Source: Chryseobacterium paludis (GTDB lineage: Bacteria; Bacteroidota; Bacteroidia; Flavobacteriales; Weeksellaceae). From it: a DNA stretch of 64,000 bases. Positions 1-64,000 of this stretch are shown here, piece after piece (position 1 is the first letter of the stretch; the number at the start of each line of letters is the position of its first letter). The DNA is taken from assembly GCF_025403485.1 (NCBI RefSeq), contig NZ_CP099966.1, forward strand, positions 806,001 to 870,000. The letters are read 5' to 3'. A program made the translations under genes and the position numbers. The notes beneath the pieces are model-generated. The model made no database searches, was not told the origin of the DNA, and saw nothing but the letters and a program-made list of their open reading frames with translations.

Positions 1-1389
1 TACATCTATTTCTTTCTGATTTTTCAGAGACTCTATATTCTGGGTATAATTTTGAGACTGCTGGGCAGCTATTTTTTTCTGATTTTTTGAATTGATCCAT
101 AGGAAAATGACCAATAACAGCAATATCACTAAAATAGCAAACAATAAACTATAGTATAGTTTGTTGTTTTGGGCTACCAAGCGGTCACGTTCACGCTGTG
201 CCTCGAGCATACTGATTTTTTTTTCGTTTTCAACTTTGTTGAATTTAGCTTCCAGTGCTGCTATTTTCCCCTTTGATTCACTAATATTCAAACTGTCATT
301 AATTGCAGTGTATTTTGAAAGATATTTATAGGCATTTTTAGTATCTCCCAGACCTTCATAAATAAATGCCAGCTCTTTAGTAAAGTTTCTCTGATCAATA
401 GCAAAATTAGTTGTAGTTCCAATAAGATCGAGCAAAAGATCTTTAGCATCCTCCAGTCTGTTCATTGCTTTCAGAGGCAGATATTTGGAAAACTTTAAAC
501 GGTTAGTTAGAAGTACATCCTTATGAAGGGTACTGTTAACAATACCTTTATCATAACTTTTTAGAGAATTGTTAAATTGTCCTGTCTTATAAAAATAATA
601 ACCTTCAGCAGTATAATAACTTCCACTTAGATTTGAATTAGGATGTTTTTTTATAATGTTATATGCCTTATCAAGTGATTTTTTTGCTTCGGCTGTCATG
701 GTAAGAAAACAAAGATTTTCAACGTCTACGATATAGATGTCTGCCTTAGTTTCCAGATAGCTGTAAGAAGAGGTGTTTGCTTGCTCGATATATTCTTTAG
801 CTGTTTTCAAATAGCTGTTAGCTTTAACCCTTTCCTCACTATTCATAAAAATAACGGCAACGGATTTGTATAAAATACTTAGAACCTCCAGATCACCGCC
901 TTTTTTTGCCAAAGGAATAGCCTCATTAACCAAAACTTTCATTCCTTCCACCTCATTATTTTGAAGGACATAGACAAGGGATAGATTTTTTAGGATGAAT
1001 GCCCGCAAGACATACGAGTCCTTGGTTTTATATTTCTTAAGCTCACTATCAGCCAGTTTCAATTGCTTTGCATAGTTGTCAAAATCACCCTTACTTACTA
1101 ATCCTGCCGCATTATAATATATGGCAACGGCTTTTAAAAAAGGATATTTTGGGGCGATCTTGTTGGCCATAAGAAGATACTGATCTGATAATTCATTTTT
1201 CTTACTTCTTCTGAACAGGTCAGCCAGCTTGAAGCTGCTAATTCCCCTTATGCTATCTGACTTTGTTGATTTTATTACCTGTGTAAGACTATCAATATAT
1301 GGACCGTCGTCATCAAGAGTATAAAACCTTTGGGCATGTAATCCATAAGAGAAAAATAGTATAAGCAGTAGGCAAAGCTTCTTTTTCAT
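1..1389 (-). CDS. TPR-containing membrane regulator, C-terminus cut by window edge
   Basis: The frame is open from the ATG at 1387-1389 to the left edge of the window, so only the first 463 codons are present. It starts with a signal-type segment (MKKKLCLLLILFFSYGLHAQ), continues with a long all-helical region of tetratricopeptide-like repeats (for example SKYLPLKAMNRLEDAKDLL), then has one transmembrane helix near residues 395-420 followed by a polar coiled coil (KNQKKIAAQQSQNYTQ). In flavobacteria this layout (periplasmic TPRs, one TM helix, cytoplasmic coiled coil) usually ends in a LuxR- or AraC-type DNA-binding domain or a histidine kinase. That output domain lies outside the window, so the function stays open between these options. 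Confidence 0.75.
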   Translation of the reverse strand, partial: MKKKLCLLLILFFSYGLHAQRFYTLDDDGPYIDSLTQVIKSTKSDSIRGISSFKLADLFRRSKKNELSDQYLLMANKIAPKYPFLKAVAIYYNAAGLVSKGDFDNYAKQLKLADSELKKYKTKDSYVLRAFILKNLSLVYVLQNNEVEGMKVLVNEAIPLAKKGGDLEVLSILYKSVAVIFMNSEERVKANSYLKTAKEYIEQANTSSYSYLETKADIYIVDVENLCFLTMTAEAKKSLDKAYNIIKKHPNSNLSGSYYTAEGYYFYKTGQFNNSLKSYDKGIVNSTLHKDVLLTNRLKFSKYLPLKAMNRLEDAKDLLLDLIGTTTNFAIDQRNFTKELAFIYEGLGDTKNAYKYLSKYTAINDSLNISESKGKIAALEAKFNKVENEKKISMLEAQRERDRLVAQNNKLYYSLLFAILVILLLLVIFLWINSKNQKKIAAQQSQNYTQNIESLKNQKEIDV

Positions 1390-1525
1390 AATTGTAAAAT
1401 ATTAACTCAAATATGACAAAAACATAAAATTCAATGGATACAAATATACATTTATAAGGCTTAAATTTGTTACTATCGGATTGTAATCCAGATACTTTAT
1501 ATTAAAGTTTCCTCTACGAATTTTT

Positions 1526-2146
1526 TTATTCAAGAATAGCACTTTTGTACGAACGTTTTCTATTGATATAGTAAGCAAACATCAGATTGGGAATCCAACA
1601 TAACCAGGCAACGATATGATATGACAGTCCCGGAGTTTCTATGGCTAATTTTAATAATGGTGATAATATCCTTAATGTTACAGCCGCAAAAGTGCAGGCG
1701 TAACTGTAGGTCATAAAATTCTGATGTTGCCTGACATCTCCATTTTTAATTTTTAAAAATGCAATAACAGTGGTTATAAACCAAACGATTCCCAGGCTAA
1801 CAAATCCCATTGATGAAACAATTCCTCCATGGGCAAAAATGCCAATATAAATTCCTGATAATGAACTTATAATAACCGATAGTATATATGTTTTGCCAAT
1901 TAATCGGTGTAGTGAAAGATGCTTATTTCGAAATTTAGCCCCAAACTGTCTCCATCCAATGAAAAGGGATACAGCACCAAAGATGATGTGACAAAAAAAT
2001 GAAAATCTCCATACCGGGTTGTTTAGAATTTCTAAAGGTTTAGAGCCTAAAAAGGTATGTTTGTGATCAACAAATACATAAATAAGAGGGTATGCACCTA
2101 CTAACAATGCGCAAATAACGAGAATAATAAATAAGAGGTTTTTCAT
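1526..2146 (-). CDS. DUF2306-type membrane protein
   Basis: A 206-residue protein with about six hydrophobic helices. The pattern matches DUF2306 membrane proteins: an N-terminal TM helix, a segment FFCHIIFGAVSLFIGWRQF, a basic loop RNKHLSLHRLIGKTYI, and a later RQHQNFMTYSYACTFAAVTL. The conserved His residues in the HxxxG and RxHQ-type positions resemble those of cytochrome-like membrane proteins, but no biochemical role is known to me for the family. It stands alone between two minus-strand regulators, with more than 100 bp on either side, so no operon partner suggests a role. Confidence 0.7.
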   Translation of the reverse strand: MKNLLFIILVICALLVGAYPLIYVFVDHKHTFLGSKPLEILNNPVWRFSFFCHIIFGAVSLFIGWRQFGAKFRNKHLSLHRLIGKTYILSVIISSLSGIYIGIFAHGGIVSSMGFVSLGIVWFITTVIAFLKIKNGDVRQHQNFMTYSYACTFAAVTLRILSPLLKLAIETPGLSYHIVAWLCWIPNLMFAYYINRKRSYKSAILE

Positions 2147-2476
2147 GACAAAAAGTAATTTAAATGATTCAACTTCAGGGCTTTTAACAGATTAAAGTTT
2201 TAGCAAAAATGAAGAATATTTAAAAGGTACATGCTCCAAAACGTAAGGTGGAACTAATTTTATAAAAAAAAAAGACTAATTTCTATAGACTTGTTCCTTC
2301 CATAGTTAAAATAAGAATTCTTAATTGGTAAGATTGATGGTAAAAGAAAAAAATGATTCCTATGTTGATATCAAAAAAGAAAAACGATGTGATGATGGAA
2401 AGGAAAAGTATCAGAATGGAAGTTGATACTAAAGTAACAGTACAGCAGAAAAAATCCCTTAGTGGATGGAAATTAA
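2147..2476. other. Intergenic region, no convincing gene
   Basis: 330 AT-rich bases between the DUF2306 gene start and the stop of the AraC gene. A perfect 12-base palindrome TAAGAATTCTTA lies at 2312-2323. Short plus-strand frames exist, but they run into the antisense of the AraC gene and show no recognisable protein signal. Confidence 0.5.
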
Positions 2477-3580
2477 TTATTCCATATCTAAATTTTGTTC
2501 CTTTAAAAAATCACGGGGTGAACATTTTACATATTTTTTAAAGTTTCTATTAAAAGAAGTCTTAGAATTGAATCCACTTTCCAAAGCTAAAGAAAGAATA
2601 GTGAATTTTTGATTCTCGGGCAAAACCGCTATTCTTTTGAATTCTTCAATTCTTTGTGTGTTGATGTAATCATAGAAGTTTTTATTTTCAATAGAATTGA
2701 TGACCTGGGAAAGAATGTTGGGATGGATTTCGAGTGTAGATGCAATCGTATTTAAGTTGAGTTCCGGATCTTTAAAAAGCTTTTCAGATTTCATTTTATA
2801 AGCCAGATTCTCATAGATCATCCGTATCGCCTCCTCACTTAATGAGGATTTTTGATATTTAACAGAAATCTCATTTTCTTCAGGAATGTTTTCTGTTTCT
2901 ATATTGGTTTTTATCTCAGGTAAATTCAGAATACCTGCTTTACTAATTCCAAAATAAGCAGCAAGCAGTACAAAGACAACTACTGATGTAAAGGTAATGG
3001 TATCATCTTTTAGAATAATTAAGATCCAGACTACTGAAATTCCTATAATAAGATAATATACCCAGTTTAAATTGATCTTTTCAATATTTGAATACTGTTT
3101 TGCAATGTTCTTTTTATATTTCTGCAATGAAAAAATACTTAAGCAGATGTATAAAAATCCTGATAAATAAATTAATACATTAATGTTCTTTCTTAACTCC
3201 TGATACATAAGACCTCCATTCTGATAAACTGAAATTTTTTCTTTTGGAGGAAGTCTGAAAAAATCCCATAAAATAAGATAAATAGCCAGCACAGGTAAAA
3301 AATGTAAACTCCAAAGATATCTATGGGGTCTCTGTTTTGTCAGACTCAAAATGTAAACATATAAAATAGGCCCATGAATCAAAGGTAGGGGTATTTCCAA
3401 ACCAAGTAGATAAGGAATCTGTATATATTTTCCGGAGAAAATTAAAAAAAATAAAGTCAGATGGATACCAATAATTAAGAACCATAATGATAATATATAA
3501 TCGGCACTTACTTTCTTTTTCTTCCCTAAAATGAGAAAAGAAGAAAAATAAGCAATAAAGATTCCCGCTAAATAGAACAT
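2477..3580 (-). CDS. AraC-family regulator with membrane-embedded N-terminal domain
   Basis: A 367-residue protein. Residues 1-220 form about seven hydrophobic helices, starting MFYLAGIFIAYFSSFLILG. A charged linker follows, and the C-terminal 100 residues are an AraC-type double helix-turn-helix, recognisable by LNTIASTLEIHPNILSQVIN and by SLALESGFNSKTSFNRNFKK followed by SPRDF. This seven-helix-plus-AraC layout is common in flavobacteria and probably senses a membrane or extracellular cue. The gene diverges from the ergothioneine-type operon that starts at 3943. Three ATACTGTTTT direct repeats lie in the shared upstream region, so it could regulate itself or that operon. This link is inference. 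Confidence 0.85.
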   Translation of the reverse strand: MFYLAGIFIAYFSSFLILGKKKKVSADYILSLWFLIIGIHLTLFFLIFSGKYIQIPYLLGLEIPLPLIHGPILYVYILSLTKQRPHRYLWSLHFLPVLAIYLILWDFFRLPPKEKISVYQNGGLMYQELRKNINVLIYLSGFLYICLSIFSLQKYKKNIAKQYSNIEKINLNWVYYLIIGISVVWILIILKDDTITFTSVVVFVLLAAYFGISKAGILNLPEIKTNIETENIPEENEISVKYQKSSLSEEAIRMIYENLAYKMKSEKLFKDPELNLNTIASTLEIHPNILSQVINSIENKNFYDYINTQRIEEFKRIAVLPENQKFTILSLALESGFNSKTSFNRNFKKYVKCSPRDFLKEQNLDME

Positions 3581-3942
3581 GCTATAAATATATAAGAATT
3601 GTGCATCGAATTATAGCGCTAAAAGTAAAATATTAAAACGATATTTTAAATGTATATACTGTTTTTATTTTAGAACCTTATTTAGGAGCTCATAATACTG
3701 TTTTCTAGATAATTATTTTTCAAAAAGGTAAGATGAATAATACTGTTTTTGCAGGCTTTACTTTTATGATTGATATTTTAAATTTTCATGATTTTCTTAA
3801 AAAGACTAAAAACGGAATTGCTAAATCAAAAAATATGTATACATTTAATTATAATGATATAATTCAAGCACAAACTTTTATGAGGAGTAATGTAGATAGC
3901 GGTAAATAAGTAGTGCTTACCGAACTATAATGAAAACGTAAA
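3581..3942. promoter_or_regulatory. Divergent control region with three ATACTGTTTT repeats
   Basis: 362 bases between the AraC-type gene and egtD. The ten-mer ATACTGTTTT occurs three times in the same orientation, at 3656-3665, 3695-3704 and 3740-3749, with start-to-start spacings of 39 and 45 bases. AraC-family proteins typically bind direct repeats, so these are candidate operators. No clear TAnnTTTG box was found before egtD. A 58-codon frame (3733-3909) exists but has no recognisable features and is not called. Confidence 0.4.
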
Positions 3943-4926
3943 ATGAATTTAAACACCAATTCTCAAATAAAAAATAATCACAATAAGACCGAAAACTTTT
4001 TCCTCGATGTAAAAAAAGGACTGGAAAGTGATCCTAAGAGATTATCTTCAAAGTACTTTTATGATGAAATTGGGGATCATCTTTTCCAGAAAATAATGGC
4101 AATGCCGGAATATTATCTTACCCAATGTGAACTGGATATATTTCAAAATAAAACATCGGATATTGCTGATCTTATTGCCTTTGATGATCAACCATTCGAT
4201 CTTATTGAACTTGGTGCCGGTGATGCCATGAAATCAACGCACCTCTTGAAATACATGGTAAAAAAAGGCTTGGATTTTACCTATATGCCTATTGATATTT
4301 CAGGTAATATCCTTTCAATTCTGGATCAGAAATTAAATGAAAGTCTACCGGAATTAAAAGTAGTCTGCTTAGAAGGTGAGTATTTCGAAATGTTAAATAA
4401 AGCAGCTTCACTTTCCTCAAGAAGGAAGGTGATATTGTTTTTAGGTGGTAATATCGGAAATATGGAACTTGATGAGGCCCATTCATTTTGTTCAGGTCTA
4501 AAACAACATCTTGCATCAGGAGATCGGGTATTGGTAGGTTTTGATCTAAAGAAAAATCCACATACTATTTTAAATGCCTATAATGATAAGACTGGTATAA
4601 CAGCGTCATTTAATCTTAATCTTCTTACCCGCATTAATCGTGAACTTGATGCCGATTTTGACCTTAAGCAATTTCAGCATTATCAGACATATGACCCTGT
4701 TAGTGGGGCATGCCGAAGTTATCTTGTAAGTCTTATCGATCAGGTTGTAACCATTGATCATGCAGTAATATCGTTTAAAGAAAATGAGCTGATTGATATG
4801 GAAGTTTCACAAAAGTTTTCAGAAACAGATATCAAAGAATTAGCAGAAAAAGCGGGTTTTGAGATCAAGGGAGAAATAAGAGACTCAAAAAAATGGTTTA
4901 TAGATTCCGTTTGGAAAGTGAAATAA
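3943..4926 (+). CDS. egtD: L-histidine N-alpha-methyltransferase EgtD
   Basis: A 327-residue SAM-dependent methyltransferase, the usual length for EgtD, which trimethylates the alpha-amino group of histidine to give hercynine, the first step of ergothioneine synthesis. The SAM motif is IELGAGDAMKS (about 88-98), followed by the acidic strand PIDIS (116-120). The EgtD-typical sequences DLKKNPHTILNAYND and FNLNLLTRINRELDADFD are well preserved. The family motif normally written as PGSTIGN reads FLGGNIGNM here, a modest deviation. It is the first gene of a five-gene plus-strand run, 18 bases before egtB. The ATG at 3943 matches the family N-terminus. Confidence 0.93.
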   Translation: MNLNTNSQIKNNHNKTENFFLDVKKGLESDPKRLSSKYFYDEIGDHLFQKIMAMPEYYLTQCELDIFQNKTSDIADLIAFDDQPFDLIELGAGDAMKSTHLLKYMVKKGLDFTYMPIDISGNILSILDQKLNESLPELKVVCLEGEYFEMLNKAASLSSRRKVILFLGGNIGNMELDEAHSFCSGLKQHLASGDRVLVGFDLKKNPHTILNAYNDKTGITASFNLNLLTRINRELDADFDLKQFQHYQTYDPVSGACRSYLVSLIDQVVTIDHAVISFKENELIDMEVSQKFSETDIKELAEKAGFEIKGEIRDSKKWFIDSVWKVK

Positions 4927-4944
4927 TAATTAAAATCTAAAAAG

Positions 4945-6117
4945 ATGATAGCAAATCCTAAGATTATTGATGTAGTAAAGAAATATACGGATGTTCGAAA
5001 CCATTCCGTAGCAATTTGTGCCCCATTGGAAATTGAAGACTTTGTGGTGCAGCCTATTGTAGATGTTAGCCCGCCAAAATGGCATTTAGGACATACCACC
5101 TGGTTTTTTGAAACTTTTATATTGTCACCCAATTTTCCAGGTTATGAGGTTTTTGATCCCCAATATAATTTTGTTTTCAACAGTTATTATGAAACCATCG
5201 GAGCACGTGTTATCAGGACCGATCGAGGTAATCTTAGCCGTCCCTCAGTTGCTGATGTTTACCAATACAGAGAATATGTTGATCAGCAAATGAAAGCTTT
5301 CCTTCAAAGTGAATCAATGAGTAAATCTATTGAGTCCCTTTTAGAACTTGGATTAAATCATGAACAGCAACATCAGGAACTTTTGCTTACCGATATCAAA
5401 TATATTCTTGGACATAATCCTTTATTTCCTGCTTATAGAAAAGATTCAGGTGTAAAACAGGAAAACCTACGTATAGGGAAAATGATCCATTTTAATGAAG
5501 GGATCTATGAAATTGGTTTTAATGGTAATGGTTTTTGTTTCGATAATGAGTTAGGGAGACATAAAGTTTATCTTCAGGATTTTGAAATAAGTGATCGGGC
5601 AGTTACCAATGGTGAATACTTGGAATTTATAAATGATAGCGGGTATACTGATTTCAGGCATTGGCATGCTGAAGGTTGGGACTGGGTAAAACAAAATAAT
5701 ATAAAATCTCCTTTGTATTGGCATTTTATTGAAGGCCAATGGATGTATTATACTTTAGATGGTTTACAGGAATTAGATCACGGAGAAGCGGTCTGTCACA
5801 TTAATTTCTACGAAGCCGCAGCTTATGCTGCCTGGAAAGGAATGCGTTTACCTACCGAAGCCGAGTGGGAAGTCGCTTCTGAAGAATTTCCGTGGGGAAA
5901 CCGTTGGGAATGGACTGGAAGTGCCTATTTACCTTACCCGGGATTTAAAAAAGAAGCTGGTGCAGTAGGGGAATACAATGGAAAATTTATGGTAAACCAA
6001 ATGGTCTTACGAGGTGGCTCAGAAGCAACACCAAAGGGGCACAGTAGAAATACATATCGTAATTTCTTTCATGCGAATCTACGCTGGCAGTTCACAGGAA
6101 TCAGATTGGCGAAATAA
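4945..6117 (+). CDS. egtB: Hercynine oxygenase / sulfoxide synthase EgtB
   Basis: A 390-residue protein with the two-domain EgtB layout: an N-terminal DinB-like helical bundle and a C-terminal FGE-sulfatase (formylglycine-enzyme type) fold. The probable iron ligands are His50 in LGHTTWFFE and His139/His143 in NHEQQHQE. The C-terminal domain shows AVTNGEYLEFI, AWKGMRLPTEAEWE and LRGGSEATPKGHSRNTYRNF. EgtB joins hercynine to a thiol with oxygen. No glutamate-cysteine ligase (EgtA) or amidohydrolase (EgtC) gene is nearby, which suggests direct use of cysteine as in type-II enzymes; this is inference. It lies 18 bases after egtD and 10 bases before the ATPase gene. Confidence 0.92.
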   Translation: MIANPKIIDVVKKYTDVRNHSVAICAPLEIEDFVVQPIVDVSPPKWHLGHTTWFFETFILSPNFPGYEVFDPQYNFVFNSYYETIGARVIRTDRGNLSRPSVADVYQYREYVDQQMKAFLQSESMSKSIESLLELGLNHEQQHQELLLTDIKYILGHNPLFPAYRKDSGVKQENLRIGKMIHFNEGIYEIGFNGNGFCFDNELGRHKVYLQDFEISDRAVTNGEYLEFINDSGYTDFRHWHAEGWDWVKQNNIKSPLYWHFIEGQWMYYTLDGLQELDHGEAVCHINFYEAAAYAAWKGMRLPTEAEWEVASEEFPWGNRWEWTGSAYLPYPGFKKEAGAVGEYNGKFMVNQMVLRGGSEATPKGHSRNTYRNFFHANLRWQFTGIRLAK

Positions 6118-6127
6118 GTCTTAAACT

Positions 6128-7045
6128 ATGATTAAAGTAGAATCAGTAACTAAAAATTTTGACGAACGAACTGCTGTCGACCGCATTTCTTTTCAAGCGA
6201 ATGACAAGGAAATATTAGTACTTCTGGGAACCAGTGGTTGCGGAAAAACAACGACTCTAAAAATGATCAATCGTCTGATAGAAGCTGATTCTGGTAATAT
6301 ATTTATTAACGGAGAAAATATTCGCGATAAGAAGGTTGAAGAACTCCGGATGCATATAGGTTTCGTTATGCAGCATTCAGGGTTGTTTCCCCATTATACG
6401 ATTCGACAGAATATAGCTGTAGTTCCGGAGTTGCTGAAATGGGAGAAAAAAAAGATCCAGAGCAGAACCGGGGAGTTAATACATAAGCTTCATTTACCCG
6501 AAGATCTTTTAACTCGTTTTCCTCAGGAATTAAGTGGGGGACAGCAACAGCGTGTTGGCATTGCCAGAGCTTTAATTGCAGATACTCCCATACTATTAAT
6601 GGATGAGCCTTTTGGTGCATTGGATAATATAACAAAAGCAGACATTCATTCTGAATTTAAATCACTTGAAGAGCTTAAAAATAAAACCATCATTCTTGTT
6701 ACTCACGACGTGCAGGAAGCGTTTGAACTGGGGCATAGGATTTGTTTGATGGATAAAGGGCAAATTATTCAAATAGGAACTCCGATGGAAATGCTTTATC
6801 GCCCTGAGAACGATTTTGTAAAAGATTTTTTTGCAGAAAACAGGCTTTTACTGGAGTATAAAGTAGCCAGCTTAGAGAATGTCCGACCCTTTCTTGCCGA
6901 TTCTCAAATACTAAATGGAAGGTTTAATAAAACTGAAAACGTATGGAATATTTTACAAAAGCTAAGTGCTGATAAAAGCTATACAGAACAGTATGAAAAA
7001 TTAACAGAAGCATTCAATATTTATAGAAAAGTGCAGACCGAATGA
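6128..7045 (+). CDS. egtV: ABC transporter ATPase, OpuCA/ProV type, probably EgtV
   Basis: A 305-residue ABC ATPase of the quaternary-amine (glycine betaine/choline) family. Walker A is GTSGCGKTT (34-42), the Q-loop region MQHSGLFPHY (81-90), the signature LSGGQQQR (135-142), Walker B ILLMDEPFGALD (155-166), and the switch histidine THD (192-194). The C-terminus is short and lacks the tandem CBS osmosensing domains of OpuA-type ATPases. Its stop overlaps the start of the permease gene by 4 bases (ATGA). Position directly behind egtD-egtB and the fused partner match the ergothioneine importer EgtUV described in Helicobacter pylori and Streptococcus pneumoniae. Substrate is inferred from context and could instead be a betaine. 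Confidence 0.82.
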   Translation: MIKVESVTKNFDERTAVDRISFQANDKEILVLLGTSGCGKTTTLKMINRLIEADSGNIFINGENIRDKKVEELRMHIGFVMQHSGLFPHYTIRQNIAVVPELLKWEKKKIQSRTGELIHKLHLPEDLLTRFPQELSGGQQQRVGIARALIADTPILLMDEPFGALDNITKADIHSEFKSLEELKNKTIILVTHDVQEAFELGHRICLMDKGQIIQIGTPMEMLYRPENDFVKDFFAENRLLLEYKVASLENVRPFLADSQILNGRFNKTENVWNILQKLSADKSYTEQYEKLTEAFNIYRKVQTE

Positions 7046-8607
7046 CGCAACAAAGTCTATGGCAATTTATTGTCGAACAACAAGATAAACTCCTGATTCA
7101 AATTGTACAACATCTTGGATTGACTTTTGTGTCATTACTATTGGCGATCGTAGTTGGAGTTCCCCTGGGAATATTGATAGCAAGGAAGAGATTATTTGCC
7201 AATCCTGTTCTTGGAACTGCAGGTATCTTACAAACTGTTCCCAGTATTGCTTTGCTTGGATTTATGATTCCTGCTTTTGGGATAGGAGCAACCCCGGCAA
7301 TTGTAGCTTTACTGATCTATGCGCTTTTACCAATTATCAGAAATACTTACACAGGAATTACGGGAGTTGACCCTGCAGTTATTGAAGCGGCGAAAGCAAT
7401 GGGAATGAATAGGAAACAGCTTCTTTTCAAAGTTGAACTTCCTTTAGCAATGCCCGTTATCATTGCAGGAATACGGACCGCTGCTGTTATCAATGTTGGA
7501 GTGGCTACATTAGCTTCATTTGTTGCGGCAGGAGGATTAGGTGAATTTATATTCGGTGGTATTTCACTGAATAATACCAATATGATCCTTGCAGGTGCCA
7601 TTCCAGCGGCTTTACTTGCTATTATATTAGATCAGCTGATTGCTGTTTTACAAAAGACAGGTTACCGAAGACTTCGTAAGATCTTATTTATCATTCCCTT
7701 AATACTGATTGTCGTTGTTGGATTCTATGTACTAACTTCAAATTCCGGGAACAAACTTAAAGCAGGTTTTACGCCGGAGTTTATGGGACGACAGGATGGA
7801 GATATCGGTTTGAGATCAGTGTATGGACTGAATGCGAAGCCTACCATTGTAAGCGATGCTATTATGTACAAAGCTGCTTATGATAAAGAACTGGATGTTA
7901 TCAGTGGTTATTCTACAGATGGCAGAATTAAGGCTTTTGATCTCTATGTTTTAAATGATGATAAAAAAATATTTCCACCTTATTTTGCAGCACCAATCAT
8001 CAAAACAAAAACATTACAAAAATTTCCCCAATTGAAAGAAGTTTTAAATTTGTTGGCTGGAAAATTTAATGATTCCGTTATGACGGATCTTAATTACAGA
8101 TCGGACTATTTACACCAGACGCCGGAAAAAATTGCTAAAGATTTTCTAAGAAAAAATAGATTATTAAAGACCCCAAGAAAAGGTAGCGGCGGAACCATAA
8201 GGATCGGATCAAAAATTTTTGGCGAGCAGTATATTCTTACAGAAATGTATAAAATGCTTATTGAAGGCTATACCGATTATAAGGTTGAAACGAAGACCGG
8301 ATTGGGAGGAACTAAAATATGTTTCGATGCTCTGACGAATGATGCGATCGATTTTTATCCTGAATATACAGGCACCGGACTTTTAGTGCTTCTAAAGCCA
8401 ACGGAATCAACCATTAAAAATGTAAGTCAGAGTGCGGAAAAAACCTATGATTATGTCAATTCAGAATTTAAAAAACAATATGGAATTGAATGGCTGAAAC
8501 CTTTGGGTTTTAATAATTCTTATGCTTTAATGATGCGAAGAGAACAGTCTCAGAAATTAAAAATAAAAACTATTTCAGATCTTAAAAACTATTTAGACAC
8601 TCCTTAA
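7042..8607 (+). CDS. egtU: Permease fused to substrate-binding domain, probably EgtU, binding domain permuted
   Basis: A 521-residue fusion. Residues about 20-205 are an ABC permease with the EAA loop AAKAMGMNRKQLLFKVELP (116-134). A further TM helix at 213-232 leads outside the membrane to an OpuAC-type binding domain. The halves of that domain are in reversed order. The part normally second (LKAGFTPEFMGRQDG, ISGYSTDGRIKAFDL, FPPYFAAP; 239-375) comes first. After a short linker (TPRKGSGGT) comes the part normally first (IRIGSKIFGEQYIL, TGLGGTKICFDAL, DFYPEYTGTG, LKPLGFNNSYAL; 386-520), ending at ISDLKNYLDTP. This is a circular permutation. Fusion and neighbours suggest ergothioneine uptake. 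It overlaps egtV by 4 bases. Confidence 0.82.
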   Translation: MTQQSLWQFIVEQQDKLLIQIVQHLGLTFVSLLLAIVVGVPLGILIARKRLFANPVLGTAGILQTVPSIALLGFMIPAFGIGATPAIVALLIYALLPIIRNTYTGITGVDPAVIEAAKAMGMNRKQLLFKVELPLAMPVIIAGIRTAAVINVGVATLASFVAAGGLGEFIFGGISLNNTNMILAGAIPAALLAIILDQLIAVLQKTGYRRLRKILFIIPLILIVVVGFYVLTSNSGNKLKAGFTPEFMGRQDGDIGLRSVYGLNAKPTIVSDAIMYKAAYDKELDVISGYSTDGRIKAFDLYVLNDDKKIFPPYFAAPIIKTKTLQKFPQLKEVLNLLAGKFNDSVMTDLNYRSDYLHQTPEKIAKDFLRKNRLLKTPRKGSGGTIRIGSKIFGEQYILTEMYKMLIEGYTDYKVETKTGLGGTKICFDALTNDAIDFYPEYTGTGLLVLLKPTESTIKNVSQSAEKTYDYVNSEFKKQYGIEWLKPLGFNNSYALMMRREQSQKLKIKTISDLKNYLDTP

Positions 8608-8611
8608 TTAC

Positions 8612-9775
8612 ATGAACTATAATTTTGACGAAATAATACCAAGACGAGGAACGAACTCTATAAAATGGGATAAGGTTGCGGATGAAAATGTATTGCCAAT
8701 GTGGGTAGCTGATATGGATTTTAAAACGCCTCCTGAAGTTATAAAAGCTCTTTCAAGGAAGGTTGAACAAGGAATATTTGGTTACAGTATTATTCCTTCA
8801 GCATTTTATGATTCTATTATCAATTGGTGGGAAATAAGCCATCAGCTGATCTTGAAAAAAGAGTGGCTGTTACCAGTTCCCGGAATGATCCCCGCACTTT
8901 CAGCTATTATCAGAGCCCATCTTCAACCGGGGGATAATATTATTGTTCAATCACCTGTCTACAATCATTTCTTTACGCTTATAGAAAACTGTGAATGCAA
9001 TACGGTTGAGAACCATTTGATCTATGAAAATGGAAATTATCAAATAGATTTTGTTGATTTGGAATTGAAAGCTTCAGATCCACAAACTAAAATGCTGTTA
9101 ATCTGCAGTCCTCATAACCCTGTGGGTAGAGTTTGGGTACGTGAAGAACTGGAGAAAATAGCTTCCATATGCACAAAACATCAAGTAATGGTAGTTTCAG
9201 ATGAAATCCATGCTGATCTGGTTTATAAAAATCATCGGCATATTCCGTTTGTTTCTGTTGCAGGAAATTATGATCTGGTTTCTGTTACCTGTGGTTCGCC
9301 CTGTAAGACATTTAATCTATCCAGCCTGCCTGTATCTTATGTTATCTCCAAAGATCAGGAGATCTTAAAACGGATTGAGAAAATACTTACAATACAGGAA
9401 ACAACTACCATTAATCCATTCGCCGTTGAAGCTTTAATAGCAGCTTATAATCAGGGTAGAAATTGGATGGAAGAACTAAAAGAATATGTATATGCCAACT
9501 ATTTATATCTAAAATATTTTTGCAAGGAATATCTGCCAAATGTATTGGTTAGTGACTTACAGGCGACTTATCTTGTATGGCTGGATTGTCATACTTTAGG
9601 TAAAGGATCAGATGAACTTTCCAAGTTTTTATTTAAAGAAGAAAAGCTTTGGTTAAATTCAGGCACCATGTACGGAAGCTCTGGAGAAGGTTTTTTACGC
9701 ATAAATATCGCCTGTCCAAGACAAGTTTTGGAGGAAGGTTTACAACGATTGGAAAAATATGTACATAAAAAATAA
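8612..9775 (+). CDS. MalY/PatB-type PLP-dependent C-S lyase, candidate EgtE-like enzyme
   Basis: A 387-residue fold-type I PLP enzyme of the MalY/PatB cystathionine beta-lyase group. Features are the N-terminal MWVADMDFKTPPEV typical of this group, CSPHNPVGRVW (165-175), the cofactor aspartate in VVSDEIHADLVY (194-205), and the Schiff-base lysine Lys232 in GSPCKTFNLSSL. It starts 4 bases after the transporter stop, so it is clearly in the same operon. The last step of ergothioneine synthesis is PLP-dependent cleavage of hercynylcysteine sulfoxide by EgtE, and the operon otherwise lacks this step. The proposal that this enzyme performs it is inference. Ordinary cystathionine lyase or aminotransferase activity is the alternative. 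Confidence 0.82.
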   Translation: MNYNFDEIIPRRGTNSIKWDKVADENVLPMWVADMDFKTPPEVIKALSRKVEQGIFGYSIIPSAFYDSIINWWEISHQLILKKEWLLPVPGMIPALSAIIRAHLQPGDNIIVQSPVYNHFFTLIENCECNTVENHLIYENGNYQIDFVDLELKASDPQTKMLLICSPHNPVGRVWVREELEKIASICTKHQVMVVSDEIHADLVYKNHRHIPFVSVAGNYDLVSVTCGSPCKTFNLSSLPVSYVISKDQEILKRIEKILTIQETTTINPFAVEALIAAYNQGRNWMEELKEYVYANYLYLKYFCKEYLPNVLVSDLQATYLVWLDCHTLGKGSDELSKFLFKEEKLWLNSGTMYGSSGEGFLRINIACPRQVLEEGLQRLEKYVHKK

Positions 9776-9830
9776 TATTGATCCGGTATTTCTTTAATAC
9801 CTCTTATAATTCTGGACGGCTTTTTATCTT

Positions 9831-10076
9831 TTATAAATTTCTATTCGCCTTTTCTTTTTTTAATTGATTCCACTTGTTAATATTTAGGATTAAAATAGGA
9901 AGCAGGGCGATAGGAATTACAGTGAGAGCAGTAAATCCATTTTTGAATATTAAAAACATATTACTTAAGAATAATATCGGGATTGAAACCATCAGCAAGG
10001 TGGTTACTGCTTTACTTTTCTTTTCATTGTTGATGAGTTCCTCGTTTGTGTATTCGGTTATAGGTTTATTTTTCAT
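9831..10076 (-). CDS. Small two-helix membrane protein
   Basis: An 81-residue protein starting MKNKPITEYTNEELINNEKK, with two hydrophobic helices (AVTTLLMVSIPILFLSNMFL and ALTVIPIALLPILIL) and a basic tail. A longer start eight codons upstream would overlap the end of the preceding gene. The ATG at 10074-10076 instead begins one base after the upstream stop, so it is preferred. Similar short flavobacterial proteins carry the label redox-active disulfide protein 2, but no cysteine pair is visible here, so that name would mislead. Function unknown. Confidence 0.6.
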   Translation of the reverse strand: MKNKPITEYTNEELINNEKKSKAVTTLLMVSIPILFLSNMFLIFKNGFTALTVIPIALLPILILNINKWNQLKKEKANRNL

Positions 10077-10077
10077 T

Positions 10078-10674
10078 TTATTTTTTTTTGATGACTTCAA
10101 GGTTATTAATTTTTCCGACAGGAGCTATTTTGATTTGTTGATCTCCTTTTGTTACATAAAAATAGTAAGTACTATTAATGTCGATCATATAGATGTCAGT
10201 CGGTTCACTGGATTCAGAAGTGATTGTATAATTGTATTTTAGGTTTTGGGCTTCTATTCTTTTTTTAATAATGCTGCCTTGTCCTATTCCCAATCCAACG
10301 AATAAGGCAAGAAGTTCAATGGCTACAAGTATAGAAAAGATCGGAATCATGGTTTTCTGCAACTCTTTTTTATCACTTTCAGGATTTATTTTATAGCTTC
10401 CTAGTAGCTTCTTGCTCCAGTTTTTATCTCTGTTCCTGATCAGGACTACCTGAAATAAAAAGAAAAAAAGGACGACAGAAATTATTATTATAATCAATAT
10501 AGGACTTGATGTCATATCAGCAATCGGACTGATGAGGATATCTGTAATAGATGAGTATTTTAAAATATTTATTCCCAATTGATAAAAAAGAATACTTTCT
10601 TTTAAAAGTCCAAGAATAATAAGATATAAATACCCTAATGGTAATAATCCTTGAATTTTTTCTAAATATTTCAT
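10078..10674 (-). CDS. Hypothetical membrane protein
   Basis: A 198-residue protein that I do not recognise. It has three strong hydrophobic segments (LLPLGYLYLIILGLL near residue 10, SSPILIIIIISVVLFFFLF near 57-75, and MIPIFSILVAIELLALFVG near 108-127). An approximately 60-residue soluble C-terminal part follows, with alternating polar and hydrophobic residues. It is followed after one base by the small two-helix membrane protein, so the two are probably co-transcribed and may interact. A perfect 11-base inverted repeat lies about 64 bases upstream of its start (10738-10761). Confidence 0.6.
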   Translation of the reverse strand: MKYLEKIQGLLPLGYLYLIILGLLKESILFYQLGINILKYSSITDILISPIADMTSSPILIIIIISVVLFFFLFQVVLIRNRDKNWSKKLLGSYKINPESDKKELQKTMIPIFSILVAIELLALFVGLGIGQGSIIKKRIEAQNLKYNYTITSESSEPTDIYMIDINSTYYFYVTKGDQQIKIAPVGKINNLEVIKKK

Positions 10675-10737
10675 TCAACTAAGATATTATTTTTCTCTCA
10701 ATTTTTTGATCACTTAAACAAAATACCATATGTTCAG

Positions 10738-10761
10738 CTATTCATAAGTTCTTATGAATAG
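10738..10761. repeat. Perfect 11-bp inverted repeat, operator or hairpin
   Basis: CTATTCATAAG (10738-10748) and CTTATGAATAG (10751-10761) are perfect reverse complements separated by TT. Neither side has a T-run of the kind expected of an intrinsic terminator. The element lies between the end of the VirJ-like gene and the start of the membrane-protein pair, so a protein-binding site is at least as likely as a hairpin. Confidence 0.5.
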
Positions 10762-10842
10762 TAATAAATTAAATTTTAGATTATAGTATCCAGAAAGATA
10801 TATTAAGTAGAGGCTCAGGATTTAGCTTCAGTATTATGCAAG

Positions 10843-11529
10843 TTATAAATTACTCTTGATGAAATTCGCCAGCATTTTGGTATTATTTCCATAATGATGA
10901 TTTCCAGCTATATGTTTCATCCTGTAATTGGCTCCCAGGGTTATTGTCCGGTAGGGAAAACGGGTAAATTCAAAATCACTTAAGACAACCATTACGGGAA
11001 CTGTGCCCATTTTATTGATTTCAGGGATCACCTGGAGGCTGCCTTTAGGTTCAAATCCGAAGTACTCATCAAGATGGATCTTGAAATCATTACTTTTTGA
11101 AGGCCCCATAATAAAAACTTTTTGAATCTTCTCTTTTAAGCTGGTGGTAAAACGGTTGTATACAAAGGGAGTAACATCAGCACCAAATGAAAACCCTAAT
11201 AAAACGACGTGTTGATTTTTTCGTCCCTGTAACTTCTCCTTAATACAATTCTCAATGTCTAAAGAGGTTTGTCCCGGAGTTTTTTTGTTCCAGAAATAAG
11301 ATTTTGTATCTAAAGCAAATACATCATAACCCAGTGTATGAAGATTCGTCCCTAAGCTCTTTGTGAACGTATTAAAACCAGCATCCCCACTTATAAAAAA
11401 GATGATGGGCTTATTGGTATTGGAGTCCCATTCCGTGATCCTAAAATCATTATCTTTCTGACAGCCGAAAAAAAAGGCTAATGTCAATACAGATAAAATT
11501 CTTATCAGTTTTTGCAGCTTATTCTTCAT
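10843..11529 (-). CDS. VirJ/AcvB-like lipoprotein hydrolase paired with mprF
   Basis: A 228-residue predicted lipoprotein: the signal segment ends in LAFFFGC, placing Cys at the lipobox. The rest is an alpha/beta-hydrolase of the VirJ type, with FFISGDAGFNTF as oxyanion region, nucleophile elbow LGFSFGAD and a late histidine in HIAGNHHYG. In Agrobacterium the related AcvB is a periplasmic lysyl-phosphatidylglycerol hydrolase acting on the product of the MprF homologue LpiA. Here the gene overlaps the 3' end of mprF by 11 bases, which strongly suggests the same pairing: MprF adds and flips aminoacyl-PG and this enzyme removes it. The family is visible; the substrate is inferred. Confidence 0.8.
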   Translation of the reverse strand: MKNKLQKLIRILSVLTLAFFFGCQKDNDFRITEWDSNTNKPIIFFISGDAGFNTFTKSLGTNLHTLGYDVFALDTKSYFWNKKTPGQTSLDIENCIKEKLQGRKNQHVVLLGFSFGADVTPFVYNRFTTSLKEKIQKVFIMGPSKSNDFKIHLDEYFGFEPKGSLQVIPEINKMGTVPVMVVLSDFEFTRFPYRTITLGANYRMKHIAGNHHYGNNTKMLANFIKSNL

Positions 11530-14125
11530 TTTTTTGCGGTTTCATCACTTTACTTAATGTCGTCGGGATTTGAAGTAATTCAAAATCATTGTTGTACACC
11601 AGATACTTGTTTTCCCAGATATCAGCATACTTTTCTTTAAAGTTTCTCAGTGTTTGATAATGCTTAAAACTTCCTACTCTTTGATAGGCAAATTTCATAA
11701 TATCTTCAGCCGTATTGTTGGTCTGTTCTATTCCTGCCATTGGGGTCATTCCCATATTGACAAACTTTAGATTTTTACTTTTAGCATATTCTATAAGTTT
11801 CACAATTAAAACATCTACACTGCCATTCGGCGCATTTTCAGTTTTTCTGATCATATCATAACTGCATTCATCAGGGGCACAATGTGGAATGATATTTAAA
11901 AATGCAACACACATACCATCGGCATCAAAAATGGTAATAAGATCTTGATTTTTTACAACTTCGCGATCAAACATCCCTTCAGCGAATACGATTTCTTTTT
12001 TATCAAACTCTCTTAACCATTTATCGGAAACCCTTTGAATATGATCTATCATATCCTCATTATGAGGAGCATAGCGTATTGTTGTGGTATAACCTGATTT
12101 TTCAACAGCATTAATTCCATTTCTAATCGTTTTTCTGTCTTTCCCACTCAGACTAAACTTTTCTGTATCTACAATTGCATCCTGACCAATAAATAATTTT
12201 TGTTTTTTTAAAGGATTAAAATAAACGATTCCATTTTCACCTACTCTGTAATAACAGGTCTTTAGGTTATTATTCTTACAGTATTGATCAAATTCATTAA
12301 TCAGATCTGTCTTATTTTGCTCAGCACAAACAGGATCTTCTAATACGACAGCGAATCCGTTTGCTGTCCGGAAGGATACCATGCCATTGATTTCTTCTGA
12401 AAAGTAAAACTGTTTTTCCTTGGTCAGTTTAAAATAGTCCAATGAAGAAGCTCCAAACTCTTCTACAAGATGTTGGGCATTCATATGGCTCTCTTTGTCA
12501 TCTTTTTCAATGCGGGAGTGGGTCCTGTAAAATGAAAAGATAAGTACCAACCAGGAAATAACCCCAAGAATATAGTTGAGGTTCTGAAAATCCCTTGCAA
12601 ACCCTGTAAGCGGGGTAAGTCCGGAATCTTTGAATAATAAAAATGTATGTAATGTGTAATACAGAGCCTCTTCTTTTGTAAAATCTATACCGAAATGAGA
12701 TTTGCTTATAAAGTAGAAGCTAAAATAATTGAAAATTAAAATGACGGTAAAGATCCCTAAAAACCAGCTAAATCCTTTTTGTAAAGAAACGATTTTAGTC
12801 GTGAAAATATATTCTTTTCTGGTATATAACAACAGGCCTAAAGTGAATGCTGAAAACAAGGCTTCTTCATAATCCAGAGCTTTTGATAAATTAAAAACAA
12901 TAGAGAAGATGGTAAGGATCACAGCAAAATACCAAGCTCTTTTATAACCTCTAAAAAGATTGGCAGAAGTCGCCAAAAGCAATACTCCTGAAATAAGTGT
13001 GATCATCTTGGAAATATGGATCAATTCCCAGGGTAAATAGTTTTTCAGAATATGAAGACGATCTGTTAATGCTGGTGTAATTACAGAAAGGATATTAATA
13101 ATACCTAATAAAAAGATCATGATTACAGGTAAAATACGAGCAAATAGTTTTCTTCCACCCCATAGGTAAGCTACTATTCCCAGAATCAAAGGGATCCAAA
13201 ATTCAAAAAACCGATAAAGCAATGTAATTCCTAAACCATCGGCATGCTTATATCCGAAATTGGCAAGGATATAGGTGAGAGAAAATTCCACAGCCCCCAA
13301 ACCACGAAGAAAAGGAGATACGATCATTAATAAAATTGAAACAACATACGATATTGCTGCCGCAGAAAATGAAGCAGGAACTCCAAATGCATACATAGCG
13401 ATCAGAAGGTGGAAAACACCACAAAATTCAATAAAAATAGAAACCAGAATAGTAATCCAAAAGTACTTTTTATCGATTTCATTGCTAAATATTTCATCAA
13501 CTGTGCTGATAAATTTTGGGAATTTCTTATCAAGGAATTGGTAGAAGGAATTTTTCTTCCGGAAAGAAAGGAAAATGAGATAACTTCCGATAAGTATTGC
13601 CACTAAAACTAAAATACCAACCCAGCTGTCATTAAAGTTTTTATTGATCAAAACTGCATAAGCGATTAATGGAATCCCAACCAGTACTACTGTCAGTAAG
13701 CCTACAAATCCATATATGGCACTGGCCTGATGGATTTTCGAAGACTTATAACCTTTCGTTCTGATGTTTCGGGGAAGATAAGCAAGTGAACTGACGCCAC
13801 CGGCAGGAAGAAATACACTTAGGAAGTTTCGTTTTAAAAATAAACTTGTAGCATCTGATATACTTACATTTAATTTTGTAGCGCGAAAACTCGTTACATA
13901 CATTAAACCTTGAAGAAGAACATAAATGAAGGCTAATAATACTCCAATTAAGATCCAACCTAATTTTGCATTTTGAAGCTCAGGACCAATAGTAGCCAGC
14001 TCATGTCTTTCACTTCGGAAAAATACAAATGCCAGTAATAAGATAGCAACTGCTAAAACTTCCTTCCAGCGAACCAACTTGAAGATTTTTGAAAAATTTA
14101 TTTTTTTCATATTTGTGACTGCCAT
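11519..14125 (-). CDS. mprF: Phosphatidylglycerol lysyltransferase/flippase MprF
   Basis: An 868-residue protein with the two-part MprF structure. About fourteen hydrophobic helices make up the N-terminal flippase (including SVFLPAGGVSSLAYLPR). The C-terminal cytosolic DUF2156 GNAT-like domain transfers the amino acid from aminoacyl-tRNA to phosphatidylglycerol (FRTANGFAVVLEDPVC, CYYRVGENGIVYF, FVNMGMTPMAG, FKEKYADIWENKYL). The product reduces negative surface charge and gives resistance to cationic peptides. An internal ATG at 14108-14110 (MKKINFSK) is an equally good start. The VirJ-like hydrolase overlaps its end by 11 bases, so the pair is one transcription unit. Confidence 0.92.
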   Translation of the reverse strand: MAVTNMKKINFSKIFKLVRWKEVLAVAILLLAFVFFRSERHELATIGPELQNAKLGWILIGVLLAFIYVLLQGLMYVTSFRATKLNVSISDATSLFLKRNFLSVFLPAGGVSSLAYLPRNIRTKGYKSSKIHQASAIYGFVGLLTVVLVGIPLIAYAVLINKNFNDSWVGILVLVAILIGSYLIFLSFRKKNSFYQFLDKKFPKFISTVDEIFSNEIDKKYFWITILVSIFIEFCGVFHLLIAMYAFGVPASFSAAAISYVVSILLMIVSPFLRGLGAVEFSLTYILANFGYKHADGLGITLLYRFFEFWIPLILGIVAYLWGGRKLFARILPVIMIFLLGIINILSVITPALTDRLHILKNYLPWELIHISKMITLISGVLLLATSANLFRGYKRAWYFAVILTIFSIVFNLSKALDYEEALFSAFTLGLLLYTRKEYIFTTKIVSLQKGFSWFLGIFTVILIFNYFSFYFISKSHFGIDFTKEEALYYTLHTFLLFKDSGLTPLTGFARDFQNLNYILGVISWLVLIFSFYRTHSRIEKDDKESHMNAQHLVEEFGASSLDYFKLTKEKQFYFSEEINGMVSFRTANGFAVVLEDPVCAEQNKTDLINEFDQYCKNNNLKTCYYRVGENGIVYFNPLKKQKLFIGQDAIVDTEKFSLSGKDRKTIRNGINAVEKSGYTTTIRYAPHNEDMIDHIQRVSDKWLREFDKKEIVFAEGMFDREVVKNQDLITIFDADGMCVAFLNIIPHCAPDECSYDMIRKTENAPNGSVDVLIVKLIEYAKSKNLKFVNMGMTPMAGIEQTNNTAEDIMKFAYQRVGSFKHYQTLRNFKEKYADIWENKYLVYNNDFELLQIPTTLSKVMKPQKNEE

Positions 14126-14226
14126 ACTTTTCGGGTACTTTCTGTACTGAAATGCTTTAAATCAAAAATAGATAAAAAAATCTTTAACAGCTGATAGATA
14201 TTTTACTTTATTTACGTTATCAAAGG

Positions 14227-14613
14227 TTAATTTTGATAACATTTCGGACAAATTCCGCTTACTACGAAATTGTAACTTTTTGCAACAAAATGCTTAGGTA
14301 GTGTTATTTCCGGAACTATATTTTCTATACAGGTAACCGACTGGCATTTTTCACAATTGAAATGGATATGATTATGGGAGTGATCATTCTCTGTACAATG
14401 ATGACATTTGGCATAATTCACAACACCATCTACATTCACAATCTTATGTATTTTCCCTTCCTCTTCCAAACGGTCCAATACTCGATAAGTAGTAACACGA
14501 TTGCATAGATCCCCAACTTTCTCCTGAATAGCAGTGTGGGATAATGCGCTTTCTGAGTTATTTATAATGTTTAATATCTCAGTTTTGGCCTGGGTATTTC
14601 TAACTTGCTTCAT
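14227..14613 (-). CDS. zur: Fur-family repressor, probably Zur
   Basis: A 128-residue Fur-family regulator with an N-terminal winged helix (NRVTTYRVLDRLEEEGKIHK) and a C-terminal metal domain. That domain has CHHCTENDHSHNHIHFNCEK, the usual His-rich motif, and two zinc-type CxxC pairs (CEKC and CPKC). A longer frame begins at 14637, but that start would place the 14622-14636 palindrome inside the gene. The ATG at 14611-14613 (MKQVRNTQ) fits the family better. It diverges from a MerC-like and a COG0523 gene and shares a palindrome with the downstream alkaline phosphatase. This argues for zinc rather than iron or peroxide sensing; that is inference from context. Confidence 0.78.
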   Translation of the reverse strand: MKQVRNTQAKTEILNIINNSESALSHTAIQEKVGDLCNRVTTYRVLDRLEEEGKIHKIVNVDGVVNYAKCHHCTENDHSHNHIHFNCEKCQSVTCIENIVPEITLPKHFVAKSYNFVVSGICPKCYQN

Positions 14614-14621
14614 AATTTTAT

Positions 14622-14675
14622 TGCAACAATGTTGCATTAATTAGATTTAATATTTACATTTGCAACAAAGTTACG
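14622..14675 (+). promoter_or_regulatory. Divergent promoter with Zur-type palindrome
   Basis: TGCAACA-A-TGTTGCA (14622-14636) is a perfect 7-1-7 inverted repeat. A second, half-degenerate copy TGCAACA-A-AGTTACG lies at 14661-14675. A Bacteroidota-type promoter for the merC gene fits exactly between them: TTG at 14632-14634, 20 bases, then TACATTTG at 14655-14662. The first palindrome covers the -33 element and the second touches the -7 element, the geometry of a repressor site. The palindrome also sits 8 bases upstream of the zur ATG, consistent with autoregulation. Confidence 0.7.
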
Positions 14676-14704
14676 ATAAGTATTTTAAACTTAAATATCC
14701 ATTT

Positions 14705-15043
14705 ATGAAATCAAAAATTTTAGATGCAGTAGGAATTTCAGCAGCAGTTTTATGTTTGATCCATTGTATTATTTTTCCTTTATTAATGATTGTTCCTCTG
14801 GGGATCTCTCATAATCCTTATGTTGATCTTGCTTTTCTTTTCATTGGAGGAGTGGTTGTGTACAGAGTAACGAAAAAGGTTTCAAAACTCTGGTTGAAAT
14901 CGTTGTTCTGGATCTCAATTCTATTAATCTCTATATCGGTATTGGTTGATCTCATTTATGAAATCCATATTCCATTGATCTATGTAGGAGCTGTAGGATT
15001 AATTACCGGTCATATTCTCAATTTTAAAAATCATAAACATTAA
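14705..15043 (+). CDS. MerC-like membrane protein
   Basis: A 112-residue protein with four hydrophobic helices and the MerC hallmark near its N-terminus: an adjacent cysteine pattern in [19 protein letters not shown], followed by [14 protein letters not shown]. It ends in a His-containing tail ([10 protein letters not shown]). MerC proteins carry metal ions across membranes. Position between a Zur-type regulator and a COG0523 GTPase suggests a role in zinc supply here, by inference. A TTG start at 14660 would put the promoter -7 box inside the gene, so the ATG at 14705 is preferred. The COG0523 gene follows after 10 bases. Confidence 0.75.
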
Positions 15044-15053
15044 TTCTATTATC

Positions 15054-16259
15054 ATGACAAAGGAAAAACTTCCTGTAACTGTACTCAGTGGTTTTCTTGG
15101 TGCAGGGAAGACCACATTACTTAACCATATTCTGCATAATAAAGAAGGTTTAAAAGTAGCTGTAATCGTTAATGATATGAGCGAAATAAACATTGATGCA
15201 CGTCTTGTGGAAAATCAAAATACACTGTCCAGAACAGAAGAAAAACTGGTGGAAATGAGTAATGGCTGTATTTGTTGCACACTTCGCGAAGACTTAATGA
15301 TAGAAGTAGAAAGGTTAGCGCGTGAAAAAAGATTTGATTATCTGTTAATTGAAAGTACGGGGATCAGTGAGCCAGTTCCTGTGGCACAGACTTTTAGTTT
15401 TATAGATGAAGAAAGTGGAATTGACCTTTCATCCTTTAGCTATGTGGATACGATGGTAACGGTAGTAGACTGCTTTAATTTTTTTAAAGACTTTGGTTCC
15501 AACGAACGATTAATGGATCGTGATCTCACCGACATGGAAGGAGATTTCCGTACCATTGTAAACCTTCTGACCGATCAGATAGAATTTGCCAACGTTATTA
15601 TCCTGAACAAAACGGATATGGTAAATACGGAAACTGTTAATTTTTTGAAAGCAACAATCCGGAAATTAAATCCTGTTGCAAAACTGATCACTTCTGAATT
15701 TGGAAAGGTACAACCCAAAGAAATTATGAATACGGGATTATTTGATTTTGATGAAGCTCAACAGTCGGCAGGATGGCAAAAAGAACTGCAAGCTGAACAT
15801 CATACACCGGAAACTGAAGAATATGGAATTGGTTCATTTGTGTTCAGAAATAAAAAACCTTTTCATCCAATGAGGTTATGGAAATATCTCAATGTACAGT
15901 ATCCAGAAGGTGCATTACGTGCTAAGGGGCTGTTCTGGCTCGCTTCCCGTCCTGATGATGCCCTTAATTTTTCCCAGGCAGGTGGATCTTTTAGATTGGA
16001 AAAAGCTGGAGTATGGTGGTCGAGTATGCCAATGAGTAATCGTGTACAATATCCTTCATTTATAGAAAATCAGGAATTCATAGAAAGCCGGTGGGATAGA
16101 AGTTGGGGTGACAGGATCAATGAACTGGTTTTTATTGGAAAGAATTTAGATCAGAAAAAAATGATGAATGATCTTGAAAATTGCCTGATCACGGTAGAGG
16201 AAAAGATAATATTCGATGAGTCAATAGTTTTTCAGGACCCTTTCCCCGAGAATATCTGA
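15054..16259 (+). CDS. COG0523 (CobW/ZigA-type) GTPase metallochaperone
   Basis: A 401-residue G3E-family GTPase. Walker A is [15 protein letters not shown] (13-27). The metal motif CxCC is Cys72, Cys74 and Cys75 in [12 protein letters not shown]. The switch region is [10 protein letters not shown], and the guanine-specificity motif NKTD lies further on. The C-terminal CobW domain includes [11 protein letters not shown]. Members under Zur control (YciC, ZigA, ZNG1 types) deliver or handle zinc under deficiency. The gene lies 10 bases after merC and shares its Zur-type promoter, which supports a zinc role over cobalt or nitrile hydratase loading. Confidence 0.9.
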
Positions 16260-16294
16260 TAGTTTCCATTTAAACTAAATTCATAATTATTTAA

Positions 16295-16309
16295 TGCAAC
16301 ATTGTTTCA
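16295..16309. promoter_or_regulatory. Second Zur-type palindrome, upstream of alkaline phosphatase
   Basis: TGCAACA-T-TGTTTCA matches the perfect palindrome at 14622-14636 in 13 of 15 positions and keeps the 7-1-7 spacing. It lies 46 bases before the chosen ATG of the phosphatase gene and is the only other close match I noticed near these genes. Confidence 0.6.
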
Positions 16310-16355
16310 TTATTGGTTTTTATTATTTATATTGCAAAGCGAAATTTTAATACAG

Positions 16356-17771
16356 ATGGATAGACGTAAGTTTCTAAAAGGATCAGCATTACTTTCCGGG
16401 TTGTTAACAATTAATCCGGTAGATTTACTGGCAAATCAAACCCTGATAAATCCCAAATCCAATAAGAAGGCCAAAAACATCATTTTTATGGTAAGTGATG
16501 GGATGAGTTCCGGAACGTTGGCAATGGCTAATCTGTATTCTGAGAACATTCTTGGTAAAACTGGAAACTGGGTTAATCTGTATAAAGAGAATAAAGTATC
16601 GAGAGCATTAATGGATACTGCTTCGGCGAGTTCTATTGTTACAGATTCTGCAGCAGCCAGTTCATCATTTGGAGGTGGATTCCGGGTAAAAAATGGAGTT
16701 TTGAATGTAGGAGCGAATGGTGAGAGGTATGTTCCGATCTGGCAAAAATTTAAAAAGGCTGGTAAGAAAGCCGGATGTGTAACCACTGTAACAATCACAC
16801 ATGCTACTCCTGCTGGTTTTTGCGTGAATTCTGACAGTAGAAATGCCGAACCTGAAATAGCCGAAATGTACGCTGAAATAGGCTTTGATGTAATGATGGG
16901 TGGGGGAGATGAATTCTTCAATCCTTCAAAAAGAAAAGATAAGAAAGATGTATATGGTTTGTATCAGCAAAAAGGATATCAAATTTTAAGAGACCGTTCC
17001 GATTTGCAGAAGATTGAAAAAAGTAAACAGGTTTTAGGGGTTTTTAATACGGGAGCACTACCATATACGATAGATCGGGAAAATACAACTGCTTTACAAA
17101 ACACACCAACACTTGCAGAAATGGCAAAAGCGGCTATCGATCAGATGAAGGATCATAAAGAAGGTTTTGTCCTTCAGATCGAAGGTGGGAAGGTGGATTG
17201 GTCAGCTCATGCTAATGATGTTGCTGCACTTATCCATGATCAGCTTGCTTTTGAAGATGCTGTAAAAGTGGCGATTGACTTTGCCGAAAAAGATAAAAAT
17301 ACATTGGTAATCATCACAACGGATCATGGAAATGCTAACCCAGGAACGATTTATGGAGCTGATGCCACTAAAAATTTCAATAGTATCGCCAATTATAAAT
17401 TTACTAATGAATATATACTTAATGCTATTCATCCTGATTTCAACCTTCAGCAGACGAAAGACTGGATCTATGAAACCAATCAAGTAAGTCTGGCAGATGA
17501 TGAAGCAAAAAGTCTTTTGGGTTTCTACACCAGCCTTGAAAAAGAAGGTGGGTTATATAATTATAAAAAGCTCCCATTTAAGCTCTATTCAGAAATTCAG
17601 AAAAAGCATAATTCTGTTGGCTGGATCAGTATGGATCATTCTGGCGATTATGTTGAACTTGCAATGTTCGGTCCGGGAAGTGAATTGCTAAAACCTTTTG
17701 TGAAAAACACAGACTTACATTATATAATGCTCGAAGCAGCAGAACTTTCAACTAATACTAATAGAAACTGA
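16356..17771 (+). CDS. Tat-exported alkaline phosphatase
   Basis: A 471-residue PhoA-fold alkaline phosphatase. The frame extends 18 codons further upstream, but the ATG at 16356 gives a clear twin-arginine signal (MDRRKFLKGSALLSGLL), and the longer start would include the palindrome at 16295. Active-site features are MVSDGMSSG (45-53), the nucleophile in VTDSAAASSSFGGG (Ser98), the metal ligand region THATPAGFC, TTDHGNANPG and SMDHSGDYVELAMFGPG. It hydrolyses phosphomonoesters in the periplasm and needs zinc. The Zur-type palindrome upstream suggests that zinc status controls it; whether phosphate also does is not visible. Confidence 0.9.
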   Translation: MDRRKFLKGSALLSGLLTINPVDLLANQTLINPKSNKKAKNIIFMVSDGMSSGTLAMANLYSENILGKTGNWVNLYKENKVSRALMDTASASSIVTDSAAASSSFGGGFRVKNGVLNVGANGERYVPIWQKFKKAGKKAGCVTTVTITHATPAGFCVNSDSRNAEPEIAEMYAEIGFDVMMGGGDEFFNPSKRKDKKDVYGLYQQKGYQILRDRSDLQKIEKSKQVLGVFNTGALPYTIDRENTTALQNTPTLAEMAKAAIDQMKDHKEGFVLQIEGGKVDWSAHANDVAALIHDQLAFEDAVKVAIDFAEKDKNTLVIITTDHGNANPGTIYGADATKNFNSIANYKFTNEYILNAIHPDFNLQQTKDWIYETNQVSLADDEAKSLLGFYTSLEKEGGLYNYKKLPFKLYSEIQKKHNSVGWISMDHSGDYVELAMFGPGSELLKPFVKNTDLHYIMLEAAELSTNTNRN

Positions 17772-17831
17772 TATTATTAGTATTTCAAATTTTTGAATAA
17801 ATATTTTTTCATATTTATATCTTTTGGTGGA

Positions 17832-17863
17832 AAGAAGCCTTTACTTAATAGTAGAGGCTTCTT
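17832..17863 (+). terminator. Hairpin between convergent genes
   Basis: AAGAAGCCTTTACT (17832-17845) pairs with AGTAGAGGCTTCTT (17850-17863) with one mismatch around a TAAT loop. It lies between the convergent alkaline phosphatase and serine hydrolase genes and could end both transcripts. Confidence 0.7.
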
Positions 17864-17875
17864 GTTTGTTTATAA

Positions 17876-19321
17876 TTAATGGGCGAGTTTTTCGTATTTT
17901 ATTCTTGCATCCTGGTCAGTAGGTTCCTTCTCTAAATAGCACTTTAAATAGGCGATAGCTTCTTTTTTTTGCCCGGAAATTCTATAGGCTTCACTTAAGT
18001 TATAATAGCCGTAGCTGGAATCGGGAAATTGGGAAATGTTAGTTATAAATAAATCTATAGCCAGTTGATTTTTCCTTTCAAATAGTGATTTGTAACCATA
18101 TCTTTCTATCAGGTTTTCTTTTAACACATGCTTACCGGAATCATCTGATATCATTTTCTTGCCAGACTCATATCCGTGATCAGAAATCTGCCTGATCACT
18201 TTTCTGGTGTAAAAAAAGTTATCCAATGCAGGTGTTGTACCAGCCAATTGTTGTTTAATGAAATTACCTGCTTCCCAATAGTTTTCGACTTCTCCGTTGG
18301 TCAGTATTACCACGGTGTATCCCATATCTGTAAAGATCATCAGTTCATTGGCAATGCCATAATGTCCTCCAGTATGTCCTATAATGCGATGACCATTGAT
18401 ATCGCTTTCAATGATTCCATAGGCGTACCTGGCATCACGGTATTTTAAAGAACCTTTGGTGTAGATTTCGGTATTTTTTTTATTGAGTAAAACATTATTC
18501 TGTAACGCATCCGCAAATTTGAGTAGATCTTCAGCAGTTGAAAATCCACCTCCTGCTGGAGTTCCTTTGATAACATTTAAAAAGGTATTATTTTTCCATT
18601 GACCGGGCTTTTCCACTGACATCGTATATCCTGTTGCCATATTGAGGATGGCATCATCGAGTTCATAAGCGTCTGTATCATACATTTTTAATGGGACAAA
18701 GATCTTTTCTTTTACATAATCAGAATAATTTTTTCCGGTTAGTTTTTCTATAATGAGTCCCAATATCATATATCCCGTATTACTGTAAAGCATTTGTGTT
18801 CCGGGTTTAAAAACCGGTTTTTTATCAACAAATAAGGGGCGGTAATCGGAAGTATTTCTAAACTTTTCCTTCGCGAGTTTAGCGTGTTCATCCCAAAAAC
18901 TTTCCAGCCCTGAAGTATGTGTCAATAACTGATGAATGGTCACTGAATCATGAACAGTCTTATTAGGATAATCTGTGAGGTACTTGCCTACATAATCCTG
19001 AACTGATATTTTACCTTCCTGTACCAATTGCATAACAGCCATTGCCGTGAACATTTTATTCATGGATGCCAGATTGAATTTTGTATTGATTTTGTTGGGA
19101 ATATGATCTGCAATATTTGCCATCCCATAGGCTTGTTTAAAAATAGGTTTACCATTTTTAGCGATCAATACGACTCCGCTTAAATTATTTTCTTTCTCAA
19201 GTACAGCCAATTGTTTTTCTATATTTTTAACCGCATTACTGTTTTCTTGAGCAAGAGCAAAAGAGATATTAAAGAATATCAGGATCATTAAGATCTTTAT
19301 TTTAAGGTACTTTTTGAACAT
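17876..19321 (-). CDS. Class C beta-lactamase-fold serine hydrolase with TPR tail
   Basis: A 481-residue secreted protein (signal peptide ending in ISFALAQ). The catalytic domain has the SxxK motif SMNK in NLASMNKMFTAMA, the YxN motif in LYSNTGYMILG, and HTG in IIGHTGGHYG. This is the full set for the beta-lactamase/DD-peptidase (class C) fold. The C-terminal 80 residues form a short TPR-like region (SYGYYNLSEAYRISGQKKEA). Such proteins are usually peptidases or esterases rather than antibiotic-degrading enzymes. Monocistronic, convergent with the phosphatase gene. Confidence 0.85.
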   Translation of the reverse strand: MFKKYLKIKILMILIFFNISFALAQENSNAVKNIEKQLAVLEKENNLSGVVLIAKNGKPIFKQAYGMANIADHIPNKINTKFNLASMNKMFTAMAVMQLVQEGKISVQDYVGKYLTDYPNKTVHDSVTIHQLLTHTSGLESFWDEHAKLAKEKFRNTSDYRPLFVDKKPVFKPGTQMLYSNTGYMILGLIIEKLTGKNYSDYVKEKIFVPLKMYDTDAYELDDAILNMATGYTMSVEKPGQWKNNTFLNVIKGTPAGGGFSTAEDLLKFADALQNNVLLNKKNTEIYTKGSLKYRDARYAYGIIESDINGHRIIGHTGGHYGIANELMIFTDMGYTVVILTNGEVENYWEAGNFIKQQLAGTTPALDNFFYTRKVIRQISDHGYESGKKMISDDSGKHVLKENLIERYGYKSLFERKNQLAIDLFITNISQFPDSSYGYYNLSEAYRISGQKKEAIAYLKCYLEKEPTDQDARIKYEKLAH

Positions 19322-19456
19322 GAAATGTGATTGTTTTTACAACGTGTAAAGTAAAATGTTCGCAAGGTTTAGAAATTGTAAATATGGAAACTTTATAAAA
19401 AAACCACTGCAACTAAGTTACAATGGTTTACAAGATTAAAAAAAATGTAGATTAAT

Positions 19457-20497
19457 TTATTTCATGGTGGTCTTGATCTTTTCTTCCAGTGTTCTCCAGT
19501 CATAAATATGAAATACTTTACCATTGCTCATCGCTACAAATATCCCTTTTGGAAATTTTGGTCCCAGGTTCACATTTGTTACCTCTGAACCATCACTTTC
19601 ACTGGTTGATACAGGGACTTCTGCAATTTTTCCTTTTGAAGGGTTTTCTCTCAGGTAAACGTTGAATGTGTCTTTCTGTTGATTCGAGACCAGTATGTAT
19701 CCTGTTGTTGGAGAGGTGGCATAAATAGAAATTCCTTCTACATCGGATTTAAAATCTCCTTTTCCAAAAACCAAAAGCTCTTCATTGCCTTTTGAAGGGT
19801 CAGCATAATACTGATGGACACCAAATAACTCATCAGAATAATAAATGTATCCTAATTGATCATCTACAGCAATACTTTCTATTTCTTTCAGTCCACTGTA
19901 TTTTCCAAATTTCCGTACAACTTCTCCGGTAATTTTCCCTTCTTTTTCTGTTAATTTATATTGCCAGAGATAACCGTCACTAGGCCCTGACTTTCTTCCA
20001 ACAATAGCAAATATTTCATCTGTTGCAGGGTTCTTATAAATAGAAATTCCCATTGGAGACCGTTCTGTTTCACCATCAAAAACAGTGAATGAGCCCACTT
20101 CCTTGAGATCAGGAAGTGAATAAAGTTTTACACTATTGGTTTCTCTTTCCGTAACGGCAGCAAAATCTATTTTACTTCCATTTAAAGATAAACCATATTC
20201 AAGATCTACATTATTTGGACGCTTTAATCCCAGAATTTTATTGATGATCTTTCCATTCAGATCAAAAGCATATAATCCACCATTAGAATCTTTATCAGTT
20301 CCTATGATAATGCTTTTTGACGCATCCTGATGATTGATCCATATGGCAGGATCATCGGTATCATAACCTACCTGCTCTGTGATAGCAGTAGGCACTATTT
20401 CTTTTCCTAACTGATTTTGCCCAATGCAGTTGATCAGTAAAGGGAAAGTTAATATAGCTATACTCTTATTTATTTTTGTCATTTTTTCTTTAATCAT
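19457..20497 (-). CDS. Beta-propeller phytase (3-phytase type)
   Basis: A 346-residue exported protein with the beta-propeller phytase signature near its N-terminus (DTDDPAIWINHQDAS), followed by repeated propeller strands (LYAFDLNGKI, LYSLPDLKEVGSF, GISIYKNPATDEIFAIVGR, LKEIESIAVDDQLG). The segment LLINCIGQ suggests a lipoprotein. The enzyme releases phosphate from phytate with calcium. Its ATG overlaps the stop of the upstream TonB-receptor gene (TAATG), implying translational coupling; an ATG five codons later is possible. The pair forms a phytate-type phosphorus acquisition unit close to the alkaline phosphatase. Confidence 0.88.
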   Translation of the reverse strand: MIKEKMTKINKSIAILTFPLLINCIGQNQLGKEIVPTAITEQVGYDTDDPAIWINHQDASKSIIIGTDKDSNGGLYAFDLNGKIINKILGLKRPNNVDLEYGLSLNGSKIDFAAVTERETNSVKLYSLPDLKEVGSFTVFDGETERSPMGISIYKNPATDEIFAIVGRKSGPSDGYLWQYKLTEKEGKITGEVVRKFGKYSGLKEIESIAVDDQLGYIYYSDELFGVHQYYADPSKGNEELLVFGKGDFKSDVEGISIYATSPTTGYILVSNQQKDTFNVYLRENPSKGKIAEVPVSTSESDGSEVTNVNLGPKFPKGIFVAMSNGKVFHIYDWRTLEEKIKTTMK

Positions 20498-23307
20498 TAA
20501 AAATCAAACTTTACACCCATTGTAAATCTGGGTCTGTAATACTCAACCTGAGTTGTTCTGCTTTGAATTCCCTGGTAGTATCTCAACGGCTGATTAGTTA
20601 AATTATTAGCTTCTGCAAAAACTCTCAGCTGGCTGGTAATTTTATAGGAAGCATTAGCATCAAGGAACAACTGCTTATCATAGTAACGGTCATCAAATGA
20701 GGTGCCACCCAATTCGTCGATATAAGAAGATGCATAGTTCATAGAAACTCTGGCTGAGAAACGTTTATTTTCCCATGAAAGAGATCCGTTGAACATATGG
20801 GGAGCAGCTCCCGGTAATCCTACATCTGTTCTCTCAACGCCTTCTTCATTAGTGATTCCTTTAGCTTTTGATTTGGTATAAGTATAATTAACATAAACAC
20901 CCAGGCCTTTCCAAAATGCCCCCGGAATAAAATCCAATTGTCTTTGTAAGGCAACCTCAAAACCGTAAATATCTACATTATCACCATTCCTTTGCTGGGT
21001 AAATCTCCAATTGCCTTCTCCCTCAGAAATAGGATTGGTCTGACCCGCAAAATCTCCCGCAAAATCAGCAGCAGTATAATTTTTTCTTGAATACGTATAA
21101 ATAAAATCTTTCAAGTTTTTGTAAAATACACCACCGGAAAGAATACCCACAGATTTGAAATACTTTTCGGCCATGAAGTCAAAGTTATAGGAGTAAGTAG
21201 CTTTCAGATTGGGATTTCCTGCTGAGATCAGTTCATCTGCTGAGATGACACTTAGAAAAGGAACCAATGCATAGTAATTAGGACGGGCTAAAGCTGTAGT
21301 AAAGGCAGCACGAAGAACAAGGTTTTGTTCAGGAACATACTTAAAGGAAACATTCGGTAGAATATTCGTATAGGTATTCGTATTATTGATTTTTCCTACA
21401 AGATCGTCTTCATCCATCACATAATTTCCTGTATAATCTATTGTTGTAGTCTCAATTCGAGCTCCTGCGATCATAGAGAATTTATCACTAAAATCCTGAT
21501 CCCATCTGATATATCCTGCATAGATATGTTCTTTTGCACTGTAATTATTGGAAAGAAACTCTTCAGGTTTAAGTTCTCCTTTAAACAAATTAGGATTGAA
21601 GAGGTCAAGACCTCCCATATAGGCTGCACTGGCAAAAGTTCCCGGAACATAATTGCCCGCCTGAAAGTTGTGTCCATCGAAATAAGAAGTAGGAACTGTT
21701 AAAAGGCTTCCCATACTATTTACCGGTTCAAAAGCATAGTAATCATTGTTTCTTTCTTTTTCTTTCAGACGTAATCTCGCTCCTACACGCAATCTTCCTT
21801 TTTGATCCTCAATTACTGAAAAAGGAAAACGAAGGTTCACTTTTGCGCCAAATTCTTTTTCCTGAGTGAAACTATTTGCATCTGAAAGATCACTTAGTTT
21901 GTAGCCGCCCAGGTTATCTGCTGTTGTCGGTGTGATCATTGGCCTTTCAGGGTCACTCAGATCACTTAGAAAGTTTACGTTTTTACGTTCAAATTCTATA
22001 TACCGTTCATGAGGTTTTTCTTCACTTGCCATTGCATAATTCATGGACCAGTCAAGATCGATCTTAGAGCCTAATACATGTTCACCTCTCAAAGCATAAT
22101 TCTGAACTTTTTGTTTTTCAAGACGGGTATTATCATTCTCGGCATCTCCACCTTTGTCCTGTCTTGTAATACTTCCCGTCCAGCCTGTGATTTCTGTTTC
22201 ATCCGTATTATAAACCGGTTTTATTTTATAACCTAAAGCATATCGGTTTTCCTTATCATTCCTGAAATTATACATTGCTGAAGCATAGATCTTATTTTTT
22301 GAATTGAATTCGTAATCCATATTCAAATCAAAGCTGTGTCTGATGCGATGTTCATTATAATAACGAACACCCATCTTACTTATATATGCTGTTTTTGCTA
22401 CATCATCCGCAAGACTCCAGGTAGGCTCAATATTATCTGATCCAAAATTGTTATTGTTATAAGAAAAACTGAAAACAGCGCCCAGTTTTTTATTAAGAAA
22501 ACGGTTTCCATAAACGAAACCTGCAGTATAATTTCCTTTTTCACGGATCGGATTATAACCACCTGCCAGCGTTGCAGAAAGCCTTTGTCCGTTTGGAGAA
22601 GCTCTTGTAATGAGATTGACAGATCCTCCAATAGCATCAGCATCCATATCCGGAGTCAGTGTTTTGTTGACTTCAATAGTTGCTATCATATCAGAAGGAA
22701 TTAAATCCATCTGAACATTTCTGTTATCTCCTTCCGCAGATGGAATACGGTCACCATTTAAGGTTACCGAATTTAAATTAGGAGCCAATCCCCGGATAAT
22801 CAGATTTCTGGCTTCACCCTGGTCATTTTGTATGGTTACTCCAGGAACACGTTTTAGTGCATCTCCAATGTTAGCGTCCGGAAAACGTCCGATCTGATCA
22901 GAAGAGATCACATTTGTAATATTGGCATTGTTCTTTTGTTTGTTTAAAGCTCTGGCCTGATTACGAAGGGTAGCTCCTGTTACTACAACTTCTTGGATTT
23001 CTGTTTCCTTTCTTGTGAAAACAATATTTTGCTTTGTATTTTTATCAGCTTCAACAAGAACATTGTATTCGTTGCTTCCATAGCCGATGTAATCTACTTT
23101 CATCGTATAGTTTCCTGCGGGAACATTCAGGAATATAAAGTTTCCATGTTCATCTGATGTAGTATAAATATTTCCTGGAGTCAGGGAGATCTTAGCTCCG
23201 GGTAATGTAATTTTTGAATCATCATTGATATTTCCGGAAACAGTTCCCGATTGTGCATAAAAATAGATCGATGCACACAATAAAACAGATGTAAAAATTT
23301 TCTTCAC
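20497..23307 (-). CDS. TonB-dependent outer-membrane receptor coupled to phytase
   Basis: A 936-residue receptor. A signal peptide (ASIYFYAQ) is followed by a carboxypeptidase-regulatory-like domain (SGTVSGNINDDSKITLPGA), a TonB-box region (EIQEVVVTGATLRNQ), the plug (DQIGRFPDANIGDALKRVPG, IRGLAPNLNSVTLNGDRIPS) and a long beta barrel ending MGVKFDF. The plug style matches the TonB-Xanth-Caul subfamily rather than SusC, and no SusD-like gene is present. Its stop overlaps the phytase start, so phytate or an inositol phosphate is a reasonable ligand, by inference. Confidence 0.88.
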   Translation of the reverse strand: MKKIFTSVLLCASIYFYAQSGTVSGNINDDSKITLPGAKISLTPGNIYTTSDEHGNFIFLNVPAGNYTMKVDYIGYGSNEYNVLVEADKNTKQNIVFTRKETEIQEVVVTGATLRNQARALNKQKNNANITNVISSDQIGRFPDANIGDALKRVPGVTIQNDQGEARNLIIRGLAPNLNSVTLNGDRIPSAEGDNRNVQMDLIPSDMIATIEVNKTLTPDMDADAIGGSVNLITRASPNGQRLSATLAGGYNPIREKGNYTAGFVYGNRFLNKKLGAVFSFSYNNNNFGSDNIEPTWSLADDVAKTAYISKMGVRYYNEHRIRHSFDLNMDYEFNSKNKIYASAMYNFRNDKENRYALGYKIKPVYNTDETEITGWTGSITRQDKGGDAENDNTRLEKQKVQNYALRGEHVLGSKIDLDWSMNYAMASEEKPHERYIEFERKNVNFLSDLSDPERPMITPTTADNLGGYKLSDLSDANSFTQEKEFGAKVNLRFPFSVIEDQKGRLRVGARLRLKEKERNNDYYAFEPVNSMGSLLTVPTSYFDGHNFQAGNYVPGTFASAAYMGGLDLFNPNLFKGELKPEEFLSNNYSAKEHIYAGYIRWDQDFSDKFSMIAGARIETTTIDYTGNYVMDEDDLVGKINNTNTYTNILPNVSFKYVPEQNLVLRAAFTTALARPNYYALVPFLSVISADELISAGNPNLKATYSYNFDFMAEKYFKSVGILSGGVFYKNLKDFIYTYSRKNYTAADFAGDFAGQTNPISEGEGNWRFTQQRNGDNVDIYGFEVALQRQLDFIPGAFWKGLGVYVNYTYTKSKAKGITNEEGVERTDVGLPGAAPHMFNGSLSWENKRFSARVSMNYASSYIDELGGTSFDDRYYDKQLFLDANASYKITSQLRVFAEANNLTNQPLRYYQGIQSRTTQVEYYRPRFTMGVKFDF

Positions 23308-23644
23308 TTTAGTATATTAAATTTCAGCGTAAAAATAATGGTTGACACGATGGAAGGCATCAAATTAAGATTAAGGTTGTTTTAAAAAAATATGAACAAA
23401 TTGTCAATTATGAGAGAAAATTTTAATGAATATATAAAGTATTTAAGTTGCTTTTTAATTTATATAAGCTCACGATTTGAAAGAAACTTTTGTTGAAACA
23501 ACGTATAGCTGTAATCATAAGCATTTTATCTTTTTCTTTTAAATTATTTAAACGAAGGAAAATTTTATAATACCCAATTATTTCAATTAAATTTGTTTTT
23601 GTCTCTTTTTGAGATATTATGTCTTTCATAAATCTTTTAATACC
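23308..23644. other. Divergent intergenic region
   Basis: 337 AT-rich bases between the TonB-receptor gene and the GH2 gene. A TAAATTTG box at 23588-23595 lies about 50 bases before the GH2 ATG and could be its -7 element, though no TTG is seen at the matching distance. A 68-codon minus-strand frame here shows no protein-like features. Confidence 0.4.
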
Positions 23645-26284
23645 ATGAATCAGTTAAAAAATATCATTATACCTGCATTATTACTACTACCAGTTCTGCT
23701 ATTTTCGCAGCGCATCAAACAAAGCATGAATACTTCATGGCAGTTTCACAAAGGAACAGGTGGAAGCGAAAGTGATAAAGACTATTGGAAAGATATTAAT
23801 ATTCCTCATACATGGAATGCCGAAGATGTAATGGATGATGAAGCTGGATATTATCGGGGAATTGGCTGGTACCAAAAAGAAATTTACATTCCCCAGGGCT
23901 GGAAAGAGAAAAGTATCTATCTGTATTTTGAAGGGGCGAGCCAGGTTGCAGAAGTATTCGTAAACGGGATAAGTGTGGGAACTCATTTAGGCGGTTATCT
24001 GGCTTTTAGTTTTAATATCACTAAAGCTTTACATGAAGGTAAAAATGAAATTAAAGTAAAACTTGATAACAGTCATAATTCCGATATTCCCCCACTAGGA
24101 GGTGATTTTAGCGTTTATGGAGGTATTTATCGTGATGTTTATCTTATTGCCGTCGATAAAAATCATTTTGATATGGATAATTATGCGACTAATGGTGTAT
24201 TTATCAGTACTCCGAGTGTTAATGAAGAATCAGCTGTAATACAGATAAAGGGAAAGATAATCAGTGATAAAAAGATCAGAATTAAAACTTCAGTTTATGA
24301 TAAGGAGGGAAGAAAAATAGCGTTTTCAGAAAGCAAACCTGATAAAAATGGAAACTTTACTACACAGATAAAAAATATCAAAAAACCCGATCTGTGGAGT
24401 CCGGAAGATCCTAATCTATATAAGGTTGTCAGCGAATTAGCAGATGAATCAAATAATGTAGTTTATGATGAAGTCGTTAATCCACTAGGTTTCAGATGGT
24501 ACCATTTTAATGTGGAAAAGGGATTTTATCTCAATGGAAAACCCTATAAAATTATGGGAGCGAGCAGGCATCAGGATTTTAAAGGAATGGGTTCTGCTCT
24601 TACTGATGCTTTGCATATCAATGATGTGCAATGGCTTAAAGATATGGGCGGAAACTTTTTAAGAGTTTCACATTATCCACAGGATCCGGCTATTATGGAA
24701 GCTTGTGATCGTTTGGGAATATTAACAGCAGTAGAAACACCAGGTAATAATCAGATTACTGAAAGTGAAAATTATACCCGTAATATGCTGGACATGCAAC
24801 GTGAAATGATTCGCCAGAATTATAACCATCCCAGTGTAATAATGTGGAGCTATATGAATGAGGCCCTTATCCAACCGCTGTATAAAGATAAAACGCCTGA
24901 AAGAGAAAAGTATTGGGGAAATCTTTATGAGCTCGCCCAGAAGATGGAGGCTTTATGCAGAGCTGAAGATGGTGAAAGATATACCATGATTGCATTTCAT
25001 GGCGATTTTGATATATATAAAAGGATAGGTCTCATCGATATTCCAAAAATTGCAGGATGGAATTTATATCAGGGTTGGTATGGTGGAAAGTTTGAAGATT
25101 TTGAGACTTTTGTTTTAAAACATCATAAAGAATATCCCCTAAGACCTTTGATCATTTCAGAATTTGGCGCTGATTCAGATTATCGTCTTCATAATTTTAA
25201 ACCTACAATTTTCGATAAAACCCAGGAATACGCGAATCTCTATCATGAAGCATATATTAGAACAATTAAAAAATATCCTTTCATTGCAGGGGCAATCGTT
25301 TGGAATCTTGCAGAATTTGGGAATGAAAGCCGTCAGGAAGCCGTTCCGCATATTAATAACAAGGGTTTGCTAACTACCGACCGCAAACCCAAAGACAGTT
25401 ACTTTATTTATAAGGCTTTACTGGCAAAGGAACCTTTTGTAAAAATCGGAGGGTCGGACTGGTTATATCGTGCTCAGCAGGCAGATCAGGGAAGTGATAC
25501 GTATGCAACACAGCCAGTCACAGTATATACCAATCAGAAAGAAGTAAAACTCTGGCTTAATGGACAGTTGATAGGTGCAGAAAGTATGAATGAAGGTAAA
25601 GCTGTTTTTACCTGTATTTTCAAAAATGGAAATAATACACTTAAAGCTATAACCAATGATGGCCAGGAAGATTTTGTTAATATTGATTTCCATGTTATAG
25701 CCAATCAGTTAAAAAGCAAAGAAAATTCTTTTTCTACTTTAAATGTAAGCATGGGAGATCAAAGAATGTTTGAAGATGATTTGACAAAAGAAGCCTGGGT
25801 ACCGGAAAAAGAATATGAAGCAGGAAGTTGGGGATATATCGGTGGGAAAATATATAAAGAAGATGAAAAGGGTGAGCGTTACGGTTCAAGGAGAAATATA
25901 TTTGGAACTTCATATGATGCGATGTACGAAACACAACGTATAGGTTTGAAGACCTTTAAGGCTGATGTTCCTGATGGATTTTATGAATTAACATTACACT
26001 TTGCTGAACTTCTTAGCGCGGAGCAACAGGAAAAACTGGTCTATAATCTGGAAAACAATGCCAATCAGAATACCAAAACCGGAATAGGACGCAGGTTTGA
26101 TGTAGCAGTGAATGGACTTACCATCCTTGAAGATCTTTCTGATGATAATTACCTGAAACCAATAACAGCATATAATACTAAGATAACATTGTTGGTGAAA
26201 GAAGGACAGGGTATAACGATAAATTTTATTCCTAAACAGGGCGAGCCTATCCTAAATGGTCTGCAAATAAGAAAACTTTATTAG
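23645..26284 (+). CDS. Secreted glycoside hydrolase family 2 with C-terminal malectin-like domain
   Basis: An 879-residue enzyme of the GH2 beta-galactosidase group. Order: signal peptide (MNQLKNIIIPALLLLPVLLF), sugar-binding jelly roll (RGIGWYQKEIYIPQGW, GGDFSVYGGIYRDVYLI), immunoglobulin-like domain, then a TIM barrel with the catalytic acid in MWSYMNEAL and the nucleophile in IISEFGAD. A DUF4982-like beta domain and a malectin-like domain follow (GRRFDVAVNGLTILEDL). The frame also allows a start 12 codons upstream, but the ATG at 23645 begins the signal peptide. The natural glycoside is not predictable from sequence alone. Confidence 0.88.
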   Translation: MNQLKNIIIPALLLLPVLLFSQRIKQSMNTSWQFHKGTGGSESDKDYWKDINIPHTWNAEDVMDDEAGYYRGIGWYQKEIYIPQGWKEKSIYLYFEGASQVAEVFVNGISVGTHLGGYLAFSFNITKALHEGKNEIKVKLDNSHNSDIPPLGGDFSVYGGIYRDVYLIAVDKNHFDMDNYATNGVFISTPSVNEESAVIQIKGKIISDKKIRIKTSVYDKEGRKIAFSESKPDKNGNFTTQIKNIKKPDLWSPEDPNLYKVVSELADESNNVVYDEVVNPLGFRWYHFNVEKGFYLNGKPYKIMGASRHQDFKGMGSALTDALHINDVQWLKDMGGNFLRVSHYPQDPAIMEACDRLGILTAVETPGNNQITESENYTRNMLDMQREMIRQNYNHPSVIMWSYMNEALIQPLYKDKTPEREKYWGNLYELAQKMEALCRAEDGERYTMIAFHGDFDIYKRIGLIDIPKIAGWNLYQGWYGGKFEDFETFVLKHHKEYPLRPLIISEFGADSDYRLHNFKPTIFDKTQEYANLYHEAYIRTIKKYPFIAGAIVWNLAEFGNESRQEAVPHINNKGLLTTDRKPKDSYFIYKALLAKEPFVKIGGSDWLYRAQQADQGSDTYATQPVTVYTNQKEVKLWLNGQLIGAESMNEGKAVFTCIFKNGNNTLKAITNDGQEDFVNIDFHVIANQLKSKENSFSTLNVSMGDQRMFEDDLTKEAWVPEKEYEAGSWGYIGGKIYKEDEKGERYGSRRNIFGTSYDAMYETQRIGLKTFKADVPDGFYELTLHFAELLSAEQQEKLVYNLENNANQNTKTGIGRRFDVAVNGLTILEDLSDDNYLKPITAYNTKITLLVKEGQGITINFIPKQGEPILNGLQIRKLY

Positions 26285-26295
26285 ATAGAATAAAT

Positions 26296-26325
26296 AAAAA
26301 GCCCGGATTGTGATCTGGGCTTTTT
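26296..26325 (+). terminator. Rho-independent terminator after GH2 gene
   Basis: AAAAAGCCCGGAT (26296-26308) pairs with ATCTGGGCTTTTT (26313-26325), with one G-T pair, around TGTG, and ends in a T-run. It starts 11 bases after the GH2 stop. Confidence 0.85.
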
Positions 26326-26503
26326 CATACCCCTCTTTACTATTGAGAGGTCAATTCTTTTTTGTATAAAAAAACGAAGTATATGTATAAAAAGTAAGCA
26401 GGACTTATTTTTGAGTATATATATTTGATCATACAAGATGGGCTGATAAAAAAGATTTTGTCCTATTTGTATAACTTCGAATTTTTATCGATACTTTTCA
26501 AAT

Positions 26504-27361
26504 ATGAATAAAATTTTCGTAGTACTGAGTTTGTTTTTAAGTTTAACCTGCGTTGGACAAAATCAAAAAAATATCATAACGGCTGATGATGCTGATTTGT
26601 GGAAGAATAATGATAAAATTATTCTGACGAAAAATTATTTTAAAGACTGTGGTATTGATGGATCTATTGTAATTTTTGATAACCAGAAAAAGAAGTGGTT
26701 TGCTTCTGATACAATGAGTGTCCGTAAAGAAACATTGCCGGCTTCCACATTTAAAATCATCAATTTGTTGATTGCTCTGGAAACCAAAACGATTAAAGAT
26801 GAGAACCAAGTAGTGAAATGGATTGGAAAAACCGATACACTAAAGTATGGTTACAGGCCGGATATCTATCATGATATGAGTGTAAAAGAAGCTTTTGAAG
26901 TATCAGCAGGTTGGGTATTTGTAGAATTGGCAAAGAAAATAGGTAAGGAGAAATATAAAAAATACCTGGCACTCAGCCATTATGGGAATGGAGATCTGTC
27001 ACAAAAGGATGCTGATTTCTGGAATTTTGGAGCATTCGAAATTTCAACCGTTAATCAGGTAGAGTTTTTAAAGAAGCTCTATGATGAACAGCTTCCTTTC
27101 TCAGAAAGGAATATACAGATTGTAAAAAAAGTAATGATCACAGAAAAAAAAGACAACTACATCATTCGTTCAAAAACAGGATGGACCAGAGATAAAGGAA
27201 TAAATACCGGTTGGTGGGTAGGCTTCGTAGAAAATCCAAAGGGAGTTTATTTTTTTGCAACTCGTCTTTTGCAGGATAGAAAATTTAATAACCCTGATTT
27301 TGGAAAATGCCGTAAAGAAATTACTAAAAATGTTCTTCGGGATCTGGAGGTCATTAATTAA
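26504..27361 (+). CDS. Class D (OXA-type) beta-lactamase family protein
   Basis: A 285-residue exported protein with the class D landmarks: nucleophile and carboxylatable lysine in PASTFKIINLLIALE (Ser81, Lys84), YGN in HYGNGDLSQ (160-162), FW in DADFWNFGAFEIS, KTG in RSKTGWTRDKG (224-226), and GWWVGFVE. The SxV motif reads Ser134-Ala-Gly136, so the usual valine is a glycine; this valine lines the carboxylysine pocket in OXA enzymes. It is close to true beta-lactamases rather than to BlaR-type sensors, since no sensor or membrane domain is attached. Hydrolysis spectrum cannot be read from sequence. The next serine hydrolase gene starts 30 bases later. Confidence 0.88.
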   Translation: MNKIFVVLSLFLSLTCVGQNQKNIITADDADLWKNNDKIILTKNYFKDCGIDGSIVIFDNQKKKWFASDTMSVRKETLPASTFKIINLLIALETKTIKDENQVVKWIGKTDTLKYGYRPDIYHDMSVKEAFEVSAGWVFVELAKKIGKEKYKKYLALSHYGNGDLSQKDADFWNFGAFEISTVNQVEFLKKLYDEQLPFSERNIQIVKKVMITEKKDNYIIRSKTGWTRDKGINTGWWVGFVENPKGVYFFATRLLQDRKFNNPDFGKCRKEITKNVLRDLEVIN

Positions 27362-27391
27362 AAAAATGAAATTTATATAAAACAAATAATT

Positions 27392-28711
27392 ATGAAATAT
27401 CAACTTGCATTGATGCTTTTTACATTTTTGTATTTGTTTGGCTTCGGCCAGGAGCAGCAGCTTTCTGTCGATAAGACAAAATATGAAATAAAACAGAAAA
27501 CAAATGAGTATTTTTCAGCATTAACAAGCTTAAAACAGTTTAATGGAAATGTGATCATTGCAAAGGATGGAGACATTATTCTTAAAAAAACCTACAACTT
27601 ATCCGGTGGACCAAAAGGTTTAAAGGTGAAGAAGAATAGTAGATTTATTATAGCATCTGTATCTAAAGTATTTGTAAAATATGGAATACTGAAGCTTGTT
27701 GAAGAAAAGAAAGTATCTTTAGATGATCCACTGTCTAAGTTTATTCCCGATTTCCCCGAAGGAAATAAAATCACCATAAATCATTTAATACACCATCAGT
27801 CAGGACTGCCTAGAGAAATTAAGGATTATGAAAAATTTGATAAACTAACCGGTGAACAAATCATTGAACTGGCGAAAAAAGAAAAACTTTTATTTGAACC
27901 GGGAACTAAAACACTATATTCAAATATTGGTTTTTTAATCCTCCATTATATTATTGGTAAAACGGCACCTAACGGATATCTGGCATTTATAAAAAAGGAA
28001 ATATTTGATCCTATTGGTCTAAAGAGTACAAATGAATACAATAGTAAAAAGCTTTCCAAAAAATTTGTACGGGGATTTGATAATGAAGATGGTAAAATAG
28101 TAATGGCTTCAGCAAAAGATCTTGATCGGTTTGAAACAGGTAATTACGTTTCAACAATTAATGATCTGTACCTTTTTTCTAAAAAAGGTTTTAACGGGAA
28201 ACATCTTCAGAAGGCTCTTATTAAAGAACTATTTGATGAAAATGAAGTATTGGCTCAAGCAGGAGGCCGGCCAGGATATAGAGCTTATTTTTATAAAAAT
28301 AGGAAAACGGGCTTCGACTTTCTTTTTGTCAGTAACTACACCGGAATTCCAATTCAGCAGGTTACAGAAGATATTGTGAAGATATTTGATGGAAAGCCAT
28401 ATCAGGTTCCCACTGCAATAAAAAGAGTAAAGATCAACCTTTCAGAAGCAATAATGAAAAGATATGAGGGTAAATATATCTTAGAGGTCGACCAAACTCA
28501 ATATCTGATCATTAATGTAAAAGACGGAAAATTATACATTACAGATAAAAATGGTGGGGTGACTGAAGGGGTTCCTGATTCTGAAACCACTTTCTTCTTT
28601 GATCCGGCTTCAAATGATGGACTGATATTTACTTTGAATAAAGATACAGGAGTTTACGAGCTCGAGATGATATCAGATGGACTTCACCTGAAAACTAAAA
28701 AGGTAAATTAA
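27392..28711 (+). CDS. Class C beta-lactamase-fold serine hydrolase
   Basis: A 439-residue secreted protein (signal ending in LFGFGQ). It carries SxxK as SVSK in IASVSKVFVKYG and YxN in LYSNIGFLILHY. The usual HTG position is replaced by AGGRPGY, as in many esterase/peptidase-like members. The C-terminal 100 residues form a lipocalin-like beta region (ITDKNGGVTEGVPDSETTFF). It starts 30 bases after the class D beta-lactamase gene and probably shares its transcript. A role in antibiotic resistance is not implied by the fold. Confidence 0.82.
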   Translation: MKYQLALMLFTFLYLFGFGQEQQLSVDKTKYEIKQKTNEYFSALTSLKQFNGNVIIAKDGDIILKKTYNLSGGPKGLKVKKNSRFIIASVSKVFVKYGILKLVEEKKVSLDDPLSKFIPDFPEGNKITINHLIHHQSGLPREIKDYEKFDKLTGEQIIELAKKEKLLFEPGTKTLYSNIGFLILHYIIGKTAPNGYLAFIKKEIFDPIGLKSTNEYNSKKLSKKFVRGFDNEDGKIVMASAKDLDRFETGNYVSTINDLYLFSKKGFNGKHLQKALIKELFDENEVLAQAGGRPGYRAYFYKNRKTGFDFLFVSNYTGIPIQQVTEDIVKIFDGKPYQVPTAIKRVKINLSEAIMKRYEGKYILEVDQTQYLIINVKDGKLYITDKNGGVTEGVPDSETTFFFDPASNDGLIFTLNKDTGVYELEMISDGLHLKTKKVN

Positions 28712-28729
28712 TAGAAATTCAAGGAAAAG

Positions 28730-28765
28730 AAAAATCCACAGCATTGAAGTTGTGGATTTTTTTTT
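28730..28765 (+). terminator. Rho-independent terminator
   Basis: AAAAATCCACA (28730-28740) pairs perfectly with TGTGGATTTTT (28751-28761), followed by more T. It ends the beta-lactamase/serine hydrolase unit and lies just before the convergent ohr stop codon. Confidence 0.85.
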
Positions 28766-28768
28766 GGA

Positions 28769-29203
28769 CTAAATAATAGTGGTCGTTACATTAATATTCC
28801 CATAGATTGCCTTGGAATAAGGACAGGTCTGATGCGCAAGATCTGTTAATTGCTCTGCAATATTTCTATCTAAACCTGGTAGACTAACAGTGAGGCGAGC
28901 CTGTAAAAGAAAATCTCCACCATTCATTCCCAGATCAACCTCCGCATCAACGTGAGTATCAGAAGGAATGGCTGTGCCTAATTTTTTAGCAGCTAATCCT
29001 AGTGCCCCAATGTAGCATGCTGACCAGCCTGCGGCAAAAAGCTGTTCTGGATTGGTTCCTGGAATGCTTGATCCCGGAGGAGATAGTAGGAGATCTAAAT
29101 TTCCGTCATCACTTTTGGAATTTCCCTGTCTCCCTCCTGTAGTGTGTGTTTTTGCAGTGTATAATACTTTTTCTATTCCTGCCGTTTTTTGATCGTTGTT
29201 CAT
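28769..29203 (-). CDS. ohr: Ohr-type organic hydroperoxide reductase
   Basis: A 144-residue OsmC/Ohr-family protein. The two redox cysteines are in FAAGWSACYIGAL and HQTCPYSKAIYGN, and the family opening VLYTAKTHTTGGRQG is present. The length and PGTNPEQLFAAG motif point to Ohr rather than OsmC. It reduces organic hydroperoxides in the cytoplasm. No OhrR-type MarR gene is adjacent. A CTTTGCAAAG palindrome lies about 36 bases upstream of the ATG (29239-29248). Confidence 0.9.
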   Translation of the reverse strand: MNNDQKTAGIEKVLYTAKTHTTGGRQGNSKSDDGNLDLLLSPPGSSIPGTNPEQLFAAGWSACYIGALGLAAKKLGTAIPSDTHVDAEVDLGMNGGDFLLQARLTVSLPGLDRNIAEQLTDLAHQTCPYSKAIYGNINVTTTII

Positions 29204-29478
29204 TACTGTAAATTTTAGTTAATAATACATTTAAAATGCTTTGCAAAGGAAGCCTTAATCCTAAATGAAAACCAGATGAGGTGGTCATTTTAAAAGGTGA
29301 AACAGACAATTGGAAACGGCAATGTTTTAAAAGATAATTTCAGACAATTATTTCTAATAATGGTAATGCTAAACAAGATAGATATTCTTCATCATAATCA
29401 TTAAAAAGAGCTCTGTAGATTTTAAGTTTTGAAATGACCGGTTCAATGTCTATTTAGTCTGATTGAAGTAAGAGGTGA
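29204..29478. other. Divergent intergenic region between ohr and epoxide hydrolase
   Basis: Together with the promoter that follows, this forms a 348-base gap. Apart from the 10-base palindrome CTTTGCAAAG at 29239-29248, no gene, RNA or strong repeat was seen. Confidence 0.4.
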
Positions 29479-29509
29479 TTGATTAGTGCTCGTAAGCAAA
29501 ATACATTTG
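29479..29509 (+). promoter_or_regulatory. Bacteroidota-type promoter of the epoxide hydrolase gene
   Basis: TTG (29479-29481), a 20-base spacer, then TACATTTG (29502-29509). This matches the TTG / TAnnTTTG consensus of the primary sigma factor in this phylum. It leaves about 40 bases to the ATG at 29552. Confidence 0.6.
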
Positions 29510-29551
29510 CCGAAGAAATAATTCTAAATCAACTTATTTAAAATCAAAACA

Positions 29552-30832
29552 ATGGAAACAAAAAGAAACAACCTAAAAACAACACTTACAACAGGTGTAT
29601 TTTTATTATTATCAGTAACCGGCTTTGCGCAGAATACAACAAAAGATGCTGATGCCATTCGCCCTTATCATGTTAGTATTCCTGAGGCCGCTATTAAAGA
29701 ACTCCGTCAGCGGATCAATGCCACAAGATGGCCGGAAAAGGAAACCGTTGCGGATCAGTCACAAGGTGTAAAGCTACAGCAAATTCAAGACCTGGTACAG
29801 TATTGGGGAAGCACCTACGATTGGCATAAAGCTGAAAACAAACTGAATTCATTGCCGCAATTTATTACTAAAATAGATGGTTTGGATATTCATTTTATCC
29901 ATGTCCGTTCAAAACATAAAAATGCGATGCCTTTGATCATTACTCATGGATGGCCGGGATCGGTATTTGAAGTTTTAAAAGCAATCGATCCTCTTACAGA
30001 TCCAACGAAATACGGTGGAAAAGCTGAAGATGCCTTTGATGTTGTTATACCATCCATGCCGGGTTATGGTTTTTCTGAAAAGCCAAAAGGAACAGGGTGG
30101 GGTGTGGAAAAAATAGGAAAAAGCTGGGATGTATTGATGAAACGTTTGGGGTATCATCATTATGTATCACAAGGAGGTGACTGGGGTGCTGTAATTGCTG
30201 ATGCTATGGGACGTCAGGCTCCGGATGGCCTTTTAGGAATTCATGTAAATATGCCCGCAACAGTACCGGCGGAAATCGCAGATGTTTTAAAAGCAGGTGG
30301 TCCTGCTCCGGAAGGCTTATCCGATAAAGAAAAAGCAGCTTTCATTTCATTGAATAAATTATATACCCGTGGTGGTGGTTATGCAGGAATGATGGTTACC
30401 CGTCCTCAGACGCTGGGATATGGACTTACAGATTCACCGGTTGGGCTTGCTTCTTTCTTCCTTGATAAGTTTAATGAATGGACTTATAGCGGTGGGAATG
30501 CTGAAAAGTCACTTACAAAAGACGAAATGTTAGATGATATCAGTTTATATTGGTTTACAGATACTGCCGTTTCCTCTGCACAGCTGTATTGGGAAAATAA
30601 TAATAACAATTTCAACGTGGTAGAACAGAAAACAAGAGAAATAAAAGTACCAGTTGCCATTACAGTATTTCCTGGGGAGATCTATCAGGCGCCAAAGACT
30701 TGGGCAGAAAAAGCTTATCCAACCCTTACTTATTTTAATGAAGTCACAAAAGGTGGACATTTTGCTTCATGGGAAGAGCCTCAGATCTATGCCAGGGAAC
30801 TTCGCGCAGCATTTAAATCTTTAAGAAAATAA
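29552..30832 (+). CDS. Secreted epoxide hydrolase-family alpha/beta hydrolase
   Basis: A 426-residue protein with a signal peptide ending VTGFAQN, an N-terminal EHN (epoxide hydrolase N-terminal) domain (IRPYHVSIPEAAIKELRQRI), and an alpha/beta-hydrolase core. Core motifs are the oxyanion loop HGWPGSVFE, the nucleophile Asp in SQGGDWGAVIADAMG and the terminal histidine in KGGHFASWEEP. This matches juvenile-hormone/microsomal type epoxide hydrolases. Substrate unknown. It is monocistronic between its own promoter and a strong terminator. Confidence 0.88.
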   Translation: METKRNNLKTTLTTGVFLLLSVTGFAQNTTKDADAIRPYHVSIPEAAIKELRQRINATRWPEKETVADQSQGVKLQQIQDLVQYWGSTYDWHKAENKLNSLPQFITKIDGLDIHFIHVRSKHKNAMPLIITHGWPGSVFEVLKAIDPLTDPTKYGGKAEDAFDVVIPSMPGYGFSEKPKGTGWGVEKIGKSWDVLMKRLGYHHYVSQGGDWGAVIADAMGRQAPDGLLGIHVNMPATVPAEIADVLKAGGPAPEGLSDKEKAAFISLNKLYTRGGGYAGMMVTRPQTLGYGLTDSPVGLASFFLDKFNEWTYSGGNAEKSLTKDEMLDDISLYWFTDTAVSSAQLYWENNNNNFNVVEQKTREIKVPVAITVFPGEIYQAPKTWAEKAYPTLTYFNEVTKGGHFASWEEPQIYARELRAAFKSLRK

Positions 30833-30858
30833 AAAGATTTTAAATTTTAAAAATTAAT

Positions 30859-30888
30859 AAACCCACAACTTTTTGAAGTTGTGGGTTT
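30859..30888 (+). terminator. Bidirectional terminator
   Basis: AAACCCACAACTT (30859-30871 approximately) pairs with AAGTTGTGGGTTT (30876-30888) around a T-rich loop, giving a 13-base stem with A-run before and T-run after. It serves the convergent epoxide hydrolase and hypothetical genes. Confidence 0.85.
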
Positions 30889-30913
30889 ATTATAGTTGTC
30901 CTTGTAATCCAAT

Positions 30914-31318
30914 TTATTGATGAATCTGAATTCGTGTGAAGGCTTCTTTTCCAAATAAACATGAGAATATATTTTGAAACTCGTGGATATATTTACATCG
31001 GATAGAATTACCATAAATTTTTAGTCCCTCAACAATCTTCTTCGGACTCAAGTCAATATCATACTTGATAAACTCTTCCGGTCGTTCGTAACGAATCCGT
31101 TGTTCCGAACTGTATGTTCTTGAAAATCCAAATTGCTCCAACCACTCTTCAGTGATCTGGATAGGGTTGATGGCATCTGCCGGAGCAGAAATACTATGAA
31201 TATCATTTTCAATTTTTACAAAATAATCTTTCGTATTATTTTGAAATATCTCTGTGATAGTGAAAATTTGATTTTTGTACTCTACTAAATTTCTAATCTT
31301 AAGGTCTGCAACGTTCAT
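30914..31318 (-). CDS. Hypothetical protein, cytoplasmic
   Basis: A 134-residue protein without signal peptide or TM helix. It opens with a short beta-rich motif (LKIRNLVEYKNQIFTITEI), continues with PIQITEEWLEQFGFSRT, and ends with a helix of the form CKYIHEFQNIFSCLFGKEAF. This layout occurs in many flavobacterial proteins of unknown role, sometimes near phage genes. I do not assign a function. It is monocistronic. Confidence 0.6.
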   Translation of the reverse strand: MNVADLKIRNLVEYKNQIFTITEIFQNNTKDYFVKIENDIHSISAPADAINPIQITEEWLEQFGFSRTYSSEQRIRYERPEEFIKYDIDLSPKKIVEGLKIYGNSIRCKYIHEFQNIFSCLFGKEAFTRIQIHQ

Positions 31319-31470
31319 AATATTTAGTGTTAAGGAGGTTATTAAAAATGATGTGGTAGTGAATACAGTTGCAAATACTATGCCTTACAGAATATATTTT
31401 ATTTAAATATTTGTTAATATATAGGGTTAATTTTTATGGATTATTAAATATAGCTTAAAATAAATCGTTT

Positions 31471-32673
31471 TTAGGGTTGAATTTTGTTGATTATGCTAAA
31501 TTTCAGTGATGTTAATGAATATGCCGCAAGTATTGCAATGATAAGAAATATAATAAAATAACTCCAAGAAGTAGCATGGAGTAGGTAGCCTGTACCACTT
31601 CCTAAGATACTAGACCCAAAATAATAAAAAAGCCAGTACATTGAAGTAGCAGAAGATTTTCCATCCTTGGCACGAAGTGCCGTCATCTGACTGGCCATAG
31701 TATGGGCAGCGAAAAATGACAATGTAAATAATCCCAGTCCAAAAATTACGATATATATATTTTCAGAAAGTAATAATAAAATTCCCGCAACCATAAATAG
31801 AATTGACGCTTTTAATATACTTTTCTGTTCCATCCTTTTTGATAAGCGACTGGTGATCATCGTTCCAAAAACGCCAAAAGTATACATCAGAAAGATAAAT
31901 GCAATATAAAAATGATTAAGAGAAAAAGGAGCTGCCTCTAAACGAAATGTGAGATAGTTGTATACACTTACAAAAGCTCCCATCAGAAGAGCTGCAACAA
32001 AATACAATCGACGCATATAAGGATCTGTAAGGAATTTCTTCATCTGTTTTATTTTCAAATGGTAGTCAACCTTTTGTGGGTTAAAGAATTTTGATCCCGG
32101 AAATAATTTCCAGAATATTAATCCCAGAATAAGGCTTTCAATCCCGATGATAAGTACAGCATTCTGCCAGCCCAGCTCTCCGGCAAGAAGTGTGGCGAAT
32201 ATTCTTCCACTCATGCCGCCAATCGTATTTCCACTCAGGTACATACTGATAGCAAGAGCCACAACAGAAGCATGAACTTCCTCTGTAAGATAGGCAAGGG
32301 CTACCGCAGAAACACCCGAAATAACAAAACCTTTTAAAATACCAATTGCAATCAACAGACTCAGACTGGGAATCCATGCCGAAATAATGGTCAGTAAGGC
32401 AGAACATAGCAGTGAAAATGCCATAAGCCCCTTTCTTGAATAGCGATCTGCATTAAAGGCAAAGAAAAAAAGACCGGCAGCCATTCCTATTGTAGATGAT
32501 GAGACAAGTAAAGAGCTATCTCCAACAGTAGTATGAAAATGATCTGCTACAAGAGGAAGAAGAGGTTGAAAAAGGTAGAGTTGAGCAAATACAGATAATC
32601 CGGATAGAAAAATACATAATTTGATATATTGAAAACGTTTGTCTTTTTTATGTGCTTTTTCAGGTAGGTTCAT
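31471..32673 (-). CDS. MFS exporter, YnfM-like
   Basis: A 400-residue, 12-helix major facilitator with the motif-A region FAFNADRYSRKGLMAFSLL between helices 2 and 3 and a long central loop (NPQKVDYHLKIKQMKKFLTD). The opening FAQLYLFQPLLPLVADHF and SSSTIGMAAGLFFFAF resemble YnfM-type drug/arabinose exporters. Substrate unknown. It diverges from a two-component system, and a 7-7-7 palindrome lies in the shared control region. Confidence 0.82.
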   Translation of the reverse strand: MNLPEKAHKKDKRFQYIKLCIFLSGLSVFAQLYLFQPLLPLVADHFHTTVGDSSLLVSSSTIGMAAGLFFFAFNADRYSRKGLMAFSLLCSALLTIISAWIPSLSLLIAIGILKGFVISGVSAVALAYLTEEVHASVVALAISMYLSGNTIGGMSGRIFATLLAGELGWQNAVLIIGIESLILGLIFWKLFPGSKFFNPQKVDYHLKIKQMKKFLTDPYMRRLYFVAALLMGAFVSVYNYLTFRLEAAPFSLNHFYIAFIFLMYTFGVFGTMITSRLSKRMEQKSILKASILFMVAGILLLLSENIYIVIFGLGLFTLSFFAAHTMASQMTALRAKDGKSSATSMYWLFYYFGSSILGSGTGYLLHATSWSYFIIFLIIAILAAYSLTSLKFSIINKIQP

Positions 32674-32764
32674 AAGTCTAATATCCTTTTGATTAATGTC
32701 TGTAAAGGGTTATACAAATTTCCTGATAATTTTTTAATCTATAAAACGTTTATTTTCGATAATA

Positions 32765-32785
32765 TTGATCGTTGAAACCGATCAA
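32765..32785. promoter_or_regulatory. Palindromic operator candidate
   Basis: TTGATCG (32765-32771) and CGATCAA (32779-32785) are perfect reverse complements separated by seven bases (TTGAAAC). The element lies in the 160-base divergent region between the MFS gene and the histidine kinase gene. Confidence 0.5.
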
Positions 32786-32833
32786 CTGTAAAGATTCGGA
32801 ATTTTCGTAGTTTTGAGTTTATTAATTATACAA

Positions 32834-33907
32834 ATGGAGGAAACCCTTATAGAAACTGGTGGTGATCTTGGAAAACAAAAGTTGTGGCGGTTATTTTTGT
32901 TATCGAAGAAATACCGTATTTTAAGACATGCGCTTCTATTTACTATTTTTCTTTTACTGTATGTTATCAATCCGCAAGACCGTGGATATACGGCTGAAGT
33001 TAATTTCTACGCAGGTATTGTTGATTTTATTTACATTATGCTTGTTTTCTACTTTAATATTTATTTCCTTGTTCCGAAGCTTTTATTAAAGGGGAAAGTA
33101 TATCAATATGTCCTTGCTGTACTTATGATAGGTGCTATTACATTTTTAATCATTTGCTCTGCAGAGATTTTACTCTCTGACTACAGGGTTTCAAAAGATT
33201 CAACTTTAGGCCAAAATTGGTTGTCAGGACTGATCTATTTCTTAACCACTTTTATCATTTTAATTTCTTTTACAACGGCCATAAAAGTTTTTCAATATCT
33301 GATCATACACCTTGAAAAACTAAATCAGATTCAGAAGCTTAATTTTCAAAATGAACTTTCGATACTTAAAAATCAGATTTCACCGCATTTTTTATTCAAT
33401 ACCCTGAACAATATTAATATTCTCACAGATACTAATCCCAAACTCGCCTCCAAGCTCATTATCAATTTATCTGACTTATTAAGATATCAGATTTACGATG
33501 GGGTTGAAGATTCTATTTTACTAAGTGCTGACGTTACTTTTATAAAGAATTTTCTTTTTGTAGAATCATTGAGGAAGGATAATTTCAAATATGATATTTC
33601 ATTTACGGGATCACAAAAAGACATCTTTCTTCCACCTTTGCTTTTTATTCCTTTTGTAGAAAATTCTGTAAAGCATATCGATAATGAAAACCCTCTTGTA
33701 AAGGTAAATTTCCATCTTGAAAATAATAATTTGAAGTTTGTATGTATCAATTCCACAAATTCAGATACTAATCAAAAACAAAAGAATGAAGGTATTGGAC
33801 TTACGAATATCAAAAAAAGACTACAATTGCTTTTTCCCCAGAAGCATGATCTTAAGATAGAGAACAAAGATAATGTCTTTAAAGTGGAATTAAACTTAAC
33901 ATTATGA
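32834..33907 (+). CDS. LytS/YpdA-type sensor histidine kinase
   Basis: A 357-residue kinase with four N-terminal TM helices, a helical linker, then a His_kinase (LytS-type) domain. The phosphoacceptor is in LKNQISPHFLFNTLNN and the ATP lid region in PPLLFIPFVENSVKHI, with GIGLTNIKKRL as the G-box. A start seven codons upstream is open, but the ATG at 32834 fits better. A TAGTTTTG box lies at 32808-32815. The response regulator gene overlaps its end by 4 bases (ATGA), so they form one signalling pair. Confidence 0.9.
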   Translation: MEETLIETGGDLGKQKLWRLFLLSKKYRILRHALLFTIFLLLYVINPQDRGYTAEVNFYAGIVDFIYIMLVFYFNIYFLVPKLLLKGKVYQYVLAVLMIGAITFLIICSAEILLSDYRVSKDSTLGQNWLSGLIYFLTTFIILISFTTAIKVFQYLIIHLEKLNQIQKLNFQNELSILKNQISPHFLFNTLNNINILTDTNPKLASKLIINLSDLLRYQIYDGVEDSILLSADVTFIKNFLFVESLRKDNFKYDISFTGSQKDIFLPPLLFIPFVENSVKHIDNENPLVKVNFHLENNNLKFVCINSTNSDTNQKQKNEGIGLTNIKKRLQLLFPQKHDLKIENKDNVFKVELNLTL

Positions 33908-34611
33908 ACTGTATTATTGTAGATGACGAACCTATCGCAAGACAGGGAATACTGAATTTAATTGCTAAGGTTCCCGATCTCATTGTGAAAGGACATTTTA
34001 AGAATTCTAATGAAGCTAAATTATACATGGAAAATAATTTAGTTGACCTGGTTTTTCTGGATATCGAAATGCCTGGAACAAATGGAATTGATTTTGCGAA
34101 GAGTATTCCAAAAAAAACACTGGTTATCTTTACCACAGCTCATGCCCAATATGCTTTAGAAAGCTATGAAATTGATGCTGTAGATTATCTCTTGAAGCCT
34201 ATTAAAGAAGATCGATTTTTAAAAGCGGTGGCTAAGGCAATTGAATTTAGTTATTTTCTTTCCGAAGATTATGAAAAAAGCAGCTTTGAATCTATTGAAG
34301 AAAACAGTATTATTATAAGAGCTGACCGCAGAATTTACAAAATACTACATAAAGATATTCTCTTTATTGAAGGGATGAAGGATTATTCTGTCATCAACAG
34401 TAAGGATAATAAAATTATAACTGCAATGAATCTTAAAACAATACTTTCTAATCTTCCGCCACAGTTTTTTAAAAGGATCAGCAAATCATATATTGTCAAT
34501 TATCACCATGTAACTTCTGTCTCTTCACATAATGTTCATCTTAATGGAATTGAACTGCCTTTAGGAACTACCTATCGAAATGAATTTATAAATAATTTCA
34601 TCAATAAATAA
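33904..34611 (+). CDS. LytTR-family response regulator
   Basis: A 235-residue regulator. The N-terminal receiver has the acidic pair in CIIVDDEPIARQG, the phosphoacceptor Asp in LVFLDIEMPGTNG, and the conserved lysine in DYLLKPIKEDRF. The C-terminal LytTR DNA-binding domain is recognisable by ILFIEGMKDYSVINS and FKRISKSYIVNYHHV. It is translationally coupled to the kinase. The secreted protein and Ntn hydrolase genes just downstream could be targets, by position only. Confidence 0.92.
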   Translation: MNCIIVDDEPIARQGILNLIAKVPDLIVKGHFKNSNEAKLYMENNLVDLVFLDIEMPGTNGIDFAKSIPKKTLVIFTTAHAQYALESYEIDAVDYLLKPIKEDRFLKAVAKAIEFSYFLSEDYEKSSFESIEENSIIIRADRRIYKILHKDILFIEGMKDYSVINSKDNKIITAMNLKTILSNLPPQFFKRISKSYIVNYHHVTSVSSHNVHLNGIELPLGTTYRNEFINNFINK

Positions 34612-34710
34612 TACCTCTCGGTTTTGTATAAAAAATAGCGGCCTAAGTATAAAATGAGCTCTCAGTTTTGATGTCAATTGATATTTTTGTTCAAGAACCA
34701 AAACGATGTC

Positions 34711-35394
34711 ATGAAAATTTTCGGAGGTTATATTTTATTTATTATGCTGGGAAATACCTGCTTTTCTGCACAAAATTGTTCTGCTTTTTATTATTTCAGA
34801 AAAGATGGAGTAGTCACATTTATACAATATGATTCTAAAGGAAATATCTTAGGAAAGAATATAGAGATTATAAAAAATGTAAGCTTAGGAAAAGGTATTG
34901 CCTTATCTGATAATTCGATTGTCAATTATAATCCTGAGGGTAATGTAAAAGAAGAATTGCCAAATCGTACTTTATGCATCAGAAACAATCTTAAAATTAA
35001 TGTTCCTATTTCTACCCTGCCTGGTATTGAAACTTATCTATCCTATCCTTCAGATATGAAAATCGGGCAGAAACTTGGTGAAGATATTAACAAATCATTT
35101 GAAATAAGTGTTAGTGAGAGAAAAATCGAGATTTTCTATAGCATTATTGATAGAAAAGTGATCGGGCAGGAGATCATTAAAACTTCCACCGGAGATTATA
35201 AGACGGAGAAAATACAATATAATTTAAATGTAAAATACAATATAGCAGGGATTTCAATACCTTTAAATAAGAAAATAATAGAATGGTTTACACCTGGATA
35301 CGGTATTGTAAAAAAAGAATCTTATAGTAAGGGAGGAGTGCTGGAAGAATACGCTGTTCTATCTTCAATAGAGGGAGAGAATGAGCAAAAGTGA
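34711..35394 (+). CDS. Secreted hypothetical protein, TapB-like
   Basis: A 227-residue exported protein (signal peptide MKIFGGYILFIMLGNTCFSA). The mature part is beta-rich, with an opening YYFRKDGVVTFIQYDSKGN that resembles TapB-like flavobacterial proteins, in which this block reads as a string of strands. A TTG start at 34678 is open upstream, but the ATG at 34711 begins the signal peptide directly. It lies between the two-component system and the Ntn hydrolase gene. Function unknown. Confidence 0.6.
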   Translation: MKIFGGYILFIMLGNTCFSAQNCSAFYYFRKDGVVTFIQYDSKGNILGKNIEIIKNVSLGKGIALSDNSIVNYNPEGNVKEELPNRTLCIRNNLKINVPISTLPGIETYLSYPSDMKIGQKLGEDINKSFEISVSERKIEIFYSIIDRKVIGQEIIKTSTGDYKTEKIQYNLNVKYNIAGISIPLNKKIIEWFTPGYGIVKKESYSKGGVLEEYAVLSSIEGENEQK

Positions 35395-35433
35395 AAAATA
35401 AAAGATGTAAATTAACATGTACAGATAGTAAAC

Positions 35434-36849
35434 ATGAATACCATCAGAACCCGAATTTATATTATATTTTCTTTATTTTTTTTCAGTGTTTCGTTTTTGA
35501 AGGCCTGTACCATTTTTATGGCTAATGATGGAAAACAGGTATGGATAGGAAACAATGAAGACGAAAGCCCCGATATGAATTATAGGTTTTGGTATTTCCC
35601 TGAAGAAAATAATTCATTTGGATATATGCTTTGGTCCGAAAAACATGAAGGATATGATCCTGTAATGTGGCAATATCCGCAGGGAGGACTTAATGAGTAT
35701 GGACTCTTCCTTGATTATACAGCAATTGATAATATTCCTGTTATTGCTGATCCCTCAAAAAAGACACGAGAGCAGGAGGTAGTCAACGATATTTTGAAAA
35801 CCTGTAAGACTGTTAAAGAAGCATTAATGTTTATCAATCAGTTTAATCTTATCAAACTTTCCGGAGCTCAGCTTTTTATTGGTGATGCTACTGGAAACTA
35901 TGCTACCGTTCATGGTAATTACGTGATTAAAAAGACAGACCGAAATTTTACATTAACAAATTACTGTATCGCTAACGGACATAAAGAAGCTTGCTGGAGA
36001 AGAGAAACAGCGTACTCGAAATTAGATACTTTCAAACACTACAATAAAAATAATATTTCCGACATTCTTAAAGAATCTTCTCAAAAGTGGCCTGGCGATG
36101 TGGTCACCAATTATTCAATGGTCGTTAACTTAAAAAACAGGGAAATGATCCTGTATTATAAAAATGATTTTAAAACCCCCAGGATCATTAATCTTACTGA
36201 AGAACTTAAAAAAGGAAAACATTCTAAAGATATAACAGCTTATTTCCCTCTAGGGCTATCCAAAATATTGAAGGATCAGTACGAACAAAAAGGAATCACA
36301 GGCGCTATTAATGAATATAATGAACTGAGAAAAAGCGCATACAAAGCTTATAATTTCAAAAATAATGAGGCAGTACAGTTTGGTGTCAATTTATTGAAAG
36401 AAAACAAAACAGATGATGCTATTCAGTTTTTTTCTAATCTACAGAAATATGAGAAAAAAAGTGTTGACATCAGCAACTGGTTAGGAATTGCATATAAGTC
36501 CAGACATGATTTTTCCATCAGTAATTCTTACTTTGATACAGTTCTTAAACATCATAAGGATGATTATCTTGCCAATCTGTTTTATAAAAGACAAGATCAA
36601 AAGGTGATATTTAAAATCAATGAATGGAGTGGAGCACAAAATGTAAAGCTTATCGGCGATTTTACAGACTGGCTTAAAAGTCCTGTAAAGATGGAAAAGA
36701 AAAATGGATACTGGTATTGCGAAGTTGATATACCTGAAGGAATTCATCAATATAAATTTTTAGTAGATGATGTGTATTACCTTCCAGATCCAGTTAATTA
36801 CTTGTATACTTGGAAAGGAGATCACATTAATTCTCTTTTATTCCTTTAA
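35434..36849 (+). CDS. Secreted Ntn-type linear amide hydrolase with TPR and glycogen-binding-like tail
   Basis: A 471-residue protein. The signal peptide ends FLKA, leaving Cys25 of CTIFMANDGK as the first residue, the catalytic nucleophile position of choloylglycine/penicillin-V-acylase-type Ntn hydrolases. Supporting motifs are WIGNNEDESPDMN and QYPQGGLNEYGLFLDYTA. Residues about 290-385 are helical and TPR-like (DDAIQFFSNLQKYEKKS). The last 85 residues match an AMPK-type glycogen-binding (CBM48-like) fold: NVKLIGDFTDWLKSPVKM, YWYCEVDIPEGIHQYKFL, YLPDP. This three-part layout is unusual. Substrate unknown. Confidence 0.8.
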   Translation: MNTIRTRIYIIFSLFFFSVSFLKACTIFMANDGKQVWIGNNEDESPDMNYRFWYFPEENNSFGYMLWSEKHEGYDPVMWQYPQGGLNEYGLFLDYTAIDNIPVIADPSKKTREQEVVNDILKTCKTVKEALMFINQFNLIKLSGAQLFIGDATGNYATVHGNYVIKKTDRNFTLTNYCIANGHKEACWRRETAYSKLDTFKHYNKNNISDILKESSQKWPGDVVTNYSMVVNLKNREMILYYKNDFKTPRIINLTEELKKGKHSKDITAYFPLGLSKILKDQYEQKGITGAINEYNELRKSAYKAYNFKNNEAVQFGVNLLKENKTDDAIQFFSNLQKYEKKSVDISNWLGIAYKSRHDFSISNSYFDTVLKHHKDDYLANLFYKRQDQKVIFKINEWSGAQNVKLIGDFTDWLKSPVKMEKKNGYWYCEVDIPEGIHQYKFLVDDVYYLPDPVNYLYTWKGDHINSLLFL

Positions 36850-36987
36850 AATATTCATTTTAAAATCGATTAGAAGATTAAAATTAATCTATTGTGTAAA
36901 TTCGTAGTAATTTTGCAAAATGTAAAGATTTTTTTGGATTAAAAGTCTGCAAATCATTATCATTGCAATACTGAAAACATAACACAA

Positions 36988-38562
36988 ATGATAGAAAATT
37001 TCCCATTTTACTTATCACTAATTGTAGCCATTATATTGCTGATTATGTTGGCTAACAAAATAAAAGTTGCCTATCCGGTACTTTTAGTGATTGCTGGATT
37101 ATTAATTAGTTTTATTCCTGGCATTCCGGCTATAAAGATTGATCCTGAACTGATCTTTATTATATTTCTTCCTCCTTTATTATATGAAGCAGCATGGTCC
37201 ATTTCATGGAAAGAATTATGGAAATGGCGACGGGTTATTGGAAGTTTTGCTTTTATTGTTGTCTTTCTTACAGCAATTACCGTCGCTTTTGTTGCTAATT
37301 ACTTTATACCCGGATTTTCTTTGGCTCTTGGTTTTTTATTAGGAGGAATTGTCTCTCCTCCGGATGCTGTAAGTGCAGGTGCTATTCTGAAATTTGTGAA
37401 AGTTCCTAAAAGGATGTCATCTATTTTAGAGGGTGAAAGTCTTTTGAATGATGCATCATCACTTATAATTCTTCGGTTTGCAATGATTGCTGTCGCTACC
37501 GGACAGTTTATTTGGCATGAAGCAGCATTAAGTTTTTCCTGGATGGTTATTGGTGGAGTGGGAATTGGTTTACTGATAGGATGGGTTTTTATGAAAGGTC
37601 ATAAGTATCTTCCTACAGATGCCAATATGGATACTATCCTTACGATTGTTGCTCCGTATATCATGTATATCGGTGCTGAGGAAGTACACAGCTCCGGAGT
37701 TTTGGCTGTAGTAAGTGGTGGTTTACTTTTATCTAACCATAGACATCGTATTTTAAGCGCCTCATCACGGTTACGGGGAATCAATGTATGGGAAAGCTTT
37801 GCTTTTGTACTGAACGGTTTGGTGTTTATGTTGATAGGATTAGATCTACCTGAAATTACTTCAGGATTAGAAGGGGTAAGTCTTTCTGCTGCAATTGGAT
37901 ATGGATTATTAATTACCGGGGTTTTGATCTTTGTGAGAATTTTGTCTGCTTATGGAGCTGTAATCATCACTTTAATTGCCCGTAATTATATCACGGTAGC
38001 TGATGCCAGTCCCGGTTTTAAAGCTCCAATTATTTTGGGATGGACCGGAATGCGTGGGGTAGTATCTTTAGCTGCAGCACTTTCGATTCCAATTCATTTA
38101 TATCCGGGTGGGCCAGATTTTCCACAAAGAAACCTGATCTTATTTATTACCTTCATTGTTATATTAACGACCCTGTTACTCCAGGGACTTACTTTGCCTT
38201 ATATAATTAAAAAAGTGAATATGCCATCTTTTAATGATCACCTACCCGATGAAGAAGCTGATGAATTGATCAAAAGGAATATGGCTCAATATACTTTAGA
38301 ACACATTACTAAAAATTACGGTGAGATGCTTGCTATAAGTCCGTTCTTACAGAATATCCATGATAAATGGCAAGGGAAGATTGGTGATGATGCTCAGATC
38401 AAAGTTTCTCCGGAAGTTAAACTTGCATATTTGGATATCCTAAATCAGCAAAGGATGTGGCTTGTTGATCAGAATCATGGTGATAAGTATGATGAAGATG
38501 TCATCAGAAAACATTTAATGAGAATAGATCTGGAGGAAGAAAGAATAAAATACACCCATTAA
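36988..38562 (+). CDS. CPA1-type Na+/H+ antiporter
   Basis: A 524-residue membrane protein with about 12 helices in the first 400 residues and a 120-residue cytoplasmic tail. CPA1 hallmarks are FLPPLLYEAAW, the core GGIVSPPDAVSAGAIL with its Asp, GESLLNDASSLIILRFA with the ND pair, and GWTGMRGVVSLAAAL. This fits the NhaP-like, bacterial CPA1 antiporters used for sodium and pH homeostasis. A TAATTTTG box at 36908-36915 lies about 72 bases upstream. Confidence 0.9.
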   Translation: MIENFPFYLSLIVAIILLIMLANKIKVAYPVLLVIAGLLISFIPGIPAIKIDPELIFIIFLPPLLYEAAWSISWKELWKWRRVIGSFAFIVVFLTAITVAFVANYFIPGFSLALGFLLGGIVSPPDAVSAGAILKFVKVPKRMSSILEGESLLNDASSLIILRFAMIAVATGQFIWHEAALSFSWMVIGGVGIGLLIGWVFMKGHKYLPTDANMDTILTIVAPYIMYIGAEEVHSSGVLAVVSGGLLLSNHRHRILSASSRLRGINVWESFAFVLNGLVFMLIGLDLPEITSGLEGVSLSAAIGYGLLITGVLIFVRILSAYGAVIITLIARNYITVADASPGFKAPIILGWTGMRGVVSLAAALSIPIHLYPGGPDFPQRNLILFITFIVILTTLLLQGLTLPYIIKKVNMPSFNDHLPDEEADELIKRNMAQYTLEHITKNYGEMLAISPFLQNIHDKWQGKIGDDAQIKVSPEVKLAYLDILNQQRMWLVDQNHGDKYDEDVIRKHLMRIDLEEERIKYTH

Positions 38563-38898
38563 TCAATCCATATTGATGATTGATAAAAGTCTTTGTAGAT
38601 ATTCATTTTCTTTTAAAACTTTATTGTAAGATTGTCTCGCATAGGCAGGAGACAGTTTATAAGTTTCAGGTACTGCATTGAGGTCTTCATTTTCTATGTA
38701 TTGATTTAAATGCTGCGTGTAATCTTTAATATACTTATCAATTATTTTTTTCTTTAATTCACATAATGTACAATTCTTTATCTTTTGTAAAGAATTTAAT
38801 ATTAATGATTTATCTCCGTGAAAATTAATAATATTTTTTACAAACGATAAATTATGTTTGTCCTGCAATACTGAATGTGATTCGTCTTCAAAAATCAT
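38563..38898 (-). CDS. Hypothetical protein
   Basis: A 111-residue, largely helical cytoplasmic protein with one CxxC pair (IKNCTLCELKKKI) and a charged coiled-coil-like remainder. It ends immediately next to the stop of the antiporter gene with no gap. I do not recognise the family. The CxxC might bind a metal or be redox-active, but nothing else supports either. Confidence 0.55.
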   Translation of the reverse strand: MIFEDESHSVLQDKHNLSFVKNIINFHGDKSLILNSLQKIKNCTLCELKKKIIDKYIKDYTQHLNQYIENEDLNAVPETYKLSPAYARQSYNKVLKENEYLQRLLSIINMD

Positions 38899-39262
38899 AA
38901 TTTGGCAATAGTTTTTAGTTATTAATAATTTTTTCTAACAGATAATTATATATTACTTTAATTTTTAGACTTCAAAAAGTTAACCAAAATACTTAAATAA
39001 TTTAAAAGATGTTATTTTTTTGAAAAATTCTTGTTGAATCACTACCAATGAACTAGCAAATTTCAAATAAAAACTATCCTTTATGTAGAACTATTTCTAC
39101 CTGTTGTGATTTTTATTCTATAGAAATAATTTTCTTCTATAGCCTTATCATTATACTTTTGTATTATTGCTTCTGCTATTAAAACAATGTCATTTTAGAG
39201 GGATGGTATATTAATAAAAAAGCAAATCACTTAGATACACTTTTCTAGAAGTACAAATGTTT
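38899..39262. other. Long AT-rich intergenic stretch
   Basis: Part of a 554-base gap without a convincing gene. It contains a CTATAG-flanked inverted repeat around 39119-39142 and a TACTTTTG promoter-like box at 39154-39161. That box could start a short RNA ending at the hairpin 39263-39306. Confidence 0.4.
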
Positions 39263-39306
39263 AAGGCTGAAAATTACTTAGTTCCCCATCGAAATTTTTC
39301 AGCCTT
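39263..39306 (+). terminator. Orphan intrinsic-terminator-like hairpin
   Basis: AAGGCTGAAAATT (39263-39275) pairs with the AAATTTTTCAGCCTT block (39292-39306), followed by ACTTTTTATT. No gene lies within 360 bases upstream on this strand, so it would end a non-coding transcript. Confidence 0.55.
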
Positions 39307-39452
39307 ACTTTTTATTCAATAAAAAATTGATTTTGAGTAAAATAATTCATCCATAATATTTAATAAAAGTAAAAAATTAATTATTTAAGAATGAAGTATT
39401 TATTGTCGAATTGAGAGGTGATGTCGTATTTATTTTGGTCTCTTTTTTGATA

Positions 39453-39683
39453 ATGATTGGCAAACACACAACAATGATGAGAGAAAAGTTCAAGCATTTG
39501 CTTGGAAAGACACGTAATGAAATTACCCAAGAAATAGGAGACGGCTTTAATTTTCCAGCTAATGAAATCTGGACTTATGAAGTTGGAAAAACATGGATAG
39601 GAAGAAGAATTATTCTATCCATTAAATTCAAGGAAAAAAAAGCTTCGGAAATAACATTTTTTAAAAGTTTCAAAAAATGTTAA
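39453..39683 (+). CDS. Small BamE/SmpA-like protein, paralogue 1
   Basis: A 76-residue protein, chosen from the ATG at 39453; a longer TTG-initiated frame is open upstream. It reads FKHLLGKTRNEITQEIGDGF, then IWTYEVGKTWIGRRIILSI, then FKEKKASEITFFKSFKK. This helix-helix-strand-strand-strand order and the LxGxxxxEIxxxxG and WxY patterns resemble the SmpA/OmlA (BamE) fold. There is no lipobox, so it is probably cytoplasmic. It is clearly homologous to the next gene. Function unknown. Confidence 0.6.
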   Translation: MIGKHTTMMREKFKHLLGKTRNEITQEIGDGFNFPANEIWTYEVGKTWIGRRIILSIKFKEKKASEITFFKSFKKC

Positions 39684-39903
39684 ACGTTTTATTTTGATGT
39701 AATCTACAATTATCAAAATTTATTTTCTAAAATATGTTAAAATAAGTCTAGGTAAAAACATCGTCCAAAATGACCAATAATACACACTTTTAACAATTTA
39801 TATCTTTTTTAATTTATTTTTTTTTAACATTTTTATAAAAAGGTTAATCAACTGTTTTTTAGTAATTTAATTTTAAAAAAATTATTATAAAAACTGGTAT
39901 GTT

Positions 39904-40161
39904 ATGCCCTGTTGTGGTCTGTGTTTTGATGATCCAAGGCAAAACACTATGATGAAAAAAGAACTATTTATTAATTTAATTGGTATGACCCGTTATGAAG
40001 TTGGACAAGAAATGGGGTATGGTTTGAATCGTTTTGAGGAGGATGTCTGGAACTATGAAGTTGGAAAAACCTGGTTAGGGAAAAGAATTATTTTAACACT
40101 TACATTTAAAGACGATAAAGCTTCAGAACTATCACTTTCCAAGAGTTTTAAAAAACGCTAA
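39904..40161 (+). CDS. Small BamE/SmpA-like protein, paralogue 2
   Basis: An 85-residue protein, homologous to the previous gene over about 65 residues (FINLIGMTRYEVGQEMGYGL, VWNYEVGKTWLGKRIILTL, FKDDKASELSLSKSFKK). The N-terminus MPCCGLCFDDPRQNTMM adds three cysteines absent from the first copy; an internal start at MMKKELF is possible. The two genes are tandem, 220 bases apart, and probably arose by duplication. Each keeps the GKTW(I/L)G block unchanged. Function unknown. Confidence 0.6.
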   Translation: MPCCGLCFDDPRQNTMMKKELFINLIGMTRYEVGQEMGYGLNRFEEDVWNYEVGKTWLGKRIILTLTFKDDKASELSLSKSFKKR

Positions 40162-40253
40162 TTGTTTTATTTTAATGAAATAGATTTGTAAGCTGTCTAT
40201 TTTCTAAATTTGTAATTCTTTCTTAGAAATATTCATTCTAAAATCAATTGTAA

Positions 40254-41126
40254 ATGGAACTTAGACAGCTACGATATTTTTTAAAAGCTAAAGAACTACT
40301 TAATTTCACGGAAGCTGCTAATCATTTATATATCAGCCAAAGTACTCTTTCACAACAGATCAAACAGCTGGAAGAAGAATTAGGAACTCCATTATTCAAC
40401 AGAATTGGAAAACGGATTACACTTACAGAGGCGGGTAAGGTTTTTGGAGTATATGCTCAAAAATCTCTTTTAAAGTCTCAGGAGGGCTTATTGGCACTGC
40501 GGGATCTGGAAGAATTGAAAAGCGGAAAGCTGACGATTGGCGTTACTTATGGTCTGCGGTCAATTTTGATTAAAGCACTGATTCGTTTTTCAGATACATA
40601 TCCCCATGTTAAAATTAACATCGTATTCGGAACTACTTCGGAACTCATGGAAAAGCTTCATCATGTGGAGCTTGACTTTGCCCTTACTTTTGCGAAAGGG
40701 ACAAGAGAACAGCTCTTCAGTTATATACCCCTTTTTACTTCACCAATGACTTTGGTTGTTTCTAAAAATTCTGCTCTCGCAAATAAAGAAAACGTGACCC
40801 TTAAAGAAATTGTAGGCCTTCCTCTTGCTATGCCAACAAATGGATATAGTACCACAAAGTTTGTAATGAAAGCATTTGAAAGTAATGAACTTAAACCTGA
40901 TGTTTTAATGGAAATAAATGATGTTGCGGCTTTATTAGAGGTTGTTAAAAGTGGAAATTGGCATACTATTTTAGCAGAAACTACTGCAATAGATCAGGAT
41001 CAACTGGTTACCATTCCCATTAAAGGAAAAAATATGATACGGACTGCTATGTTTGTATCCTTAAAAGATGCCTATACAAAAAAGGCAGCAAAAGTATTTT
41101 ATGATTTCTTAAAGGCAGATCAATAA
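40254..41126 (+). CDS. LysR-family transcriptional regulator
   Basis: A 290-residue LysR-type regulator. The N-terminal helix-turn-helix is LNFTEAANHLYISQSTLSQQ followed by IKQLEEELGTPLFNR, and the effector domain begins around LKSGKLTIGVTYGLRSILI. It resembles CynR/CysB-type members. The neighbours are the BamE-like genes upstream and a convergent DUF1349 gene, so the target is not evident. TAGATTTG (40181-40188) and TAAATTTG (40205-40212) lie just upstream as possible -7 boxes. Confidence 0.9.
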   Translation: MELRQLRYFLKAKELLNFTEAANHLYISQSTLSQQIKQLEEELGTPLFNRIGKRITLTEAGKVFGVYAQKSLLKSQEGLLALRDLEELKSGKLTIGVTYGLRSILIKALIRFSDTYPHVKINIVFGTTSELMEKLHHVELDFALTFAKGTREQLFSYIPLFTSPMTLVVSKNSALANKENVTLKEIVGLPLAMPTNGYSTTKFVMKAFESNELKPDVLMEINDVAALLEVVKSGNWHTILAETTAIDQDQLVTIPIKGKNMIRTAMFVSLKDAYTKKAAKVFYDFLKADQ

Positions 41127-41191
41127 AAAACCTCCCAAAAAGAGAGGTAATTAAAAAAAAATTGACTGTATATTGAAGTGTAATTCAATCG

Positions 41192-41839
41192 TTATTTATT
41201 GTTCTCAAGCCATTTTAAACGACGCTCATCAGGCAAATGTTTTACCTTGAAATTTTCAAATGTAGCGTTGAAACCTGTTCCGTCCGGGCATGCAGCCATG
41301 AGTCCTACCATAACAGGGATATTGTCCTGAAGGTGGGCATTACGCATCAGGATGTAATTTTTATCATCAAAAGAATAAAAGATTTCTACAGCATCCAGTC
41401 TTCTTACTGCTTTTATCCAGACTGCTGATGGTGTTTTGTCTAAAGTGATCACACTCCAGTCACTGGTTGTATGAGTTACCACAGTACTTAAATTATATTT
41501 TCCGTCTACAAATTCAATTCCCGCTTTGATATAGTTTTCTTTATCTATTCTAAGCATCAGGCCCATCTGATCAAACCTTGCTTTATAATTTCCGCTGATC
41601 TTTACCTTAGCCTCAAATTCTCCACCATAGGTTGTATAATAAAAGGGAGCATCATCTACTGTGAAACCGTAGTGAGAAATCCTCCAGTAATCACTTTGTG
41701 GAGTAACAAACATTGATAGAGTATTGTTTTTAACTTCCCATTTTTCAGGTTCATTAAACCATGTCATTTTTTCTAATGTCTGAGCGAAACTCTTATTTAT
41801 AAGAAGTACTGCACAAAAACTTAAAATTATTCTCTTCAT
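41192..41839 (-). CDS. Secreted DUF1349 (concanavalin-like) protein
   Basis: A 215-residue protein with a signal peptide (AVLLINKSFAQ) and a beta-sandwich of the DUF1349 type: MTWFNEPEKWEVKNNTLSMF, RFDQMGLMLRIDKENYIKAG, DAVEIFYSFDDKNYILMRNA, MVGLMAACPDGTGFNATFEN. Such domains resemble concanavalin-like carbohydrate-binding folds, but no substrate is known. Convergent with the LysR gene. Confidence 0.75.
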   Translation of the reverse strand: MKRIILSFCAVLLINKSFAQTLEKMTWFNEPEKWEVKNNTLSMFVTPQSDYWRISHYGFTVDDAPFYYTTYGGEFEAKVKISGNYKARFDQMGLMLRIDKENYIKAGIEFVDGKYNLSTVVTHTTSDWSVITLDKTPSAVWIKAVRRLDAVEIFYSFDDKNYILMRNAHLQDNIPVMVGLMAACPDGTGFNATFENFKVKHLPDERRLKWLENNK

Positions 41840-41943
41840 CTTTACAAATATCTATTGTTATAAGTATAACTGGATGTAAATTATTAATTTAGCAAAAGTA
41901 TAACTTAACCATATTATCATCAATACTGATAAATAACCATTTT

Positions 41944-42696
41944 ATGAAGATTGTAGAAACGTTGAATGAAAAATTGCTGAACAAAGATCTAAATAAAAGC
42001 AATGAATGTTTATTGGGTATTGATACTTACAAGAATACTGCTCTGATGTATTCTCAAATCGAAAATGCAATTTCAGTATTAAGCGACATGCAGGCTAATA
42101 AGAGCTATGTTTATAAATCCAATACAGCTTTCGAATTAGGTTTAAATGTGGATGAAAATCCTATGCTCATCGATTCCATTTGGGAAGAGGAGATATTAAA
42201 AAAAATACATCCTGATGATAAGCTTAAAAAATACATTCACGAATTAAGATTTTTCAAACTCATGGATTCATTGAAACCTAAAGCACGACAGGATTATAGT
42301 GTTTTGTCGAGAATACGGATAAAAGACAAAAATGAGGAATATAAATTTGTTCAGCATAGGATGTTCTATGTGTATTCACCATACAACGGAAAACTTAGAT
42401 TTGCATTATGTCTGTATAGTATCTCCATAGATCAGTCAATTCTTTTACCTTCAGATTTTCTCATTGTAAACTCTGTAAAAGGAGAAGTAGTAGTAGAGGA
42501 TAAACTTAACTACAGGAATATTTTGTCGCAAAGGGAATTAGAGATTTTGAAATTTGTAGGCGAGGGTTTTACCAGTAAGGAGATTGCAGAATTCCTATTT
42601 ATAAGCGTTAATACAGTTAGCCGCCATAGACAGAATATTCTTGAAAAACTGAAAGTAAAAAATTCAATAAAGGCCTTTAATGAAAGCTTTCATTAA
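41944..42696 (+). CDS. LuxR-type regulator with PAS-like N-terminal domain
   Basis: A 250-residue protein. The first 170 residues form a PAS-like sensor region (PDDKLKKYIHELRFFKLMDS). The C-terminus is a GerE/LuxR helix-turn-helix: LSQRELEILKFVGEGFTSKE, IAEFLFISVNTVSRHRQNIL. No receiver domain is present, so it is not a classical response regulator. This combination is frequent in Chryseobacterium. Confidence 0.82.
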   Translation: MKIVETLNEKLLNKDLNKSNECLLGIDTYKNTALMYSQIENAISVLSDMQANKSYVYKSNTAFELGLNVDENPMLIDSIWEEEILKKIHPDDKLKKYIHELRFFKLMDSLKPKARQDYSVLSRIRIKDKNEEYKFVQHRMFYVYSPYNGKLRFALCLYSISIDQSILLPSDFLIVNSVKGEVVVEDKLNYRNILSQRELEILKFVGEGFTSKEIAEFLFISVNTVSRHRQNILEKLKVKNSIKAFNESFH

Positions 42697-42793
42697 TTAA
42701 TAGAGTGTTCTGATCTTCATAAAAGTTCACCATATATATTCGGTATATTTTTTTTTAATTCGTACTTTTAGTAAAAGACATAAAGCTACGTAT

Positions 42794-43189
42794 ATGAAGA
42801 AAAAAGAAAAAAATGTAAAGAGAGGAGAGGAAATTACCAATAAGTATCTGGCATTCTTAGATGAGCATATTCAGAATGTTATTTCTGGTAATACTTCTGA
42901 ATTTATGGAACTTAACGAAATAGCTGTACATCTTGCGATTTCTCATACACACCTTACCGATACGGTTAAAAAAGAAAAAGGAAATCATCCTTGTCATTTT
43001 TACGATACTAAAATTATTGAACAGGTTCAGATCATGCTGTCAGAAACTGATCGGTCCATTGCAGAAATAGCCAGAATATTTACTTATGATCCTTCCAATT
43101 TTTCCAAATTCTTCAAAAAATGGACGAATCTGACTCCAGGAGAGTATAGAAACATAAATCAGAATAAATTACCGAAAAGTTCACCATAG
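42794..43189 (+). CDS. Short AraC-type DNA-binding protein
   Basis: A 131-residue protein with only the AraC double helix-turn-helix (LNEIAVHLAISHTHLTDTV; IAEIARIFTYDPSNFSKFFK; LTPGEYRN) and a short basic N-terminus. It lacks an effector-binding domain. It lies 57 bases before an SDR gene in the same direction and may regulate it. Confidence 0.8.
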   Translation: MKKKEKNVKRGEEITNKYLAFLDEHIQNVISGNTSEFMELNEIAVHLAISHTHLTDTVKKEKGNHPCHFYDTKIIEQVQIMLSETDRSIAEIARIFTYDPSNFSKFFKKWTNLTPGEYRNINQNKLPKSSP

Positions 43190-43246
43190 AAACATCATCG
43201 CTAATAATCATATTTGTAAGACATACTAATTAAAAAATACATAATT

Positions 43247-44002
43247 ATGTCGAAAAATGACCTAACAGGAAAGGTGGTATTAATAGCTGGTGGTGGAAAG
43301 AACCTTGGTGGCTTGCTAAGCAGAGATTTTGCCAGAAAAGGAGCAAAGCTTGCTATTCATTACAACAGTGAAAGTTCAAAACAGGAAAGTGAGAAAACGT
43401 TAGCGGAGGTCAAAGCTTTAGGAGCTGAAGCTTTTCTTTTTCAGGGAGATCTTACAAAAGTTGATAATATCACTAAATTATTTGATGAAACGGTAAAAAC
43501 CTACGGTGGGATTGATATTGCCATCAATACAGTTGGAATGGTTCTTAAGAAACCCTTTGTAGAAACTACTGAAGCAGAATATGACTCCATGTTTAATATT
43601 AATTCTAAAGTGGCATACTTCTTTATTCAGGAAGCCGGTAAAAAATTAAATGACAATGGTAAGATATGTACAATTGTAACATCATTATTAGCTGCTTACA
43701 CAGGGTTGTACTCAACATATGCAGGAGCAAAAGCACCTGTAGAACATTTTACTAGAATGGCTTCCAAAGAATTTGGTGATCGTGGGATCTCCGTAACAGC
43801 CGTAGCACCCGGACCAATGGATACTCCTTTCTTTTACGGACAAGAAAATAATGATGCTGTAAACTATCATAAATCTGCTTCTGCATTAGGAGGCTTAACT
43901 GATATAAAAGATATAGCACCATTAATAGAATTTTTAGTAAGTGATGGCTGGTGGATTACAGGCCAAACCATATTTGCAAATGGAGGATATACCACCAGAT
44001 AA
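43247..44002 (+). CDS. Short-chain dehydrogenase/reductase
   Basis: A 251-residue SDR. The cofactor motif is IAGGGKNLGGLLSRDFA, the NAG-like position reads INTVG, the catalytic pair is Tyr and Lys in YSTYAGAKAPVEHF, with the serine in IVTSLLAAYT. The family-typical close is GWWITGQTIFANGGYTTR. The Asn-containing basic region HYNSESSK after strand 2 suggests NADP(H). Substrate unknown. Confidence 0.88.
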   Translation: MSKNDLTGKVVLIAGGGKNLGGLLSRDFARKGAKLAIHYNSESSKQESEKTLAEVKALGAEAFLFQGDLTKVDNITKLFDETVKTYGGIDIAINTVGMVLKKPFVETTEAEYDSMFNINSKVAYFFIQEAGKKLNDNGKICTIVTSLLAAYTGLYSTYAGAKAPVEHFTRMASKEFGDRGISVTAVAPGPMDTPFFYGQENNDAVNYHKSASALGGLTDIKDIAPLIEFLVSDGWWITGQTIFANGGYTTR

Positions 44003-44019
44003 GTGACCAAAAAATGATG

Positions 44020-44052
44020 AAAAAAGCGATTGTGAAAACTGTCGCTTTTTTT
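44020..44052 (+). terminator. Rho-independent terminator after SDR gene
   Basis: AAAAAAGCGA (44020-44029) pairs with TCGCTTTTTT (44042-44051). It starts 18 bases after the SDR stop codon. Confidence 0.8.
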
Positions 44053-44178
44053 ATTATACCTGTTTAAATGCCCCTGGATAGACCTCAATAGCTGTTAATA
44101 TAAATTAATATAAATAGGTTATGTTGTTAAATTATTTGATTTTCAATGAATAAGGTTAAAATGTTATATACATAATAT

Positions 44179-44193
44179 ATTTTCGATGAAAAT
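44179..44193. promoter_or_regulatory. Small palindrome upstream of alpha-oxoamine synthase
   Basis: ATTTTC-GAT-GAAAAT is a perfect 6-3-6 palindrome, about 60 bases before the ATG. A TATATTTG box at 44220-44227 could be the -7 element. The palindrome is a possible site for the TetR regulator encoded in the same unit. The evidence is weak because the element is AT-rich. Confidence 0.3.
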
Positions 44194-44254
44194 TAAAAGT
44201 AATCGATGTGAAATATTTATATATTTGTTTACTAAACAACTAATAATTTAAAGG

Positions 44255-45511
44255 ATGAATATTAATTTTGCAACAGCAACTTTTAAGGATTTTGAGAACA
44301 TTCCAGATTACGATATTAATCAAAGAGCAGAGTATTTTTATGAATTTCTAGATCATATGAAGTCCAGAGGACACATGAATTACAGATTGAAAAATACGTC
44401 GGGAACCAATGCAACATTAAATATAAATATTGCCAACCAAAATAAGGAGTATGTAAGCTTTGTTTCCAGTGACTATTTAGGGTTTACACAACACCCGAAA
44501 ATAAAGCAGGCTGCTATTGAAGGGATTGAAAAATATGGAACAGGCACAGGAGCCACACCGCTTATTGGTGGGTACTTCGATTACCACTATGCTTTAGAAA
44601 AAAGAATTTCTAGTTTTTTTGGGAGAAATGAAGATGAAGCAGTATTATTTACGACCGGGTATACGGCGAATAGTGCAACTTTACAGATTTTAATGCAGAA
44701 AGAAGATATTGCAATTTTAGATATGGCTGTACATGCCAGCGTTCATGAAGGATGTGCTTTTACAAATAAAAAAACATTTCCACACAATAATTTAGAAGCT
44801 TTGGAACACATTTTGAAGATATCTGAAAATATGTACCGTACGAAGCTTGTTGTTGTGGATGGTGTCTATTCACAAGATGGTGATACTTCTCGCATCAATG
44901 AGATATATGATCTTGTGAAAAAGTATAACGCCTATATCATGGTAGATGATGTACATGGTGTTGGAATTTTAGGAGAAACAGGAAGAGGTACCCTTGAGCA
45001 GGCAGGTTTGCTGGATAAAGTAGATTTTATAACTGGTACATTTAGTAAAACTTTCGGTAACCTTGGAGGATTTGTGATCGCTAATAAAAAAATAGCATCA
45101 TTTCTTAAATTTCAATCCCGACAGCAAATTTTTTCCGCAACAGCACCGCCTTCTTCAGCAGGAATAGTTAAAGCTATTGATTTGATAGATGAAGAACCGA
45201 TTTGGAGAGAAAAACTTTGGAATAATATCAATTATTTTAAAAAAGGACTCGATGATTTGGGATTGGATACCGGAATTACCTGCTCAGCTATTATTCCTGT
45301 GAAAATAGGAGATCAAAGTAAAATGTGGGATATCGGTAGAATATTAATTGAAAAAGGAGTTTATACGAATCCTATTATGTATCCCGCTGTGCCGAGGAAA
45401 GATGCACGTATCCGAATGAGTGTAACGGCAAGACATGAAAAAGAACATCTAGATAAAACACTCAATGTATTTGATGATATTAATAAAAAATTGCATATTG
45501 CGAAAAAATAA
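44255..45511 (+). CDS. Alpha-oxoamine synthase family enzyme (SPT / cysteate acyltransferase type)
   Basis: A 418-residue PLP enzyme of the family that includes BioF, KBL, serine palmitoyltransferase and cysteate acyltransferases. Motifs: YGTGTGATPLIGGYFDYHYA, the stacking residue region DMAVHASVHEG, cofactor Asp and His in VDDVHGVG (230-237), and the Schiff-base Lys265 in GTFSKTFGNLGGF. The 40-residue N-terminal extension (YFYEFLDHMKSRGHMNYRL) is longer than in BioF. In this group such enzymes often start sphingolipid or sulfonolipid synthesis by joining an acyl chain to serine or cysteate. No bio or kbl neighbours are present. A TetR gene follows after 6 bases. Confidence 0.8.
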   Translation: MNINFATATFKDFENIPDYDINQRAEYFYEFLDHMKSRGHMNYRLKNTSGTNATLNINIANQNKEYVSFVSSDYLGFTQHPKIKQAAIEGIEKYGTGTGATPLIGGYFDYHYALEKRISSFFGRNEDEAVLFTTGYTANSATLQILMQKEDIAILDMAVHASVHEGCAFTNKKTFPHNNLEALEHILKISENMYRTKLVVVDGVYSQDGDTSRINEIYDLVKKYNAYIMVDDVHGVGILGETGRGTLEQAGLLDKVDFITGTFSKTFGNLGGFVIANKKIASFLKFQSRQQIFSATAPPSSAGIVKAIDLIDEEPIWREKLWNNINYFKKGLDDLGLDTGITCSAIIPVKIGDQSKMWDIGRILIEKGVYTNPIMYPAVPRKDARIRMSVTARHEKEHLDKTLNVFDDINKKLHIAKK

Positions 45512-45517
45512 ATAATT

Positions 45518-46156
45518 ATGCCTAGAAAAGTGGTGCAAGGTCCCATTAGGGACAAAGAGAAAACAAAACAAAAACTGCTTGCAGCAGTTGGTAAAATTTT
45601 GAGAGTAAAAGGTTATTCAGGCCTGAAAGTAAGTAAAATTGCAGCTGTAGCCGGATTTGATAAAAAACTGATCTATGAGTATTTTGGTAGTACTGATAAA
45701 CTTATTGATGAATATATAAAGTCTCAGGATTATTGGAGCAAGTTTAGCCCCAATATAGAAGAAGAAAAAGCTACTACTATTGGTAAAGAGGCTTTAACAC
45801 AAGGGATTCTTACTCAGTTTGAGAGCTTAAAGAAAAATAAAGAACTTCAGAAAATCATCCTTTGGGAGCTTTCAGAAAGTAAACCGATCCTTCGAAAACT
45901 AGTACAGGAAAGAGAAGATGTAGGAGCTAATTTATTCGAAAATGTTACAGATCCTTATTTTGGAAAAAATGCAAAGAGATTTAGAGCAATTATGGCTTTG
46001 ATTGTTTCAGGAGCTTATTATTTAAATCTATATCCTGCATATAATGCAACTGAATTTTGTGGACTTAATATGAAGACCGATGAAGGAAGATCTGAAATTG
46101 AGAAAGCTATTGTTGATATTATAGATTTTGCTTACCAGAAAAAAGATGATCAATAA
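45518..46156 (+). CDS. TetR-family regulator
   Basis: A 212-residue TetR-type repressor with the N-terminal helix-turn-helix RVKGYSGLKVSKIAAVAGFD followed by KKLIYEYFGSTDKLID, and a helical ligand-binding domain. It begins 6 bases after the alpha-oxoamine synthase stop and is probably co-transcribed, suggesting that it reports on that pathway, for example by sensing an acyl compound. Confidence 0.85.
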   Translation: MPRKVVQGPIRDKEKTKQKLLAAVGKILRVKGYSGLKVSKIAAVAGFDKKLIYEYFGSTDKLIDEYIKSQDYWSKFSPNIEEEKATTIGKEALTQGILTQFESLKKNKELQKIILWELSESKPILRKLVQEREDVGANLFENVTDPYFGKNAKRFRAIMALIVSGAYYLNLYPAYNATEFCGLNMKTDEGRSEIEKAIVDIIDFAYQKKDDQ

Positions 46157-46244
46157 GATTTACCGGTTTGATTAAAAATAAATTTGTGGATAATTTGAAA
46201 ACTTTTGGCTTTCAGATTAGAAGTATATTTCTTATTTTTGACCA

Positions 46245-47330
46245 ATGGAAAATTTCATAGTATCTGCAAGAAAATATCGCCCACAAGAGTTTGACACTGT
46301 TGTTGGGCAGTCCCACATTACAGATACTTTAGAACATGCAATTGAAGAGAACCAATTAGCGCAGGCTTTGCTATTTTGCGGGCCTCGTGGTGTTGGTAAG
46401 ACTACATGTGCCAGAATCCTGGCCAGAAAGATCAACGAAAAAGATGGTTCCGTTTCAGAAGATGGTTTTGCTTATAACATTTATGAGCTTGATGCTGCCT
46501 CTAATAACTCAGTTGATGATATTCGTGAACTGATCGATCAGGTTCGTTTTGCACCTCAGGTTGGCCAGTATAAGGTATATATTATTGATGAGGTACATAT
46601 GCTGTCTTCTGCAGCCTTCAATGCTTTTCTTAAAACACTTGAAGAGCCTCCTGCACATGCAATTTTTATTCTGGCAACCACGGAAAAGCATAAGATCATT
46701 CCTACGATTTTATCCCGTTGTCAGATTTATGATTTTAAAAGGATCGTTATAGAAGATATTCAAGGGCATTTGAGGACTATTGCCCAAAAAGAGAATATTC
46801 AATATGAAGACGATGCTTTATATCTTATTGCACAAAAGGCAGATGGTGCGTTAAGAGATGCCCTTTCTATTTTTGATAGACTTTCTACATTTTCTCAAAA
46901 GAACATTACACTTGCTAAAGCAGCAGAAGTACTTAATATTCTGGACTATGACCAATATCTGAATATTTTAGATCTTGCTAAAGAAAATAAAATTCCAGAA
47001 GTCCTTTTTGCATTTAATGAAATTGTAAAGAAAGGCTTTGACCCTCATATATTCATTGCAGGATTAGGAAATCACTGCAGAGATCTTATGATGGCTCAGA
47101 ATACTTCAACAATCGACTTAATTGAGGTAGGTGAAAAAACAAAGATTAAATTTGTTGAGCAAAGCCAGAAATGGAATGCACAACAATTGATTGATGCTAT
47201 TGAGATCTGCAACCATGCGGATATTAATTATAAAAATTCTAAAAATCCCAGACTTACTGTAGAAATTGCATTAATGCAATTGTCTTCTCTGACGGCTCAA
47301 GGAGACGTTGCTAAAAAAAAAAGTTTATAA
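46245..47330 (+). CDS. dnaX: DNA polymerase III gamma subunit (short dnaX product)
   Basis: A 361-residue clamp-loader ATPase. Walker A is CGPRGVGKTTCARIL, Walker B YIIDEVHMLS with the SRC motif in TILSRCQIYDF. The usual zinc-module cysteines of E. coli DnaX are largely absent, as in some Bacteroidota. Opening MENFIVSARKYRPQEFDTVVG is typical. The frame closes at TAA 47328-47330 directly after a run of ten A (47313-47322). A second frame continues the protein (next entries). A TATTTTTG box at 46233-46240 lies only four bases before the ATG, hinting at a leaderless or very short 5' end. Confidence 0.93.
   Translation: MENFIVSARKYRPQEFDTVVGQSHITDTLEHAIEENQLAQALLFCGPRGVGKTTCARILARKINEKDGSVSEDGFAYNIYELDAASNNSVDDIRELIDQVRFAPQVGQYKVYIIDEVHMLSSAAFNAFLKTLEEPPAHAIFILATTEKHKIIPTILSRCQIYDFKRIVIEDIQGHLRTIAQKENIQYEDDALYLIAQKADGALRDALSIFDRLSTFSQKNITLAKAAEVLNILDYDQYLNILDLAKENKIPEVLFAFNEIVKKGFDPHIFIAGLGNHCRDLMMAQNTSTIDLIEVGEKTKIKFVEQSQKWNAQQLIDAIEICNHADINYKNSKNPRLTVEIALMQLSSLTAQGDVAKKKSL
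47299..47330 (+). other. Recoding site joining dnaX gamma and tau frames
   Basis: The sequence holds AAGGAG (47299-47304), eight bases, then ten A (47313-47322) and G, followed by the gamma stop codon. Reading one base back, or adding one A by polymerase slippage, yields KKKKF-type continuation into the tau frame without interruption. E. coli dnaX uses an A-rich slippery heptamer with an upstream Shine-Dalgarno-like stimulator; Thermus uses transcriptional slippage at A9. Confidence 0.7.
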
Positions 47331-47950
47331 TATTAGCTCCATTTCTTAGTGAAAAACAGGAAATAAAACTTCCTCAGAAAGAGAAGCCACAGCCAATTAA
47401 AGAAGAAAAAACTGAACAACCTTCTGGTTCAGGTGATATTCCTCAGGAAATTGTTGTTAAAAAAACATCCAAACCCTTGTCAAAGCAAGGTTTTTCATCT
47501 GGATTCAGTATTAATTCCTTCATTAATAAAGAGGAAAAAGAAAAGAAAGAAGAAACGGTTGTTACTAAAACAGATAATCTGCCACAACATCATTTTACGG
47601 AAACAGATCTGCTAATGGAATGGAATTTGTTCTTGAAACAAATCCAATTCAAACAAGCCGTTGTTTATAATGCTGTTAAATCATTTAAACTGGTTAAAAT
47701 TGACGAGAGTAATGTTCAGGTTTTATACCCCTCGGACTCCGCAAAAGTTGAATTTGATAAAATAAGTGGCGAATTTTTCAATCATTTTAAAAGAAAAGTA
47801 CTTAATTATTCTATTGAAATTGATTATAAAAAAGACATTCAAAATCTTAAGATAGAGGTTGTTACGAAGAAAAAGATATTTGAAAAGTTTATAGAGAAAA
47901 ATCCTTTACTAAAAGATCTTGATGATTTAATGAAGTTTGATTTGTCATAA
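47321..47950 (+). CDS. dnaX: Tau-specific C-terminal part of DnaX, -1 frame
   Basis: The -1 frame is open from the A10 run to TAA at 47948-47950 and adds about 208 residues, giving a tau of about 568 residues. It begins with a Pro/Lys/Glu-rich linker (LPQKEKPQPIKEEKTEQPSG) and ends in a compact domain (MEWNLFLKQIQFKQAVVYNA, EIDYKKDIQNLKIEVVTKKK). This matches the linker-plus-C-terminal-domain layout of tau. An annotator may otherwise list a separate hypothetical gene from a TTG at 47477. Confidence 0.75.
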   Translation, partial: KFIILAPFLSEKQEIKLPQKEKPQPIKEEKTEQPSGSGDIPQEIVVKKTSKPLSKQGFSSGFSINSFINKEEKEKKEETVVTKTDNLPQHHFTETDLLMEWNLFLKQIQFKQAVVYNAVKSFKLVKIDESNVQVLYPSDSAKVEFDKISGEFFNHFKRKVLNYSIEIDYKKDIQNLKIEVVTKKKIFEKFIEKNPLLKDLDDLMKFDLS

Positions 47951-47955
47951 TTTTA

Positions 47956-47963
47956 TATCTTTG
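47956..47963 (+). promoter_or_regulatory. Promoter -7 box for the aromatic leader and DAHP synthase gene
   Basis: TATCTTTG matches TAnnTTTG. A TTG at 47937-47939 lies 16 bases upstream, slightly shorter than the usual spacing. Transcription from here would produce a leader of nearly 390 bases before the synthase ATG. Confidence 0.5.
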
Positions 47964-48046
47964 TCAAATATTTTTGTTTAAAATAAGTTTTTGACAAAAA
48001 CAAATTATTAATTGTAAAGCTAGAAATAGACGATTCACAGTATAAA

Positions 48047-48190
48047 GTGGAAAAATTATTTATCCCATATCTGTCTACTTTAAACCTTTTTGGTTTTATA
48101 TCCGCTGATTATTTTAGCGGCTATTTTAGCTTTTCGGCTACTTATTATAGAAATTTTAGAAGTTATTACCGATTTTATTGGTATTACTAA
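48047..48190 (+). CDS. Tyr/Phe-rich leader peptide of DAHP synthase/chorismate mutase gene
   Basis: A 47-codon frame from GTG 48047 to TAA 48188-48190. Its last 28 residues contain nine Tyr, five Phe and one Trp, closing with RNFRSYYRFYWYY. This is the hallmark of a ribosome-stalling leader for aromatic amino acids, and it lies 163 bases before the gene for the first committed enzyme of that pathway. No ATG is available, so the GTG start is a best guess; the frame is open further upstream to 47987. It is too short and too biased to be an ordinary protein gene. Confidence 0.7.
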   Translation: MEKLFIPYLSTLNLFGFISADYFSGYFSFSATYYRNFRSYYRFYWYY

Positions 48191-48353
48191 TTAAATTTCT
48201 TTCCAAAAAATAGGAATAAAAGGTCTTCTCATTTTAATTCCTGATCCCATTAAAAATTTTTAAACGGCATTTTTTGAAAAGAATTATAAAGTAAATTTTA
48301 TAAGGGAAGAACTATTTGTGTATAATATTAAAAATAAAAAATAAATTAACAAT
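48102..48353 (+). promoter_or_regulatory. Candidate attenuator region before DAHP synthase gene
   Basis: Several exclusive hairpins can form. CCGCT/AGCGG (48102-48120) lies inside the leader codons, and shorter TAGC/GCTA pairs fall at 48120-48140. After the leader stop, AGGAATAAAA pairs with TTTTAATTCCT (48212-48242, one bulge). A T-run (CATTTTTTG) follows at about 48268-48276 rather than immediately after that stem. The terminator part is therefore less clear than the leader peptide. Confidence 0.45.
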
Positions 48354-49433
48354 ATGACTTTAAAAGATTTAAAAAACGATTGGATTAATGAGTTTTCACA
48401 ACCATTAATGATTGCTGGACCTTGTAGTGCTGAAAGTGAAGCTCAAATGTTGGAGACGGCAAAAAGAATTAGAGAAACAAATGCTCAGGTTCCTATTTTC
48501 CGCGCTGGTATCTGGAAACCCCGCACCAAACCCAATGGTTTTGAAGGAGTAGGAGTGATCGGATTAAACTGGTTGAAAAAAGTAAAAGAAGAATATGGCT
48601 TTAAAACCGCTACAGAAGTTGCTAATGCACATCACGTTTTTGCAGCATTAGAAGCAGATGTAGATATTCTTTGGATCGGAGCACGTTCTACTGTAAATCC
48701 ATTCACAGTTCAGGAAATTGCAATGGCCTTGAGAGGAACTGAGAAGACAGTATTGGTTAAAAACCCGGTAAATCCAGATTTAGCTTTGTGGATAGGAGCC
48801 TTAGAAAGACTATTAGGACAAGGAATTCAAAATCTTGGTGCTATTCATAGAGGTTTCTCAACATACCAAAAAACTAAATACAGAAATAATCCTAACTGGC
48901 AGATTGCTTTAGATTTTAAAAGTCAGTTTCCAAATATTCCAATGTTAATTGACCCTTCTCATATCTGTGGAAACAGAACAGGATTAGCAGATGTTACCCA
49001 GGAAGCTATGAATGTTGGTTACCAGGGAGCTATTATCGAGAGTCACTGTAATCCTGACGAAGCATGGAGCGATGCTTCACAGCAAATTACTCCGGAAGTT
49101 TTAGCGGAATTAATAGGTAATTTGAAAATAAGAAACTCTGGATTAGCAGGATTTGATGGAGAAATGGGTAGACACAGAACATTAATTTCTGATCTCGATT
49201 TTCAATTAATCGAACTGCTTTCTCAAAGAATGAAAGTTTCTGAAAAGATTGGTAAACTTAAAAAAGAAAATGATATCGCTATTTTCCAGCCTGAACGGTG
49301 GAAAGTAATTACTGAATATGCTACTCAGAAAGCTAAAGAAACAGGAATGTCTCAGGAATTTATTGAGAAAGTTTTCAAAGCGATTCACGAAGAATCTATT
49401 GAAGTACAGAATAATATTATGATCGACAGATAA
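48354..49433 (+). CDS. Bifunctional DAHP synthase / chorismate mutase
   Basis: A 359-residue fusion. Residues 1-260 are a type I-beta-like DAHP synthase (LMIAGPCSAESEAQM, FRAGIWKPRTKPNGFEG, DILWIGARSTVNPF, VLVKNPVNPD, LIDPSHICGNR). Residues 265-359 are an AroQ-type all-helical chorismate mutase (LISDLDFQLIELLSQRMKVS, EKIGKLKKENDIAIF, QERW-type PERWKVITEYA). It makes the shikimate entry compound and converts chorismate to prephenate. Upstream leader peptide suggests Tyr/Phe-responsive control. Confidence 0.93.
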   Translation: MTLKDLKNDWINEFSQPLMIAGPCSAESEAQMLETAKRIRETNAQVPIFRAGIWKPRTKPNGFEGVGVIGLNWLKKVKEEYGFKTATEVANAHHVFAALEADVDILWIGARSTVNPFTVQEIAMALRGTEKTVLVKNPVNPDLALWIGALERLLGQGIQNLGAIHRGFSTYQKTKYRNNPNWQIALDFKSQFPNIPMLIDPSHICGNRTGLADVTQEAMNVGYQGAIIESHCNPDEAWSDASQQITPEVLAELIGNLKIRNSGLAGFDGEMGRHRTLISDLDFQLIELLSQRMKVSEKIGKLKKENDIAIFQPERWKVITEYATQKAKETGMSQEFIEKVFKAIHEESIEVQNNIMIDR

Positions 49434-49454
49434 TTAGAAACAGGATTAATATTT

Positions 49455-49529
49455 TTAGGGCTTAGGAACTAGGGATGGAAAATAATAGTATTATATGTTA
49501 TATTTCTAAACCTGAATCCTAAGCCCTAA
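49455..49529. repeat. Long inverted repeat between DAHP synthase and rsgA
   Basis: TTAGGGCTTAGGA (49455-49467) and TCCTAAGCCCTAA (49517-49529) are perfect 13-base reverse complements 49 bases apart; pairing extends, with gaps, to AGG/CCT. The wide loop and lack of a tight T-run make an ordinary terminator less likely than a small dispersed palindromic element. It directly precedes the TATATTTG box (49535-49542) of rsgA. Confidence 0.5.
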
Positions 49530-49555
49530 TTCCTTATATTTGCAGTCAATAAAAT

Positions 49556-50482
49556 ATGAAAGGAAAAATAATTAAATCTACAGGAAGTTGGTATCAGGTT
49601 TTGGAAATGGAAACCGGTAGAATTTTCGAGGCCAGAATTCGCGGAAAATTCAAACTGATAAAAACCCGTCTTACCAATCCACTTGCTGTAGGAGATTATG
49701 TGGAATTTCAACTTGAACAGGATGATATCGCATGGATTACTAAAATAGAACCACGTAAAAACTACCTGATCAGAAAATCTGTTAACCTTTCAAAAGAAGC
49801 TCATATTATTGCATCCAATATTGATATGGCATGCTTTATCTTTACACTTAAGCATCCTGAAACATCCCTGGGGTTTTTAGATAGATTTCTGGCATGTTGT
49901 GAAGCTTATAATATAACACCATTAATTTTATTCAATAAAATAGATGTCTTAAATGAAGAGGAAATAGAGATCGTAAAAGATATCGAATTTACTTATCAGG
50001 AAATTGGATATGATTCATTAGAAATTTCTTCTTATTCAAGGCTTAATTTAGAAGATTTAGAGGAGATTTTAAAAGATAAAACATCGGTGTTTTTTGGGCA
50101 TTCAGGATGTGGGAAATCTACCTTAGTGAATGCTTTACAACCAGGACTGAATTTAAAAACTTCTGAAATATCAGATTCTCATCTTAAAGGAAAACATACT
50201 ACCACCTTTGCTCAAATGCATTTTTGGGCTTTTGGCGGGAATGTAATAGATACACCAGGCGTGAGAGAGTTTGCGATGATTGATATCCAGAAAGAAGAAG
50301 TACAGCATTATTTTCCTGAAATTTTTAGAAAAAGAAAAGAATGTAAATTTCACAATTGCATGCATGTTAATGAACCAAAATGTGCCGTTCTTGATGCGAT
50401 TGAAACTGGAGAGATTCAGTATTCAAGATATTCTACATATATAAAACTGATGGATGAAGCAGAAGAAGCTTCTCAAAAATAA
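49556..50482 (+). CDS. rsgA: Ribosome small-subunit GTPase RsgA
   Basis: A 308-residue circularly permuted GTPase. OB-fold N-terminus (MKGKIIKSTGSWYQVLEMET, FEARIRGKFKL), then G4 LFNKIDVL, G1 GHSGCGKSTLVNAL and G3 DTPGVREFAM in permuted order, and the C-terminal zinc knuckle CKFHNCMHVNEPKCAV. It acts in 30S subunit maturation. A TATATTTG box ends 13 bases before the ATG. Confidence 0.95.
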   Translation: MKGKIIKSTGSWYQVLEMETGRIFEARIRGKFKLIKTRLTNPLAVGDYVEFQLEQDDIAWITKIEPRKNYLIRKSVNLSKEAHIIASNIDMACFIFTLKHPETSLGFLDRFLACCEAYNITPLILFNKIDVLNEEEIEIVKDIEFTYQEIGYDSLEISSYSRLNLEDLEEILKDKTSVFFGHSGCGKSTLVNALQPGLNLKTSEISDSHLKGKHTTTFAQMHFWAFGGNVIDTPGVREFAMIDIQKEEVQHYFPEIFRKRKECKFHNCMHVNEPKCAVLDAIETGEIQYSRYSTYIKLMDEAEEASQK

Positions 50483-50490
50483 TCTTCTTC

Positions 50491-51312
50491 ATGAGCCAGG
50501 AAAAACATATTCCTATCCATAATCTAACATATCAGGAATTTCAGCTGACAACCCTGGAAGGGGGACATCCCGAAAATTTTGATGATATTCACCGGCATAA
50601 CTTTTTTGAAATCCTCTGGTTCAATAAGGTTAAAGAAGACAGCCAGCTGGAGTTGGATTTTGAGCACTACACGATCAAAAACAATCAGATATGCATTATA
50701 GCTCCGGGGCAGGTATTTAATATGAAGCTTCGTGGTGAGAAAGGCTATGTTTTTGCCATCAGTAGAGAAATTTTTCAGGAAATTTGTGAGATAGAGGTTA
50801 TTTTAACCAGTGGCACGCAGCCTTTCTTTTTAGATACAGCAAGTCAAAAGACCTGTCATGGTCTGATAAAACTCCTTGAGCAGGAATATCATGGAAGTTC
50901 CCGTATGAATTTGATCAAAGCTTATCTTAAAGCTTTTTGCATCATTATTACTGAAGATCTTACCTCGCAGGAATCTTTAGTGAATGATAAACTGCGCATT
51001 CAAAACCTGATTGTTCTGATTGAAGAATATTATATCACAGAAAGGGAAACCAAGTTTTACGCAGAAAAACTTAATGTAAGCACTCATCATCTTAATGATA
51101 TTGTTCGTATTTCAAGGGCAACTACAGTGAAAAAGATGATTGCCCAACGGATTTTACTGGAAGCTAAAAGAGAACTAAGCTTTGGAGCTTTAACGATAAA
51201 AGAAGTTGCTTTTAAATTAGGATTTAATGAAGCTTCTTATTTTTCAAGGTTTTTTAAAAAGCAAACAGGATATAATCCGGAACATTTTAAAAGTATAAAA
51301 GATCAATTCTAA
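50491..51312 (+). CDS. Cupin-AraC regulator
   Basis: A 273-residue AraC-family protein with an N-terminal cupin (DDIHRHNFFEILWFNKV, IIAPGQVFNMKL) and a C-terminal double helix-turn-helix (YAEKLNVSTHHLNDIVRIS-like, IKEVAFKLGFNEASYFSRFF). It starts 8 bases after rsgA. The Bcr/CflA-type exporter 121 bases downstream is its likely target. Confidence 0.88.
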   Translation: MSQEKHIPIHNLTYQEFQLTTLEGGHPENFDDIHRHNFFEILWFNKVKEDSQLELDFEHYTIKNNQICIIAPGQVFNMKLRGEKGYVFAISREIFQEICEIEVILTSGTQPFFLDTASQKTCHGLIKLLEQEYHGSSRMNLIKAYLKAFCIIITEDLTSQESLVNDKLRIQNLIVLIEEYYITERETKFYAEKLNVSTHHLNDIVRISRATTVKKMIAQRILLEAKRELSFGALTIKEVAFKLGFNEASYFSRFFKKQTGYNPEHFKSIKDQF

Positions 51313-51433
51313 GGAAATCTTCAGTTTGTGCTGGTATCCCCTCAGTTGTTTTATTGGGTCTTCCTTTTTTTTATAAGAATTTTGCACATCGTAGAAGTCA
51401 TAATGTTGGCGAATAATGATTTAAAAATTCTTT

Positions 51434-52609
51434 ATGAAAAACCTGAGTATTATTGTATTTATTTTAGCTCTTTTGAACACCCTTGAGTCCTTGAGTATCG
51501 ATTTATATTTACCTGCTTTTCCAAGTATGGCAAAAATCTTTCAGACAGATATTGGCCACATACAAATTTCTATTTCCATTTTTTTTGCAGGTTTTGCTAT
51601 TGGACAGCTGTTGTGGGGACCATTATCCGATAAAAAAGGAAGAAAGCCAATGCTTTATTGTGGTTTAATTCTTTTCATTGTGGGAGCAGTTGCTATTATT
51701 TTCACTGAAAATATTTATGTATTGTGGATGATGCGTTTTCTTCAGGCCTTTGGAGGAAGTGCGGGTATCGTTATTGGCAGAGCAATTGTGATCGATTTAT
51801 ATGACAAAGAAAAGGCAGTAACTATTTTTTCTAAACAATCGCAGATAAGTGGGATCGCACCCATTGTAGCGCCGCTTTTGGGAAGTATATTTCTTAGATT
51901 CTGGGGGTGGAACAGTGCATTCAGTTTCTTAAGTATTTTAGGAGCTTTAACCTTATTACTGGTCGCTAAGTATGTGCCGGAAACCAATTCAAGGATAACA
52001 TCGCCTGAAACTAAATTAAAACATCAGTTAAAAATTATCATTTCAAATGGAGATTTTATAAGCAATACCATCATTGGAAGTATCGCTTTTGCTTCATTGA
52101 TTATTTATATTTCCAATGCTCCGTTACTATTTATGGAAATTCATGGGTTCTCCAGTGAAGTATTCAGCTTTATATTTGCTTTTAATTCGATGGCGTTGAT
52201 ATTTGCTGCATATATAACACCGAAATTAACGCAAAGGATAAGGGATACGAAAATTTTATTATCTGCAGCAATTTTGCTTCTTTCTATGAGTTGCCTACAT
52301 TTGATAGTATCAATAGTGCAGTTGAATGTAGGTTTGGAAGTAGCAGTCTTATTTTCCTCCCTTATAGCAATAGGTCTTCTGTTTCCTATTACTACGGCAC
52401 ATGCATTGTCTCCTTTTAAAGAAGGACGTGGAACAGCTGCGGCATTAATGGGGTTTATGCAGTTGATGGTTACTTTCTTAATGTCAGCATTAGTTGGTCT
52501 TTTAGAATCTAAATCGGTCATGCCAATGATTATTGCGCGTATTTTACTTGCAGCAATTGCAGTATATTTTGCTTATTATACTTTTTCCCGGAAAAAAGTT
52601 TTGGCATAA
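51434..52609 (+). CDS. Bcr/CflA-type multidrug MFS exporter
   Basis: A 391-residue, 12-helix transporter. The Bcr/CflA pattern is visible in TLESLSIDLYLPAFPSMAKI, the loop LLWGPLSDKKGRKPMLYCGL, and RFLQAFGGSAGIVIGRAIV. Members export bicyclomycin, chloramphenicol and related compounds. Substrate here is unknown. Preceded by a cupin-AraC regulator on the same strand. Confidence 0.85.
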   Translation: MKNLSIIVFILALLNTLESLSIDLYLPAFPSMAKIFQTDIGHIQISISIFFAGFAIGQLLWGPLSDKKGRKPMLYCGLILFIVGAVAIIFTENIYVLWMMRFLQAFGGSAGIVIGRAIVIDLYDKEKAVTIFSKQSQISGIAPIVAPLLGSIFLRFWGWNSAFSFLSILGALTLLLVAKYVPETNSRITSPETKLKHQLKIIISNGDFISNTIIGSIAFASLIIYISNAPLLFMEIHGFSSEVFSFIFAFNSMALIFAAYITPKLTQRIRDTKILLSAAILLLSMSCLHLIVSIVQLNVGLEVAVLFSSLIAIGLLFPITTAHALSPFKEGRGTAAALMGFMQLMVTFLMSALVGLLESKSVMPMIIARILLAAIAVYFAYYTFSRKKVLA

Positions 52610-53009
52610 TACATAAATATTAATTCAAAATGAATAATTTATGACAAAATTGAGTAATTCTGAATGAAATTATGCCATTTATGCTATCATATTTGAGAGC
52701 ATTTTTTGAACAATAAATTATTGATTTTTACCTTTTTTGGATTTTAGGCGAAGATTTTGGGGATTTTTTCGCAAAGGTTAGTAGGAAATTTTATGAGTAT
52801 TCATAATAAAAAACCCAGCCGAAGCTGGGTAAAAACTAATAACCATGAAAACTCAAATTAAACATGAGAATCGCAATAAAATAAACAATTACTGTGCCAA
52901 GATTTATTTCGCATTTCTTAATAAAAGTTATTTTTATGTTAAAAAAAAATTAAAATAGAAGTAAGAATATTTTTTTGTAATTTTGCGCCATTAAAAAAAA
53001 TATACATTT
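52610..53009. other. 400-base gap before ndk
   Basis: No convincing protein gene. It contains a hairpin ACCCAGC-CGAA-GCTGGGT (52813-52830). Its flanking run is A6 on the left and A5 on the right of the plus strand, so a U-run would appear on a minus-strand transcript. TAATTTTG at 52978-52985 is a possible -7 box of ndk. A 37-codon frame from 52846 has no recognisable signal. Confidence 0.45.
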
Positions 53010-53426
53010 ATGTCTAACATTACATTCACTATGATTAAGCCTGACGCAGTAGCAGATGGACATATCGGTGCTATATTAGGTAAAATTGCAGAAGGAGGTT
53101 TTAAAATCAAAGCTTTAAAATTAACTCAACTTACTGTTGCTGATGCAAAAAAATTCTACGAAGTACATGCTGAAAGACCATTCTATGGGGAATTAGTAGA
53201 GTTTATGAGTTCAGGTCCAATCGTAGCAGCTGTTTTAGAAAAAGACAATGCTGTTGAAGATTTCAGAACTCTAATTGGTGCTACTAACCCAGCTGAGGCT
53301 GCAGAAGGTACTATTAGAAAAATGTTCGCAAGAAGCATTGGAGAGAACGCGGTTCACGGTTCAGATTCTAATGAAAATGCTCTTATTGAAGCACAATTCC
53401 ATTTTTCTGGAAGAGAGATTTTTTAA
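53010..53426 (+). CDS. ndk: Nucleoside diphosphate kinase
   Basis: A 138-residue Ndk of normal length. [16 protein letters not shown] begins the fold; the phospho-histidine lies in [13 protein letters not shown], preceded by [18 protein letters not shown]. It balances NTP pools using ATP. A TAATTTTG -7 box at 52978-52985 precedes it, and a hairpin follows. Confidence 0.95.
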
Positions 53427-53450
53427 GATAAAAGATTTTTTCAAAATATA

Positions 53451-53476
53451 AAATCCGGGGATTATTCTCCGGATTT
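53451..53476 (+). terminator. Hairpin between ndk and fucosidase gene
   Basis: AAATCCGGGGA pairs with TCTCCGGATTT (one G-T pair) around TTAT, 53451-53476. It lies between the convergent ndk and fucosidase genes and may serve both. Confidence 0.75.
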
Positions 53477-53524
53477 CTGTTTTACAAAAAGGTAGGGTGT
53501 GGATAGCCTCAGCCAGCAATGTTG

Positions 53525-55366
53525 TTACAGGTTACTTTCGATAGCACCTACTTTTTCCCTGTATAACTCAATAGGTTTATCAAGTAATACGGCAATAATA
53601 GTCATATTCCTATCCAATCTTTCTTTTGGAGCATCAATATAAATAATTCCCGGTCTGTCACTCCAATATAATTTATTAAAAATATGATGGCTGATCATAG
53701 AACCTTCACCAACAATTCTTATTCTTGAGATCCCATTTTTAATTCCCTTCAGGGCAATAGGTCCGCTGGGAATTCCTTCTACAAAAAGATAAAGGGTTTG
53801 TTTATCCTTCGAAAGGGTGCTCATTCCTGAATAGTGGCCACCTGGTAATCCTTTGCCGGTATCGAAAAGAGCTTCAGCATGTTTACTGATCCATGATAAA
53901 ACTTCAGGGTTTGTATTTGGAGTTTTTGGAATGGTCATATCCATACCATCATTAGTAAGTCCAGAATGATCTAATACATTGTTTCCATCATTTATTTGGT
54001 TGGCAATGTTATAAATTGTCTCTTTTGTATTTTTATTGTTTATTACATCTGAGAGTGATTTTTTTTCTAGTGGGAAATCTTTTAATATTTTAAGTGGATC
54101 ATTAAATGTTAATTGAACTACTGTTACATCCTCATCAAATTGCGTATTTGAAAGATTAAGGGTTAAAGTATTGTTTTTACTAAGATCAAAGTTTATTTTT
54201 GCTTTATTATCTCCGATGATTTTTGCAGAAATAGGTTTAGTTTTTATACCATAGATTTTCATGAGATCTTTGGCTTCCTCCAGATACAAAAAGAGGGATT
54301 TTCCATCAGCAGAAAGTGCTGATTTTCCTTTATAATTTTCAAAAGGTAATCCGCGTCGGGTAGCATAAATGGCTTCAGGGTATTTTGAAATCCATCGTCC
54401 CATATTCTTTAGAATTTTAACCTGTTCTTCAGAAACACTTCCATCAGCTTTCGGACCTATATCAAGTAGAAGGTTTCCACCCATACTTATTACATCTGCC
54501 AAAGTTCTTATCAGCATATTCGGGGTTTTATAATGAGTATCAAAAGGCTGATATCCCCATGAATCATTCATAGTATAACATAATTCCCAATATTTATTTT
54601 GTGGAGCAATTACGGGAATACCCTGTTCAGGAGTTTCATAATCTCCATGATTGTTTAATCTTGAATTAATGATAATATTCGGATTGAACTTTCTTAGATT
54701 TTCCAGCGTCTGTGAAGCTTGCCATTCTTCCGAAGTATGTTCCCAATCCCCATCAAACCATAATAAATCCGGCTTATACTGATTTGAAAGTTCATCTAAT
54801 TGACTTTGGTAATACTGAATAAAACTTTGCCAGCGTTTAGGATCATTTTTAATTTCATACCTTTTTTTAATTCTTGTATTGATATCATAATAGGGATGAC
54901 TCCAATCCGGAAGAGAATAGTAGAGTCCCGTTTTTATTCCTGATTTTTTAAGTTCAGTGACAAAAGGTGTTAAGACATCCTTTTTTGCTAAAGAATTTTC
55001 AGGAATGGTAATGGATTTTTCAGCTTTAGAATCCCAGAGTGAAACGCCATCATGATGTTTTGTAGTTATCACAGAATATTTAGCTCCGGATTCCTTAATT
55101 AGCTTTGCCCAATATTCAGGATCAAATTTCGATGCAGAAAACCCATTAAGCTGCTTCATGTAGTTTTCATGGTTAATATAATTATTAAAAAAGGACCATG
55201 ATTCCGAAATTCCATCTACAGAATAAATTCCCCAATGGATAAAAATTCCAAGTTTAGCATCCTGAAACCATTCCATTTTCTTATTTTCAGTTGATAGGGA
55301 TTGGGCATTCATATGGGCAGCTAATGACAATCCTAACAGGAACAATCCGGTAAATCTGCATTTCAT
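53525..55366 (-). CDS. Secreted GH29 alpha-L-fucosidase
   Basis: A 613-residue enzyme: signal peptide (LFLLGLSLAAHMNAQ), then a GH29 barrel (MEWFQDAKLGIFIHWGIYSV, YSVITTKHHDGVSLWDS, TGLYYSLPDWSHPYY) with the nucleophile Asp in LLWFDGDWEH, and C-terminal beta domains. Residues SEEQVKILKNMGRWISKYPE begin the region following the barrel. GH29 enzymes release alpha-linked fucose. No other fucose genes are adjacent. Confidence 0.92.
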   Translation of the reverse strand: MKCRFTGLFLLGLSLAAHMNAQSLSTENKKMEWFQDAKLGIFIHWGIYSVDGISESWSFFNNYINHENYMKQLNGFSASKFDPEYWAKLIKESGAKYSVITTKHHDGVSLWDSKAEKSITIPENSLAKKDVLTPFVTELKKSGIKTGLYYSLPDWSHPYYDINTRIKKRYEIKNDPKRWQSFIQYYQSQLDELSNQYKPDLLWFDGDWEHTSEEWQASQTLENLRKFNPNIIINSRLNNHGDYETPEQGIPVIAPQNKYWELCYTMNDSWGYQPFDTHYKTPNMLIRTLADVISMGGNLLLDIGPKADGSVSEEQVKILKNMGRWISKYPEAIYATRRGLPFENYKGKSALSADGKSLFLYLEEAKDLMKIYGIKTKPISAKIIGDNKAKINFDLSKNNTLTLNLSNTQFDEDVTVVQLTFNDPLKILKDFPLEKKSLSDVINNKNTKETIYNIANQINDGNNVLDHSGLTNDGMDMTIPKTPNTNPEVLSWISKHAEALFDTGKGLPGGHYSGMSTLSKDKQTLYLFVEGIPSGPIALKGIKNGISRIRIVGEGSMISHHIFNKLYWSDRPGIIYIDAPKERLDRNMTIIAVLLDKPIELYREKVGAIESNL

Positions 55367-55565
55367 GTTTTTTATTTTAATCTCAAAAATAGGAAAAAGT
55401 GTCTTACAAAACCCCTATTGATAAAGTGCTAATATGTTTTTCTCAATAAAAAAGTTTCAACTATAATCTTATCATAAAATAGATGGGAAAATTTTGTTTT
55501 TATTATAGTATTTTTGATATAATGCAATGGAATAATTCTTGTAACCATTCATTAAAATATAGATT

Positions 55566-55772
55566 ATGAAAATACCAGCATTATTGATGGCAGGTTTAGT
55601 AACGGTAAGTTTATCTGCACAGACTACTACACCTACTGTAAAGAAAACTAAAAAGCCAATAAAGAAAGTAAGAAAAGCAGAGGTTCCTAAAAGTAATACA
55701 AGACCTATTGCTAAAAAAGATACTATTTTAAGAGGAAAGAACTATCCTTGCGTAGCATGTGGTATGGGTTAA
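55566..55772 (+). CDS. Secreted RiPP precursor with C-terminal CxxC core, chryseobasin-like
   Basis: A 68-residue peptide. It has a Sec signal (MKIPALLMAGLVTVSLSA, predicted cut before Gln19), a Lys/Arg-rich middle (VKKTKKPIKKVRKAE), and a core ending GKNYPCVACGMG with Cys62 and Cys65. Its stop is 3 bases before the start of an MNIO (DUF692) enzyme gene. MNIO enzymes are known to modify Cys in such precursors; ChrH of Chryseobacterium acts on the ChrA precursor. A TATTTTTG box at 55509-55516 suggests an own promoter. The modification on this peptide is not predictable. Confidence 0.82.
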   Translation: MKIPALLMAGLVTVSLSAQTTTPTVKKTKKPIKKVRKAEVPKSNTRPIAKKDTILRGKNYPCVACGMG

Positions 55773-55775
55773 CTT

Positions 55776-56873
55776 ATGAAAAAACCGCTATTAGGATTAT
55801 CAATGATGGCTGAGGCAGATTTTGTTTCAGCTATTTTGCCTTTATTTGAAAACAACCAAATAGAAATTTTAGAATGGTCTTTTGATACTTTTTATGATGT
55901 AGAAGAACCTGAATGGCTAAAAGGTTTACTGGATTTTTATTCTCAAAATAACCGTTTGATCGGTCATGGTGTCTATTATTCCCTTTTTGATGCGAAATGG
56001 ACAGAAAGACAGGAAGAGTGGCTTAATAATCTAAAAACTGAAACTGAAAAGCGCCATTATAATCATATAACTGAGCATTTTGGTTTTATGAATACAGAAA
56101 ACTTTCATCAAGGTATTCCTTTGCCGGTTTCCTTGAACTCCAAAACACTACAAATAGGAAAGGACAGACTTTTAAGGCTGCAAGATGTTGTAAATGTTCC
56201 AATAGGAATTGAAAACTTAGCTTTCTCTTTTTCTATAGAAGATGTAAAACAACAAGGACAGTTTCTTGATCAGCTGATTACGGATATTGATGGTTTTTTA
56301 ATTCTGGATCTTCATAATATCTATTGCCAGGCCTATAATTTTGACGTTCAGCTCGAGGAAATTATTAGTGCTTATCCTTTAGAAAAAGTTAAGGAAATAC
56401 ATCTCTCCGGAGGAAGCTGGAATCAAAGTATTTACACTAAAAATAAACTAATTCGCAGAGATACCCATGATGATGCTATTCCTGAAGAAATATTAAATAT
56501 TCTTCCTTTTGTACTTCCAAAGTGTGAAAACCTGCAATATATTATTATTGAAAGACTGGGGTGTACCATAAAAACAAAAGATGAAAAAGAAGCATTTTTT
56601 GATGATTTTAGAAGAGTCAGAGAGATTATCGATAGCATTGAATATCATGAAAATAATTATCCGGCGATCTGGGAGAAAAAAAATGTTAATTTAGTTTCAC
56701 CGCTCGAGGATCTACAATTATATGAAGATCAGACACGCTTAACACAGTTGCTGTTTGATGATAAACCGGAATTGATTAAAAGTCAAACATTTCACTATTT
56801 TAAAACAGATGATTGGGATATAGAGATGATTAATACTGCTAAGAGTATTATAAAAAAATGGAATCCTTATTAA
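55776..56873 (+). CDS. MNIO (DUF692) multinuclear iron oxidase
   Basis: A 365-residue TIM-barrel MNIO enzyme. Predicted iron ligands are His64 (LIGHGVYY), His101 (ITEHFGF), Glu146 and Asn147 (PIGIENLAF), Asp178 and His180 (LILDLHNIY), His209 (KEIHLSGGSW), Asp229 and His231 (RRDTHDDAI) and Glu259 (IIIERLG). Residues about 300-365 (VSPLEDLQLYEDQTRLTQLL; DIEMINTAKSIIKKWNPY) extend beyond the core fold. They may replace the separate partner protein found in other MNIO systems. It follows the precursor after 3 bases and is followed by a DUF1772 gene after 44 bases. Confidence 0.88.
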   Translation: MKKPLLGLSMMAEADFVSAILPLFENNQIEILEWSFDTFYDVEEPEWLKGLLDFYSQNNRLIGHGVYYSLFDAKWTERQEEWLNNLKTETEKRHYNHITEHFGFMNTENFHQGIPLPVSLNSKTLQIGKDRLLRLQDVVNVPIGIENLAFSFSIEDVKQQGQFLDQLITDIDGFLILDLHNIYCQAYNFDVQLEEIISAYPLEKVKEIHLSGGSWNQSIYTKNKLIRRDTHDDAIPEEILNILPFVLPKCENLQYIIIERLGCTIKTKDEKEAFFDDFRRVREIIDSIEYHENNYPAIWEKKNVNLVSPLEDLQLYEDQTRLTQLLFDDKPELIKSQTFHYFKTDDWDIEMINTAKSIIKKWNPY

Positions 56874-56917
56874 AGGCGTTACTCATATATCGACATTAGA
56901 ACCATAAAATAAAAACT

Positions 56918-57412
56918 ATGAAAATGACAACAATTCTATTAATTTTAACTGCTGTATTAACGGCTCTTATAGGTGGCCTTTTTTATGCATATTCCTGCTC
57001 GGTGGTATTAGGCCTGGGGAAATTATCAGATGCAGAATATCTGAAAGCAATGCAGTCTATTAACAGGGAAATTCTAAATCCTGTATTCTTCCTGAGTTTT
57101 ATGGGGACAGCAGCGATGCTTCCCATTTCTACTTTTTTATATAGGGCACAAAACCCTGTATTCATGTTATTGTTATTGGCAACAATAATCTATCTCATTG
57201 GGGTTTTTGGAGTTACGATAGTGGGAAATGTTCCTCTAAATGATCAGTTGGATCAGTTTAATATAGTAGATTCTACAGCAGAAGGATTAAAGAAGATGCG
57301 TGACGTTTTTGAAAACAGATGGAATTTTCTAAATACCATACGTGCTATATGCTCAACCTTGAGTATACTCTTGGTTATATGTGCCTGTGTCTGGACTAAA
57401 GCAGAATCATAG
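56918..57412 (+). CDS. DUF1772 (anthrone-oxygenase-like) membrane protein
   Basis: A 164-residue protein with four hydrophobic helices and DUF1772 features: an opening GGLFYAYSCSVVLGLGKLSD, then AMQSINREILNPVFFLSFMG, and VTIVGNVPLNDQLDQF with a later RWNFLNTIR. Some family members are called anthrone oxygenases. It lies 44 bases after the MNIO gene in the same direction, so it may be part of the RiPP operon, perhaps in redox chemistry or membrane handling; this is inference. Confidence 0.75.
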   Translation: MKMTTILLILTAVLTALIGGLFYAYSCSVVLGLGKLSDAEYLKAMQSINREILNPVFFLSFMGTAAMLPISTFLYRAQNPVFMLLLLATIIYLIGVFGVTIVGNVPLNDQLDQFNIVDSTAEGLKKMRDVFENRWNFLNTIRAICSTLSILLVICACVWTKAES

Positions 57413-57570
57413 ATTCAGTATAAATACTTATTGCAAATTCAGTATTTATACGGATGCACCGTTTTGTATTTATTGAGATCTTTACTTCAGCATAGAACAA
57501 AGAAAATTTAAGCATTAAAGTCTAAAAGACTGAAACTAATAACCATCGTAAGCTCAGATTTTCAAAGAAG

Positions 57571-57594
57571 AAAGGCAGCCTAACAGCTGCCTTT
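57571..57594. terminator. Bidirectional terminator between RiPP operon and rpe
   Basis: AAAGGCAGC (57571-57579) pairs perfectly with GCTGCCTTT (57586-57594) around CTAACA. It lies between the convergent DUF1772 and rpe genes. Confidence 0.75.
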
Positions 57595-57619
57595 TGATAT
57601 GATATAGTAATTTCTATAT

Positions 57620-58270
57620 TTAAATTTTTAAAAGCTCTATTGTTCTTTCAGGACTTTCAGATGAGAAAACAGCGTTTCCGGCTACTAAAACATCAGCTCC
57701 GGCTTCAAATAATTTCGACGCATTATCCAAGTTAACACCTCCATCCACTTCAATTAACGCAGTAGAGTTGTTGCTTAAAATTAAATCTTTAGTTTCAGCA
57801 ATCTTCTTATAGGTATTTTCAATAAATTTTTGTCCTCCAAATCCTGGATTTACACTCATTAATAACACCAAATCAACATCCGCAATAATATCTTCCAGCA
57901 TTAAAACCGGAGTAGAAGGATTAAGCACAACTCCTGCTTTAGCTCCTCTGCTTTGAATAAGGTGGATCGTTCGGTGTAAATGCGTACAAGCCTCATAGTG
58001 GATAGAAATTAAATCAGCTCCGTGATCAATAAATTCTTCAACATACTTTTCAGGTTCAACGATCATCAAATGAACATCAACAAATTTTTTAGCATGTTGC
58101 TGAACAGTCTTCATCACAGGAAAACCAAATGAAATGTTTGGAACAAATCTCCCATCCATGACATCGATATGGAACCAGTCGGCCTGAGAATTGTTCAACA
58201 TTTCAATGTCTCTTTGCAGATTCCCAAAGTCTGCGGATAATAGGGAAGGAGCAATTAGCTTAGTTTTCAT
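57620..58270 (-). CDS. rpe: Ribulose-phosphate 3-epimerase
   Basis: A 216-residue TIM-barrel Rpe of normal length. LIAPSLLSADFGNLQRDIEM, WFHIDVMDGRFVPNISFG, VDVHLMIVEPEKYV, LLMSVNPGFGGQKFIE and IEVDGGVNLDNA carry the active-site Asp, His and metal ligands. It interconverts ribulose- and xylulose-5-phosphate in the pentose phosphate pathway. Confidence 0.95.
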   Translation of the reverse strand: MKTKLIAPSLLSADFGNLQRDIEMLNNSQADWFHIDVMDGRFVPNISFGFPVMKTVQQHAKKFVDVHLMIVEPEKYVEEFIDHGADLISIHYEACTHLHRTIHLIQSRGAKAGVVLNPSTPVLMLEDIIADVDLVLLMSVNPGFGGQKFIENTYKKIAETKDLILSNNSTALIEVDGGVNLDNASKLFEAGADVLVAGNAVFSSESPERTIELLKI

Positions 58271-58300
58271 TTTTACTTTTATATTAGATTTACTAAAGGT

Positions 58301-58380
58301 GTCAGACGTAAGATACCCGATGTCAGACTTGGTTCTTTTCCCAAAAGTCTGATATCTGACATCTGTTATCGAGTATCTTT
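58301..58380. repeat. Long imperfect inverted repeat between rpe and M42 peptidase genes
   Basis: The left part carries GTCAGAC twice (58301-58307 and 58322-58328) with AGATACCCGATGTCAGACTT (58311-58330). The right part AAGTCTGATATCTGACATC (58345-58363) and TCGAGTATCT (58369-58378) are reverse complements of those blocks with a short insertion. It fills most of the 111-base gap. Confidence 0.5.
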
Positions 58381-58381
58381 A

Positions 58382-59458
58382 TTAATGATATTTCAGTTTC
58401 ATTTCCGGTTTTATCTTCAAAATCGTTTCGTAGATTAATGAGATAACGTTTCCGACATCTTCTTTTGAAACCATTTCTACCGTTGTATGCATGTAGCGCA
58501 AAGGTAGAGAAATCAAAGCGCTTGGAACACCGCCATTAGAATGTGCGAAAGCATCTGTATCCGTTCCTGTTGCTCTGCTGGCAGCCGCTCTTTGATAAGG
58601 GATCTTTTTAGTTTTTGCCGTATCAATGATTAATTCTCTGATCGTGTGATGAACACTAGGGGCAAAGAAAATTACAGGCCCGTCACCACATTTTTGGTCA
58701 CCTTCTTTTTTCTTCTCGATCATAGGTGTTGTAGTGTCATGGGTAACATCAGTTACAATAGCGATATTTGGTTTTATCGTATCAGCAATCATGTCTGCTC
58801 CATATAAACCTACTTCTTCCTGAACGGAGTTTGTAATGTATAGACCAAAAGGAATCGTTTTTTTATTTTCCTTTAAAAGTCTTGCTACCTCTGCGATCAT
58901 AAATCCACCAATCCTGTTGTCTAAAGCTCTGCAGACAAAATAACGGTTATTCATTTCAAAGAATTCGTCTGGATAAGTGATCATACAACCTACGTAAATA
59001 CCCATTTCTTCAACTTCTTTTTTGGTAGTGGCTCCGCAGTCGATGAAGATATTTTCGATTTTTGGTGTTGGTTCGTTTTGATTAGCGCTTCGGGTGTGAA
59101 TGGCTGGCCATCCGAAAACTCCTTTTACGATGCCATTTTCTCCATGAATGTGAACAACCTTTGATGGAGCGATCGTTTGATCTGAACCTCCATTTCGGAT
59201 CACATAAATTAATCCGTCATCCGTAATATAATTAACGTACCAGGAGATTTCATCCGCATGTGCTTCGATAACCACTTTGAACTCTGCTTCAGGATTAATA
59301 ATTCCATAGCAGGTTCCATAATGATCGACTTCAATTTTGTCTACATATGGCCGAATATAATCCATCCAGATTTCTTGTCCTTTATGCTCGTAACCGGTCG
59401 GTGAGGATGTATTTAAGTATTTTTCTAAAAATTTTAAAGATTTCTTTTCAAATTTCAT
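58382..59458 (-). CDS. M42-family metallopeptidase
   Basis: A 358-residue aminopeptidase of the M42 (glutamyl/cellulase-associated) family. Metal ligands and active site are in VIEAHADEISWYV, VCRALDNRIGGFM, SVQEEVGLYGADMI, IVTDVTHDTTTP and the late His in LRYMHTTVEMVS. These dizinc enzymes form large tetrahedral aminopeptidases. It is monocistronic; its start faces the DUF4294 gene. Confidence 0.92.
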   Translation of the reverse strand: MKFEKKSLKFLEKYLNTSSPTGYEHKGQEIWMDYIRPYVDKIEVDHYGTCYGIINPEAEFKVVIEAHADEISWYVNYITDDGLIYVIRNGGSDQTIAPSKVVHIHGENGIVKGVFGWPAIHTRSANQNEPTPKIENIFIDCGATTKKEVEEMGIYVGCMITYPDEFFEMNNRYFVCRALDNRIGGFMIAEVARLLKENKKTIPFGLYITNSVQEEVGLYGADMIADTIKPNIAIVTDVTHDTTTPMIEKKKEGDQKCGDGPVIFFAPSVHHTIRELIIDTAKTKKIPYQRAAASRATGTDTDAFAHSNGGVPSALISLPLRYMHTTVEMVSKEDVGNVISLIYETILKIKPEMKLKYH

Positions 59459-59509
59459 AAAAAGGAATGATTTTTGCGTTCAATTTTTACTCTAATACGC
59501 GTAAAAATA

Positions 59510-60217
59510 ATGAATTTTAGCAAGATTATTTGTCTTTTTCTTTTCTTTTTTGGGATTGGTGTTTTTGGACAAACAGATTCTATTATTGCTAAACCCCTGA
59601 GTCAGTACCCTCCGGAGGAGCTAAAAGTAGATGAATTTGGAAATAAATATTATTATGATGAAAGACAGAAAGCCAAGTTCTATGAAATAAATGGAGAAAC
59701 AGTAGTTGTGATGGATGAGTTGATATTACTCAACAAGCCAAAATTCAATAACCAACTGGACAGAAATTATTACTATTTTCTTAATAAAAAACTTTACAGG
59801 GTATATCCTTTATTTGTAGCTGCTTTACAACAGTACAGAGATATTCAGAAAGAGATGACTAATCTGGATAGTAAAGCAAAAAGGAAATATGTGAGAGACC
59901 GGCAGAATATGTTAGCCGATCAATACGAAAAGCAGTTACGTGATCTTACTACGACAGAAGGTCAGGTTTTTGCAAAGCTCATGAACAGAGCGACCGGAAA
60001 GAATGTATTTGAGATCATTAAAGAATTAAGAGGTGGATGGAGTGCTTTCTGGTGGAATGTAAAGGGAAAAATGGCAAGTATAGATCTTAAAGATCAGTAT
60101 GATCCTCATAGAAACAGAACGGATGAATTTTTAGAATCACTATTGCAGTCAAATTGGAACTCTGGTTATCTTCAGCCATATCCGGGAGCTGGTGATTTTA
60201 AAGTAAAGAAAAAATAA
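59510..60217 (+). CDS. DUF4294 secreted protein
   Basis: A 235-residue exported protein typical of flavobacteria (DUF4294). The chosen ATG at 59510 begins the signal MNFSKIICLFLFFFGIGVFG; a TTG start 12 codons upstream is unlikely. Recognisable parts are NGETVVVMDELILLNKPKFN, YPLFVAALQQYRDIQKEM and QLRDLTTTEGQVFAKLMNRA. Function unknown. Confidence 0.85.
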   Translation: MNFSKIICLFLFFFGIGVFGQTDSIIAKPLSQYPPEELKVDEFGNKYYYDERQKAKFYEINGETVVVMDELILLNKPKFNNQLDRNYYYFLNKKLYRVYPLFVAALQQYRDIQKEMTNLDSKAKRKYVRDRQNMLADQYEKQLRDLTTTEGQVFAKLMNRATGKNVFEIIKELRGGWSAFWWNVKGKMASIDLKDQYDPHRNRTDEFLESLLQSNWNSGYLQPYPGAGDFKVKKK

Positions 60218-60249
60218 AAAAATACCTGTAAGCAATTACAGGTATTTTT
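60218..60249. terminator. Bidirectional terminator with GCAA tetraloop
   Basis: AAAAATACCTGTAA (60218-60231) and TTACAGGTATTTTT (60236-60249) form a perfect 14-base stem closed by GCAA. It starts directly after the DUF4294 stop, and its right arm overlaps the last codons of the Nudix gene. Confidence 0.9.
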
Positions 60250-60652
60250 CTTTTAGTTTATCAAATACAATCTGATCTATAGGTAAAGGAAAAGGATTGT
60301 CTGGTCTGTCGATTGCTATCCATTCCGTTTTTTCAATACAAGGATCAAGAATAAGGAAATCTTCTTCATTAATTATATTGACTATATAATATATGGTAAG
60401 GAGTTGTTCATTTTCGCGGAAACGCGAAACTAAAAAATTCTCCTGCGTATAAAAATGTTCTACAACATCAATTTTTACATTAAGCTCTTCATCAAATTCA
60501 CGATGAAGACATTCTAATAAACCTTCCCCATATTCTAAACCACCACCAGGAAATTTTATTAACTGATCTCCGGCATATTCTTCAAATAAGGTTAGAACTT
60601 TTTTATCCTTCACAGCACAGGCATAAACTCTAACGTTGATGTTGTCTATCAT
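60236..60652 (-). CDS. Nudix hydrolase
   Basis: A 138-residue Nudix protein. The Nudix box reads GGGLEYGEGLLECLHREFDE followed by ELN, with the catalytic REFDEE core intact. It removes a nucleoside diphosphate-linked group from an unknown substrate. Its last codons lie inside the bidirectional terminator. Monocistronic. Confidence 0.88.
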   Translation of the reverse strand: MIDNINVRVYACAVKDKKVLTLFEEYAGDQLIKFPGGGLEYGEGLLECLHREFDEELNVKIDVVEHFYTQENFLVSRFRENEQLLTIYYIVNIINEEDFLILDPCIEKTEWIAIDRPDNPFPLPIDQIVFDKLKEKYL

Positions 60653-60688
60653 ATATACTATTTTGTATAGCTAAAATAAGGAAATTTG

Positions 60689-60730
60689 TTAGAAATTAGA
60701 AATTAGAAGTTAGAAGTTAAAAGTTGGTGG
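60689..60730. repeat. Short heptamer tandem repeat
   Basis: Six consecutive units of the type TTAGAAA, TTAGAAA, TTAGAAG, TTAGAAG, TTAAAAG, TTGGTGG (60689-60730). The first five vary by one base. The array is too short and spacer-free to be CRISPR. Confidence 0.65.
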
Positions 60731-60825
60731 TGAATAATAAAACAATTTAATTTTAAAAATTTTAACCAAATACATCATATATAATATAGTATATCAAAGT
60801 TTATTTTTCTAATCTCTTAGATCAA

Positions 60826-61515
60826 CTATAATTTAACTGCATTAAGCATTTCTCTCTTACCCGGTGGACCCTGTTTCTTTTCTACTTTGAAATTCAGTTC
60901 CTGAAGAATTCTTCTTACACTCCCTTTAGAAGAGTAGGTTGTTAATAATCCGTTAATATTCATTTTGTCAGAAACCATCTCAAACAGGGGTTTTTCCCAA
61001 AGATCTGGTTGTACACGCGCACCGAAGCAATCGTAATAAACTAGGTTTATTTTAGGTAAATCGAGATCTTTTAGTTCAAAAAAATCACATTTAATCTTTT
61101 TTAGATTAAAATTATTAATGATTTCAACTGGTTTTTCCCATTCTGCTTGATGAATTTTATGATAAATTTCTTTGAATTCTATGTTATCAAAAAGTTCAAA
61201 ATAGGCTAAATTTTTGATTTCTGATTCATTTATGGGATATTTTTCTAGTGAAAAATAATTAATAACATGATTTTTGTCAGTTTTTAAATATTCATTAATT
61301 GTAACCAAAACATTCAAACCTGTTCCAAAACCGAGTTCTAAAATATTAATTTCGTAATCATTTATTAAATTTAGTCCATTTTTGATAAACACATGTTCCG
61401 CTTCTTGTAAGGCTCCATGGTGAGAATGGTAGTTTTCATTTAATTCATTGATAAACAGTGTTTTACTTCCGTCATTAGTGGTCTTTATTTCTCTTTTCAC
61501 CCTTTTTTTTGTCAA
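60826..61515 (-). CDS. mnmD: tRNA mnm5s2U34 methyltransferase MnmD
   Basis: A 229-residue methyltransferase corresponding to the MnmC methylase domain without the FAD oxidase domain. Opening DGSKTLFINELNENYHSHHG, the SAM motif ILELGFGTGLNVLVT, YYDCFGARVQPDLWEK and the close GPPGKREMLNAV are characteristic. It completes mnm5 modification of the tRNA wobble uridine. Confidence 0.92.
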   Translation of the reverse strand: MTKKRVKREIKTTNDGSKTLFINELNENYHSHHGALQEAEHVFIKNGLNLINDYEINILELGFGTGLNVLVTINEYLKTDKNHVINYFSLEKYPINESEIKNLAYFELFDNIEFKEIYHKIHQAEWEKPVEIINNFNLKKIKCDFFELKDLDLPKINLVYYDCFGARVQPDLWEKPLFEMVSDKMNINGLLTTYSSKGSVRRILQELNFKVEKKQGPPGKREMLNAVKL

Positions 61516-61584
61516 ATTTAGTGTAAAATTTTTATATTTAGAAAATTATGTTAAATTTGTAGAACATCATAAAAAATTTTAGAA

Positions 61585-62658
61585 ATGATAATTCAAAAAA
61601 CTGAGAATTCCAGACTTTCTTCATTCGACCCAAATAATTTTTCTTTTGGGAATACTTTCATAGATCATATGGTGATATGTGAGTATGAGAATGGAAAGTG
61701 GGGGGACGTAAAATTGGTGCCTTATGGTCCTTTGGCATTTACGCCTGCAATGATGGGTGTAAATTACGGGCAGGCTTGTTTCGAGGGAATGAAAGCTTAT
61801 AAAGACGAAGATGGTCAAGTTTTCCTTTTCAGGCCTGAAAAGAATTTTGAACGTATCAATAAGTCGGCTGCGCGTCTTGCTATGCCTGAGGTAACGGAAG
61901 AAATGTTTTTAGATGGTTTGAAAGCGTTAGTAGATATCGACAGAAACTGGATTCCTCAGGGAGAAGGAATGTCTTTATATATCAGACCTTTGATTTTTGC
62001 TACAGAAGAAGCTTTAAAAGCGAGAGTATCTGAAAAATATATGTTTGCAATTGTTGCAACGCCAGCGAAAAGTTATTATACAGAACCTGTTTCTGTAAAA
62101 ATCTCTGATCATTATTCAAGAGCTGCTAACGGAGGTGTTGGTTCAGCTAAAGCTGCAGGAAACTATGCTGCATCTTTTTATCCTACTCAATTAGCAATGG
62201 CGGAAGGATATGATCAAATTATCTGGACAGATGATTCTACTCACGAATATTTTGAAGAAAGTGGAACAATGAACGTTTTCGTTAGAATTAATGATACGGT
62301 TTATACACCACCAACTTCAGAAAAAATCTTAGATGGAGTAACAAGAGACAGTTTCATCCAATTGGCTAAGAAAAGAGGAATTGAAGTTAAAGTTGAGCCA
62401 ATTGCAGTAAAAACTGTTGTAGAAGCTCAGAAGAACGGGACATTAAAAGAAGTTTGGGGTGTAGGAACAGCGGTTGTAACCACTATTTTCCAGGCATTAG
62501 GATATCAGGGAGAGAAATTAGACTTACCTAAATTATCTGATGAGGAAAGTTTTGCTGCAATTCTTAAAAATGATTTAGTTGATCTACAAACTAATCATTC
62601 TGATGATTCTTTCGGATGGAGAGTACTGGTTGAGAAAAATGTATTGGAAACGGTTTAA
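61585..62658 (+). CDS. ilvE: Branched-chain amino acid aminotransferase
   Basis: A 357-residue fold-type IV aminotransferase. FGNTFIDHMVICEYENGKWG opens it, followed by YGQACFEGMKAYKDEDGQ, the PLP lysine in SAKAAGNYAASFYP, EYFEESGTMNVFVRI and TSEKILDGVTRDS. It transaminates Leu, Ile and Val. A TAAATTTG box (61552-61559) lies 25 bases upstream. Confidence 0.94.
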   Translation: MIIQKTENSRLSSFDPNNFSFGNTFIDHMVICEYENGKWGDVKLVPYGPLAFTPAMMGVNYGQACFEGMKAYKDEDGQVFLFRPEKNFERINKSAARLAMPEVTEEMFLDGLKALVDIDRNWIPQGEGMSLYIRPLIFATEEALKARVSEKYMFAIVATPAKSYYTEPVSVKISDHYSRAANGGVGSAKAAGNYAASFYPTQLAMAEGYDQIIWTDDSTHEYFEESGTMNVFVRINDTVYTPPTSEKILDGVTRDSFIQLAKKRGIEVKVEPIAVKTVVEAQKNGTLKEVWGVGTAVVTTIFQALGYQGEKLDLPKLSDEESFAAILKNDLVDLQTNHSDDSFGWRVLVEKNVLETV

Positions 62659-62679
62659 TTCCAACTTAAGAATTTATAT

Positions 62680-62707
62680 AAAAGCCAAGACATTCTTGGC
62701 TTTTTTT
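62680..62707 (+). terminator. Rho-independent terminator after ilvE
   Basis: AAAGCCAAGA pairs with TCTTGGCTTT around CAT, followed by a T-run (62680-62707), starting 22 bases after the ilvE stop. Confidence 0.88.
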
Positions 62708-62748
62708 GTTTTTTATATCCTGTGAAATGCTTATTTTCGCAAAAGTTT

Positions 62749-63258
62749 ATGAAAAAAATACTCTTCATATCAGTATTGGGGCTGTTGAGCTGTAACAGAA
62801 ATACACAGACACATCCACCTCTAGGTGGGGTTTTGAGCCAAAAAGATCTTGATGTTTCTAAAGCAAGGATGAAAAATCTTAATGCTTCGGAAAGAATGCA
62901 TATTCAGGAATGGATCAATGGGCAGTCTGTGAAATTTTATCCAACACAGCTTAATTACTGGGTAGATACTGAAGGTTTTGATACAAGAGAAAGAAGACCG
63001 GATAATTCCCTGATTTCTTATTCTTATGATCTTTATGATTTCGATCAGACGAAGATCTATGATGAGCCTTTTGAAAGGAGAGATGCCAAATTCGGGCACT
63101 TTGATGAATTAAAAGCGGTAGAAAATGCTTTGCGTTTTATACGTGATGGTGAGGAAGTTACGATTTTGGTTCCATCTTCTCTTGCTTATGGCACCTATGG
63201 AGACGAGAAAAAAATAAATAACGATATCCCATTAATCATAAAATTAAAAGCTCTATAA
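62749..63258 (+). CDS. gldI: GldI-type FKBP peptidyl-prolyl isomerase lipoprotein
   Basis: A 169-residue lipoprotein (lipobox LLSC in LGLLSCNRNTQ) with an FKBP-type domain: LISYSYDLYDFDQTKIYDEP, VENALRFIRDGEEVTILVPS, LAYGTYGDEKKINNDIPLII. The arrangement matches GldI, an accessory of gliding motility in Bacteroidota, though non-gliding relatives carry it too. A start nine codons earlier is open, but the ATG at 62749 begins the signal peptide. The next isomerase gene follows its stop directly. Confidence 0.82.
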   Translation: MKKILFISVLGLLSCNRNTQTHPPLGGVLSQKDLDVSKARMKNLNASERMHIQEWINGQSVKFYPTQLNYWVDTEGFDTRERRPDNSLISYSYDLYDFDQTKIYDEPFERRDAKFGHFDELKAVENALRFIRDGEEVTILVPSSLAYGTYGDEKKINNDIPLIIKLKAL

Positions 63259-64000
63259 ATGAAATTGTTTAACAAGAATATAATTCTGGCAGCGGCAAGT
63301 ATTTCGCTGATGAGTTGTACACCAATTTATAAAAAAATGAACGTAGACAAAGAAACTTACGAAGGTCTTAAAGACGGACTTTATGCTAATCTTCAAACAT
63401 CTAAAGGAAATCTTATTGTAAAGTTTGAAGACAAAAAATCGCCTGTTACTGTAGCTAACTTTGTTGGTCTTGCAGAAGGGAAAATTGATAACAAATCTAA
63501 AGCAAAGGGAGTTCCTTTTTATGACGGAACTATTTTCCATAGAGTGATCAAAGATTTCATGATCCAGGGGGGAGATCCTCAGGGAACAGGAATGGGAGAT
63601 CCTGGATATAAATTCGAGGACGAAAAAAATGACCTTCAACACACTGGGAAGGGAACTTTATCAATGGCTAACTCTGGACCAAATACCAATGGTTCTCAGT
63701 TTTTCATTACTGAAGTAGCTACTCCTTGGTTAGACGGAAGACACACTATTTTCGGAAAAGTAGTAAAAGGAGATGATGTGATTGATGCAATCGCTAATGT
63801 TGAGAAAGGTGCTCAGGATAAGCCTAAAACAGATGTTGTTTTAGAAAAAGTAAGCATTTTCAGCAAAGGAGATGAATTCAAAAACTATGATGCTGCAAAA
63901 ACTTTCAATGAAGGGAAAGCTAAAATCCAGGAAAACAACAAAGCTTATTTAGCAAAAGAAGAAGCTGAGAAAAAGAAAAAAGAAGAAGAATTCAAAGCAA
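63259..64000 (+). CDS. Cyclophilin-type peptidyl-prolyl isomerase lipoprotein, truncated at window end
   Basis: The ATG (63259-63261) follows the gldI stop directly; the frame is open to the window end (247 codons seen). Lipobox LMSC in ASISLMSCTPIYKK, then a cyclophilin domain: GNLIVKFEDKKSPVTVANFV, FYDGTIFHRVIKDFMIQGGD, FKD-type GTLSMANSGPNTNGSQFFIT, WLDGRHTIFGKVVKG. A Lys/Glu-rich coiled coil begins near the edge. With gldI it forms a two-gene unit of periplasmic folding enzymes. Confidence 0.9.
   Translation, partial: MKLFNKNIILAAASISLMSCTPIYKKMNVDKETYEGLKDGLYANLQTSKGNLIVKFEDKKSPVTVANFVGLAEGKIDNKSKAKGVPFYDGTIFHRVIKDFMIQGGDPQGTGMGDPGYKFEDEKNDLQHTGKGTLSMANSGPNTNGSQFFITEVATPWLDGRHTIFGKVVKGDDVIDAIANVEKGAQDKPKTDVVLEKVSIFSKGDEFKNYDAAKTFNEGKAKIQENNKAYLAKEEAEKKKKEEEFKA

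Follow-up and report, generated by a model that had tools for sequence, protein, structure and literature searches.

Organization of the locus

The window, which is the whole stretch of 64,000 nucleotides that was analysed, contains three open genes on the plus strand, chrA, chrH and chrI, flanked by an alpha-L-fucosidase-like gene on the left and by rpe and an M42 peptidase gene on the right (Table 1). All five published chr genes are present in the published order, and rpe and M42 are on the minus strand. Gene order and strands are the same as in Chryseobacterium sp. JM1 (loci L073 and L184, with the order taken from L184). The stop codon of chrA is followed by 3 bases and then by the ATG of chrH. 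The initial annotation had described a 68-residue precursor ending YPCVACGMG, an MNIO gene 3 bases downstream and then a DUF1772 gene, and each of these was found where it had been placed.

Table 1. Genes at the chryseobasin locus of the window and the matches on which their assignment rests
Gene	Position	Strand	Product	Match
fucosidase gene	53525..55366	-	alpha-L-fucosidase-like; left neighbour and synteny marker, outside the module	PF01120
chrA	55566..55772	+	precursor with signal-like N-terminus, core CVACGMG	NF050124; identities to ChrA
chrH	55776..56873	+	MNIO (DUF692) enzyme, 365 aa, full length	NF050165
chrI	56918..57412	+	DUF1772 / PF08592 membrane protein, 164 aa	NF050162
rpe	57620..58270	-	ChrE in the literature; probably housekeeping ribulose-phosphate 3-epimerase	PF00834
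M42 peptidase gene	58382..59458	-	ChrP in the literature; probably housekeeping neighbour	PF05343, 253 bits (cut-off 23.2)

The three proteins passed the NCBIfam equivalog cut-offs of the chryseobasin system: ChrA scored 92.3 bits with NF050124 (chryseobasin_RiPP, cut-off 50), ChrH 653.9 bits with NF050165 (cut-off 600, match covering 1-363 of 363) and ChrI 303.4 bits with NF050162 (cut-off 275). The fact that all three passed and that their order recurs in relatives indicates that the identification is more than chance. The first description was right in calling the locus a RiPP operon, akin to chryseobasin, that pairs an MNIO enzyme with a precursor of secreted type. The adjoining DUF1772 protein, whose Pfam match is Anthrone_oxy (PF08592), is ChrI because it passes the ChrI cut-off; the claim that no ChrI-type partner lies beside the enzyme was therefore rejected. 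The named relatives of the window genome are Chryseobacterium. The locus is very probably the known chryseobasin cluster of a Chryseobacterium strain, with a minor variant of the core.

The ChrA precursor

ChrA starts with ATG, is 68 aa long and ends with NYPCVACGMG. Cys62 and Cys65 are its only cysteines, and core position 2 is Val63. It is 54% identical to ChrA of JM1. Judged by eye, the N-terminus is a predicted signal peptide, MKIPALLMAGLVTVSLSA, with Q as the first residue after the cut. When the 296 genomes drawn from the family were searched with the ChrA model, 77 were over the cut-off, all of them in the genus of the window.

Compared with CPACGMG and the motif CPxCGxG, the window core agrees at 6 of 7 positions and has Val in place of Pro at position 2. 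CVACGMG instead of CPACGMG is the sole unusual feature of the window locus. The closest other ChrA among the matches listed, P0002, is 80% identical to window ChrA and ends with CPACGMG, which suggests that Val is the derived state in the window lineage; this search was word-based and gave the best 4 of 5 candidates, not a census. The CVACGMG core was also found at locus L194, beside a ChrH above cut-off.

The two core cysteines had at first been taken as a difference from chryseobasin, but published ChrA is also modified at the two cysteines of CPACGMG (PMC10214503). The one point in favour of a new MNIO system of different chemistry, perhaps metal-binding and lacking a ChrI-type partner, is that the core departs from the characterised sequence. 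Such a system is very improbable here: it is already refuted on the partner gene by the presence of ChrI, two cysteines are standard, and all three genes score above the chryseobasin cut-offs. With ChrI present and two cysteines normal, the Pro-to-Val change is all that supports the expectation of a different product and chemistry. Binding of copper or another metal had been put forward by analogy; the product of ChrH described in PMC10214503 is a macrocycle with an imidazolidinedione. The initial annotation was to be given up if the core matched that of a characterised peptide, and the match is close without being literal (CVACGMG against CPACGMG).

The ChrH enzyme

ChrH aligned end to end with ChrH of JM1 at 67% identity. 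Ten residues (H64, H101, E146, D178, H180, N181, H209, D229, H231 and E259), which we take to be candidate metal ligands, were identical in 84/84 distinct ChrH rows, including both lineages with Val at core position 2. The full set of iron ligands first ascribed to the enzyme is consistent with this invariance. In HMMER alignments, E146, D178, H180, N181, H209, D229, H231 and E259 matched identical letters in 8hci, and H64 and H101 aligned with His in 3bww. 8hci is a DUF692 protein; PMC12141560 gives the name TglHI for 8HI8, which belongs to the same row.

The one-contig genome of the window (5,050,391 bases) has a single PF05114 match. The window MNIO scored below the cut-offs of the BufB (85.7 bits, cut-off 310), HvfB (71 bits, cut-off 360) and MbnB (21.2 bits, cut-off 325) models, which rules out membership of the bufferin, HvfB and methanobactin groups. 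The kinship first drawn to MbnB and TglH thus holds for the common family PF05114 and fails at the level of the MbnB model. Among the seven proteins scanned with Pfam, there was no DUF2063 and no MbnC-type match.

Core variants across the genus

We compared 148 genomes of the genus. chrH was present in 77 of them, 75 above cut-off and two in pieces (G120 and G063); weak chrH matches in G003, G009 and G109 were other MNIOs. The 77 cores were CPACGMG in 70 (a sum that includes ten cores displayed shifted beyond the stop codon), CVACGMG in 3, CPACGLG in 2, and CPACGKG and CPAYGMG in one each. CVACGMG is carried by the window, by strain ISL-6 of the same species (G120) and by Leaf394 (G116).

In the ChrH tree of 84 rows, the two Val rows did not group, and the starred branches force two changes; the tree was made by a quick method without bootstrap, its deep forks are weakly supported, and ChrH of ISL-6 (L034, L201) and of G063 (L202, L087) was left out by a 90% single-hit filter. 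On this tree, Val at core position 2 appears to have two origins, one in the species of the window and one in Leaf394. Of the ChrH columns in which the other 82 rows are conserved to at least 97%, just one departs in both Val lineages (Val31 to Ile). This change is uninformative, and a search of these columns for compensating changes shared by the two lineages gave no other. Window ChrH itself departs at 2 of them (Val31 and Glu159), against a leave-one-out median of 1.

Loss of Pro from the C-x-x-C turn could conceivably halt ChrH at an intermediate or a side product (such as a -36 Da or an unmethylated -4 Da species), giving a distinct congener. Pro is at position 2 in 74/77 cores, and it may matter because it is part of CPxCGxG, the subfamily motif according to the preprint PMC12636315; in PMC10214503, ChrA in the absence of SAM and, in part, ChrA-C63S are reported to give -36 Da products. 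We consider a different product unlikely, however, since Val seems to have arisen twice beside ChrH enzymes that retain the conserved positions, with Val31 to Ile as the only shared departure, and since DybH tolerates other ring changes, accepting CPPCGMG and CPAACGMG, the latter a one-residue ring expansion (PMC12636315). According to the same preprint, the seven-residue motif is sufficient for DybH, and in a model the side chains of the ring face away from the active site. Val at position 2 is not among the DybH and ChrH substitutions in the available text of PMC12636315 and PMC10214503. By analogy with the characterised enzymes, the same ChrH reaction is to be expected, with good probability, on the Val core. 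The window and Leaf394 together form a natural, twice-evolved test of whether the ring Pro is needed for this unusual enzyme reaction.

Several variant loci were observed in the sample. In ISL-6 (L034 / L201), chrH has a one-base frameshift in a run of T, from decay or assembly error, and chrA and chrI are open. The natural ChrA core CPAYGMG of G077 (L185) has Tyr for the second core Cys, with an open chrH alongside. In G068 (L173), an in-frame TAG lies within chrA, and chrH and chrI are open. ChrA of G063 is frameshifted.

The frameshifted chrH of ISL-6 raises the possibility that this species is losing the locus, in which case CVACGMG would reflect drift under relaxed constraint and no product would be made. 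The retention of chrI without a chrH match in the nearest species (G139 and G112), as well as the damage in G077 and G068, would agree with decay. We regard it as improbable all the same. In the window chrA, chrH and chrI are all open, ChrH departs at only 2 of the conserved columns, against the leave-one-out median of 1, and the single-base frameshift of ISL-6, located in a homopolymer of a draft assembly, could be a sequencing error.

ChrI with and without chrH

ChrI was above cut-off in 81/148 genomes of the genus and in 68/77 of those bearing chrH (the match in G070 spans one stop codon). chrI of G063 was in pieces, and eight chrH-bearing genomes (G035, G075, G090, G091, G104, G106, G107 and G116) had no ChrI above cut-off, G106 having one weak match distant from the locus. 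Two named loci outside the 148-genome set, L058 and L085, likewise had chrH without chrI nearby.

chrH was absent from 71 genomes, and the rpe region was fetched for 69 of them, leaving out G021 (no rpe match) and G124 (rpe split). A chrI match lay between the fucosidase gene and rpe in 15 of the 69 regions; 13 of these orphans were above cut-off without stops and 2 were broken (G130 and G135). Intact ChrI without chrH was thus found in 13/71 chrH-less genomes. When the fucosidase-chrI spacers of the 15 genomes were compared with the window spacers for an insertion or deletion scar, no score exceeded the best of 100 shuffles.

The median dN/dS was 0.091 for orphan chrI (12 sequences, 47 pairs) and 0.075 for chrI with chrH (36 sequences, 435 pairs), values that are rough because dS was near saturation. 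The filter 0.1 < dS < 2.5 passed 47/66 and 435/630 pairs, respectively; G040 was excluded from the orphans by the 90% filter, and the 36 sequences came out of the 46 fetched regions that bear chrH and not out of the full set of 77 genomes. Given these values, orphan chrI looks constrained, slightly less than chrI accompanied by chrH.

On a tree of rpe and M42 with 143 rows, 65 rows had both genes, 9 chrH only, 15 chrI only (two broken copies included) and 54 neither, so that chrI accompanied chrH in 65/74 rows and occurred in 15/69 rows without it. This association makes some functional tie between chrI and chrH likely. Although strong in raw counts, the association is concentrated in parts of the tree, and a test on independent pairs had little power: pairs differing in chrH mostly showed no difference in chrI (5.6 of 6 on average, six pairs being too few for significance). 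Window ChrI grouped with the orphan ChrI of the nearest species (SH-aLRT 93), where G139 and G112 keep chrI and have no chrH match. This grouping fits vertical descent of chrI in the window lineage.

The intact orphan copies suggest that ChrI has some separate, unexplored role of its own, apart from chrH. In PMC10214503 (2023), ChrI, the DUF1772 membrane protein, was reported as required; the preprint PMC12636315 reversed this, with ChrH yielding the +10 Da product without ChrI and ChrI being dispensable in E. coli. The gene-content pattern agrees with the report of dispensability.

rpe, M42 and the boundary of the cluster

rpe was found in 147/148 genomes of the genus, as a single full-length match in 145 (88-100% identity); G021 had none, G090 a weak match and G124 a gene split over contigs. 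M42 was found in 146/148, full length in 145 (91-100% identity), with none in G021 and G090 and a gene in pieces in G063. The two genes were adjacent, with a gap of at most 348 bp, in 68/69 fetched chrH-less loci. Both were present in 43/46 fetched chrH-bearing regions with gaps of at most 343 bp; in the window and 30 other chrH-bearing genomes the gaps were about 343 bp or less, as read off match positions. In relatives, the fucosidase gene flanks either chrAHI or an orphan chrI. In G116 and G075, rpe and M42 have remained together while chrAH is located in another part of the genome (L194, L195, L203 and L204); G090 was outside this comparison.

At L194 of Leaf394, chrA and chrH occupy 4498-5813 at a different chromosomal location, and the 7 kb fetched there contain none of chrI, rpe and M42. 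In the exceptional chrH-less locus, that of G009 (L091), rpe and M42 are 3,277 bp apart and another MNIO cassette lies between them (6785-9836). It encodes a sigma-factor-like protein, a precursor that carries EGKCG repeats and scores above cut-off with the KCGExKCG domain but below it with the HvfA equivalog, an HvfB-family MNIO (383.5 bits, cut-off 360), a DUF2063 protein and a DoxX protein.

Because rpe and M42 stay adjacent with or without chrH, ChrE and ChrP look like housekeeping neighbours. The 2023 proposal that they are dedicated pathway enzymes, in which ChrP and ChrE were named as enzymes still to be reconstituted (PMC10214503), is not borne out by gene content, which argues that both are probably housekeeping and is compatible with a peptidase acting on the peptide. 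We somewhat favour the view that only the chrA-chrH pair is dedicated to the pathway and that the published chryseobasin cluster was drawn too wide. On balance, ChrE would then be the ribulose-phosphate epimerase of the cell, ChrP its housekeeping neighbour and ChrI a membrane protein that serves independently of the pair. A module of chrA and chrH only agrees with the report that ChrI is dispensable. It would include no dedicated protease, and the exported peptide with its modified tail, cut by signal peptidase, would be the product itself. Counting against so narrow a boundary, PMC12636315 continues to present the clusters of Chryseobacterium as operons in which the genes are highly conserved. 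No doubts about ChrE and ChrP as pathway enzymes were met in the available text of the chryseobasin and MNIO literature surveyed, which lies mostly outside subscription journals. The comparison of 148 genomes suggests that the search for the final structure of chryseobasin need not wait for ChrP and ChrE. This gene-content result is the part of modest interest; the locus itself is one more chryseobasin locus.

Proposed working of the system

In the JM1 system, ChrH carries out a four-electron oxidation and a methylation that link the two cysteines in a macrocycle and form an imidazolidinedione, and both the +10 Da product and its structure were reported (PMC10214503). We carry this chemistry over to window ChrA. 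ChrH, with iron, O2 and S-adenosylmethionine, would act in the cytoplasm, recognising the last seven residues of ChrA and carrying out on this CVACGMG segment the four-electron rearrangement known for the enzyme. Cys62 would be joined to the beta carbon of the former Cys65 in a thioether macrocycle, and Cys65, Gly66 and Met67 would form the imidazolidinedione; the product would contain an S-methylated thioaminal, for a net +10 Da. The modified peptide would then be exported by Sec and cut after about Ala18, export being judged by eye from the precursor. The membrane protein ChrI would be an accessory, not an essential substrate-binding partner, and the rpe and M42 neighbours would not be dedicated to the pathway. 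Since the precursors shown share a hydrophobic N-terminus (that of G063 being frameshifted), the role of the peptide is most likely periplasmic or extracellular.

Comparison with known systems

The window locus has the same genes, order and strands as chrAHI(EP) of JM1 (PMC10214503), the same two core cysteines and the same C-terminal ACGMG. It differs in having Val, not Pro, at core position 2 and Pro before the first Cys (YPCVAC), and in JM1 chrI and rpe lie about 1.5 kb apart. ChrE and ChrP are treated as pathway enzymes in PMC10214503, whereas the present comparison argues for housekeeping functions. The dyb, chs and hym clusters of other Bacteroidota (PMC12636315) share with the window an enzyme of the ChrH subfamily, which acts on CPxCGxG. 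Those clusters differ in that, according to the preprint, their precursors are of the lipoprotein type and have a third Cys (as shown for DybA), the product is not methylated and no partner gene is obvious. HvfABC and bufferin-type cassettes also pair an MNIO with a secreted, Cys-containing precursor, but their enzymes belong to another MNIO subfamily, as indicated by the BufB and HvfB scores. Methanobactin MbnB and TglH share the MNIO family with window ChrH, while the precursor family and the DUF1772 neighbour set the window locus apart from them.
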